Assembly: GCA_026391715.1 (NCBI GenBank)
Contig: JAPLDO010000024.1
Coordinates: forward strand, 1 to 42,064
Reading direction: 5' to 3'
Length of the DNA stretch: 42,064 bases
DNA from: Bacteroidota bacterium
GTDB lineage: Bacteria > Bacteroidota > Bacteroidia > Bacteroidales > FEN-979
Positions 1 to 42,064 of the stretch are shown here, piece by piece. Below the pieces are notes generated by a model, which worked only from the letters and a program-made list of their open reading frames with translations, did no database searches and was not told the DNA's origin. Made by a program: the position numbers and the translations under genes. How positions within the stretch are numbered: the stretch's first letter is position 1; the number at the start of each line of letters is the position of its first letter.

Positions 1-1
1 C

Positions 2-3000
2 AAAATACTCAGTGGATCGGCAGAAGCTAAACGATTGTTCGGATTTGGCGATAATTCTGACTTTTTTACCATTGAAGCCATAGAAGCCTGCATTCCTGAT
101 CGTGAAAGGGTTCACCAGGCTTTACTTGATCTTATTTTGGACAACAAATCGTACAATCTCGAATACCTTATTAATCCTGCCGACGGTTCTATTCCACGCG
201 TAATTTTTTCGAAAGCGCAGCTTGAAAAAGATGCAAAAGGAAATCCGGTTTCAGTTATCGGGGTAATCCAGGATATCACTGAACGGAAAAAAGCCGAAAC
301 CGAATTAATTAATAAAACAACCATCCTGTCAAACCTTATCATCAACTTACAGGAAGGAATTTTACTCGAAGATTCAAACCGGAAAATTGTACTAACTAAC
401 CAGTTGTTCTGCTACATGTTTGGTATTCCCGTTGCCGTCCAATCGCTTATTGGCGCCGATTGCTCCGATTCTGCCGAACAAAGCAAACATTTATTCAAGG
501 ATCCCGATAAATTCATCGCAGATATCAATGTTATCCTTTCAGAAAAAAAGGCTGCGTTCAATAACCAGTTAGAACTGCATGATGGACGACATTTCGAAAG
601 AGATTATATTCCTATTTACATTGATGAAAATTATAGCGGTCATTTGTGGAAATACAGAGACGTTACTGAACGTAATCATGCAGAGCAGATTCTTAATGCG
701 CGACTTCGTTTATCTGAATTCTCTCACTCTCATTCACGTAATGAATTGCAGCAAAAGCTATTGGATGAACTGGAATTATTAACCAACAGTTCTATAGGTT
801 TCTTCCATTCGGTTGACGCCAATCAGAGTGCCTTGACGCTTCAAAGTTGGTCAACTAATACTTTGCAGAATATGTGCAATGCTGAAGGTCATAGCCGCCA
901 TTACAATATCGAAAATTCCGGCGTTTGGGTTGATTGTTTCCGCCAGCGAAAAACTATTATCCATAACGATTATATGAGTTTGCCCAATCGCAGAGGATTA
1001 CCGGAGGGTCATGCGCCGGTGATTCGCGAGCTTGTGACGCCAATATTCAGGAACGATCAAATTGTAGCAATAGTTGGAATAGGCAACAAACCTACAGATT
1101 ATTTGAAAAGCGATATTGACATCGTTTCGTTGCTTGCTGATATGGCATGGGATATCACAGAACGTAAAGGAGCCGAGGAAGCGGTGCATGATAGCGAGGC
1201 GCTATACCGGTCAATACTTCATGCCTCCCCAGACAATATTACGATTACCGATATGGAAGGACGCTTCCTGATTGTTTCGCCTGCGGCATTAGTCATGTTT
1301 GGTTTCGAAAGGGCTGAACAACTATTAAATCGTACTTTTAACGAGTTTCTTATTCCCGAGGATCGGGAAAAAGCTAAATCAAGGATTCTCCTTCTGTACC
1401 AGGGTATTGTTACAAAAGCTGGCGAATATAAAGCGCTCAAGGCAGATGGCACCATCTTCGATATAGAAGTAAACGGTGAGTTTATCAGGAATGTCGACGG
1501 TAAACCAACCAGAATGGTCTTTATCATCCGGGACATTACCGAGCGAAAAAAGATAGAAAAGGAAATCCGCGACTTCTATGGAACGCTTGAAGTTAAAATT
1601 GAAGAAAGAACTGCCCAACTGACTGAAATAAACAAAAGTTTGCAAAAAGAAATTGAAGAACGCAAGCTAACAGAGGATGCTCTGCTTGAAAGCAAAAACA
1701 GGTTTTCATTGTTTATGGATTATTTACCTGCCATCGTCTTTTTAAAAGACCATGAAGGCAGAACGCTTTTTGTAAATAAATATATGGATGATGCTTTTGG
1801 CGCTTCGAGGTGGTTGGGAAAAACAATGACAGAGGTTTTTCCAAATGAATTTGGACAAAAGTTGAAAACTGACGATCTAAATGCGATGAATTCAGGCTAT
1901 CAGAAAATTGAAGAGACAATTAAAAATCTCGATGGAAAATTACACAATTACGAAACACAAAAGTTTATCATTCACCGACCCGGGCAGGAACCTTTGCTCG
2001 GAGGTATTTCCTTAGACATCACTGAGCGCAAGCTGGCTGAAAAAGAAATTATTAAAGCAAGAAACGAAGCAGAACAGGCAAATCATGCCAAAAGCGAATT
2101 CCTTTCGCGTATGAGCCATGAACTGCGTACACCTATGAATTCTATTCTTGGTTTTGCTCAGCTGATGAATATGGGCGACCTCAGCCAGACTCACAAGAAA
2201 GGCGTTAACCATATTTTAAACAGCGGAAAACATCTGCTCAATCTAATCAATGAAGTACTCGACATTTCGGGAATTGAATCGGGAAGGGTTGCTTTGTCTC
2301 TGGAACCAATTCAACTAAACAATATAATAATCGAAATGCTTGACGCTGTCCAGCCAAACGCAGAAAAACGAAATCTGAAAACCGGACTTGAATATTCAAC
2401 ATCCAACCGTCTGTTCGTATTTGCCGACAGGCAGCGGTTAAAGCAGGTTCTGCTTAATTTGATTGGCAATGCTGTAAAGTACAACAGTGAAGGCGGTTCT
2501 ATTATAATAAAAACTGAATTAAAAAATCCCGATGCTTCAGGAATTTCCATGGTCAGGATTTCAATTTGCGATACAGGCAGTGGAATCAGAGATGAAAATC
2601 TCAATAGACTTTTTCAACCTTTCGAACGACTTGGAGCAGACAAAACCGAAACCGAAGGCACAGGGCTTGGTCTGATGGTGGTTAAAAAACTAATGACTGC
2701 AATGGGCGGAGTTGTTGGAGTGCAAAGCATAACCGGCGCAGGAACCACATTCTGGATTGAACTGCCACTCACCGAAGTTCAGAATAACCAAAACGAGCGA
2801 AATACAAGGGCGTCAATACTGAAAATTCCAAAAACCGGAACTATCATATACATCGAAGACAATGCTTCAAACATTGAACTGGTAGAAGAAATTCTTTCTA
2901 CTGAGCGTCCGGGTATCCGATTAATTACCAATATTTACGGCGGTGAAGTTGTGCAGTTGGCAATTGAATACACCCCCGATTTAATTCTTCTTGATCTTGA

Positions 3001-3223
3001 TTTGCCCGATATACCTGGTACTGAAGTACTCAGGCTTCTTCAGGCTGAAGAGAAATCAAAGACAATTCCGGTGGTTGTTATCAGCGCTGATGCAATGCCG
3101 GATCAGTTTGAAAAGTTGATGAACGCAGGCGCTGTAAATTATTTAACAAAGCCGATTGATGTTGTAATGTTTTTAAGAGTGGTTGATGAATGGGTGGGAA
3201 TCGGGAATAAGAAACAGTTTTAA
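2..3223 (+). CDS. Hybrid sensor histidine kinase (multi-PAS, GAF, HisKA, HATPase, receiver), 5' end outside window
   Basis: The frame is open to the left edge, so the gene begins upstream; the first residues seen already belong to a PAS domain. Counting from the TTG codon at 35, I see a PAS end (to about 85, closing in DITERKK), a second PAS (95-215), a GAF-like domain (225-375), a third PAS (385-505), a coiled coil (505-555), a fourth PAS (560-670), a HisKA dimerisation helix with the phospho-acceptor His at about 695 (MSHELRTP), a HATPase domain with N box near 808, G1 (DTGSGI) near 846 and G2 (GTGLGL) near 876, and a C-terminal receiver with Asp about 987 (LILLDLDLPD) and the conserved Lys in LTKP. 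No membrane segment lies in the visible part, so this portion is cytoplasmic. The receiver probably relays phosphate to an unlinked partner, as no response regulator is next to it. The signal sensed is unknown. Confidence 0.93.
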   Translation, partial: KILSGSAEAKRLFGFGDNSDFFTIEAIEACIPDRERVHQALLDLILDNKSYNLEYLINPADGSIPRVIFSKAQLEKDAKGNPVSVIGVIQDITERKKAETELINKTTILSNLIINLQEGILLEDSNRKIVLTNQLFCYMFGIPVAVQSLIGADCSDSAEQSKHLFKDPDKFIADINVILSEKKAAFNNQLELHDGRHFERDYIPIYIDENYSGHLWKYRDVTERNHAEQILNARLRLSEFSHSHSRNELQQKLLDELELLTNSSIGFFHSVDANQSALTLQSWSTNTLQNMCNAEGHSRHYNIENSGVWVDCFRQRKTIIHNDYMSLPNRRGLPEGHAPVIRELVTPIFRNDQIVAIVGIGNKPTDYLKSDIDIVSLLADMAWDITERKGAEEAVHDSEALYRSILHASPDNITITDMEGRFLIVSPAALVMFGFERAEQLLNRTFNEFLIPEDREKAKSRILLLYQGIVTKAGEYKALKADGTIFDIEVNGEFIRNVDGKPTRMVFIIRDITERKKIEKEIRDFYGTLEVKIEERTAQLTEINKSLQKEIEERKLTEDALLESKNRFSLFMDYLPAIVFLKDHEGRTLFVNKYMDDAFGASRWLGKTMTEVFPNEFGQKLKTDDLNAMNSGYQKIEETIKNLDGKLHNYETQKFIIHRPGQEPLLGGISLDITERKLAEKEIIKARNEAEQANHAKSEFLSRMSHELRTPMNSILGFAQLMNMGDLSQTHKKGVNHILNSGKHLLNLINEVLDISGIESGRVALSLEPIQLNNIIIEMLDAVQPNAEKRNLKTGLEYSTSNRLFVFADRQRLKQVLLNLIGNAVKYNSEGGSIIIKTELKNPDASGISMVRISICDTGSGIRDENLNRLFQPFERLGADKTETEGTGLGLMVVKKLMTAMGGVVGVQSITGAGTTFWIELPLTEVQNNQNERNTRASILKIPKTGTIIYIEDNASNIELVEEILSTERPGIRLITNIYGGEVVQLAIEYTPDLILLDLDLPDIPGTEVLRLLQAEEKSKTIPVVVISADAMPDQFEKLMNAGAVNYLTKPIDVVMFLRVVDEWVGIGNKKQF

Positions 3224-3227
3224 AGTC

Positions 3228-3446
3228 GAGTCCACTCCGAAAAGTCAAAAAAACAAATAAACTGCTTTTTGTCATATCAACCATCATTGGACCCCACCCC
3301 CAACCCCTCCCCAAAAAGGGAGGGGCGTGGTGTTCTAATCGGCATAATACCATGATTAACAAATATATGGCATATTAGCGCCAGCTCCCCCTTCCCTTTT
3401 TGGGGAAGGGGGTCGGGGGGGGAAGGGGTCTAATGATCCGAAAAGT
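3228..3446 (+). mobile_element. MITE-like G-tract element, copy A (right end decayed)
   Basis: Starts 4 bases after the kinase stop with the left terminus GAGTCCACTCCGAAAAGTC. The interior is nearly identical to copies B and C: a C-rich block at 3293-3312 (four C4 runs), a small hairpin with AAAAA in its loop, a central stretch with TAATACCATGATTAAC, and a G-rich block at 3402-3428. The expected right terminus TGACTTTTCGGAGTGGACTC is missing. After the G block the sequence instead shows a direct-orientation TCCGAAAAG at 3437-3445, so this copy is truncated or rearranged. It fills most of the 316-bp gap between the kinase and the PLP enzyme; no coding sequence is seen in that gap. Confidence 0.8.
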
Positions 3447-3539
3447 AGTAAAACATAAAAATGCTATTGCCGCATAACATCATAAAATTTCATAACGCAT
3501 TTAATATCAGAAATATATTCCTATCTTAACAATCATATT

Positions 3540-4730
3540 ATGAAAACAGATCCCTCAACCAAAATCTTTGACCTTCTTCAATTCGGCGAATACGGCGACG
3601 TAAATCCATCCGTTTGCGATTCAGCAACTTTTACCTTCATGCAGGCTAAAACCATGCTCGATACATTCCAGGGCGACGCCGAAGGTTGTTTTCTATACTC
3701 GCGGCATTGGAATCCCAGCAATAAGTACCTTGCCGATGCTCTTGCTGCAATGGAAGGAACCGAATCTGCCTGGGTAACCGCATCCGGCATGGCGGCTATT
3801 ACATGCTCAATACTTCAGATATGCAATAGCGGAGACCATATCGTATGCAGCCTTACTACTTATGGAGGCACTTTTGCCTTCCTGTATAACTATGTGAAAA
3901 AATTCAATATCGGGGTTTCATTTGTTGATATTACCAACCTTGAGGAGGTGAAAAATGCAATCCGCCCGAATACGAAACTGATTTACACTGAAACTGTCAC
4001 AAATCCCCTGCTTCAGATTTCCGATATCCCCGCATTGGCGAGGCTGTCAGACGAACATGGAATCAAACTGGTTGTTGACAATACATTTACTCCGATGATT
4101 GTAGCGCCATTTAAACTCGGCGCTCATGTAGTTGTTTACAGCATGACTAAGTTCATCAACGGGAAAAACGATTGTGTTGCCGGCGCTATTTGCGCATCAA
4201 AAGAGTTCATTGATTCATTGAGCAACGTAAACGATGGCACTGCAATGTTGCTTGGTCCGGCATTGGATCCTCTGCGTTCTTCCAGTATTCTGAAAAACCT
4301 TCATACGCTTCATATCCGAATGAAGCAGCACAGCAGAAATGCCCTGTACCTTGCCGAAAAATTCAGGGAATCCGGAGTGAAGATCAACTATCCTGGTTTG
4401 CCGGAAAACAAAGGTTATGAAAAACTGAAAGAGATGATGAACCCGGAATTCGGTTTTGGAGGCCTGATAGCCATTGATATGGTTACCGCAGAAAAGGCAG
4501 CCAGATTGATGGAGATGATGGAAAAAGCCGGGGTTGGTTATCTTGCGGTCAGCCTTGGTTATTTCAAAACGCTTTTCAGCAATTCGGGAAAGAGTACCTC
4601 TTCGGAAGTTCCCGAAGAGATTCAACGCGAAATGGGATTATCGGAAGGGCTTGTCCGCTTTTCAGTCGGACTTGATAACGACATTGAGAACACCTGGCAG
4701 AAAATCAGAAGCTGTCTGCGGCAAATGTAA
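3540..4730 (+). CDS. PLP-dependent trans-sulfuration enzyme (methionine gamma-lyase / O-acylhomoserine sulfhydrylase type)
   Basis: A 396-residue fold-type I PLP enzyme of the Cys/Met metabolism family, acting in the cytoplasm on sulfur amino acids such as methionine, cystathionine or O-acetylhomoserine. Supporting features are the Ser/Tyr-rich entry loop (YSRHWNPSN), the TYGGTFAFL segment, the VDNTFTPM motif carrying the Asp that holds the pyridine nitrogen, and the Schiff-base Lys at about 204 in SMTKFINGK. Length matches the family (380-430). The sequence alone does not separate gamma-lyase from sulfhydrylase or cystathionine gamma-synthase. ATG at 3540 is the only sensible start because conserved sequence begins almost at once. 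No SAM riboswitch or Bacteroidota promoter box is visible upstream. The gene stands alone between copy A and parE. Confidence 0.9.
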   Translation: MKTDPSTKIFDLLQFGEYGDVNPSVCDSATFTFMQAKTMLDTFQGDAEGCFLYSRHWNPSNKYLADALAAMEGTESAWVTASGMAAITCSILQICNSGDHIVCSLTTYGGTFAFLYNYVKKFNIGVSFVDITNLEEVKNAIRPNTKLIYTETVTNPLLQISDIPALARLSDEHGIKLVVDNTFTPMIVAPFKLGAHVVVYSMTKFINGKNDCVAGAICASKEFIDSLSNVNDGTAMLLGPALDPLRSSSILKNLHTLHIRMKQHSRNALYLAEKFRESGVKINYPGLPENKGYEKLKEMMNPEFGFGGLIAIDMVTAEKAARLMEMMEKAGVGYLAVSLGYFKTLFSNSGKSTSSEVPEEIQREMGLSEGLVRFSVGLDNDIENTWQKIRSCLRQM

Positions 4731-4749
4731 ATCTTATACTCAAAAAGGG

Positions 4750-4778
4750 ATCAAACCGCGCGGGGCGAGCGGTTTGAT
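4750..4778 (+). terminator. Hairpin after the PLP enzyme (possible terminator)
   Basis: A perfect 9-bp stem (ATCAAACCG paired with CGGTTTGAT) around an 11-base loop, 19 bases after the stop codon. No T tract follows, so termination would be inefficient or not the true role. Its 3' arm lies directly upstream of the parE promoter box. Confidence 0.4.
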
Positions 4779-4791
4779 GCAAACATTCACT

Positions 4792-4799
4792 TACCTTTG
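4792..4799 (+). promoter_or_regulatory. Bacteroidota -7 promoter box for parE
   Basis: TACCTTTG matches the TAnnTTTG -7 consensus of the Bacteroidota primary sigma factor. The box ends 10 bases before the parE ATG, so the leader would be only a few nucleotides long. A TTTG at 4773-4776 could serve as the -33 element, but its 15-bp spacing is shorter than usual. Confidence 0.7.
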
Positions 4800-4809
4800 C
4801 GCCTGAATT

Positions 4810-6678
4810 ATGGAAGATATCTCAAACAATATCGAAAACTATACCGAAGACAGCATCAGGTCGTTGGAATGGAGTGAACATATACGTCTGCGCCCTGGAA
4901 TGTACATCGGTAAACTTGGCGACGGATCATCGCCAGATGATGGCATTTATGTAATGATCAAGGAGATTCTTGATAATTCTATTGATGAATTTGTAATGGG
5001 ATATGGAAAAACCATCGAGGTGACCATCAAGGAGCAGCAGGTTTGTGTTCGTGATTATGGCAGGGGCATTCCATTGGGTAAAGTGGTGGATTGTGTTTCA
5101 AAAATTAATACCGGCGCCAAATATGATTCAAAAGTTTTTAAAAAAGCCGTCGGGTTGAATGGAGTTGGCGCCAAAGCAGTAAACGCCTTATCCTCCTGGT
5201 TCAAAATTCAGGCAATTCGTGAAGGACGCTCATTGATTGTGGAGTTCAACCGCGGTATGGTTGTAAATAACGAACCGGAAAAACCGACAGAACTTAGGGC
5301 AGGAACAATCGTCGCTTTTTCTCCGGATGAGGATATCTTTGGTAAATACCACTATATTCCTGAGTATGTGCAGAAGATGCTTTGGAACTATGTTTTCCTG
5401 AACAACGGACTAACGATAATTTTCAACGGCGAACGATATCATGCCCAGAACGGGCTTCTCGACCTCCTCAACAGTTACATTGATACACCGAATTTATACC
5501 CGATAGTTCATCTCCGCGAAGGCGAGTTTGAATGTGCTTTCACCCATTGCGAGATGTACGGCGAAGAGTATTATTCCTTTGTCAACGGGCAACATACTAC
5601 TCAGGGCGGCACTCACCAGGCTGCATTTCGTGAAGCGTTGGTAAAGACGATTCGGGAATTTTATAAAAAAGACTTCGATACAAACGACATTAAAGCCTCG
5701 CTGGTGGCAGCGTTCAGTATCAAAGTTCAGGATCCGGTTTTTGAGTCGCAAACTAAAACCAAACTCGGCTCAATACATATTGAGCCCGATGGAATAACCG
5801 TGCGAAATTACATCATGGATATTGTTAAGAAGCATCTTGACAATTTTCTCCACAAAAATTCGGAAACCGCAGAAGCTCTGCTACGAAAAATCATGCAGAG
5901 TGAGAAAGAGCGCAAGGAGTGGGCAAACATTAAGAAAATCGCTAAGGAGAGCGTCAAAAAAGTAAGTCTCCACAACAAAAAACTTCGCGACTGCCGGATT
6001 CACTATAATAACAACGATGATCGCCGTTACGAATCAACGATTTTTATCACTGAGGGCGATTCGGCGAGCGGTTCAATTACCAAAGCCCGCGATGTAAATA
6101 CGCAGGCAGTTTTCAGCCTCAAAGGTAAACCTTTGAACTGCTTTGGACTCAGCAAGCGAGTGGTTTACGAAAATGAAGAGTTTAACCTGCTTCAGTCTGC
6201 TTTGAATATTGAAGAAGGACTTGAAAATCTCCGGTATAATTACGTTGTGGTTGCCACCGATGCCGATGTTGACGGAATGCACATCCGGTTGTTGCTTTTA
6301 ACTTTTTTTCTCCAGTTTTATCCCGACCTTGTGCGTAATGGGCACCTTTATATCCTGCAAACGCCTCTGTTCAGGGTTCGCAACAAACAGAAAACTTTCT
6401 ATTGCTATTCTGAAGGGGAAAAACGGTTAGCGATGGAAAAAACCGGAACTAACCCTGAAATTACACGTTTCAAAGGGTTGGGAGAGATTTCGCCTGATGA
6501 GTTCAAGTTTTTTATTTCCAAGGATATCCGTCTTGATCCTGTGATTCTGAACAAAGAATCATCAGTGGGTGATGTGCTTACCTTTTATATGGGTAAAAAC
6601 ACGCCTGAGCGACAGATTTTTATTATTGAGAATTTGAAAGTTGAAGCCGACCTTATCGAAGAGGTCGAGGCAGGATAA
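4810..6678 (+). CDS. parE: DNA topoisomerase IV subunit B
   Basis: A 622-residue type IIA topoisomerase ATPase subunit, which with ParC decatenates daughter chromosomes. The GHKL ATPase domain is at the N terminus (LRPGMYIG about 28-35, ILDNSIDEF as N box, DYGRGIP). It is followed by the transducer domain (KLGSIHIEP) and the TOPRIM domain with the catalytic Glu about 415 in TEGDSASG and the metal-binding DADVDG from about 484; the C-terminal FKGLGEI motif is present. It is shorter than, and clearly distinct from, the gyrB copy at 29.3 kb, with the TxGxGxK-type differences typical of ParE. parC is often next to parE in this phylum but is not found in this window: the next gene is convergent with only 2 bp between the stop codons. 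Confidence 0.93.
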
Positions 6679-6680
6679 CA

Positions 6681-7259
6681 TCATTCGACCCTTTTCAAAG
6701 GCCAAATCATTGAAGAAAACTTCATGTTTGTTTCTCTGCGCTTCAGCAAATCCTGAAGCTCAAACAGCATATCCTTATTTACCTGCTCAGCCATAGGAAT
6801 CACCCACTTTTTGGTGTACGAGAGCGTGTTTTTAATATAGTCTTTGTCGAAAATGTCGGGATGAAGATCTGTCAGATTGCTGATGCGGTCGGCGCATTTC
6901 AGAATTTTTGCCTTGTCGGAACCTTCCAATAAAATTCGTTTGAGGAAATTTTCCTTGGTTTCGTCCTGCCTGCGGGTAACTTCAAGCACCAGATCAAGAA
7001 CACGGGAACCGTCGCTGTCAATCGCCCTGATGTCATCGTGCGACGTCCTTTTAACATCCTCCAGCAAATCGTGTATCACAGACGCCTTCAATAAAATGGC
7101 ATCAACATAGTGATAATCAATTAGAATGGCAAAAGTAGCAAGCGCGTGCCTGAACTGGTTGCCGCCTACATAACGTTTAACCCCGCGCAAAGCAGTGGCT
7201 TTCTGCACATAAGGGGCAATTACGAGGTTTACATGAATATCTTTCTCAAAGTTTTCCAT
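6681..7259 (-). CDS. SpoT/MESH1-like HD-domain hydrolase (putative alarmone hydrolase)
   Basis: A 192-residue stand-alone HD-domain protein. The metal-binding pattern is visible: FRHALATFA (first His), VIHDLLEDV (the HDxxED form typical of SpoT and MESH1 (p)ppGpp hydrolases) and KCADRISNL (distal Asp). No synthetase, TGS or ACT domain follows, so it resembles a small alarmone hydrolase rather than a full RelA/SpoT. I place the start at the ATG whose first base is 7259 (MENFEKDIHV); a longer reading from 7319 would bury 74 bp in nnr. The gene overlaps the nnr stop by 14 bp, implying translational coupling in a leftward operon. Hydrolysis of (p)ppGpp or a related nucleotide is inferred from the motif. 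Confidence 0.72.
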   Translation of the reverse strand: MENFEKDIHVNLVIAPYVQKATALRGVKRYVGGNQFRHALATFAILIDYHYVDAILLKASVIHDLLEDVKRTSHDDIRAIDSDGSRVLDLVLEVTRRQDETKENFLKRILLEGSDKAKILKCADRISNLTDLHPDIFDKDYIKNTLSYTKKWVIPMAEQVNKDMLFELQDLLKRRETNMKFSSMIWPLKRVE

Positions 7260-8784
7260 AAAGTTGTTGAAATGATTTTCCAAGGTTTGCAATAATATCG
7301 GAAGCAATAAGCGCTTCATATCCTAATGATAACAAGGCTGAATCGCCGGCAAGTCCATGAATGTAAACGCCGGCAAGAGATGATTCAAGTGAAGAATAAC
7401 CCTGCGCCATGAGCCCTGCAATAATACCTGTTAGAACATCGCCGCTTCCCGCTGTCGCCATTCCCGGATTTCCTGTAGTATTGAAAAAACACCTGCTGTC
7501 GGGGGTTGTAATGGCTGTGTGGGCGCCTTTTAACACGACGTAGCAATGATTTTTAAACGAGAAATTTCGCTGCATTTCATTCCGTTCAAATTCGTTTCCA
7601 CTTTTGCCAACCAATCGTTCAAATTCTCCGGGATGCGGCGTAAAGATGCAACCCTTTGGTAAAAACGCCAGCCAGGTTTTATTTTCCGCGATGATATTGA
7701 TGGCGTCGGCGTCAAAAATGATAGGAATAGTGGTTTGCTGAATGAGAACTTTCAAAGCGGCGGCAGTATGTGATTTCGTACCGATTCCGGGTCCAGTTGC
7801 AATGGCTGTATAGGCAGTTAAATCAGGAACATCAGTGAATAAATCATTGTCAGAATCAATTGATAGCATCGCTTCCGGAACAGCGGTTTGCAGAATGGCA
7901 ATGGCTGAAGATGGGACATGAGCGGTTACAAGTCCGGCTCCCGATCTGATACAGGCTTTTGCCGCGAGAATGGCTGCTCCCATCTTTCCGGTAGAACCAC
8001 ATATAAGCAACGCGTGACCGAAGTTCCCTTTATGGGCAAATTTGTTTCTTCTTTTCAGTATCCTGCTGACGTCCCCGGGTTCGATCATAAAGTTTCTGAC
8101 CTCGGCAGTATCAATAAATTTGGGACTTATCCCAATATCCAGCAATCGCCAGTCGCCAATATAACGATCGTTTTCGGGAAAGAAAAACGCCAGCTTGGGC
8201 GGTGAAAATGTGAGTGTAAAATCAGCATTAATTATAGATGGATTTCCAGAAATTCTAACGGTATCATCGCAAAACAGTCCCGATGGAACATCAATTGCGG
8301 CAATTACAGCTCCGCTTGCGTTGATGTGATCAATAACCCTGGCGATGACTCCTTCAGGCTGCCGGGTCAGTCCGCTTCCAAAGATGGCGTCAATGACAAC
8401 CGTTTGTTTATTTATTTCCGGCAGTACAATTTCTCCCTCGGATGAAAAAGAGCTAAGGTCGCAAATCCTGCATTTCTGGTGATTTTCTTTCAGCCTGTTG
8501 AAATTGATCAGGCATGAAGGCGACATCTTTTCAGGCGATGCAAGATTGAAAACCTGAAGGTCATATCCGGTAAGAAACAACAGTCGCGCTATGGCAAGTC
8601 CGTCGCCGCCGTTGTTGCCTGATCCGCAAAAAATCATGATTTTGCGATCGAAACCGATATTTTCGATCAGCCATTCGGCACAGGTTCCGGCTGCTCGTTC
8701 CATCAGATCAATGTCGGCAATGAACTCGTGTTTAACGGTATAGGCATCTGCCTCACGGATAAGATGAACTGGCAGAATTTTCAT
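7246..8784 (-). CDS. nnr: Bifunctional NAD(P)H-hydrate repair enzyme (epimerase + ADP-dependent dehydratase)
   Basis: A 512-residue fusion. The N-terminal YjeF_N domain (about 1-215; DLMERAAG, CGSGNNGGDG) epimerises damaged R-NAD(P)HX. The C-terminal ribokinase-like YjeF_C domain (about 225-505; FTPHPGEFERL, the GNPGMATAGSGDVLTG loop) dehydrates S-NAD(P)HX with ADP to restore NAD(P)H. Length and order match bacterial Nnr. It starts 2 bases after the small membrane protein gene and overlaps the HD-hydrolase gene, so the three probably share a transcript. The TTG-rich antisense readings inside it are shadows. Confidence 0.93.
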   Translation of the reverse strand: MKILPVHLIREADAYTVKHEFIADIDLMERAAGTCAEWLIENIGFDRKIMIFCGSGNNGGDGLAIARLLFLTGYDLQVFNLASPEKMSPSCLINFNRLKENHQKCRICDLSSFSSEGEIVLPEINKQTVVIDAIFGSGLTRQPEGVIARVIDHINASGAVIAAIDVPSGLFCDDTVRISGNPSIINADFTLTFSPPKLAFFFPENDRYIGDWRLLDIGISPKFIDTAEVRNFMIEPGDVSRILKRRNKFAHKGNFGHALLICGSTGKMGAAILAAKACIRSGAGLVTAHVPSSAIAILQTAVPEAMLSIDSDNDLFTDVPDLTAYTAIATGPGIGTKSHTAAALKVLIQQTTIPIIFDADAINIIAENKTWLAFLPKGCIFTPHPGEFERLVGKSGNEFERNEMQRNFSFKNHCYVVLKGAHTAITTPDSRCFFNTTGNPGMATAGSGDVLTGIIAGLMAQGYSSLESSLAGVYIHGLAGDSALLSLGYEALIASDIIANLGKSFQQLYGKL

Positions 8785-8786
8785 AG

Positions 8787-9128
8787 TTAATGGATCATTC
8801 CCCAGAATGGAAGGGAGGCTAAAATTCCAAAGATCATTAATAATACGAATGAGAATATGATAACCGAAATTGCCAAGCCGATTAAAGCACAGGTTCTTCC
8901 TGCCTTTACGTTATTGAGGGAACTAATGGTAAAATCTAATGGATTAGAGTAATAAAGTTTCATTTCACGGTTTGCCATCAGGAGCGCAATAGCGCCTAAA
9001 ACAATTCCTGCAAACGATATAAAATGCCACCAGCACAGCAGGATTGATAAAATGCCGAGCAACAGAATGAGCTTTGCATTCGGCAGGTTTTCAGGATTGG
9101 GATTTTGTTGATTATTGGTGGGTTGCAT
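8787..9128 (-). CDS. Small membrane protein with DUF4190-like CCC-type motif
   Basis: A 113-residue protein with a polar, Asn/Pro/Gln-rich N terminus (about 1-17), a hydrophobic pair (about 20-50) separated by a short turn with a CWWHF segment, and a third hydrophobic stretch near the C terminus (about 82-108). The layout (LLGILSILLCWW then GIVLGAIALLMA) resembles DUF4190/CCC-motif membrane proteins, which have no firm function. It is the first gene of the leftward group ending in the HD hydrolase. No Bacteroidota -7 box was found in the 150 bp upstream, which are otherwise AT-rich and empty up to copy B of the repeat element. Confidence 0.7.
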   Translation of the reverse strand: MQPTNNQQNPNPENLPNAKLILLLGILSILLCWWHFISFAGIVLGAIALLMANREMKLYYSNPLDFTISSLNNVKAGRTCALIGLAISVIIFSFVLLMIFGILASLPFWGMIH

Positions 9129-9281
9129 AAATTACGACTTTGCTTCTTCTATGCAATAAAATTATAAATTGCCTTTTTGAAGTTGGTTTTTACCTTGGTA
9201 AAATTACTGAAAAAAAAGGTGTTCGATAAAAAATGATAAAAAATTATTTGAGTATCCGATTGCTATATAAATTTCAATATT

Positions 9282-9552
9282 GAGTCCACTCCGAAAAGTC
9301 ATTTTTTTTGCCACATTGCTACAATCATCACGTTATTGCCCCTGACTTTAGCCCCCTTCCCCCCAGCCCCCTTCCCCAAAAAGGGAAGGGGGAGTCCCGT
9401 GCTAATATGCAATAGCTCTGTTAATCATGGTATTATGCCGATTAGCAAGTTACTCCCCTCCCTTTTTGGGGAGGGGTTGGGGGAGGGGTCCAATGAAGGA
9501 TTATATGACAAATAGCAGTTTATTTATTTTATTGACTTTTCGGAGTGGACTC
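9282..9552 (-). mobile_element. MITE-like G-tract element, copy B (complete, 271 bp)
   Basis: Bounded by perfect 20-bp terminal inverted repeats GAGTCCACTCCGAAAAGTCA (9282-9301) and TGACTTTTCGGAGTGGACTC (9533-9552). The interior is the reverse complement of copies A and C. It carries a C-rich block at 9352-9376 and a G-rich block at 9468-9488 (runs of 4, 4, 5 and 4 G with loops of 1-2 bases). No open frame of its own makes sense. The 6-bp flanks (AATATT and ATAATT) are AT-rich but not an exact duplication. A further degenerate terminus, GAGTCTACTCTCAAAA, lies at 9573-9588, suggesting an older or nested insertion. The element sits about 90 bp upstream of the ruvX promoter box. Confidence 0.85.
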
Positions 9553-9638
9553 ATAATTCAATTTTCAAAATTGAGTCTACTCTCAAAATTCGATATACAT
9601 CCCACTTCCTACGTCTCCAAAATTACAGAAAAACTTTT

Positions 9639-9646
9639 TACCTTTG
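9639..9646 (+). promoter_or_regulatory. Bacteroidota -7 promoter box for ruvX
   Basis: TACCTTTG, ending 14 bases before the ruvX ATG at 9661. It supports that start, because the longer open frame from 9427 would begin upstream of the promoter and inside the repeat element. Confidence 0.7.
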
Positions 9647-9660
9647 CGCAAAATCCCAGA

Positions 9661-10074
9661 ATGGGCAGAATCGTTGCTATTGACTATGGACAGAAACGTA
9701 CCGGCATAGCCGTTACCGACGAATTGCAGATAATTGCAACGGCTCTGACTACAGTTGAAACTAATAATCTGATGGTTTTCTTACAGGATTATACAATTAG
9801 AAATGAAGTATCGTGTTTTGTTGTGGGCGAACCAAAACAGATGAACAATACAGCATCAGAATCGGCAGTGTTTATCGAACCATTCGTTAAAAAACTCAAA
9901 GCGGCTTTTCCAGCCATTCCGGTTGATCGCGTTGATGAAAGGTTTACGTCGCTTATGGCTTCGCGAACCATCCGCGAAGCCGGACTTAAGAAAAAAGACC
10001 GCCGCAATAAAGCTCTGATTGATACAGTAAGCGCTGTAATTATGCTTCAGTCTTATATGGAAACAGCAAAATAA
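9661..10074 (+). CDS. ruvX: YqgF/RuvX family pre-16S rRNA nuclease (RNase H-like fold)
   Basis: A 137-residue protein of the YqgF family, which processes the 5' end of 16S rRNA and was earlier called a putative Holliday junction resolvase. The RNase H-like core is visible: VAIDYGQKRTGIAVTD at the N terminus with Asp8, the strand ending VVGEP, VDRVDERFTS in the middle and DTVSAVIMLQ at the C terminus. Size equals the family norm (135-150). The start at 9661 is chosen from the conserved MGRIVAIDYG beginning and the promoter box just upstream. Followed after 45 bp by def. Confidence 0.9.
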   Translation: MGRIVAIDYGQKRTGIAVTDELQIIATALTTVETNNLMVFLQDYTIRNEVSCFVVGEPKQMNNTASESAVFIEPFVKKLKAAFPAIPVDRVDERFTSLMASRTIREAGLKKKDRRNKALIDTVSAVIMLQSYMETAK

Positions 10075-10106
10075 CTTACCAGCTTACCAACTTACCAACT
10101 TACCAG
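10075..10106 (+). repeat. Tandem octamer array between ruvX and def
   Basis: Four copies of an 8-bp unit (CTTACCAG, CTTACCAA, CTTACCAA, CTTACCAG) starting at the base after the ruvX stop. It accounts for most of the 45-bp gap before def. No function is evident; copy number may vary by slippage. Confidence 0.75.
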
Positions 10107-10119
10107 CTAAAATAAATCT

Positions 10120-10692
10120 ATGATATTGCCAGTTGTCGCCTACGGACACCCTGTTTTAAAGAAAGTAGCTGAAGATATTACTCCGGAATATCCCAACCTG
10201 AAGCAGGTAATTGCCGATTTGTGGGACACGATGTATCAGTCGGATGGCGTTGGTTTGGCCGGTCCTCAGGTAAACCGTTCAATCAGGCTTTTCGTGATTG
10301 ACGCATCGGCGTTTAAAGAAAAATACCCGGAGACTGAAACATTCCGTAAAACCTTTATCAACGCCACTATTTATCAGGAGGAAGGCGATGAATTCTCATT
10401 CAACGAGGGTTGCCTGAGTTTTCCCGGACTTCGTGAAGATATCATCCGCAAACCCGTGATTTATGTAAGATATATGGATGAGGATTTCGTTGAGCATGAC
10501 GAACGTTATAACGGCGTTGTTGCCCGTATCATCCAGCATGAATATGACCACATCGAAGGCGTTGTTTTTGTTGATCGCGTAAGTTCCTTGAAAAAAATGC
10601 TCCTGAAGGGGCGCCTTGCGGATATAAGCAAAGGTAATGTTGAAGTTGATTATAAGATGATTTTTCCACTGGTGAAGAAAGGTAAAAGGTAG
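10120..10692 (+). CDS. def: Peptide deformylase
   Basis: A 190-residue metallohydrolase that removes the formyl group from N-terminal formyl-methionine. All three signature motifs are present: GVGLAGPQ (43-50), EGCLS (96-100, with the metal ligand Cys98) and QHEYDH (139-144, with His140, Glu141 and His144). Residue 141 is the catalytic Glu. Length is usual. It lies downstream of ruvX and 23 bp upstream of a lipoprotein gene, in a likely small operon. Confidence 0.95.
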   Translation: MILPVVAYGHPVLKKVAEDITPEYPNLKQVIADLWDTMYQSDGVGLAGPQVNRSIRLFVIDASAFKEKYPETETFRKTFINATIYQEEGDEFSFNEGCLSFPGLREDIIRKPVIYVRYMDEDFVEHDERYNGVVARIIQHEYDHIEGVVFVDRVSSLKKMLLKGRLADISKGNVEVDYKMIFPLVKKGKR

Positions 10693-10715
10693 CAAAATAT
10701 CGAAATAGAAAAATT

Positions 10716-11282
10716 ATGAAAAGAACCACAGTTTTATTGCTTGCAGTTTGTCTAAGCGTCTTAATGGGTTGCAGTCCTTCAAGGGAGAAAAGAATTAATC
10801 AGATTACCGGCATGGAAAAGCGACTTTTTGCACCAGACGCCTACAATTTTAATAAAGAGAAGGCAGATAGTCTGGTTACGATGTATATTGATTTTATTGC
10901 AGCCAACCCGAAAGATACACTTTCTGCAGGTTACCTTTTCAAGGCTGCCAACATCGTTATGAATTCAGGCGATGGGAATAAAGCATTGGGTTATTTTGAC
11001 CAGTATATCCGTGATTATCCCAATGGTCCAAAGGTTGCAATGTGCTTGTTTTTCAAGGCGTTTGTTTATGAAAACGTGCTTAAAAACCTTGATAAGGCGC
11101 GTGAAATTTATCTCCAGTTTGTTGAAAAGTATCCAAATGATGATTTTGCCGACGATGCCCGGATGGCAATGATGAATCTCGGTAAAACTCCTGAAATACT
11201 GATAAAAGAATTTGAAGCCAGACAAAAAGCCGACAGTCTGAGAATTGCCGATTCACTGGGAAAAGTTAAAAGGAAACGGTAA
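10716..11282 (+). CDS. TPR-like lipoprotein
   Basis: A 188-residue protein beginning with a lipoprotein signal: a hydrophobic stretch ending in LMGC, so lipidation is predicted at Cys19. After the lipobox come helical repeats with TPR spacing: a GYLFKAANI... helix, GNKALGYFDQYIRDYP, LDKAREIYLQFVEKYP and DDARMAMMNLG. This pattern resembles the tetratricopeptide lipoproteins of the BamD/tol-pal type. Its role is unknown; a scaffold role at the outer membrane is possible. The C terminus is Lys/Arg-rich. The stop codon overlaps a heptamer tandem array. Confidence 0.75.
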   Translation: MKRTTVLLLAVCLSVLMGCSPSREKRINQITGMEKRLFAPDAYNFNKEKADSLVTMYIDFIAANPKDTLSAGYLFKAANIVMNSGDGNKALGYFDQYIRDYPNGPKVAMCLFFKAFVYENVLKNLDKAREIYLQFVEKYPNDDFADDARMAMMNLGKTPEILIKEFEARQKADSLRIADSLGKVKRKR

Positions 11283-11336
11283 GTTCCAGGTTCAAGGTTC
11301 AAGGTTCAAGGTTCAAGGTTCCAGGTTCAAAGTTCC
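11281..11336 (+). repeat. Heptamer tandem array (AGGTTCA/AGGTTCC), 8 units
   Basis: Eight consecutive 7-bp units (AAGTTCC, four AGGTTCA, AGGTTCC, AGGTTCA, AAGTTCC) overlap the lipoprotein stop by two bases and end 3 bp before the cdaA stop. The same unit in the opposite orientation forms the array at 14803-14851. Confidence 0.85.
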
Positions 11337-11339
11337 GAG

Positions 11340-12122
11340 TCACTTAAACCTTTCTTCAAGAAAAGTGGAAAGCTCGCTTGGCGTGACATTGTGCCTGAGT
11401 TTTCCTTCAAAACTGTAAGATATATATCCCCGTTCTTCGGAAACTATGATTGCAATGGCGTCTGTTTTGTCCGTTACGCCAACTGCCGCTCTGTGACGCA
11501 AACCACACGCCTGCGGAATATCAGATTTGTTTGATACGGGAAGTATGCACCTTGCAGCCCGGATATTGTTCCCGCTGATAATCACGGCTCCATCGTGCAG
11601 CGGACTGTTTTTGAAGAAGATCGTTTCGAGCAAAACCTCTGTGATTGACGCATCAATGGTTTGACCGGTCGAAATATACTGAAGGAGTTCATTTTGCTGT
11701 GAAATTACTATCAAAGCGCCGGTTTTTCCCGCAGCCATTTTCTGGCACGCCATCACAATGTTGTCAATATTCAGATTGATGGGTTTGTTAATTTTGAACC
11801 GCCAGAAAAGGAACCGTTTACTCTGGTTTCTGATGATCCTTGAATTTCCAACCATCAACAGAAACTGCCTGATCTCCGGTTGAAACACCACGATAAGCGC
11901 GATCACGCCAACGCTGATAAACTGACCGAGAATTTCTGTGAGAAGCTGCATCTGCAAAGTCTTTACAACTTTCCAGAGAATGTAAACAGTAATGATTCCG
12001 ACAAAAATTCTTATGGCTGCAGTGCCTTTGACAAGGTTATAAATTTCGTACAGTAAGATGGCAAACAGGACAATGTCAATAAGGTCAACAATGCGGAAAC
12101 TGAATAAACCGGTTAACAGCAT
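11340..12122 (-). CDS. cdaA: Diadenylate cyclase (c-di-AMP synthase) CdaA
   Basis: A 260-residue membrane-bound diadenylate cyclase that condenses two ATP into c-di-AMP. Three hydrophobic segments occupy about residues 10-85. The DAC catalytic domain follows, with the DGAVII metal-binding motif (SPLHDGAVII) and the RHR nucleotide motif (GLRHRAAVGVT). Size and architecture match CdaA. In many Bacteroidota, cdaA directly follows folP; here both are on the minus strand but a Fic gene on the plus strand lies between them. A candidate -7 box on the minus strand (TAGTTTTG, 12267-12274) could now supply its own promoter, about 145 bp upstream. Confidence 0.93.
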   Translation of the reverse strand: MLLTGLFSFRIVDLIDIVLFAILLYEIYNLVKGTAAIRIFVGIITVYILWKVVKTLQMQLLTEILGQFISVGVIALIVVFQPEIRQFLLMVGNSRIIRNQSKRFLFWRFKINKPINLNIDNIVMACQKMAAGKTGALIVISQQNELLQYISTGQTIDASITEVLLETIFFKNSPLHDGAVIISGNNIRAARCILPVSNKSDIPQACGLRHRAAVGVTDKTDAIAIIVSEERGYISYSFEGKLRHNVTPSELSTFLEERFK

Positions 12123-12291
12123 GGCGAGAAGGTATTATGGTGCATATTACTTCTGACTTTTGCCAATTGAATACAGGAATTCGGGGACGAAATCAGCGTC
12201 ATTTTTCCATTTTTATAATCATAATTATTAATTTATTATAAGCATCCGATTGCCTACCTAAAGTGTCAAAACTAATTTTTCTGTACGACTG

Positions 12292-12525
12292 TTAATGGTA
12301 AATATTCATTTCCATCTTCAATCCGGTAAAATTAATAAAAATGGACAACAGCCCATCGTCAAAAGAATAACTCATCAGAATATCCGGACAATTTTCTTTA
12401 TCGGATTTGTGGTAAAACCAAACTCCTGGATCTATCCCGGTAAGAGCATCTTCCTTCTTTGACAACTTGCTCCCTTGCGGTGAGAAAATAAAATAATCGC
12501 CGCATATTTGCGGTAAATATTTCAT
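12292..12525 (-). CDS. Possible small protein divergent from fic (unrecognised)
   Basis: A 77-codon frame from the ATG at 12525 (MKYLPQICGDYF) to a stop at 12292. It resembles no family I know. The sequence contains a mix of Gly, Asp, Phe and Lys with a protein-like pattern (FIFSPQGSKLSKK, DPGVWFYHKSD), but there is no ribosome binding or promoter evidence, and its start lies inside the operator-like palindrome. It may be a decayed gene piece displaced by the Fic insertion, or chance. Confidence 0.2.
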   Translation of the reverse strand: MKYLPQICGDYFIFSPQGSKLSKKEDALTGIDPGVWFYHKSDKENCPDILMSYSFDDGLLSIFINFTGLKMEMNIYH

Positions 12526-12536
12526 ACATTTACCGC
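12510..12536. promoter_or_regulatory. Palindromic operator-like site upstream of fic
   Basis: A perfect 9-bp inverted repeat, GCGGTAAAT (12510-12518) and ATTTACCGC (12528-12536), with a 9-bp spacer, ends 16 bases before the fic ATG. Placement and symmetry suit a binding site for a dimeric regulator. Because this Fic protein ends in a winged-helix domain, autoregulation is an attractive inference. Confidence 0.55.
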
Positions 12537-12552
12537 ACAATAGTTTTAGGTA

Positions 12553-13659
12553 ATGGCAAAATACATTTATGAGTACAAAAACTGGACAGATTTTTCGTGG
12601 CAGGACAAAGCCATAAATGCCGTATTTGGCGAAGTGCGGCTTATGCAAGGTAAAATTATAGGGCAAATGAACGCTTTGGGCTTTTCTGCTAAAGAAGAAG
12701 CCACGCTTACCGCCTTATCCTTAGACGTAGTAAAATCATCAGAAATAGAAGGCGAATTGCTCAATTATGACCAGGTACGTTCGTCCATTGCAAGGCGTTT
12801 GGGCATCAACACAGCAGGACTTGTGTCGAGCAGCCGCCACATTGAAGGCGTGGTAGAAATGATGCTGGACGCCACCCAACGCTACACCTTGCTTTTAACC
12901 GAAAAACGTTTGTTTGGTTGGCACGCAGCGCTTTTTTCCACAGGGTACAGCGGACCTTACGTAATAGAAGTGGGACGATACCGCACAGGCGAAATGCAAG
13001 TGGTTTCAGGCGCAATGGGCAAAGAAAAAGTGCATTACGAAGCCGTAAAGCCCAAATTGGTAAAAACGGAAATGGACAAGTTTTTGGATTGGTTCAACAA
13101 CGAAAACCGCCTTGACCCTGTTTTAAAAGCCGCCATAGCACACTTTTGGTTCATCATTATTCACCCCTTTGATGACGGAAACGGCAGAATTGGAAGAGCT
13201 CTGACAGATATGTTGCTTGCCTGTGGCGAAGGCAGTGGAGAACGTTTTTACAGTATGTCAAGCCAAATATTTTCCGAACGCAATCGCTATTACGAAGTAT
13301 TGCAAAAAGTGCAACATAGTTCAGGCGACATTACCGAATGGCTCGACTGGTTTTTGCATTGCCTCAAAAATGCCATGCTCGCCACTGAAAACACCACACA
13401 AAAAATATTGAGCAAAGCTGAGTTTTGGAAATTACACGAACATACCCCCATCAATGAACGCCAACGCTTAATACTCAACAAACTCTTTGACGGTTTTGAA
13501 GGAAAACTACAAACCTCAAAATGGGCTAAAATTGCCAAAACCTCTACCGACACAGCCTTACGGGACATAAAAGACTTGGTTGAAAAAGGTATCTTGCAAC
13601 AAACTAACGAAGGAGGACGAAACGCTAACTACGAATTATTAGACTTTAAATTAAAATAA
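12553..13659 (+). CDS. Fic family AMPylase-type protein (DUF4172-Fic-winged helix), class II
   Basis: A 368-residue protein with three parts: a DUF4172-like N-terminal helix region (about 1-90), the Fic domain (about 110-270) with the complete active-site loop HPFDDGNGRIGR (about 203-214), and a C-terminal winged helix (about 310-365; SKWAKIAKTSTDTALRDIK). Fic enzymes transfer a nucleotide, usually AMP, from ATP to a hydroxyl of a target protein. The inhibitory helix motif (S/T)xxxE(G/N) is present at SSEIEG (near residue 63), making it a class II, self-inhibited Fic. The gene sits on the plus strand between folP and cdaA, both on the minus strand, so it looks like an insertion into an ancestral pair. 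Start at 12553 is preceded by the palindrome and agrees with the family N terminus. No antitoxin gene is adjacent. Confidence 0.9.
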   Translation: MAKYIYEYKNWTDFSWQDKAINAVFGEVRLMQGKIIGQMNALGFSAKEEATLTALSLDVVKSSEIEGELLNYDQVRSSIARRLGINTAGLVSSSRHIEGVVEMMLDATQRYTLLLTEKRLFGWHAALFSTGYSGPYVIEVGRYRTGEMQVVSGAMGKEKVHYEAVKPKLVKTEMDKFLDWFNNENRLDPVLKAAIAHFWFIIIHPFDDGNGRIGRALTDMLLACGEGSGERFYSMSSQIFSERNRYYEVLQKVQHSSGDITEWLDWFLHCLKNAMLATENTTQKILSKAEFWKLHEHTPINERQRLILNKLFDGFEGKLQTSKWAKIAKTSTDTALRDIKDLVEKGILQQTNEGGRNANYELLDFKLK

Positions 13660-13673
13660 CCACTTGCGATAAC

Positions 13674-13705
13674 AGCGGCTAAACAAGGTAGGTTTTCCTG
13701 CCGCT
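13674..13705 (+). terminator. Hairpin downstream of fic
   Basis: AGCGGC (13674-13679) pairs with GCCGCT (13700-13705). An alternative inner stem, GGTAGG/CCTGCC with a TTTT loop (13687-13702, one G-T pair), is also possible. Only a weak pyrimidine tail follows. Position 15 bp after the fic stop suggests a terminator. Confidence 0.4.
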
Positions 13706-13747
13706 TTCTATTGTCGCCGTTAACGAACAAACGCTGGCTTGCTCATT

Positions 13748-14605
13748 TCAATTAGCTATCCCACATTGATAAAATAGCGTAGGGAAAGTCTGGTTTACCA
13801 GTTTCACCGCTTCCACCGCTTCTTTCACATCGTGAACACGAAGAATATCAGCTCCTTTAAGTAACGCTATCGTATTGAGTACGGTTGTGCCATTCATCGC
13901 ATCGCCTGGAGAAGTGTGAAGAACCCTGTTGATCATTGATTTCCTTGAAAGACCGGCAACGATGGGTTTTCCCAGCGATTTAAAGGTATTGAGATTTGAA
14001 AGCAGGGCAAAATTTTGTTCCACAGTTTTTCCGAATCCGAATCCAGGGTCAATAATAATCTGAGATAAACCTTTTTCATGGCTTCTGGCGACAAGCTGTT
14101 CAAAGAAGAAATACACTTCGGCAACCACATCGGAATAGGATGGATTTACCTGCATGGTTGCGGGCGTTCCTTTTAAATGCATGAGGATATATGGAACCTT
14201 TAAGGATGCAATTTTCTCCATCATTCCGGGTTCAAACCGGCCGCCATAAATATCGTTTATCATCCCTGCGCCATGGTCAACTGCGGCGCTGGCAACAGAG
14301 CTTCGGAAAGTATCAACAGAAATGATCATCTCCGGAAACTCAGCCGTTATTGCCTTCAGCGAAGGAAGCAGTCGCTCCATTTCTTCTTTTTCACTAACCT
14401 CTGCCGCACCTGGTCGAGACGATACAGCTCCAATATCAATAATGGAAGCGCCATCCGCAATCATCTGTTCAACGCGTTTTGTCTGGTGAGAAATTGTCGA
14501 ATACCTGCCTCCGTCGAAAAATGAATCGGGCGTGAGGTTGAGGATGCCCATAACTGCGGGGCGAGACAAATCAAGTATATTTTTTCCGCAGAATAATTTT
14601 GTCAT
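13748..14605 (-). CDS. folP: Dihydropteroate synthase
   Basis: A 285-residue TIM-barrel enzyme of folate synthesis that joins p-aminobenzoate to dihydropterin pyrophosphate. Signature segments are MGILNLTPDSFFDGG (about 19-33), the SSRPGA loop binding pterin and sulfa drugs, DPGFGFGKT in the middle and RVHDV near the C terminus. I start it at the ATG at 14605 (MTKLFCGKN). The longer frame from 14668 runs into the terminal repeat of a MITE-like element and gives an unrelated N terminus. It would normally lead the folP-cdaA pair. Confidence 0.93.
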   Translation of the reverse strand: MTKLFCGKNILDLSRPAVMGILNLTPDSFFDGGRYSTISHQTKRVEQMIADGASIIDIGAVSSRPGAAEVSEKEEMERLLPSLKAITAEFPEMIISVDTFRSSVASAAVDHGAGMINDIYGGRFEPGMMEKIASLKVPYILMHLKGTPATMQVNPSYSDVVAEVYFFFEQLVARSHEKGLSQIIIDPGFGFGKTVEQNFALLSNLNTFKSLGKPIVAGLSRKSMINRVLHTSPGDAMNGTTVLNTIALLKGADILRVHDVKEAVEAVKLVNQTFPTLFYQCGIAN

Positions 14606-14644
14606 GGTGGATTGTTGAGCAATAAAAATGCAAAATCCAAATTT

Positions 14645-14796
14645 GAGCCTACTCCGAAAAGCAAACAATTTGGACTAAAGTCCAGTAACTATCTGGTTAT
14701 CAATTGCCACTACCTTAAGGTAGTGGCAATTCAAGTTGCTGACATTCCGGCTTTAGCCAAATTCTTATTTTTCTAACTACTTTTCGGAGTGGGCTC
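14645..14796. mobile_element. MITE-like element, copy D (152 bp, same ends, different core)
   Basis: Ends GAGCCTACTCCGAAAAG (left) and CTTTTCGGAGTGGGCTC (right) match the termini of copies A-C with few changes. The core is unrelated to the G-tract copies and contains a perfect 30-nt palindrome at 14702-14731, flanked by inverted GGACTAAAGTCC and GGCTTTAGCC segments. AAATTT occurs directly on both sides (14639-14644 and 14797-14802), a likely 6-bp target duplication. It lies 40 bp upstream of folP. No coding capacity. Confidence 0.8.
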
Positions 14797-14802
14797 AAAT
14801 TT

Positions 14803-14851
14803 GGAACCTGGAACCTGGAACCTGGAACCTGGAACCTGAAACCTGGAACCT
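14803..14851 (+). repeat. Heptamer tandem array (GGAACCT), 7 units
   Basis: Seven consecutive 7-bp units GGAACCT, the sixth being GAAACCT, begin at the edge of the copy D flank and end 11 bp before the mannosidase stop codon. The unit is the reverse complement of AGGTTCC, found at 11281-11336. Confidence 0.9.
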
Positions 14852-14862
14852 GGAATACGATT

Positions 14863-17799
14863 CTACTCAATGGTGATTTCGTCTGCAAAAATCCATGCCT
14901 TACTTCCCGCTCCGGGATGCCATGAGGGACAAATTCTGCGGTTTTTAGCCAAAACCTTGACGTATCTTGCTTTTACGCCTTTCAGCGCCGTTGAAAAATC
15001 TCGTCTGATGGCGCCGTCGTGGCGTTCGTCAACATCATTGGCAATCGTTGATATTTTTATAAAAGTTACGCCATCCTCCGAAACCCACCAGGTTACTTCA
15101 GTCGGCATAAATATCCAGGCGCCCTGATCCTGCAAACAACCCAATGACAGTTTTCTGATTGGTTGAAGCGCGCCCAAATCAACTACCGCCTCAATATCCA
15201 CACCTTCATAACCTTGCCATGCGCCAGTTTTGAAATTGTCGCCGCCGCCGTTAAAATCTATCAGGGCAAGATCGCCGCCGGCTGAATACTGACCGGCATA
15301 AACTGTGTTCAACGTAATCTTCCGGTTTTTCGGTATCCGAATAAATTTAGCTTCTATAACCTGACTCGACGGCGATTCCTTTCCAACCGCCATTGCCTTG
15401 ATTGTAGTGGTTTTTCTAAGAATAAACGGACGCTGGTAAATGTTCGATTTTACAGTTGGCTGGGAGCCATCCAATGTATAATGGATATTAACTGAAGGTA
15501 ACGCATCGGAAAGACCAACCACAGTTGAATCCATAAAAGTATGGTTGCCCTGGTAAAATGCCGGTACCGGAGTAATAGCATATTCACTGATATATGATTC
15601 GGGAAAAGATGAAAACCCTGTTCCCCACGCCTTGTTGGGCTGCGGTCCCATGTTGAAAACCAGTTCCCCGCCCTTCATTAATTCATCATGAAGAATAAAA
15701 GTCTTGATATGCGGCTTTCCGTTAAGCGCCACCGACTGAATGTAGAAATTCTTTTCATTCACGTTGATTGCCCGAATCACTAAGGTTTTTCCATTTTCGA
15801 GGGCTATAGTTGTTTTTGGAAACACAGGCGATCCCAAAATGTAAACCCCGGAAGCCGGATTGACAGGATAAAATCCAAGCGCGCTAAAAACATACCATGC
15901 CGACATCTGCCCGCAATCTTCGTTGCCAATAAGTCCGTCGGGCGAGTTTTTATAAAAATTGTTGCAGATGCGATGTACCAGTTCCTGGGTTTTCCATGGG
16001 GTTCCTGCATAATTGTATAGATAAGCCATGTGATGGCTGGGTTCATTTCCGTGGGCATACTGCCCAATCAAACCTGTTATATCGGATTGATCGCGACCGG
16101 TGGTTTTTGAATCGGCATTGAAAAGGTCGTCAAGTTTGGCGGCAAACTTGTCGCGACCGCCCATGAGCATAATCAAACCGCCTACATCCTGGGGAACGTA
16201 AAAACTATATTGCCAGGAATTTGCTTCTGTAAAATTAAAGTTAACCTCCGCAGGATCAAAGGGCGTAACCCATGTTTCATTCGATTTGGCGCGCATAAAA
16301 CCGGTGATCCGGTCATACACATTTTTATAATTCTGCGCTCTTGCAATAAAGGTTTTATGATCCTCCTTTTTATCCATCGCCTTTGCCGTCATTGCTATGC
16401 ACCAGTCGTCGTAAGCATATTCGAGGGTTTTCGATACCGATTCTCCTTCGAGGTCGGCAGGAATGTAGCCCTTGTTTTTATAATATTTTAGTCCGAGATG
16501 ATTCTCGTTAGCGCTGTGTTTCATTGCTTCCAGAGCTTTTGTTCCGTCATAATCGCGGATTCCCTTTAGCCAGGCGTCGGCAATTACCGGAACGGCATGA
16601 TAGCCAATCATACATCCGGTTTCATTCCCCGAAAGCTCCCATACCGGCAACATTCCGCCTTCATCGTATTGCCGGAGAAAAGTTTTTATAAAATCATTGG
16701 TGCGCTTCCTGTCAATAATGGTATAAAGCGGATGAGCTGCGCGATAAGTATCCCAGAGGGAAAAGACAGTATAATAGTCAAAACCGTCAGCCTGATGCAC
16801 TTTCAAATCCCTGCCGCGGTACTGCCCGTCAACATCGCTGTAAATATTGGGCTGAAGCATTGTGTGATACAAAGCCGTGTAAAAAACAACCATCTGGTCG
16901 CTCGTACCATCCTCTGCCTTGATTTTACTCAACTCTTTGTTCCATACAAGAGCCGCGTTGTTCGCAACAGAATCGAAATTCCAACCGGCAATCTCCGCTT
17001 CCAGATTTTTCCGCGCGCCCTCAATGCTCACGCCCGAAATGCCTACCTTCACCATAAGGGGTTTATTCTGAAGATTGCCAAAGGAAAAAAGCGCTTTCAA
17101 ATCTGTGCCGGCAGATTCCCTGATCTCCGGCGATAATTGTCCGTTGATGGCAGTTGCCGATTTTATGAAAGGTTTCGAGAATTTCATCACAAAATAGATC
17201 ATCTGTTTCTGCGCCCATGCCTGCGAAATCCGGAAACCTTCCACTTCGTCGCCGCCAATTATCTTTAACCCCGATTCGAGAACTTTATCCCGGTGTTTCA
17301 GATCGAGAACTACACTTCCTGTATCTGACGACAGGAAAGTATATCGGTGCATTCCACAGCGAGGGGTGGCTGTAAGTTCGGACAGAACAGGCTTATCGGC
17401 AAACTGAACTTTATAATATCCGGGCGAAGCCATTTCATCCTTTTTGTCAAAACGCGCTGCATATCCGTAATTTTTCAGATCAACTTTGCCTGTTACCGGC
17501 ATCAGCAGAATATCGCCATAATCGGAGCAACCGGTTCCGCTCAAATGGGTGTGACTGAATCCGTAAATCGCAGAATCGCTTCCGTGGTAGCCAGAACAGC
17601 CGTCCCAGCCTTCTAGTCGCGTATCGGGACTGAGTTGCACCATCCCAAAAGGAACAGAAGCTCCGGGGAAAGTATGTCCATGTCCACCAGTGCCAATGAA
17701 GGGGTTGACGAAGTCGGTAAGAAAAACTGACTTTGCATTTTGCGCTATTGCAGTTGTTATTGTTAACAGGCAAATGAGTAGCGGGAGGGTTTTCTTCAT
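14863..17799 (-). CDS. Secreted GH92 alpha-mannosidase with CHB_HEX_C-like and F5/8-type C domains
   Basis: A 978-residue exported glycosidase. Residues 1-20 form a Sec signal peptide (MKKTLPLLICLLTITTAIAQ). The GH92 domain begins at once with VNPFIGTGGHGHTFPGA and SGTGCSDYGDI and includes GNEDCGQMSAWYVFSALGFYP near its C-terminal end. This family uses Ca2+ to hydrolyse exo alpha-linked mannose. About 760-822 resembles the CHB_HEX_C beta-sandwich (YTLDGSQPTVKS), and 825-978 an F5/8-type carbohydrate-binding domain (ARYVKVLAKN). The start at 17799 gives the clean signal peptide; the frame extends to 17856 but that would begin at or before the predicted transcription start. No SusC/SusD pair is near, so it is a solitary enzyme for trimming mannose-rich glycans. 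Confidence 0.92.
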   Translation of the reverse strand: MKKTLPLLICLLTITTAIAQNAKSVFLTDFVNPFIGTGGHGHTFPGASVPFGMVQLSPDTRLEGWDGCSGYHGSDSAIYGFSHTHLSGTGCSDYGDILLMPVTGKVDLKNYGYAARFDKKDEMASPGYYKVQFADKPVLSELTATPRCGMHRYTFLSSDTGSVVLDLKHRDKVLESGLKIIGGDEVEGFRISQAWAQKQMIYFVMKFSKPFIKSATAINGQLSPEIRESAGTDLKALFSFGNLQNKPLMVKVGISGVSIEGARKNLEAEIAGWNFDSVANNAALVWNKELSKIKAEDGTSDQMVVFYTALYHTMLQPNIYSDVDGQYRGRDLKVHQADGFDYYTVFSLWDTYRAAHPLYTIIDRKRTNDFIKTFLRQYDEGGMLPVWELSGNETGCMIGYHAVPVIADAWLKGIRDYDGTKALEAMKHSANENHLGLKYYKNKGYIPADLEGESVSKTLEYAYDDWCIAMTAKAMDKKEDHKTFIARAQNYKNVYDRITGFMRAKSNETWVTPFDPAEVNFNFTEANSWQYSFYVPQDVGGLIMLMGGRDKFAAKLDDLFNADSKTTGRDQSDITGLIGQYAHGNEPSHHMAYLYNYAGTPWKTQELVHRICNNFYKNSPDGLIGNEDCGQMSAWYVFSALGFYPVNPASGVYILGSPVFPKTTIALENGKTLVIRAINVNEKNFYIQSVALNGKPHIKTFILHDELMKGGELVFNMGPQPNKAWGTGFSSFPESYISEYAITPVPAFYQGNHTFMDSTVVGLSDALPSVNIHYTLDGSQPTVKSNIYQRPFILRKTTTIKAMAVGKESPSSQVIEAKFIRIPKNRKITLNTVYAGQYSAGGDLALIDFNGGGDNFKTGAWQGYEGVDIEAVVDLGALQPIRKLSLGCLQDQGAWIFMPTEVTWWVSEDGVTFIKISTIANDVDERHDGAIRRDFSTALKGVKARYVKVLAKNRRICPSWHPGAGSKAWIFADEITIE

Positions 17800-17860
17800 G
17801 TTTGTAATAATCCTTAATTCAGTATGAACTTGCTGGTAAATGACAATTCTTAACATCCGG

Positions 17861-17868
17861 CAAAGGTA
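17861..17868 (-). promoter_or_regulatory. Bacteroidota -7 promoter box for the GH92 gene
   Basis: CAAAGGTA on the plus strand is TACCTTTG on the minus strand. Initiation a few bases downstream would give a leader of about 55 nt to the ATG at 17799. Confidence 0.65.
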
Positions 17869-17927
17869 ATGGTAATCGTTGTACCTGCAATCCTGATTGG
17901 CATTGCAATCCAGGTGTGGCGGTCGTC

Positions 17928-19010
17928 TTATTCACCCTTAATCTTCAGGAAGAGAATGTTTTTTCCATCTTTGTAGGCATACTCCACACTGCTGCACCTG
18001 CCGCGGATCAGTTTTAATCCTATTTCATCATCCGGGAAATTTTCGGTTAATGGATTTACTGCGGCTCCGGCGCTGGCGCATACCATCTCTACGTTCCCCT
18101 CTTTTTCAGAATAGGAAAGGCTAATAGTGATATTGGAAAAATCGCGTTGAAGCCCCAGAACCTCCTCTGCTATAAGCAGCGTATAACCGGTTACTCTTTT
18201 AGTCACAACATGCTTCTCGCAAAAAGCCTCCATCTCACCCTGCATGGCGTATAAGTCATAGTCGCCGCTTGCGATATTAATATGAAGGCTGCGAATGCGG
18301 TTGATGAATGCTTTGGTCTTTTCTTTCTGAGGGTTATCAAAAATCTGTTGCGGCGTTCCTTCTTCGTAGATCAACCCTTCATCGAGATAAAAAACCCGGC
18401 TTGATATATTACGGGCAAATTCCATCTCATGGGTAACGATAATCATTGTAATGCCTTCTCTTGAAAGGCGGCGGATAACCGCAAGCACTTCGCTCACCAT
18501 TGTTGGATCAAGCGCCGATGTGGGTTCGTCGAAAAGCAAAATTTCAGGCTCCATTGCCATACACCGGGCAATTGCTACCCGTTGCTTCTGTCCGCCCGAA
18601 AGTTCATCTGGAAAACTATATGCCTTTTCGGCAAGACCAACAAGTTTCAGAAGTTCGATGGCTTTTTGGTTCGCTTCCGCTTTTTTCATTCCAAGCAGTT
18701 TAATCGGACCAATAGTCAGGTTTTCAAGAACCGAAAGATGGGCATACAGGTTAAACGACTGAAAAACCATTCCCATTTTCCTGCGTATTTTCGGAACGTT
18801 GGTATGCTTGTCGAGAAGCGGTATGCCGTCAATAAAAATGCTACCGCCTGTTGGAGTTTCAAGAAGATTAAGACAGCGTATGAAGGTGCTTTTTCCTGTT
18901 CCTGAAGGACCGATTACGGAGATGATCTCTCCTTTGCTGATATCGGCGCTGATATCCTTTAGAACGACCAGCGCGCCAAAATGTTTTGAGAGATTTCTTA
19001 CCTTGATCAT
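17928..19010 (-). CDS. Polar amino-acid ABC transporter ATPase with C-terminal GHKL-like domain
   Basis: A 360-residue protein. Residues 1-245 are a GlnQ/HisP-type ATPase: Walker A GPSGTGKST (34-42), signature LSGGQKQR (about 138-145), Walker B ILLFDEP, and the switch His in IIVTHEME. Usual GlnQ-type ATPases end near 240-250; this one has about 115 more residues. The extension has a helix with AEEVLGLQ, a strand pair (ITISLSY, NVEMVCASAG) and a closing DEIGLKLIRGRCSSVEYAY then ILFLKI. That order resembles the C-terminal half of an RsbW-type HATPase domain with a degenerate N box. The domain call is inference. The ATG overlaps the stop of the permease gene by 4 bp (ATGA), so translation is coupled and the two form one transporter. 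Confidence 0.88.
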   Translation of the reverse strand: MIKVRNLSKHFGALVVLKDISADISKGEIISVIGPSGTGKSTFIRCLNLLETPTGGSIFIDGIPLLDKHTNVPKIRRKMGMVFQSFNLYAHLSVLENLTIGPIKLLGMKKAEANQKAIELLKLVGLAEKAYSFPDELSGGQKQRVAIARCMAMEPEILLFDEPTSALDPTMVSEVLAVIRRLSREGITMIIVTHEMEFARNISSRVFYLDEGLIYEEGTPQQIFDNPQKEKTKAFINRIRSLHINIASGDYDLYAMQGEMEAFCEKHVVTKRVTGYTLLIAEEVLGLQRDFSNITISLSYSEKEGNVEMVCASAGAAVNPLTENFPDDEIGLKLIRGRCSSVEYAYKDGKNILFLKIKGE

Positions 19011-21295
19011 AGCCTGCCCTCCATAGTTCTTTTGCTCCGTTTTCTTTTTGGATCCACCGAAATTTCAATCAAGCCCAAAGCCCAGGTGAGCGCCCAGGCG
19101 ATTATTAAATAGAGTACAGCCACCATAATCAGCGGAAAAAAGGCGTCAAAGGTGCGACTTCGGATAATATCGCTTGCCTTTGTGAGATCCTGAACCGCAA
19201 TATACCCCACAATGGACGTCATCTTGATAAGCGAAATAAATTCCCCTTTGTAAACCGGGAGAATATGGCGCAACGCCTGCGGGATGATGATGTAAATGAA
19301 AGTTTTGCTTTTTGTAAAGCCCCCGGCGATAGCCGCTTCGCGCTGCCCGCTATCAATGCTTTCTATCGAAGTCCTGAACATTTCGGAAACATAAGCGCCA
19401 AAGTTCAGCCCGAATGCAATCACGGCAACTATCAACGGATTAATATTTATTGATGCAAACACCACGTAGTAGATAATCATCAGCAAAACAAGCACAGGCG
19501 TTCCGCGTAACAGTGAAATGTAAAGCTTCGCCGCGTTAGAAAAAAGTTTTCTTTTCGACATTCTCAGGTAACAAACCATGCCGCCGACCAAAGTTCCCAG
19601 AATTGCCGCTAAAATCGAAATAAGTATGGTAACCTTCAATCCGTCAATGATGTGAAGATATCTTTTCTCATAAATGATGTTGTTATAAAAACTGTTTGAA
19701 ATAGACTTAAAAAAAGAGTCGCTTTCGGCTGGCGCTTCCTGATTATCGCCGGTTGCCGGCATTCCTTTCAATGGAACCGGGCGTTCGATATTTTTTCTTT
19801 TTGCAATCACGCTCACCCCCGATTCGTAATAGGGATCGGAAAAATCAATCTGTTTTTTCCGCTCCTCCGTGATCATCATGGAACTTGTGATCATATCAAT
19901 TTTATTGGTTGAAATAGAGGCGATCAGACTTCCAAACTGAAGATCAACCGGCACAAACTCCTTTCCGATTGAGGCGACGAAACGCTGAGCAAGCTCTATA
20001 TCAAAGCCAATAAGTCTGCCGTCCATGATAACGGAAGAAGGCATACCAAGATCGCTCACTATGCCAACTTTTAGAACCCCATCAGGCGTGGCGCATTTAA
20101 TATCGGGCATTTCTGACAACCCTTTATCCATCCACCGGTCAACCATATCCTTATATATACCGTTGGATTTGATCTCATTCAGAAACGCGTTGAACTGTTG
20201 GCGTAGTTTATCGCTCTTTTTATTGAACCCGGCGCCGATTTCGACGCTGAAAACATTTTCGGTAAGAATTCCCAATTCCCGGTTTTTACCGAGGATATCC
20301 CGCAAAGATGAATGATCAAAAAACGCAACATCAGTTTTATCTGAACTAACGGCAAAAATAAGGTCGGATACATTTTGATACTGTAATATTTTCGCTGCGG
20401 GAAAAGTTTTTGTGGCATAAGAATCGTGAATGCTTCCCAATAATACGCCAATACGCTTATCACTGATATCATCCAGAGATTTTAACAACGTGGCAGACTT
20501 TGCGGCGGCAGGACTTCTATTACCCCTCACAATTGCTGCAATACCGCTTTGATAGTAGCTTTGGGAGAACAACACTTTCTTCGCTCTTTCTTCGGTAATG
20601 GATAAGCCCGATCCGATCATATCAACCTTGCCGGCTATGAGAGCCGGAAGCATGGCTCCAAATTCCATATCAACAATTTCAAGCCGCTTCCCAAGTTTTT
20701 TTGCAATAAGAGAGGCGAACTCGATATCAAACCCGACAATTTTTTGATTGCCATCAATAAATGACATTGGTTCAGTAACAGCGGCAGCGCCAAATTTTAA
20801 TACGCCATTTTCATCGCTGAATGTTATTTCAGGCATCGGCGCAGGAGCTCCACTTTCAGGAAACCAGCGCTTTGTCATTTCATTGTAAACGCCATTTGAT
20901 TTAATTTCTGTAAGAACTTCATCCATCGCGGTTTTTAGAAGTGTGTCATGCAGCCTGACAGCAAATCCGTACTGATCGTCAAAAAGCAATTCTGGCAAAA
21001 CCACTAGTCCCTGATACTTCGCTGCGATGTTCAGTAAAATTGGTTTATCATAAACGGCGGCGTCAGCCTTCCCATCATTAACGGCAATGGAGCAATCGAG
21101 AACGCTGTTATAATATTCGATTTTTGCATCCGGAAATTTTTTCAACACAAACTGGTCGGCAGCGGTTCCGGTAGGAACGGCAAAGGTTTTACCTCCTTCA
21201 AGCATCCGGAGGTTCGTGATTTTTACCTCTTTTTCGCCGCAACCGCCAAGCGAAAGGACGAAACAAAAAAGCAGTAGTTTTATGAAGCGTTTCAT
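19007..21295 (-). CDS. Fused substrate-binding/permease of polar amino-acid ABC importer, permuted SBP halves
   Basis: A 762-residue lipoprotein-permease fusion. The signal ends LGGC (Cys19), so the N terminus is lipid-anchored outside the inner membrane. Then come four half-domains of the SBP_bac_3 family: a C-terminal half (about 27-150; ending NGVYNEMTKRWFPES), an N-terminal half (about 158-255; GFDIEF, ITEERAKKVLFSQSYY), a C-terminal half (about 265-395; ending NGIYKDMVDRWMD) and an N-terminal half (about 405-500; GFDIELAQRF, ITEERKKQIDFSDPYY). A linker follows, then a HisM-type permease (about 540-750) with the EAA loop REAAIAGGFTKSKTFIYIIIPQAL-like segment. The middle two halves make a normal binding domain; the outer two could pair into a second one. 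It is the gene upstream of the ATPase. Confidence 0.88.
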   Translation of the reverse strand: MKRFIKLLLFCFVLSLGGCGEKEVKITNLRMLEGGKTFAVPTGTAADQFVLKKFPDAKIEYYNSVLDCSIAVNDGKADAAVYDKPILLNIAAKYQGLVVLPELLFDDQYGFAVRLHDTLLKTAMDEVLTEIKSNGVYNEMTKRWFPESGAPAPMPEITFSDENGVLKFGAAAVTEPMSFIDGNQKIVGFDIEFASLIAKKLGKRLEIVDMEFGAMLPALIAGKVDMIGSGLSITEERAKKVLFSQSYYQSGIAAIVRGNRSPAAAKSATLLKSLDDISDKRIGVLLGSIHDSYATKTFPAAKILQYQNVSDLIFAVSSDKTDVAFFDHSSLRDILGKNRELGILTENVFSVEIGAGFNKKSDKLRQQFNAFLNEIKSNGIYKDMVDRWMDKGLSEMPDIKCATPDGVLKVGIVSDLGMPSSVIMDGRLIGFDIELAQRFVASIGKEFVPVDLQFGSLIASISTNKIDMITSSMMITEERKKQIDFSDPYYESGVSVIAKRKNIERPVPLKGMPATGDNQEAPAESDSFFKSISNSFYNNIIYEKRYLHIIDGLKVTILISILAAILGTLVGGMVCYLRMSKRKLFSNAAKLYISLLRGTPVLVLLMIIYYVVFASININPLIVAVIAFGLNFGAYVSEMFRTSIESIDSGQREAAIAGGFTKSKTFIYIIIPQALRHILPVYKGEFISLIKMTSIVGYIAVQDLTKASDIIRSRTFDAFFPLIMVAVLYLIIAWALTWALGLIEISVDPKRKRSKRTMEGRL

Positions 21296-21352
21296 GTGTT
21301 ATTTGTTCCAGATTAGTTGGAGAATAAAAAGGGCGCTGATTCCAACAAGCGG

Positions 21353-22069
21353 CTATACCAATTCAAAAGCGCAGAAATAATAGTTATTGGCAGCGCCTAT
21401 CAGTTCAAATTTAAGGTAATAGCTCGATGTAAACTCCTGGAAAGCTAAGAATTCATGCATCGGCACATTGAACTGATCGAAAAGAATTATATCCCCTTTT
21501 TTAAGATAAGGGGCAATCATGGTTAAAACATATAAGGTAGAAGTGAAAAGATCAGCATCCATCATTATAACCTTCTTTTGATCCGGCTTAATTGTTTTAA
21601 CAAAACCAGGCAGAGTTTCCTGAAAAAGTCCTTTATAGAAAGTAACCCTCTTATCATCAGTCACAGGTACATTTGCGGTCATTGCTCCGCGCTTAAAGCC
21701 ACCCCAGTCTTCAGGCAAACCCTCAAAAGTATCAAAACCTGCAAAAACCGACAATGGGTTTCTGTTAGCGCTAAGCCACCAGTTAAATGAATCGCCTCCC
21801 GAAACCCCGAATTCGAGGTAGGTTATTGGCTGATCAAGCCTCTTTTCTTTGAAAACGTATTCATACAATTTATAACGCTTGCCATAATCCCATTTCGGCG
21901 AATAAAAATCATTGAATTTTACATTTCTGTTTTTGCTGATCCATTTCGAAGCTTTCGAAAGGTAGGCAAGGTTCAGAAGGATGCCGGAGATGGGCTCTAT
22001 CAGCACATGCAGATGAAACCGGTAGAATAACCATTTTGTCTTTCGAATCAGGGTAATTTTAAATGACAT
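21353..22069 (-). CDS. TylF-like class I SAM-dependent methyltransferase
   Basis: A 238-residue protein with a basic, hydrophobic N terminus and a Rossmann methyltransferase core from about residue 70. YLEFGVSGGDSF is the glycine-rich SAM loop; FAGFDTFEGLPEDW matches the acidic strand and the GFDTFEGLP signature of TylF/MycF-type O-methyltransferases; VIMMDADLFTSTLYVL supplies the metal-associated Asp region and GDIILFDQF follows. Enzymes of this group usually modify sugars, often in surface glycans. Transcribed separately from the importer (57-bp gap) with its own promoter box. The substrate is unknown. Confidence 0.78.
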   Translation of the reverse strand: MSFKITLIRKTKWLFYRFHLHVLIEPISGILLNLAYLSKASKWISKNRNVKFNDFYSPKWDYGKRYKLYEYVFKEKRLDQPITYLEFGVSGGDSFNWWLSANRNPLSVFAGFDTFEGLPEDWGGFKRGAMTANVPVTDDKRVTFYKGLFQETLPGFVKTIKPDQKKVIMMDADLFTSTLYVLTMIAPYLKKGDIILFDQFNVPMHEFLAFQEFTSSYYLKFELIGAANNYYFCAFELV

Positions 22070-22092
22070 GAGAATAGGTTTTTATTTCATGC

Positions 22093-22100
22093 CAAAAGTA
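22093..22100 (-). promoter_or_regulatory. Bacteroidota -7 box for the methyltransferase gene
   Basis: CAAAAGTA on the plus strand reads TACTTTTG on the minus strand and fits TAnnTTTG. It ends 23 bases before the ATG at 22069. Confidence 0.5.
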
Positions 22101-22199
22101 GAGAATTATCAGTTATCGTTTTGCCGAAACTGATAAAAGCGTTTACAATCACTTTAATTCCGCTTGATTCCATTAATATCAATTAAAATCAAATTATCT

Positions 22200-22229
22200 T
22201 TTGAAAGTTCAAAAAAATCTGTACCTTTG
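22200..22229 (+). promoter_or_regulatory. rpmH promoter (-33 TTTG and -7 TACCTTTG)
   Basis: TTTG at 22200-22203 and TACCTTTG at 22222-22229 are separated by 18 bp, the best two-part match to the Bacteroidota promoter consensus in this window. The ATG of rpmH follows 20 bases after the -7 box. Confidence 0.8.
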
Positions 22230-22249
22230 CACCCTCAAAATAATTAGCC

Positions 22250-22411
22250 ATGACAAAAAGAACTTACCAGCCCTCGAACACGAAAAGAAAAAATAAACAT
22301 GGATTCCGTGAGCGCATGGCTACCGCTAACGGTCGTAAAGTATTATCAGCAAGAAGGGCGAAAGGAAGAAAGAAACTTACCGTATCAGACGAGTATTTGG
22401 ATAAAGATTAA
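22250..22411 (+). CDS. rpmH: 50S ribosomal protein L34
   Basis: A 53-codon gene reading [20 protein letters not shown] and on through an Arg/Lys-rich centre ([12 protein letters not shown]) to SDEYLDKD. This is the canonical L34 sequence, a small basic protein of the large ribosomal subunit. It has a strong promoter upstream and an intrinsic terminator downstream, so it forms a single-gene unit. The rnpA gene often next to rpmH is not here; the RNase P RNA gene is 5.5 kb away. The short extra tail after the basic core is typical of Bacteroidota. Confidence 0.96.
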
Positions 22412-22465
22412 TTTTCTTTTCCTGCAATACAGGATTAATCCGAATTCTAACCAATATTGAATATG

Positions 22466-22502
22466 AAGAAGATAACCACAGATTATCTTCTTTTTTTATT
22501 TT
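22466..22502 (+). terminator. Intrinsic terminator of rpmH
   Basis: A 10-bp perfect stem (AAGAAGATAA, 22466-22475, with TTATCTTCTT, 22483-22492), a 7-base loop and a T-rich tail (TTTTTATTTT). It ends 23 bp before the start of the yfhO-like gene. Confidence 0.85.
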
Positions 22503-22524
22503 CCGAAGTCAACGTAAATACTAC

Positions 22525-25011
22525 ATGGATATGAAAAATTTTGAACTCAAGAACATCCTGCCATACCTTGTCGCAGTGTTATTTTTTCTCGTCATTACGT
22601 TTGTTTACTTCAGCCCTCTTCTTGAAGGAAAAAAAATTCAACAGAGCGATATTGTCAATTATCAGGGCGTTTCAAAAGAGATAAACGATTACCGCGATAA
22701 AACCGGGCAGGAGCCTTTATGGACAAACTCCATGTTCGGAGGTATGCCCGCTTATCAGATTTCAGTTCAATATACATCGAACCTGGTGGGATTTGCCGAT
22801 AAAATTCTCAAACTTGGATTGCCGCATCCCGCAAGCCTCGTCTTTCTCTATTTTCTGGGCTTTTTTGTGCTTCTGCTGGTTATGCGCGTAAATCCCTGGC
22901 TTGCCATTGCAGGCGCCGCAGCATTCGCTTTCTCCTCCTATTTTTTCATAATTATCGAAGCCGGGCACAATTCAAAAGCTCATGCCATTGGTTATATGCC
23001 TTTCGTGATGGCAGGTATAATCCTCACAATGCAGAAGAAATACCTCTGGGGAGGACTATTTACCGCCGTTTTCCTTTCTCTTGAAGTGAAAGCCAACCAC
23101 CCGCAGATTACCTATTATCTCGCCATCATCATTTTACTTTATGGACTTTTTCAGTTAATTGAGGCATTCAGGTCGAAAGGACTAATCCCATTCGGGAAAG
23201 CCGTTGGCGTGTTGATAATTGCGGCAACTTTTGCCATTCTTACCAACATGACAAGTTTATGGGCAACCTGGGAATACGGGAAATATACAATCCGGGGAAA
23301 ATCGGAACTCACCAGCGACAAGGCGAATAAAACATCAGGGCTTGACAAAGACTATGCTACTCAATGGAGCTATGGCGTTGGCGAAACTATGACCCTTTTG
23401 ATTCCCAATTTTTACGGAGGGTCATCCAGTTTAAAAATTTCCGACAACTCAAAAATCATCGAAGCCATGAAATCAAATGGCATTCCGGATGAAAACATAA
23501 GGCAGTTTACAAATCAGCGCCTCCCTTTTCTCTATTGGGGCGCACAGCCATTCACTTCAGGTCCGGTTTACGTTGGAGCTATTATGGTCTTTCTGTTTTT
23601 CCTTGGATTGATAATTGTAAAAGGACCCTTAAAATGGTGGCTGCTCACTGCAACCGTTCTCTCAATAATGCTTGCATGGGGTCATAATTTTATGGCTTTT
23701 ACCGATTTTTTCCTGAATTATATACCAGGATATAACAAGTTCAGGGCGGTTACAATGATTCTGGTAATTGCCGAATTTACCATCCCCCTGCTTGGCGTCC
23801 TCGCGGTAAAAGAGATATGCGATAAACCCGACGATAGGAAAAGGCTTTTCAAAGGATTGCAACTGGCATTAGGAATTACTGCCGGTATAGCTTTAATCTT
23901 TTCCTTATTCCCCGGAATGTTCCTCGATTTTGCAGGCAGCAGCGATAAATATACGCAACAGCAATACCAGTTTCCCGAATGGTTAATGCAGGCAATCCGC
24001 GACGACCGCCTGAGAATGCTCAGAATGGACGCCATTCGGTCGCTGGTTTTTATCATACTGTCGGCTGGTATTATCTCGGCGCTGCTTTTCAAAAAAGTGA
24101 AGAAAGAGTACGCCTTTATCGCCTTAACCATATTTATCCTTGCCGATATGTTTACGGTTAACAAACGTTACCTGAACAACGACAGCTTCACCTCTAAGTC
24201 GCGGGTTGATAATCCTTATGAACCATCTGCTGCCGATAATCAGATTTTACAGGATACAGCCCCGGATTTCAGGGTGCTGAATTTAACCTCGAATACCTTC
24301 AACGACGCCGGAACATCTTACTTCCACAAATCCATTGGCGGCTATCATGGAGCAAAACTCCGCCGTTACCAGGAGCTTATTGATAATGGAATTGAACCCG
24401 ATATCCAAACCTTTTCACGGACCATGACCACCGATAGCGCATTTATTCTGAACATGCTAAATACGAAATACTTCATACTGCCAAACAAAGAAAAACAACC
24501 GTTTGTCTTCCCAAACAGGAACGCGCTTGGGAATGGCTGGTTTGTATCTTCCTTCCGCCTTGTTGACAATGCCGACGCCGAAATACAGGCAATCAAAAAT
24601 TTCAGCCCCGCTACAACAGCGATTATCGCCAGGGGATTTCAGGAATATATAACGGACTTTAAACCATCAAAAGATTCGGGCGATGTTATTACCCTTACTG
24701 AATACCTTCCGAATAAGTTGTCATATCGTTATCAATCGAAAAACAAAGGACTCGCCGTATTTTCTGAAATTTACTACCCGAAAGGCTGGAATGCTTATGT
24801 TGACGGGATTCTGACTCCTCATTTCCGCGCCAATTATGTTCTCAGGGCAATGGTTTTACCTGCCGGCGATCACAAGGTAGAGTTCAGGTTTGAACCAGTT
24901 GTATTTCATACGGGAGAGATGATTTCACTGCTCAGCTCAGGAGTTCTCATCCTGCTGGTAATTCTCGGAGTTGTTTTTGAAGCTCTCAAAGCAAGGAAAA
25001 CCCGCTCATGA
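22525..25011 (+). CDS. YfhO family multi-pass membrane protein
   Basis: An 828-residue protein with about a dozen hydrophobic segments (first about 13-30, last about 800-820) and a large soluble part at about 540-790. It resembles the YfhO family: conserved SDIVNYQGVSKEI loop after the first segment, PLWTNSMFGGMPAYQI, and a C-terminal soluble domain with YLPNKLSYRYQS and IYYPKGWNAYVDG before the last segments. YfhO-type proteins have a GT-C glycosyltransferase-like topology and are linked to lipoteichoic or surface glycan decoration in Gram-positives; a role in surface glycans here is inferred. It overlaps the next glycosyltransferase gene by 4 bp (ATGA), so the two are likely coupled. Confidence 0.85.
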   Translation: MDMKNFELKNILPYLVAVLFFLVITFVYFSPLLEGKKIQQSDIVNYQGVSKEINDYRDKTGQEPLWTNSMFGGMPAYQISVQYTSNLVGFADKILKLGLPHPASLVFLYFLGFFVLLLVMRVNPWLAIAGAAAFAFSSYFFIIIEAGHNSKAHAIGYMPFVMAGIILTMQKKYLWGGLFTAVFLSLEVKANHPQITYYLAIIILLYGLFQLIEAFRSKGLIPFGKAVGVLIIAATFAILTNMTSLWATWEYGKYTIRGKSELTSDKANKTSGLDKDYATQWSYGVGETMTLLIPNFYGGSSSLKISDNSKIIEAMKSNGIPDENIRQFTNQRLPFLYWGAQPFTSGPVYVGAIMVFLFFLGLIIVKGPLKWWLLTATVLSIMLAWGHNFMAFTDFFLNYIPGYNKFRAVTMILVIAEFTIPLLGVLAVKEICDKPDDRKRLFKGLQLALGITAGIALIFSLFPGMFLDFAGSSDKYTQQQYQFPEWLMQAIRDDRLRMLRMDAIRSLVFIILSAGIISALLFKKVKKEYAFIALTIFILADMFTVNKRYLNNDSFTSKSRVDNPYEPSAADNQILQDTAPDFRVLNLTSNTFNDAGTSYFHKSIGGYHGAKLRRYQELIDNGIEPDIQTFSRTMTTDSAFILNMLNTKYFILPNKEKQPFVFPNRNALGNGWFVSSFRLVDNADAEIQAIKNFSPATTAIIARGFQEYITDFKPSKDSGDVITLTEYLPNKLSYRYQSKNKGLAVFSEIYYPKGWNAYVDGILTPHFRANYVLRAMVLPAGDHKVEFRFEPVVFHTGEMISLLSSGVLILLVILGVVFEALKARKTRS

Positions 25012-26306
25012 AAAAAGTTTTGGTCATCGCTTACTACTGGCCTCCGAGTGGCGGAGCCGGCGTTCAGAGATGGTTGAAATTTGTAAAGTATCTGCGCGAT
25101 TTTAATTGGGAACCCGTTGTTTTCTGTCCCGAAAATCCTGAATATCCCGAAACCGATCTATCGCTTCTGAAGGATATTCCTAAAGATTTGGAGGTTGTCG
25201 CCTTTCCGATATGGGAACCTTATAATGCCTATAAAAAGCTTCTTGGTCAGAAAAAAGAGGTGAAAATAAATGCAGGGTTTCTCACAGAAACAACAAAAAA
25301 TAAGACTCTCGAAAAATTTTCTGTTTGGATCCGAGGCAATTTCTTCATCCCTGATGCGCGAAAATTCTGGATAAAACCTTCAGTCAGATTTCTGAAAAAA
25401 TATCTGGCTCAACATCCGGTTGATGTGATTGTTTCTACCGGTCCCCCGCACAGCGCCCATTTGATTGCCATGCAGATTGCCCGTTCTTTAAAACTTCCCT
25501 GGCTCGCCGATTTCCGCGATCCGTGGACAAATATTGACTTTTATAAAGACCTGCGTTTAACCAAATGTGCCGATAAAAAGCATCATCAACTGGAATTGAA
25601 AGTTTTACAGCAAGCCAGCGCCGTTTCCGTAATCAGCAAATCCATGTCTGATGATTTCAAAAGAATCCACAACCGTTCCTTTGAGGTAATTACCAATGGT
25701 TTTGACCTTGATGATTTGCCTCCCGGCGTCACTTCCGTTCGCGATCGGAAGTTCTCCATCGCCCACATCGGAACCCTGGTTAACACTCGTAATCCTATAA
25801 TTCTATGGGAATCATTGAAATGGATGACCGAAAATATTCCAAACTTTTCAGAAGATATTGAAATCAAGCTGGTTGGAAAAGTTGACATTGCTGTAACAAA
25901 ATCAATCGAAGAATTCGGGCTAACCCGGTTTGTTAAAAAAATACCGTATCTGCCGCACGATCAGGTGGTAATTTCCCAGCAGGAATCACAGGTTTTACTG
26001 CTGATAATAAACAATACTCCAAATGCAAAGATGATCCTGACGGGAAAATTCTTTGAGTATCTCGCCGCCGGGCGTCCGATTTTATGTATTGGTCCGGATG
26101 ACGGGGATGCGGCTGCCATTCTTCGTGAAACCAGGTCGGGATTGCTTGCCGGATTTGACGACGTTAAAACAATGAAAAACCACCTTCACAGCCTCTACCT
26201 CGATTATAAAAACGGCAACCTCATCGCGAAAAATGAAAATATCGGAAAATATTCAAGGAAGGAGCTAACAAAAGCTTTGGCAGAGGTTTTGAATAAAATA
26301 TCCTGA
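25008..26306 (+). CDS. GT4-like glycosyltransferase
   Basis: A 432-residue GT-B fold protein. The N terminus has the nucleotide-sugar transferase pattern YYWPPSGGAGVQRW and LADFRDPWTN; the C-terminal half has the GT4-type region with KFFEYLAAGRPIL and a Glu-centred segment typical of retaining GT4 enzymes. No membrane segment is present, so it is cytoplasmic or peripheral. Coupled by a 4-bp overlap to the YfhO-like gene, suggesting the two act on the same surface glycan. It ends 8 bp before the convergent MATE gene. Donor and acceptor sugars are unknown. Confidence 0.85.
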   Translation: MKKVLVIAYYWPPSGGAGVQRWLKFVKYLRDFNWEPVVFCPENPEYPETDLSLLKDIPKDLEVVAFPIWEPYNAYKKLLGQKKEVKINAGFLTETTKNKTLEKFSVWIRGNFFIPDARKFWIKPSVRFLKKYLAQHPVDVIVSTGPPHSAHLIAMQIARSLKLPWLADFRDPWTNIDFYKDLRLTKCADKKHHQLELKVLQQASAVSVISKSMSDDFKRIHNRSFEVITNGFDLDDLPPGVTSVRDRKFSIAHIGTLVNTRNPIILWESLKWMTENIPNFSEDIEIKLVGKVDIAVTKSIEEFGLTRFVKKIPYLPHDQVVISQQESQVLLLIINNTPNAKMILTGKFFEYLAAGRPILCIGPDDGDAAAILRETRSGLLAGFDDVKTMKNHLHSLYLDYKNGNLIAKNENIGKYSRKELTKALAEVLNKIS

Positions 26307-26314
26307 CGAAGACG

Positions 26315-27673
26315 CTAACCGCTCTTAGTGTCACTATTCTTAACAACGCTCTTTTTTTTCCAGTAGCCCATCCGATAGTAAACATAATATAATACCAGCC
26401 CCGAAAACCATCCAATGGGAATAGACCACCATATTCCCAATACGCCGATAGCCGGATTACGTGAAAGGAGATATGCAACCGGGATACGAATAATCCATAA
26501 CGAAAACAGGCTGATAAACATAGGTATCAGAGTATCTCCCGCGCCCCTTAAAACGCCATTGACCACAAACATCAAAGAAAAAAGGATATAGCTGGAACCA
26601 ATGATCTGAAGATAGTGAACGCCAAGATCAATGACTACCTGATCGTTGGTAAACATTCGCATCAGGAATTTACCGAAAAGAACAGTTACTATCGAAATCA
26701 TTAATGAAATCACGCTGGTCATAATCAATGTTGCATGAAGCCCGGCTTTTACTCTGTCGGGACGATTTGCGCCCATATTCTGCCCTACAAACGTTGACAA
26801 AGCAATGGCAAAACTCATGGCAGGCATGGCGGCAAAACTGTCTATCCTGCCGGCAACGCTGTAGGCAGCATTGGCGTCAACCCCAAATTGATTGACGATC
26901 CAATAAAGAGCAACCATTCCGGCAGCAACAAAAGTTTGCTGGAAACCTGTGGGAAGTCCGATTTTTATGCTCTTGATAAAAATTGTTCTATCGAAGGTCA
27001 ATTTGGTCAGTGAGAACTTGACCACCTTATGGTACCGGTTCAGATAAAAAATCTGCGCCCCGAATGCCGCTGCCTCTGATATCACTGTTGCTACTGCAAC
27101 TCCGGCAACTCCCCAGTGAAAAACAGGAACAAAAATCAAATCCAGAATAATATTCAAACCTACTGATCCGATAAGAAAATACAACGGGGTTTTTGAATCG
27201 CCCAGACCGCGCAGAATGGCGCTTGTTCCATTATATCCGAATAAAAATATCAACCCCGAAAGAAAAATATTCAGAAAAAGCATTGCATCAGGAACAATGA
27301 CAGGATCGAGATCAATAATTCTGAATATCCAGCCACTTAGCGCAATCCCGCCAATACTCACCACAATTGAGGTAAAGAACATGAAAATATACAGTGTATC
27401 AATGGCTTTTTTAACATTATCAAGCTGTTTCGCGCCAAAAAACTGCGAAACAACAATGGTAAACCCCATCGTTACGCCAATGATAAATGAAACCAGCAGG
27501 AAAATGATTGGACCGGAAGTGCCAACGGCGGCAAGAGCTAATTTGCCTATGTACTTACCCACAATCACACTGTCAACCACATTATAAAGTTGCTGGAACA
27601 CATTTCCAAGCAACATCGGGATGGCAAACCTAAGAATCAGCTTTCCCTCGTTACCGTAACTCAAATCCTTCAT
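26315..27673 (-). CDS. MATE family efflux transporter
   Basis: A 452-residue protein with 12 predicted membrane segments in two similar halves. The N terminus (LRFAIPMLLGNVFQQLYNVVDSVIVGKYIG) and the GYNGTSAILRGLGDSKTPL and NGVLRGAGDTLIPM repeats after each sixth segment are typical of MATE Na+ or H+ driven multidrug exporters. The start ATG at 27673 is only 4 bases from a -7 promoter box, so the mRNA may be leaderless. It is divergent from rnpB. The substrate is not predictable. Confidence 0.9.
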   Translation of the reverse strand: MKDLSYGNEGKLILRFAIPMLLGNVFQQLYNVVDSVIVGKYIGKLALAAVGTSGPIIFLLVSFIIGVTMGFTIVVSQFFGAKQLDNVKKAIDTLYIFMFFTSIVVSIGGIALSGWIFRIIDLDPVIVPDAMLFLNIFLSGLIFLFGYNGTSAILRGLGDSKTPLYFLIGSVGLNIILDLIFVPVFHWGVAGVAVATVISEAAAFGAQIFYLNRYHKVVKFSLTKLTFDRTIFIKSIKIGLPTGFQQTFVAAGMVALYWIVNQFGVDANAAYSVAGRIDSFAAMPAMSFAIALSTFVGQNMGANRPDRVKAGLHATLIMTSVISLMISIVTVLFGKFLMRMFTNDQVVIDLGVHYLQIIGSSYILFSLMFVVNGVLRGAGDTLIPMFISLFSLWIIRIPVAYLLSRNPAIGVLGIWWSIPIGWFSGLVLYYVYYRMGYWKKKSVVKNSDTKSG

Positions 27674-27677
27674 GGCG

Positions 27678-27685
27678 CAAAGGTA
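27678..27685 (-). promoter_or_regulatory. Bacteroidota -7 box for the MATE gene
   Basis: CAAAGGTA on the plus strand gives TACCTTTG on the minus strand. Its last base is 4 bases before the ATG, pointing to a leaderless or near-leaderless transcript. Confidence 0.65.
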
Positions 27686-27707
27686 GGCACAATTCGGCGA
27701 ATATCCG

Positions 27708-27715
27708 TACCTTTG
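27708..27715 (+). promoter_or_regulatory. Bacteroidota -7 box for rnpB
   Basis: TACCTTTG on the plus strand, ending 6 bases before the predicted 5' end of RNase P RNA, the right distance for a -7 element. It forms a divergent pair with the MATE box 22 bp away. Confidence 0.75.
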
Positions 27716-27721
27716 CGCTTA

Positions 27722-28091
27722 CAACAGTTCGTTCTGTCGCTCCGTTTTGGAGAGGAAAGTCGGGACAACACAGAGCGCCATGCTTCCTAACGGGAAGGAT
27801 CCCATAATCAACGTTATGGGAGACAGCAAGCGCCACAGAAAATAACCGCCGGTTGTAGAGACGCAATGCATTGCGTCTCTACAACCGGAACGGGTGAAAA
27901 CGCGGTGTAAAAGACCACGATCCCGCCGGGCGACCGGCAGGATGGGTAAGCCTCATGGGTTGAAAGACCAAGTAAACCGGCAATTAAGGGTTGCTCGCCC
28001 AATGCCGGAGGGTAGGTCGCTAAAGCCTTCCGGCGACGGCAGGCTCAGATAAATGACAGATTAAAACAGAATCCCGCTTACAGAACTGTTG
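27722..28091 (+). ncRNA. rnpB: RNase P RNA (bacterial type A)
   Basis: Contains the conserved catalytic RNA segments: GAGAGGAAAGTCGGGAC near the 5' end (about 27750-27766), ACAGAAAATAACCGCC before P12, GGGTGAAAACGCGGTG, and the 3' block with ATAAATGACAG and ACAGAATCCCGCTTA. The ends pair as helix P1 (CAACAGTTC at 27722 with GAACTGTTG ending 28091) and eight T residues follow, forming an intrinsic terminator. This ribozyme removes the 5' leader of tRNA precursors with the RnpA protein, which is not in this window. The P12 position holds a perfect 40-nt palindrome, described separately. wecB begins 20 bp after the 3' end. Confidence 0.95.
27849..27888 (+). repeat. 40-nt perfect palindrome inside rnpB (P12 position)
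   Basis: Two exactly complementary 20-nt arms, CCGGTTGTAGAGACGCAATG and its reverse complement, meet without a loop. It directly follows ACCGCC, where helix P12 of type A RNase P RNA begins. The core GTAGAGACGCAATGCATTGC is the kind of palindromic interspersed repeat often seen between genes in bacteria; that identity is from memory. Confidence 0.9.
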
Positions 28092-28110
28092 TTTTTTTTA
28101 AACCTGTTAA

Positions 28111-29166
28111 ATGAAAATATTGACAATCGTAGGCGCAAGGCCTCAATTCATCAAAGCGGCAACTGTTTCGCGTATTATCCGCGCCAATCCTGAAGTCACA
28201 GAAATCCTTCTTCATACCGGTCAGCATTACGACCAGAACATGTCGGAAGTTTTTTTTCGCGAACTTAATATTCCTGAACCGCATTTCAACCTCGGCGTTG
28301 GATCGGGCAGCCATGCCGGGCAAACCGGAAATATGCTTATTGGGATTGAGGAAATACTGATTCAGCAGAAACCTGATATCACGCTTGTTTATGGCGACAC
28401 AAATTCCACCCTTGCCGGCGCGCTTGCATCAACCAAACTCCATATCCCGGTAGCTCATGTTGAAGCGGGACTGCGTAGCTTTAACCGCGCGATGCCGGAA
28501 GAGATCAACAGAATTGTCACCGACAGAATATCCGATATGCTATTCGCTCCCACTCACACGGCGGTTGAAAATCTTACTCATGAAGGACTTGCCAACGTCG
28601 CCTGTTTTACGGGAGATGTGATGTACGATTCCGTTCTGTTTTACGAGGCGCGGATTCAGAAGGATCCTGAAAAGTACAAAACTGACGGTTTGCCCGCGAA
28701 TTATTTACTGGCAACTATTCACCGGGCAGAAAACACCGACAACCCCGAAAATCTGCAAAATATTTTCCGGGCTTTCTCAAAACTTAACCTCCCCGTTGTT
28801 TTACCCATTCATCCGCGTACCCGGAAAATACTGAATGATTTGATAAAACTTCCCCGAAATGTATATATCATCAACCCCGTTGGATATTTACAAATGATGA
28901 AACTGATTATGGACGCCGCCAAAGTTTTGACCGATTCGGGCGGACTGCAAAAAGAGGCTTATTTCCTGAACAAGCAGTGCATCACACTCCGAACTGAAAC
29001 CGAATGGGTTGAAACTCTTCATGACCATTGGAATATTATCGCCGGCAGCGATCCCGAAAGTATCGAAAAAGCAGCCAATAGTCCGCTGCCGGTTGCCTCC
29101 CGCCATGCCGGTTTTGGAGATGGCGCCTCGGCAGAAAAAATTCTTGAAAAACTGATCAGTTTTTAA
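28111..29166 (+). CDS. wecB: UDP-N-acetylglucosamine 2-epimerase (non-hydrolysing)
   Basis: A 351-residue GT-B-like epimerase interconverting UDP-GlcNAc and UDP-ManNAc, feeding surface glycan synthesis. Family signatures: IVGARPQFIKAA at the N terminus, HTGQHYD, VYGDTNSTLAGAL, AHVEAGLRSF with the catalytic-region acidic residues, MPEEINR, TIHRAEN, and TDSGGLQKEA in the UDP-binding half. Length is typical of 350-380. It follows rnpB closely and may be transcribed by readthrough, since no promoter box was found in the 20-bp gap. Confidence 0.93.
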   Translation: MKILTIVGARPQFIKAATVSRIIRANPEVTEILLHTGQHYDQNMSEVFFRELNIPEPHFNLGVGSGSHAGQTGNMLIGIEEILIQQKPDITLVYGDTNSTLAGALASTKLHIPVAHVEAGLRSFNRAMPEEINRIVTDRISDMLFAPTHTAVENLTHEGLANVACFTGDVMYDSVLFYEARIQKDPEKYKTDGLPANYLLATIHRAENTDNPENLQNIFRAFSKLNLPVVLPIHPRTRKILNDLIKLPRNVYIINPVGYLQMMKLIMDAAKVLTDSGGLQKEAYFLNKQCITLRTETEWVETLHDHWNIIAGSDPESIEKAANSPLPVASRHAGFGDGASAEKILEKLISF

Positions 29167-29233
29167 CCTCGTTTTGCTAATAAAATCCCTATTTTTTCGT
29201 TAAATTCTTACCTCCCCGTAAAGGATAATTGCA

Positions 29234-29241
29234 TACCTTTG
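29234..29241 (+). promoter_or_regulatory. Bacteroidota -7 box for gyrB
   Basis: TACCTTTG, 32 bases before the gyrB ATG. No clear TTTG -33 partner is seen at the usual distance. Confidence 0.6.
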
Positions 29242-29267
29242 TTTAAACATTATTATATTATATATAA

Positions 29268-31232
<1,965 letters not shown>

Positions 31233-31256
31233 AAAGTCTTGCAAATCACCCTCGGT

Positions 31257-32612
31257 ATGAATCGGAAAAAGTTTTATTATCTGTTCGCCTCAATCATCGT
31301 TCTGGCGATTGTTTCCTATTTTTTCTTCGCAAAAGGCGACAAAAACCCGCAAATTTTATCCACCGTTAAAAAAGGTAACTTCCCCATCGAGGTTACTACA
31401 ACCGGCGAACTGATTGCAAAAAGTTCCGAGAAAATTTACGGTCCACAGGCGCTACGCCAGGTGCAGATATGGCAGGTAAAAATCCAGGACATAATTCCCG
31501 ATGGAACAGTGGTTGATTCTGGTCAATATGTGGCGTCGCTCGACCGGACAGAAATTTCCAATAAGATTAAGGATGAAGAGACCAATCTGGAAAAACTCGA
31601 AACCCAGATGACCAAAACGCGCCTTGATACTTCACTTGAACTTCGCAGCGCCCGCGATGAACTTATTAACCTCAAATACGCGCTGGAAGAAAAGAAAATA
31701 ACCCTTGATCAATCAAAATATGAGCCGCCGGCAACTATCAGGCAGGTGCAGATTGACCTCGAAAAAGGTGAAAGGGCTTACGATCAGGCAGAAAAAAACT
31801 ACAAATTACGATACCAGAAAGCAGTCGCCAACATGCAGGAAGTAGCGGCTTCATATAACCAGGCACAACGCAAACTTTCCCAAATGAACGATGTGCTAAA
31901 ACAGTTCAACGTAGTTGCGCCAAAATCGGGGATGGTGATTTACAAACGCAATTGGGATGGAAATAAAATGGGCGTGGGAGCAACTGTTAACGCATGGGAT
32001 AACGTAGTTGCTGAATTGCCCGATCTTTCTGAAATGATCTCAAAAACCTACATCAACGAAATTGACATCAGTAAAGTCAAAATTGGTCAGGAAGTTCAGA
32101 TTGGCATTGACGCCTTTCCCCAGAAAAAATTTTCAGGGAAAGTTATTGAAGTGGCAAACATCGGCGAACAACTACAGAATACAAATGCCAAAGTTTATGA
32201 AGTAAGAATTGTGGTTAACGAATTTGATTCAATTCTCCGCCCCGCCATGACAACCAAAAATAAAATTCTGACCAGCGTTGTTGACAATGTCGTGTTCATT
32301 CCTATCGAAGCAATTTTCAACACCGATTCGGTTACTTTTGTTTATAAAAAAGATGGCGGATCAGTTGTCAGACAACAAATCATAGTCGGTCAATCAAACG
32401 ACAACGAAATCATTATCAAAGCAGGACTGAACGAAAAGGAGGAAGTTCTGCTCGTTCCACCCGAAAAAGCTGATAAACTTACCATTCAATCTCTGCCAAA
32501 GGAGATAATCGCTAAATTCAAAGAAAAACCCGCGCCTCCAAAACCTAAGAAAACGGATAAAAAAGATTCTGTTCCTGCGGCAATCCCTCCTGCAATTCAT
32601 AAAACAAAGTAA
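31257..32612 (+). CDS. Periplasmic adaptor of a MacA/HlyD-type tripartite efflux system
   Basis: A 451-residue membrane-fusion protein. One N-terminal membrane segment (about 8-24), a beta-barrel and lipoyl half (VEVTTTGELIAKSS-type start of the mature part, GQYVASLD), a long coiled-coil hairpin (about 100-220), the second lipoyl strand (VVAPKSGMVIYK) and membrane-proximal beta domains. The C terminus is Lys/Pro-rich. It links an inner-membrane ABC permease to a TolC channel; the next two genes supply both. The ATG at 31257 (MNRKKFYY) is preferred to the TTG at 31239. Confidence 0.87.
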   Translation: MNRKKFYYLFASIIVLAIVSYFFFAKGDKNPQILSTVKKGNFPIEVTTTGELIAKSSEKIYGPQALRQVQIWQVKIQDIIPDGTVVDSGQYVASLDRTEISNKIKDEETNLEKLETQMTKTRLDTSLELRSARDELINLKYALEEKKITLDQSKYEPPATIRQVQIDLEKGERAYDQAEKNYKLRYQKAVANMQEVAASYNQAQRKLSQMNDVLKQFNVVAPKSGMVIYKRNWDGNKMGVGATVNAWDNVVAELPDLSEMISKTYINEIDISKVKIGQEVQIGIDAFPQKKFSGKVIEVANIGEQLQNTNAKVYEVRIVVNEFDSILRPAMTTKNKILTSVVDNVVFIPIEAIFNTDSVTFVYKKDGGSVVRQQIIVGQSNDNEIIIKAGLNEKEEVLLVPPEKADKLTIQSLPKEIIAKFKEKPAPPKPKKTDKKDSVPAAIPPAIHKTK

Positions 32613-32664
32613 TTCCAGAAGCGTTAATTCTTAATTCTTAATTTACATTCGTAATTACCAAAGC

Positions 32665-34041
32665 ATGCTGGAACGTTATAAATACATTTTCAATATAGCC
32701 CTTGAGGCAGTATTTCTGAATAAATTCAGATCTATCCTTACCACGCTTGGTATCATTTTCGGCGTAGCCGCAGTTATTACCATGATGGCTATTGGCAACG
32801 GCGCAAAAAAAGAGATTCTTGACCAGATGAAACTCGTTGGCGTAAACAACATCATTATTGCCCCGAAACCTGAAAAATCCAAAGGAAGTTCATCAAAAGG
32901 AAATAATCAGACAGACGATACGCAGGATCAGAAATCAGATAAAAGTACCGGAAAATATTCTCCGGGGTTATGCCTGAAAGATGCTGAGGCGATCAAAGCC
33001 ATCATCCCGACGGTGGACAAAGTAAGTCCCGAAGTTATTTACGAAACCGATATAATGAAAGACGCCAGCAAAACGTCGGCTAATTTATCGGGTGTGACGC
33101 CGGATTTTTTCAGAGTATTCAATCTCGACCTGCAGGAGGGCGAGATGTTCAATGACGAGCAGCTCAAAGAGGGAAAAGCAGTCTGTATCATTGGTCCTTC
33201 ATTGAAATCAAAGTTTTTTCCTACCGAAAATGCCGTTGGTAAAGATATAAAGTGTGGACCTATATGGCTTAATATCATCGGGGTTCTGAAAAAGCGGGAA
33301 GTAAGTCAGTCGAGCATTGATAACCTTGGAATTTCGGATTATAACAATTCCGTTTACGCGCCCATTCAAACGTTACTGCGCCGTTTCAGAGACCGTTCAA
33401 TGATAACTTCGGCTTCACTTCGCGGCTCATCGTTTTCCGACGGCGAATCTTACATGTTCACTAGCGAATCCTCATCCTCAGAAAAAGGTTCCAATCAGAT
33501 TGATAAAATTGTTGTCCAGGTAAAGGAAAGCTCGCAAATTGGTCCAACCACTGAAATACTGAAGAAAATGATGAAACGACGCCATGCCGAAGTTGAAGAT
33601 GTGGAAATTAAAGTGCCGGAATTATTGCTCAAACAAGAACAACGGACAAAAGACATCTTCAACATTGTTCTGGGCGCCATTGCAAGTATTTCGCTTTTGA
33701 TTGGAGGAATAGGAATCATGAACATCATGTTAGCCTCGGTGATGGAACGTATCAGGGAAATCGGCATCAGGCAGGCAATAGGAGCTACAAAACGCGATAT
33801 TGTACTGCAATTTCTAACGGAAGCGACATTACTAAGTATCAGCGGGGGACTTGCAGGAATCATACTCGGACTCGTCATGTCGAAAGTCATTATGGAGTTC
33901 ACCGGAATTTTGACTATTGTTTCACCAATTTCCATTTTAATATCCTTTGGAGTATCAGCTTCGGTTGGAATAATTTTTGGATATATGCCTTCGCAGCGAG
34001 CCGCAAAACAGGATCCTGTAGAATCGCTCAGACATGAATAA
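32665..34041 (+). CDS. MacB-like ABC transporter permease (FtsX family), ATPase absent
   Basis: A 458-residue inner-membrane permease with one N-terminal segment (ILTTLGIIFGVAAVITMMA), a large periplasmic domain (about 50-325) and three C-terminal segments, ending in PSQRAAKQDPVESLRHE, the usual tail of MacB/FtsX permeases. Within the periplasmic part, residues about 72-97 form a low-complexity Ser/Lys/Gln/Asp insert. MacB of E. coli carries its ATPase in the same chain; here it is absent and no ABC ATPase is adjacent, so it must come from elsewhere. Lies between the adaptor and the TolC gene. Confidence 0.87.
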   Translation: MLERYKYIFNIALEAVFLNKFRSILTTLGIIFGVAAVITMMAIGNGAKKEILDQMKLVGVNNIIIAPKPEKSKGSSSKGNNQTDDTQDQKSDKSTGKYSPGLCLKDAEAIKAIIPTVDKVSPEVIYETDIMKDASKTSANLSGVTPDFFRVFNLDLQEGEMFNDEQLKEGKAVCIIGPSLKSKFFPTENAVGKDIKCGPIWLNIIGVLKKREVSQSSIDNLGISDYNNSVYAPIQTLLRRFRDRSMITSASLRGSSFSDGESYMFTSESSSSEKGSNQIDKIVVQVKESSQIGPTTEILKKMMKRRHAEVEDVEIKVPELLLKQEQRTKDIFNIVLGAIASISLLIGGIGIMNIMLASVMERIREIGIRQAIGATKRDIVLQFLTEATLLSISGGLAGIILGLVMSKVIMEFTGILTIVSPISILISFGVSASVGIIFGYMPSQRAAKQDPVESLRHE

Positions 34042-34059
34042 TTGAAAAATCAGTATTTT

Positions 34060-35547
34060 ATGAAAAAAGCAATGCTCCTTGCATTCAGCATTCTGGTTGG
34101 AAATTGTTTCATCTCTTATGCACAGGACAAGACCAGGTACTATTCGCTCGAAGATATCATCGGAATTTCGCAGGATCAATCTCCCGACGCACTGATTGCC
34201 AGGCAAACTTTTCGCAGCAGCTACTGGGATTTCAGATCGTACCAGGCTTCAAACCTTCCTGCATTAACTTTTACCTCTACCTTGCCAAATATCAACCAAA
34301 GCGTAACCTCCCAGAGCATTAACGGCGTTCAGTCGTATGCAAGTTATCAGGGAATCAGCGCCCGCGCCAATCTCGGTTTAACCCAGAAAATCGGGATTAC
34401 CGGCGGAACTGTTTCAATAAATTCAAGTCTTGACGCTCAACATAATGCCAATCAACCAGATTCGATTCTTTCAACGCCATTCCTGAGTAACCCAATCAAT
34501 ATCGTCCTCAACCAGCCGCTCTTCACCTACAATGCTTATCGCTGGGACAGAAAGATAAAACCGTTGAAATATTCCATCGCGAGAAAAAAATATCTGGAAG
34601 ATATTGAACAGATTTCGATTACCGCTACAAATTATTTTTTCGCCCTTCTTCAGGCGCAGGTTGAAAAAAAGATTTCGATTACCAATTTATCAAACTACGA
34701 CACCCTATACCGAATTGCCAAGGGCAGGTACCAACTCGGAAAAATTGCTGAAAATGATCTTTTGCAACTTGAACTAAGTTACCTGAAAGCTCAGGCTCAG
34801 GTTGAAAATGCCGATCTCGCCCTTGACAACGCCCAGTTCCGCTTAAAGTCGTACCTCAGAATTCAGGATACATTGCGCATTGTATTACTACCGCCGGCAA
34901 ATGTAAAATTCTTTAAAATCAATCCCACTGAAGCTGTAGCCCTTGCCATTGAGAATTCTTCCAACGCGCTTGATTTTAAAAAACGGTTGCTCGAAGGCGC
35001 CAGCGCGGTGAATCAGGCAAAAACCGAAGGAAGGTTCGACGCCAACATCTACGCAGTGATCGGCTTGAACAAAACGGCTTCCACTATTCCTGAAGCCTAC
35101 AAAAATCCGGGCGATGAACGACAGGTTTCACTCGGACTGACTATCCCGATTGTCGACTGGGGTGTGGCGCGCGGAAGAATAAACGTTGCCCAGTCGCAGA
35201 TGGAAATCATAAAAAACGGGGTTGAACAGGATTCCATTGACTTTCAGCAAAATGTTTACTTAAAGGTTATCCAGTTCAATATGCAGCAAAACCAGTTAAT
35301 GATAGCAGCCAAGTCGGACACCGTTGCGCGAAAAAGCTATGAAGTAACAAAAGGCAGATATCTGATCGGCAAAATCAACTCAATCCTCGACCTGAACAAC
35401 GCCCAGATTGAAACCGACAATTCGCAGAAAAACTACTACTATGCCTTACAAACATTCTGGCGGAGTTATTATGAAATTCGGAAAATGACTTTATACGATT
35501 TCACAAAAGATAAGCCGATTGAATTTGACCTGAAGAATTTTAAATAA
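34060..35547 (+). CDS. TolC family outer-membrane efflux protein
   Basis: A 495-residue TolC-like protein. Signal peptide about 1-22 (MKKAMLLAFSILVGNC... SYAQ). The rest shows the TolC duplication: two long helical repeats with characteristic patterns (LLQLELSYLKAQAQVENADL near the middle, and ARGRINVAQSQ, KGRYLIGKINSILDLNNAQIE in the second half). Trimeric TolC forms the outer-membrane exit duct for the adaptor and permease encoded upstream. The permease stop is 18 bases before this ATG; a TTG at 34042 is a less likely start because it has no signal context. Confidence 0.9.
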   Translation: MKKAMLLAFSILVGNCFISYAQDKTRYYSLEDIIGISQDQSPDALIARQTFRSSYWDFRSYQASNLPALTFTSTLPNINQSVTSQSINGVQSYASYQGISARANLGLTQKIGITGGTVSINSSLDAQHNANQPDSILSTPFLSNPINIVLNQPLFTYNAYRWDRKIKPLKYSIARKKYLEDIEQISITATNYFFALLQAQVEKKISITNLSNYDTLYRIAKGRYQLGKIAENDLLQLELSYLKAQAQVENADLALDNAQFRLKSYLRIQDTLRIVLLPPANVKFFKINPTEAVALAIENSSNALDFKKRLLEGASAVNQAKTEGRFDANIYAVIGLNKTASTIPEAYKNPGDERQVSLGLTIPIVDWGVARGRINVAQSQMEIIKNGVEQDSIDFQQNVYLKVIQFNMQQNQLMIAAKSDTVARKSYEVTKGRYLIGKINSILDLNNAQIETDNSQKNYYYALQTFWRSYYEIRKMTLYDFTKDKPIEFDLKNFK

Positions 35548-35589
35548 TGGCAAACCGGTTCATTATTAAAACTGTTTCTAAATAATTCT

Positions 35590-35597
35590 TACCTTTG
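35590..35597 (+). promoter_or_regulatory. Bacteroidota -7 box for the peroxiredoxin gene
   Basis: TACCTTTG followed by the AAAATAAATTCTAAA leader-like stretch. The normal coding start that should follow appears to be deleted (see the peroxiredoxin entry). Confidence 0.65.
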
Positions 35598-35605
35598 CAA
35601 AATAA

Positions 35606-36190
35606 ATTCTAAACGGCGGCGAATTCGTTGATAAATTTTCACTTGCTCAGTACATTGGCAAGAAACATGTGGTCTTTTTCTTTTATCCGCTTGACTTTAC
35701 ATTCGTTTGTCCTACGGAAATTATAGCGTTTCAGGATAAACTTACTGAATTCGAAGCGAGGAATGTTGCGGTTGTTGGATGTTCAGTGGACTCCAAATTT
35801 TCACATTGGGCATGGCTGAATACAGAACCTAAGAATGGCGGGATCAAAGGCGTGAAATTCCCAATCGTTTCCGATCTTACAAAAACCATTTCCGCCAATT
35901 TTGACGTATTGGCTGGCGAATACATGTACACCGATGATGGCGTCATGGAATTCGAAGGCGGTCCGGTTGCATACCGCGGTCTTTTTCTCATTGACAAAAA
36001 TGGGGTTGTTCGTCATCAGATTGTAAACGATCTTCCCCTTGGAAGAAGCGTTGACGAAGCTTTGAGAATGGTTGATGCGCTTCAGTTTTTTGAAGAAAAC
36101 GGCGAAGTTTGCCCCGCAAACTGGCACAAAGGCGACGCCGGCATGAAAGCGACAGCCGAAGGCGTTGCCGAATACCTTGGGAAACACTGA
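35606..36190 (+). CDS. Peroxiredoxin (2-Cys, AhpC/Prx1 type), N terminus truncated
   Basis: A typical 2-Cys peroxiredoxin that reduces peroxides: peroxidatic Cys in [12 protein letters not shown] and resolving Cys in [10 protein letters not shown]. The frame shows strongly conserved residues ([19 protein letters not shown]) from 35612, before the first possible start at GTG 35669, and a stop at 35603. Family members begin with an extra 18-20 residues and an ATG that are absent, so about 60 bp seem deleted between the promoter leader and codon 20. Possible readings are translation from ATT at 35606 or GTG at 35669 (173 residues, losing a beta strand), a recent pseudogene, or an assembly error. 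Both catalytic cysteines are intact. Confidence 0.8.
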
Positions 36191-36209
36191 TTCTGAAAGT
36201 TTATCTGTG

Positions 36210-36246
36210 AAAGCTCGCTCTGGAAACCGGGGCGAGCTTTTATTTT
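36210..36246 (+). terminator. Intrinsic terminator shared by prx and the convergent gene
   Basis: A perfect 9-bp stem AAAGCTCGC (36210-36218) with GCGAGCTTT (36232-36240) and a T-rich tail. It follows the peroxiredoxin stop by 20 bases and touches the stop codon of the convergent glycosyltransferase gene. Confidence 0.85.
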
Positions 36247-37685
36247 ATATATTGATGTACTTTGAAATTTTCGTAAAACGAAAATGTCTCCTTATATCTG
36301 AATTCACGGTTTAGATAATTGGAAAGCGTTTGCCCAGGATCTGTCAGCGAAGCCCACTCTTCAAATAAAAATACCTGATTTGAATTCTTTATTTTCATAG
36401 TATCAAGATTCGAAATATCGTTTACGGGGTATATCCGCTCCTGATTCAGCAATGACTGCATACCGGGATAATTACTGAATATTAATTGATTATAGTGATA
36501 AGAAAAGCCATATTCAAGCCATCTGGGGCAGATGATCACGCTTGTTTGCAGTCCCTTATGATCCGAAATAAAAGTAACCGTCTCCTTTAACCGTCGCTTA
36601 TTATCAATGCGAGGATGAAAAGTAACTGCCATCATTATTATTATACCTGCCATCAGAAACGCCCTGAACTTTGCCTCTGAAGCAAGAGAGTTCAAAGCAA
36701 CCGCTATCAGCAAATAAAACCCAACCGAAATAAAAACTGTATATCTGTCGAGAAACATCGGAATTTTATATGAAACCAGGAACATCAAAATATAGGGAGC
36801 AAAAAACCAGATAACCAGAATGAGATTTCTGTTATTCCACACGGTAGTCCCTTTCCTGATTTTCATGATAAACTTCACAAATGCAGCGGTAAGAATACAA
36901 AGCGCTGCAACTGTAACAACCGGGGCGTTCAGATAACGCCATACCATGGTGTAGAGATCGGAAAAAACAGGAGGTTCCACCCAGGTTCCACTAACGGAAG
37001 ATTGGAAAAACCGGTTAAAAAATATCGGAAAATAGGGTATATAGGCAATCAAACTAATAATCACAGAAAGCATGTAAGGTTTCAGAACTGTTTTTCGGTA
37101 TTCAGGAATGATAAAAACCGAAAGTCCCTGGATAACGAAGATAAAAAATCCGAAAAAATGTGAATATATCAGCAAAATGTTTGTCACGGCTAAAAGAACG
37201 ATGTATTTTTTCTTTTCAGGTTGAGAGGTTAAGCCAAGAAATAAATAGATTGAAACCGTAGTCAGCAGGGCAAAAAGAGCATACACCCTCGCCTCATGAG
37301 CAAAAAGCTGGTGATAATTGGACAATGTAAATAGGGCTGCCGCAAAAAAACCTACCGGTTGCGAAAAGTACTTTTTTCCTGTTTTATACAGCATAAACGC
37401 TGTCAGAATGCTGAAAACACAGGAGAGAAACCTGACCGCCAAGGGTGAAATACCAAACCATTTGACTTGGAAATGCATTAGAAGAAAAAACAGAGGAGGA
37501 TTATTTTCATTTGGAAGCATATCGAACAATGAATGTAGATCAGCCTGGGCAAAAAACACTGTAAAAGGCTCATCCATTGCAACATCATTCGAGGCAATAA
37601 ACAGGAATCGGAGAAGGATTACCAGCGTCAGACAAATACCTGGCAACCATACCAGAAATAGGTCAATCGTTTTTCTTTGCTTCAT
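36240..37685 (-). CDS. GT39-like (PMT/ArnT-type) membrane glycosyltransferase
   Basis: A 481-residue protein with about ten hydrophobic segments and a short soluble C terminus. The first loop holds DEPFTVFFAQAD, the acidic dyad region seen in GT-C enzymes of the PMT/ArnT group, followed by NENNPPLFFLLMH, which matches their second conserved motif. Such enzymes transfer sugars from polyprenyl-linked donors at the periplasmic face. Start set at 37685 (MKQRKTID), overlapping the mazG stop by 23 bp; an ATG at 37697 is equally possible. Overlap implies coupling to mazG. Confidence 0.82.
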   Translation of the reverse strand: MKQRKTIDLFLVWLPGICLTLVILLRFLFIASNDVAMDEPFTVFFAQADLHSLFDMLPNENNPPLFFLLMHFQVKWFGISPLAVRFLSCVFSILTAFMLYKTGKKYFSQPVGFFAAALFTLSNYHQLFAHEARVYALFALLTTVSIYLFLGLTSQPEKKKYIVLLAVTNILLIYSHFFGFFIFVIQGLSVFIIPEYRKTVLKPYMLSVIISLIAYIPYFPIFFNRFFQSSVSGTWVEPPVFSDLYTMVWRYLNAPVVTVAALCILTAAFVKFIMKIRKGTTVWNNRNLILVIWFFAPYILMFLVSYKIPMFLDRYTVFISVGFYLLIAVALNSLASEAKFRAFLMAGIIIMMAVTFHPRIDNKRRLKETVTFISDHKGLQTSVIICPRWLEYGFSYHYNQLIFSNYPGMQSLLNQERIYPVNDISNLDTMKIKNSNQVFLFEEWASLTDPGQTLSNYLNREFRYKETFSFYENFKVHQYIK

Positions 37686-38436
37686 TCCAGAAAACATCCA
37701 TTTCGCTCAGCGACATTTCGTGTAAAGACTTGCCAAACTCCCTTGCTTTATCTTCAAGATGTTTGAACCTTTTTATAAATTTCCGGTTGGTTCCTTCCAG
37801 GGCGTCTTCGGGGTTGACCTCGATAAACCTGGCGTAGTTGATAATGGCAAAAAGCAGATCGCCCAGCTCATCTTCCTTCCGTTTTTGCGAGTCGCCGGCT
37901 TCAACCATCTCTCTGAGTTCATTCAGTTCTTCCATCACCTTTTCCCAAACCTGTTCGGGTTTTTCCCAGTCAAAACCAACGCCGCTGGCTTTCTCCTGTA
38001 TCCGGTAAGCCTTAACCATGGCGGGAAGTCCGGTAGGTACGCCCGACAGCACATATTTATTGCCCTTTTCTTTCAGTTTGATCCGCTCCCAGTTGTCGTG
38101 AACCTCTTTAGCATCCTTAACCACAACATCGCCAAAAATGTGCGGATGGCGGTTTATCAGTTTTTCGGTAATACTTTCAAGCACCCCCTTTATGTCGAAT
38201 GAATTGGTTTCCGAAGCAATTTTTGAATAAAAAACAAGGTGAAGCATCAAATCGCCCAGCTCCTTCTTAAGCGCCTCCATGTCGTTTTGCAAAATAGACT
38301 CCGAAAGTTCATAAGTTTCCTCAATCGTCAGATACCTTAATGAGGCGATTGTCTGCTTTTTGTCCCACGGGCATTTCGCCCGCAGTTCATCCATGATTTC
38401 CAATAGTTTCTGAAATGCTGCTGTTTTTTCCTCCAT
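37663..38436 (-). CDS. mazG: Nucleoside triphosphate pyrophosphohydrolase MazG
   Basis: A 257-residue all-alpha NTP pyrophosphohydrolase that clears aberrant nucleotides. Two MazG repeats are visible. The first has CPWDKKQT, EETYEL and KELGDLMLHL; the second has KVMEELNELREM and KEDELGDLLFAI, i.e. EExxE and ELGD metal-binding motifs in each. The conserved LSGVPTGLPAM linker lies between. Start at 38436 (MEEKTAAFQ) fits the family; the frame upstream to 38550 gives unrelated residues and passes a promoter box at 38452-38459. Confidence 0.93.
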   Translation of the reverse strand: MEEKTAAFQKLLEIMDELRAKCPWDKKQTIASLRYLTIEETYELSESILQNDMEALKKELGDLMLHLVFYSKIASETNSFDIKGVLESITEKLINRHPHIFGDVVVKDAKEVHDNWERIKLKEKGNKYVLSGVPTGLPAMVKAYRIQEKASGVGFDWEKPEQVWEKVMEELNELREMVEAGDSQKRKEDELGDLLFAIINYARFIEVNPEDALEGTNRKFIKRFKHLEDKAREFGKSLHEMSLSEMDVFWNEAKKND

Positions 38437-38451
38437 GAAAAATATTTTGAA

Positions 38452-38459
38452 CAAAAGTA
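38452..38459 (-). promoter_or_regulatory. Bacteroidota -7 box for mazG
   Basis: CAAAAGTA on the plus strand reads TACTTTTG on the minus strand, a TAnnTTTG match 16 bases upstream of the mazG ATG at 38436. Confidence 0.5.
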
Positions 38460-38630
38460 AGCATTTCAACACTGCCGCGTTATTATACTTCGGCCGGGAA
38501 TAAATTGCGTTTTCCACAATCCAAAAAACGTTTTTCTGCATCAGTTTCATCTGCGTTCCTTGCCCTGTCCACCCCTGAAAACTGAATCTTCTTATTTGTT
38601 TACGTTGTTGTAATAATTAAAACGAATGAG

Positions 38631-38638
38631 TATCTTTG
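38631..38638 (+). promoter_or_regulatory. Orphan Bacteroidota -7 box before a repeat insertion
   Basis: TATCTTTG fits TAnnTTTG. About 40 bases downstream an ATG at 38678 opens a nine-codon frame (MGLKGRSHK) that stops at the edge of the inverted-repeat element at 38705. This may be the promoter and first codons of a gene cut off by the insertion. Confidence 0.4.
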
Positions 38639-38704
38639 CTACTCAAATAATAAAACACCAGTTAAGATCATCCAAAATGGGACTGAAAGGGCGAAGCCAT
38701 AAAT

Positions 38705-38925
38705 AGTGTTAAGTGATTAAATGTTAAGTTTTAAGGACATTCATATAACTCACCAGGCACACATTATCCAGGTACTTCGGCTACCCAAAAGAAGGCAAAC
38801 CCGGCTGGAGAAACCCGTCATGGATGAGCGATTCCCCGCTCCAGAGTTTAATAAACTCCAAAAAACCAAAGCAGCTCCCCCTTAACACTTAACACTTAAA
38901 ACTTAACATTTAATCACTTAACACT
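38705..38925. repeat. 221-bp inverted-repeat element built of TTAAGTG-like heptamers
   Basis: Perfect 31-bp arms at 38705-38735 and 38895-38925 flank 159 bp of non-coding sequence. The arms consist of degenerate 7-bp units (GTGTTAA, GTGATTA, AATGTTA, AGTTTTA). The inner part has no reading frame I trust. A related, shorter inverted pair is at 41935-42018. It may be a MITE-like element or a hairpin-forming intergenic repeat. It fills most of the 522-bp gap between mazG and the RhuM remnant. Confidence 0.75.
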
Positions 38926-38958
38926 TTTTCCATATTCTTCCTGTCTCAACTGTAAAAA

Positions 38959-39291
38959 ATGACGAAGTCCGATAAAGACAAAGGTGAAATAATCATCTAT
39001 CAACCCGATAATACATCCTCTCATTTAGAGGTTAGCATTTCAGAGGCTACAGTATGGCTGTCACAGAATCAGATGGTTGAGTTGTTTAATTCCACAAAGC
39101 AAAATATTAGTTTTCACATAAATAACATTTTCAAAGAGGGCGAATTGTCTAGAAATTCAGTTGTCAGGTATTCCTTGACAACTGCATCAGATGGCAAAAA
39201 ATATAAGACTTCATATTACAATCTCGACGTTATTATCTCTGTTGGATATCGTGTTAAATCTCAACCGTATATCACATTGGCGCTTCATTAA
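38959..39291 (+). pseudogene. RhuM family protein, truncated
   Basis: 110 codons matching the N-terminal part of RhuM (PF13310-like) proteins: IIIYQPD, a helix-turn-helix-like AESATVWLSQNQMVELFN segment, TKQNISFHINNIFKEGEL and YNLDVIISVGYRVKSQ. Full-length members continue for about 200 more residues. Here the family sequence ends after VKSQ, with eight unrelated residues and a stop at 39289. Decayed repeat element E follows, so the 3' part was probably lost by insertion and deletion. RhuM proteins often accompany type I restriction loci in accessory islands; none is present here. Confidence 0.8.
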
Positions 39292-39309
39292 ATGACCTTG
39301 GCAAGAAAC

Positions 39310-39397
39310 AACCTTAAAGGTCGTGGCAATTCAAGTTACCTATATATGTGGATTTAGTCAATTTTTTATTTTTATTCCCACTTTTCGGAGTGGACTC
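39310..39397. mobile_element. MITE-like element, copy E (right half of type D)
   Basis: From about 39310 the sequence aligns with the right half of copy D (ACCTTAA, GTGGCAATTCAAGTT) and ends at 39397 with CTTTTCGGAGTGGACTC, the shared right terminus. The left half and left terminus are absent. It begins about 20 bp after the RhuM stop. Confidence 0.7.
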
Positions 39398-39515
39398 ATT
39401 ATTGAATCTGGCTAAAGAATCAACATCGTTAAAATATAATATAGTAGCGATCTGACCGACAAGATAAAAGCAAGGATTGAGAAGGTTGCCAGAATCTGTG
39501 ATAAGATTTAATTTT
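39398..39515. other. Intergenic remnant between copies E and C
   Basis: A 118-bp stretch. One plus-strand frame reads SDLTDKIKARIEKVARICDKI before a stop at about 39510. The composition looks like the C-terminal end of a lost protein, but I cannot assign it. The last six bases, AATTTT, are the left copy of the direct repeat flanking element C. Confidence 0.35.
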
Positions 39516-39785
39516 GAGCCTACTCCGAAAAGTCAAAAAAACAAATAAACTGCTATTTGTCAAATCATCCTTCATGGTACCCCTCCCCCAACCCCTCCCC
39601 AAAAAGGGAGGGGAGTGGTGTGCTAATCATCATAATACCATGATTAACACAGCTATCGCATATTAGCACGAGCCTCCCCCTTCCCTTTTTGGGGAAGGGG
39701 GTCGGGGGGAAGGGGTCTAATGGCAGGAGCAAAAGCATGATGATTGTAGCAATGTGGCATAAAAATGACTTTTCGGAGTGGACTC
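39516..39785 (+). mobile_element. MITE-like G-tract element, copy C (complete, 270 bp)
   Basis: Left end GAGCCTACTCCGAAAAGTCA and right end TGACTTTTCGGAGTGGACTC are inverted repeats with two mismatches. AATTTT occurs directly on both sides (39510-39515 and 39786-39791), a likely 6-bp target duplication. The interior matches copies A and B, with the C-rich block at 39580-39600 and the G-rich block at 39691-39715. No coding capacity. It ends 26 bp upstream of the AAA ATPase ATG and may influence that gene. Confidence 0.85.
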
Positions 39786-39811
39786 AATTTTGTCCATTTT
39801 AACAACATAAG

Positions 39812-41365
39812 ATGAAAAAATATTTTAATATAGCAGGTCCGTGTAACAACAAAAGTCATTATATGATCCCAGTATTAAAAAGGATCAAGGAAATTGAAAA
39901 TCTTGTTGAATATGGTCAATATTTTGTGATTCATGCACCTCGTCAAACCGGTAAAACTACACTTGTCAAAGAATTGGTAAATTTTTATAATGTTGAAGGT
40001 CATTACTATGCTTTATATTGTTCGGTCGAATCAGTTCAGACTTTCACTGAACCCAAAGAAGGAATACCTGAAATTTTGAATAATTTGAAATTCTCAATCA
40101 GGAATTCAAATTTACCGATGAAAGAACTTTTCGCAGAAAACGCTGATACGACTGAAATTTCTACTTTAATAAAAAGTTCGTTAGCAAGCTATTGCTCAAT
40201 GCTCGATAAACCCCTGATTATCTTTTTCGATGAAATAGATGGCTTGCAAAACGGAACTTTGATTACTTTTTTACGTCAAATACGCGATGGATATATAACA
40301 AGACCCGAAATTCCTTTTGTTCATAGCATCGCGCTTGTTGGTATGCGAAATGTAAAAGATTATAAATCAAAATTGAGAGATAATAAGCAAACACTTGGTT
40401 CTGCAAGCCCTTTTAATTTTATAACAGAAGCTTTAACAGTTAAAAATTTTTCAATTTCAGAAATTGAAGACCTATACGCTCAGCATACGCAGGCAACCGG
40501 TCAGGTTTTCGACAAACAGGTTATTGAGAAAATATTTGAACAAACCGAAGGGCAGCCATGGCTGGTAAATGCAATTGCGAGAGAAGTAATACAAAAAATT
40601 TTAACTAACGATTATACACAAAAGATAACCACAGAATTAGTAGAACAAGCGATTCAAAACATAATTTTGCGGCGCGATACCCACATAGACAGTTTGTTAG
40701 ATAAATTGAAAGAGCCGCGTGTACAAAAAATTATTGAACCTATTATTTCAGGAGCGGAAAATGAAATCAACATTTTAGACGACGACGCCCGATATTGTCT
40801 CGATTTGGGTTTAATAAAAGATTCTAATAGAATTTTACAACCGGCAAATAAAATTTATGGCGAGGTAATTATTCGAACATTAAGTTACAATACACAATAT
40901 CAATTATATAGCCAAATACCAAATAGATGGATAGATAATGCTGGAGCTATTGATATGACCGGATTGCTAAAAGGCTTTCAACAATTCTGGCGCGAAAACT
41001 CAAATATCTGGATAGAAAAATATGACTATAAAGAAGCAGCCCCTCATTTAATCCTGCAAGCCTTTCTGCAAAGGATCATCAATGGCGGAGGTATTATTTT
41101 AAGGGAATATGCAGCAGGAAGGGAACGAATGGATTTGTGTGTAGTGTATCAAAACAATAAATATCCTCTCGAACTAAAAATAATGTATTCAAAATCAGTT
41201 GTTCAGCAAGGAATTGAACAATTAAGCGCCTATATGGCAACCCTTGGCGAAAAAACTGGTTGGCTTGTCATTTTTGACAGAAGCAATACAAAAAGCTGGG
41301 ACGAAAAAACATATTGGAGGGATGAAAACATTGGAGAAAAAATAATTCATATTGTTGGATGCTAA
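39812..41365 (+). CDS. AAA ATPase with C-terminal PD-(D/E)XK nuclease-like domain
   Basis: A 517-residue protein. The N-terminal part (about 20-280) is a P-loop ATPase of the archaeal-type AAA family: Walker A HAPRQTGKTT (about 45-54), Walker B LIIFFDEIDG and a downstream GMRNVKDY sensor-like segment. The C-terminal region (about 400-515) contains GGGIILREYAAGRERMDL, NKYPLELKIM and QLSAYMATLG, the D...ExK pattern of PD-(D/E)XK nuclease-like domains. Proteins of this build are widespread and variable in Bacteroidota, and their role is not settled; DNA processing or defence is possible. A repeat element abuts its 5' side, and no partner gene is evident. Confidence 0.82.
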   Translation: MKKYFNIAGPCNNKSHYMIPVLKRIKEIENLVEYGQYFVIHAPRQTGKTTLVKELVNFYNVEGHYYALYCSVESVQTFTEPKEGIPEILNNLKFSIRNSNLPMKELFAENADTTEISTLIKSSLASYCSMLDKPLIIFFDEIDGLQNGTLITFLRQIRDGYITRPEIPFVHSIALVGMRNVKDYKSKLRDNKQTLGSASPFNFITEALTVKNFSISEIEDLYAQHTQATGQVFDKQVIEKIFEQTEGQPWLVNAIAREVIQKILTNDYTQKITTELVEQAIQNIILRRDTHIDSLLDKLKEPRVQKIIEPIISGAENEINILDDDARYCLDLGLIKDSNRILQPANKIYGEVIIRTLSYNTQYQLYSQIPNRWIDNAGAIDMTGLLKGFQQFWRENSNIWIEKYDYKEAAPHLILQAFLQRIINGGGIILREYAAGRERMDLCVVYQNNKYPLELKIMYSKSVVQQGIEQLSAYMATLGEKTGWLVIFDRSNTKSWDEKTYWRDENIGEKIIHIVGC

Positions 41366-41399
41366 AGAATTAAACGAACCTTAAACCCTTTTTTCCCGC

Positions 41400-41927
41400 T
41401 TGCTCGACCTCATCATTTCCGGTAAAACCCGCCTCAAACTTCTCCTGAAATTCTTCCTCGCCCCCGAGATTTCCGGGCATCTCCGCGGGCTGGCTGAAGA
41501 ATTCGGCGAAAGCACAAATTCCATCAGACTCGAACTGAACCGTTTCGAGCAAGGAGGTTTGCTACTTTCCTGCATGGAGCAGAACCGCAAGGTATTCCGC
41601 GCCAACAAAAACCACCCCCTCTTTTCCGACCTCACCGCCATTCTCCGCAAACACGTCGGTCTCGACCACCTCGTGGAGGAACATCTCGACCGCATCGGAA
41701 ACGTCACCCACGCATACCTCACCGGCGACATGGCTGTAGGTCGCGACAGTAAATGCATTGAACTCCTTCTGGTAGGCGAAGAGATTAACATGGAAAACCT
41801 GCAACGCCTCACCGCCAAAGTGGAAAAACTGATCAACCGCAAAATTCATACAATCATCCTCACATCCGCCGAAGCAAAAAATCAGATCGTTGGGAAAAAA
41901 GATAATTGGAAAATATGGGGAAACTAA
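41400..41927 (+). CDS. Winged-helix regulator with degenerate nucleotidyltransferase domain
   Basis: A 175-residue protein starting at TTG 41400 (MLDLIISGKTRLKLLLKFFL, 34 bp after the previous stop). Residues about 8-80 form an ArsR-like winged helix (LRGLAEEFGESTNSIRLELNRFEQGGLL). Residues about 85-160 resemble a MNT-type nucleotidyltransferase fold: YLTGDMAVGRDSKCIELLLVG sits where catalytic members have GSxxxGxxxxxSDxDL. The Asp pair is not conserved, so catalysis is unlikely. Related proteins occur beside surface polysaccharide loci in Bacteroidota. No ATG is available in frame near the start. Base composition is slightly richer in GC than its neighbours. Confidence 0.75.
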   Translation: MLDLIISGKTRLKLLLKFFLAPEISGHLRGLAEEFGESTNSIRLELNRFEQGGLLLSCMEQNRKVFRANKNHPLFSDLTAILRKHVGLDHLVEEHLDRIGNVTHAYLTGDMAVGRDSKCIELLLVGEEINMENLQRLTAKVEKLINRKIHTIILTSAEAKNQIVGKKDNWKIWGN

Positions 41928-41934
41928 AAAAAAA

Positions 41935-42018
41935 GTGTTAAGGGATTAAGTGTTAAGTGTTAAGGGAGTAGTGGATGTTTTGTGTTAAGTTTTGTTCCTT
42001 AACACTTAATCACTTAAC
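41935..42018. repeat. Inverted TTAAGTG-type heptamer repeat at right edge
   Basis: GTGTTAAGGGATTAAGTGTT (41935 on) and the block ending CACTTAAC (41997-42018) form a 21-22 bp inverted pair with one mismatch around a 40-bp core. The arms share the heptamer unit of the 38705-38925 element. It begins 7 bp after the preceding stop codon and more related sequence runs towards the window edge. Confidence 0.7.
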
Positions 42019-42064
42019 TCTTAAAACTATCGTTTGTTCACTTAAAACTATTTTTTTCTTGTAA

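Follow-up and report, generated by a model that had tools for sequence, protein, structure and literature searches.

Serial C-N substrate-binding units on the permease chain of a probable polar-amino-acid-type ABC importer from a Bacteroidota bacterium

The window analyzed here is a stretch of 42,064 nucleotides, contig JAPLDO010000024.1 of a Bacteroidota bacterium. Its translation contains, on the minus strand, an ORF of 762 amino acids (19007-21295) that overlaps by four bases (19007-19010) the gene of an ATPase, P0002 (17928-19010). In a Pfam scan of the 762-residue protein, both the N- and C-terminal halves of the substrate-binding domain (SBD) match SBP_bac_3 (PF00497, 4.5e-63, in three stretches), and BPD_transp_1 is also recognized. 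The features of the two genes, with the halves named by order of appearance, are as follows.

21239-21295, minus strand: lipoprotein-type signal peptide, residues 1-19 (LGGC, Cys19), from the translation
20855-21217, minus strand: C1, C-terminal half of the putative permuted SBD 1, residues 27-147, with G43-T44 and D83 at ligand positions (half-domain HMM, 3e-44)
20816-20854, minus strand: C1-to-N1 linker, residues 148-160, predicted to close the former termini of SBD 1 (linker statistics; block pLDDT values of 81 and 85)
20516-20815, minus strand: N1, N-terminal half of the putative permuted SBD 1, residues 161-260, with predicted ligand Arg237 (half-domain HMM, 1e-41)
20486-20515, minus strand: N1-to-C2 interdomain linker, residues 261-270, probably flexible (linker statistics, pLDDT)
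20123-20485, minus strand: C2, C-terminal half of the putative permuted SBD 2, residues 271-391, with G287-S288 and D327 (half-domain HMM, 6e-53)
20087-20122, minus strand: C2-to-N2 linker, residues 392-403 (linker statistics; block pLDDT values of 84 and 83)
19784-20086, minus strand: N2, N-terminal half of the putative permuted SBD 2, residues 404-504, with predicted ligand Arg479 (half-domain HMM, 1e-44)
19691-19783, minus strand: tether between SBD 2 and the permease, residues 505-535 (gap statistics, pLDDT)
19046-19690, minus strand: HisM/ArtQ-type permease domain, residues 536-750 (PF00528, 3.6e-19; Foldseek match to 4yms_D)
18291-19010, minus strand: GlnQ-like ABC domain of the partner ATPase, P0002 residues 1-240 (ABC_tran, 1.5e-35; GlnQ model, 1.3e-89)
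17931-18290, minus strand: degenerate HATPase_c_2-like domain that extends the ATPase at its C-terminus, P0002 residues 241-360 (profile matches)

The initial annotation had described a lipoprotein signal, four half-domains in the order C-N-C-N and a fused HisM-type permease, and all three descriptions hold. The signal is of the lipoprotein type and ends at Cys19; each half is recognized by its own HMM; the permease, delimited by BLAST at residues 536-750, is a BPD_transp_1 domain of the HEQRo type, scoring 75.4 bits with TIGR01726 against a cut-off of 42.2. In a phmmer search of the PDB, one and the same canonical chain, 6svf, aligns through its C-half with residues 35-147 and through its N-half with residues 163-259. 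The first 130 residues, which as a complete substrate-binding protein (SBP) would have counted against the initial annotation, hold a single half; what elsewhere occurs as a whole stand-alone gene corresponds to the first ~260.

A search for homologues with the same half order was fruitful. Among 81 proteins examined, the C-N unit occurs once before the permease in 3, twice in 37 (the window protein included), three times in 27 and four times in 8, the remaining 6 having other arrangements. Since 36 further proteins share the C-N-C-N-permease order, chance can be dismissed as its origin, and so can a loss peculiar to this strain; nor do the homologues point to an N-half lost in one strain alone. 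The unit also stands alone: 31 complete C-N ORFs of 258-289 codons are found in 26 of 118 loci. In all 12 loci L112-L123, such an ORF lies beside a separate permease ORF devoid of a binding domain (truncated, in L121, at the edge of the locus); overlapping genes encode the lipoprotein, permease and ATPase of L120. All 130 complete ORFs begin with a C-half and continue with an N-half. An N-half comes first in none of them, and in 6 of the 20 ORFs truncated at the edge of a locus. Upstream of the first C-half, 103 of the 130 have a loose lipobox-like motif. A search of plasmids with the stand-alone form matched 856 records, all below 60% identity; six of the 20 listed (L144-L149) were examined, have the N-C order throughout and form the outgroup. 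Because its relatives carry one to four permuted domains, the gene is best regarded as a widespread variant of a known importer, rather than as a broken or nested one.

As one of two possibilities, the initial annotation suggested that a canonical SBP, N1-C2, is inserted between C1 and N2, which would pair across it as a second, permuted SBP. N1 and C2 are indeed collinear with canonical SBP_bac_3, one of the three Pfam stretches spanning residues 166-390, and the junction between them is short. However, the existence of single-unit and stand-alone C-N proteins requires that C_i pair with N_i. The linkers point the same way: C-to-N linkers are uniform (10-17 amino acids, sd 1.46, 203 junctions), whereas N-to-C linkers, to which the N1-to-C2 junction belongs, vary in length (3-20 amino acids, sd 3.89, 124 junctions); the gap from the last N-half to the permease is 15-34 amino acids in 80 proteins. 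Coevolution also disfavors nesting. The distance correlation between C_i and N_i reaches 0.881 overall and 0.913 within class, against 0.390 and 0.563 for the canonical pairing, and the best-correlated partner of a C-half is the N-half of its own unit in 9 of 9 classes, although the eight proteins with four units show this by thin margins (for C3, 0.885 with N3 and 0.839 with N2). Inter-half pairs account for 51 of the top 100 couplings for C_i+N_i (143 rows, matched) versus 18 for C_(i+1)+N_i, even if the strongest single coupling is equal for both pairings (z of 5.5 each). With all 285 units, the top couplings include V351-S495 and F349-S492, which bridge strands modeled at 341-353 and 490-499.

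The AlphaFold model, with a pLDDT of 80.9 but a pTM of only 0.42, is consistent with this pairing. The C-to-N linkers have pLDDT values of 81-85, and values below 50 are seen at residues 260-267, in the N1-to-C2 linker, and 514-525, in the permease tether. Among the 50 Foldseek matches listed, whose fits come without aligned ranges, canonical amino-acid SBPs superpose poorly on the model (12.9-19.7 Å, TMt 0.32-0.50; 19.6 Å at 26% identity for 4zv1), whereas on its permease portion 4yms_D superposes at 3.6 Å (TMt 0.80). Superpositions improve to 7-10 Å with HisG and a phosphate-binding protein, both distant type II folds, which may reflect pseudo-symmetric lobes. The failed canonical superposition, together with the coevolution, suggests that C1 packs against N1, the fold of the permuted unit being an AlphaFold prediction. 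Taken with the linkers and the single units, these data leave the nested arrangement very improbable. To note, among the best 60 of the 245 PDB relatives of a free-standing C-N protein (phmmer, E<=1e-5), no structure with the permuted order was found. There, 6h30_A alone has a best stretch that spans C-then-N, and it was discarded as a permuted homologue: it is the canonical GlnPQ tandem, and the match runs from the C-half of its SBD1 to the N-half of its SBD2. The single-unit model fits it at 18.9 Å.

Of the residues expected to contact the ligand, the Arg, Gly-Ser/Thr and Asp are retained in both units. The carboxylate-binding Arg (Arg77 in LAO numbering), whose conservation the initial annotation had suggested checking, is found unchanged in every one of the 190 units. 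The Phe52 equivalent is likewise present in all 190, and the Gly119 equivalent in 188, the other two being gaps. The Asp161 equivalent is kept in 134 units, with Asn in the three single-unit proteins; the Ser72 position is Met in 55, among them unit 2 of the window protein, and one unit at most has an aromatic residue in the column that we matched to Tyr14. Other ligands may be bound at some sites. The anticipated presence of two binding sites on one permease chain is supported by these conserved residues. A second proposal, that C1 and N2 are vestigial and that N1-C2 alone binds, draws on the same collinearity with canonical SBP_bac_3 and on nothing else; against it, C1 and N2 keep their ligand positions (G43-T44, D83, R479) and the complete ORFs open with a C-N unit without exception. 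Its probability is close to nil.

We conclude, with a probability of about 93%, that the product of this gene is the permease subunit of an ABC importer of the polar-amino-acid type and bears two serial, circularly permuted type II SBDs, (C1-N1)(C2-N2). The half order, the C-N unit, the copy-number ladder, the stand-alone forms, the coevolution, the conserved Arg and the operon partner are all read directly from the sequences; ligand class, transport and stoichiometry are what we infer. Circular permutation, already invoked by the initial annotation, stands; the module is the C-N unit in two serial copies. In each unit, the short linker would connect what used to be the C-terminus (last helices) with the original N-terminus (strand 1), both on lobe 1, and the first inter-lobe crossover strand would be the site of the new termini. 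Each unit would close like a Venus flytrap on a carboxylate-bearing ligand, contacted by the conserved Arg of the N-half and by the Gly-Ser/Thr and, often, Asp positions of the C-half, before docking on the permease. With two ATPases, a permease homodimer would display four tethered domains, held at one end by the lipid on Cys19 and at the other by the permease, and working in a GlnPQ-like manner. The units might instead be completed between protomers, the C-half of one with the N-half of the other: half-swaps are easy in related folds, swapped elements are reported for an engineered permuted ribose-binding protein (PMC10601554), and coevolution looks the same for intra- and inter-chain pairing. 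Free-standing units carry no weight against such a swap, being compatible with swapped dimers, but the short, uniform and confidently modeled C-to-N linker suits closure inside one chain, and we consider the swap very unlikely.

The partner ATPase scores 299.7 bits with the GlnQ model, below the equivalog cut-off of 379, and has a homologue in 75 of 80 loci. Its C-terminal extension is matched in 73 of the 80. PF13581 is found at E<=1 in 28 of the 38 extensions scanned (best, 9.7e-6); that of the window reaches E 0.058 and 13.8 bits with HATPase_c_2, short of the curated cut-off of 27.4, and has no match below E 0.55 among PDB sequences.

Among known systems, GlnPQ of Lactococcus lactis (cluster F SBPs) is the closest in layout: two type II amino-acid SBDs that follow one another on a single permease chain, short tethers (14 amino acids between SBDs and 19 to the TMD; PMC8025302), a GlnQ-like ATPase and four SBDs per homodimer. 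Its SBDs, however, have the canonical N-C topology, which is absent here, whereas the family of the window protein has permuted C-N units in 1-4 copies, a frequent N-terminal lipobox-like motif and an extra C-terminal ATPase domain. The second comparison is TpMglB-2 (Tp0684), a glucose-binding lipoprotein proposed as "Type Ic / Cluster Bc"; it is a natural circular permutation of a bilobed, membrane-tethered SBP with its binding site kept (PMC4990184). It binds sugar and belongs to type I (cluster B); its cut falls within the N lobe, and it has a fourth crossover and no tandem, while the domains of the window protein match type II SBP_bac_3, are cut at the lobe crossover, serial and permease-fused. 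Finally, 4yms (Art(QN)2), a canonical amino-acid ABC importer, shares the permease fold, and SBPs such as TmArgBP and AncQR share the half-domain sequences, but their half order is canonical and the SBP is unfused.

Among the open-access papers listed by the literature searches, none describes a permuted type II SBP, TpMglB-2 being the type I case retrieved. Natural SBP permutation would extend from one described type I case to the large type II family, whose graded series (stand-alone, then one, two, three or four units, fused or not) makes permutation, tethering and multiplication testable together. It is also a warning for annotation: the terminal halves are not relics, and N1-C2, though the best Pfam match, is not the functional domain. 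Tentatively, and with some doubt, these proteins may form a distinct class of ABC importers spanning many phyla, in which a type II SBP, permuted a single time, was afterwards multiplied into serial arrays of one to four units fastened at either end, and whose ATPase has a regulatory domain of a degenerate anti-sigma-like (HATPase_c_2-like) kind. Type I (TpMglB-2) and type II SBPs would then have been permuted independently, in adaptation to tethering, since permutation places the points of attachment at the hinge.

The system is a widespread new variant of importers with tethered substrate-binding domains (SBDs): type II, permuted and multiplied. In the window protein, Pfam matches SBP_bac_3 and BPD_transp_1, and half-domain HMMs, built iteratively from seeds comprising this protein and its relatives, confirm the initial annotation of the order of C- and N-terminal SBD halves (C, N) and permease (P) as C-N-C-N-P. 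The canonical PDB chain 6svf is split by phmmer, its N-half matching residues 163-259 and its C-half residues 35-147.

19007-21295, minus strand: transporter ORF, 762 aa
residues 27-147: C1, by half-domain HMM
residues 161-260: N1, by half-domain HMM
residues 271-391: C2, by half-domain HMM
residues 404-504: N2, by half-domain HMM
residues 536-750: permease
17928-19010, minus strand: GlnQ-like ATPase gene, the next gene, with a four-base overlap with the transporter stop
17931-18290: ATPase C-terminal extension, a ~120-residue domain resembling a degenerate HATPase_c_2 (anti-sigma/RsbW-like)

A genome contig search yielded 147 relatives, of which 80 were retained, and domain orders were read in 81 proteins (these 80 and the window's). 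C-N-C-N-P occurs in 37, three C-N units precede the permease in 27 and four in 8, while the single-unit C-N-P is found in three, all from Sporomusa (L073, L076, L081). Of the six others, the ORFs of L033, L042, L066 and L070 start at a contig end, that of L078 enters a masked stretch, and L079 carries an extra C-N unit downstream of the permease (ORF residues 1035-1267; order (C-N)3-P-TM-(C-N)). The family is thus a ladder, (C-N)n-P. L070 likewise shows a hydrophobic segment and a C-terminal C-N unit past its permease (residues 612-843); one of these two proteins is from a Thermotogae and one from a Thermotogaceae MAG. The relatives are labelled as Bacteroidota, Chlorobiota, Ignavibacteriota, Bacillota, Pseudomonadota, Thermotogota and other phyla, single labels being fallible since most are MAGs. 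Occurrence is patchy: of 43 genomes in the window's own family, 14 match strongly (E 9e-73 or better; one in pieces). A split relative from this family (G034:C18:77779-79051), with six matched pieces across several short reading frames, may be a decaying gene or may reflect a sequencing error. Loci L102, L104 and L095 harbor tandem permease genes, (C-N)3-P and C-N-P, plus a C-N ORF truncated where the locus stops, which suggests heterodimeric importers carrying more than four binding domains. A three-unit protein near-identical to theirs is found in L050, with an ATPase ~1.5 kb further on.

It had been proposed that N1-C2 is a complete binding protein inserted within a second, permuted one made of C1 and N2. 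This nested arrangement is not borne out by the stand-alone C-N units, the coevolution of halves or the poor superposition of canonical proteins on the model. Matches at E<=1e-60 occur in 44 of 395 genomes of the phylum (the window's own included), many being two short ORFs. All 12 loci L112-L123 hold a C-N ORF (265-282 codons) and a separate permease ORF without binding domain; an ATPase is present in 11, the DNA of L121 ending inside the permease. A lipoprotein-type signal opens the C-N sequence in 8/8 inspected. In L120, successive genes overlap:

2220-3002: lipoprotein, overlapping the permease gene
1486-2223: permease, overlapping the lipoprotein and ATPase genes
404-1489: ATPase, overlapping the permease gene

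Across 118 loci, some representing one organism reached twice, 31 of 130 complete unit-bearing ORFs are stand-alone C-N and none of the 130 starts with an N-half; 6/20 ORFs cut by a locus end do. A C-N protein that stands free has to complete its fold by itself or through a swap with another copy of itself.

Unit types also cosegregate: both halves of the Sporomusa single unit resemble the second unit of proteins with two or three units (46% identity for the C-half, 55% for the N-half), as compared to 27-33% and 34-40%, respectively, with first units. In 187 units from proteins with at least two, C and N distances correlate at 0.881 within a unit versus 0.390 when each C_i is paired canonically, with N_(i-1) or, for C1, with the last N, and at 0.913 versus 0.563 when restricted to one class. 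The best partner of C is the N of its own unit in 9/9 classes; in the eight proteins with four units the margins are thin. Linkage does not account for this, since N_i has both C_i and C_(i+1) as neighbors in the gene. With 143 rows for each pairing, 51 of the 100 top mean-field couplings run between the halves for C_i+N_i, versus 18 for C_(i+1)+N_i; the single strongest pair scores the same in both (z 5.5). When all 285 units are used, the top couplings include G356-I483, V351-S495 and F349-S492, the latter two linking strands modelled at 341-353 and 490-499, the hinge strands of the fold.

C-to-N gaps are 10-17 aa long (sd 1.46, n=203), with MPxI frequent among 60 inspected; N-to-C gaps span 3-20 aa (sd 3.89, n=124) and are mostly hydrophilic among 50 inspected. 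An AlphaFold model of the window protein, computed with 36 relatives of the two-unit type, has a pLDDT of 80.9 and a pTM of 0.42, with C-to-N linkers at 81-85 and residues 260-267 below 50. Among the best 50 Foldseek rows, canonical amino-acid binding proteins fit at 12.9-19.7 Å (TMt 0.32-0.50); 4zv1 aligns over 259 columns at 26% identity and 19.6 Å (TMt 0.42), and the permease fits 4yms_D at 3.6 Å (TMt 0.80). Judging from the phmmer split of 6svf, the columns aligned to canonical proteins would be N1-C2, and the model should then fit them far more closely were N1-C2 a canonical domain. The fits of HisG and a phosphate-binding protein (7-10 Å, 11-14% identity) may be read as reflecting pseudo-symmetric lobes. 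The single-unit Sporomusa model has a pLDDT of 79.0, the blocks covering residues 11-240 being at 79-93.

A quick tree built from 70 permuted and 17 canonical domains requires two changes of the permuted/canonical label (shuffled mean 15.7; 0/500 shuffles as low), two permuted Formimonas rows, L127 and unit 3 of L143, lying among canonical domains. As the AU test does not reject uniting every permuted row in one clade (p-AU 0.4), the permutation likely, though not provably, arose once. Since the tandem-SBD importer GlnPQ (6h30_A) aligns to a C-N unit from the C-half of SBD1 into the N-half of SBD2, classical duplication-and-trim from a GlnPQ-like N-C-N-C-P protein is a natural guess. In Formimonas and Pelotomaculum genomes, divergent stand-alone C-N proteins (281-323 codons; L125, L126, L127) are encoded next to amino-acid permeases; L127, whose branch is very long, is an uncertain member.

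Ligand positions, in LAO numbering, were compared in 190 units. Equivalents of Arg77 and Phe52 are each present in 190, and those of Gly119 and Ser/Thr120 each in 188 (2 gaps); carboxylate binding therefore looks conserved. The remaining pocket differs from LAO and among unit types: 134 units keep Asp161, where the three single-unit proteins have Asn; in 55, the window's second unit among them, Met replaces Ser72; Thr121 is kept in 27; and no more than one has an aromatic residue in the column aligned to Tyr14.

A permease homodimer with two ATPases would display four permuted flytraps, with lipid and the permease as their anchors. As both old termini are on lobe 1, a linker of 10-17 residues can bridge them; the new ends would exit at the inter-lobe crossover. 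In GlnPQ, the tethers are 14 and 19 aa long (PMC8025302), and those of the permuted family are of similar length. For TpMglB-2, a permuted type I lipoprotein, Brautigam and colleagues suggested that permutation might suit tethering (PMC4990184). The permuted type II family, with a lipobox-like motif in 103/130 complete ORFs, is a second case for this idea.

A homologue of the window's ATPase is found in 75/80 permuted-permease loci, and its extension in 73/80. Of 74 extensions (the window's included), 38 were aligned; 28 of them match PF13581 (HATPase_c_2) at E<=1 (best 9.7e-6), the window copy being below the cut-off. The segment resembling an N-box keeps the Glu of that motif and lacks its Asn, which suggests a degenerate, perhaps regulatory domain. 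Also in the window, a TylF-like methyltransferase gene (21356-22069) shares the strand of the transporter gene and lies 57 bases upstream of it, and a Fic/DOC protein that carries a DUF4172 domain at its N-terminus is encoded at 12553-13656.
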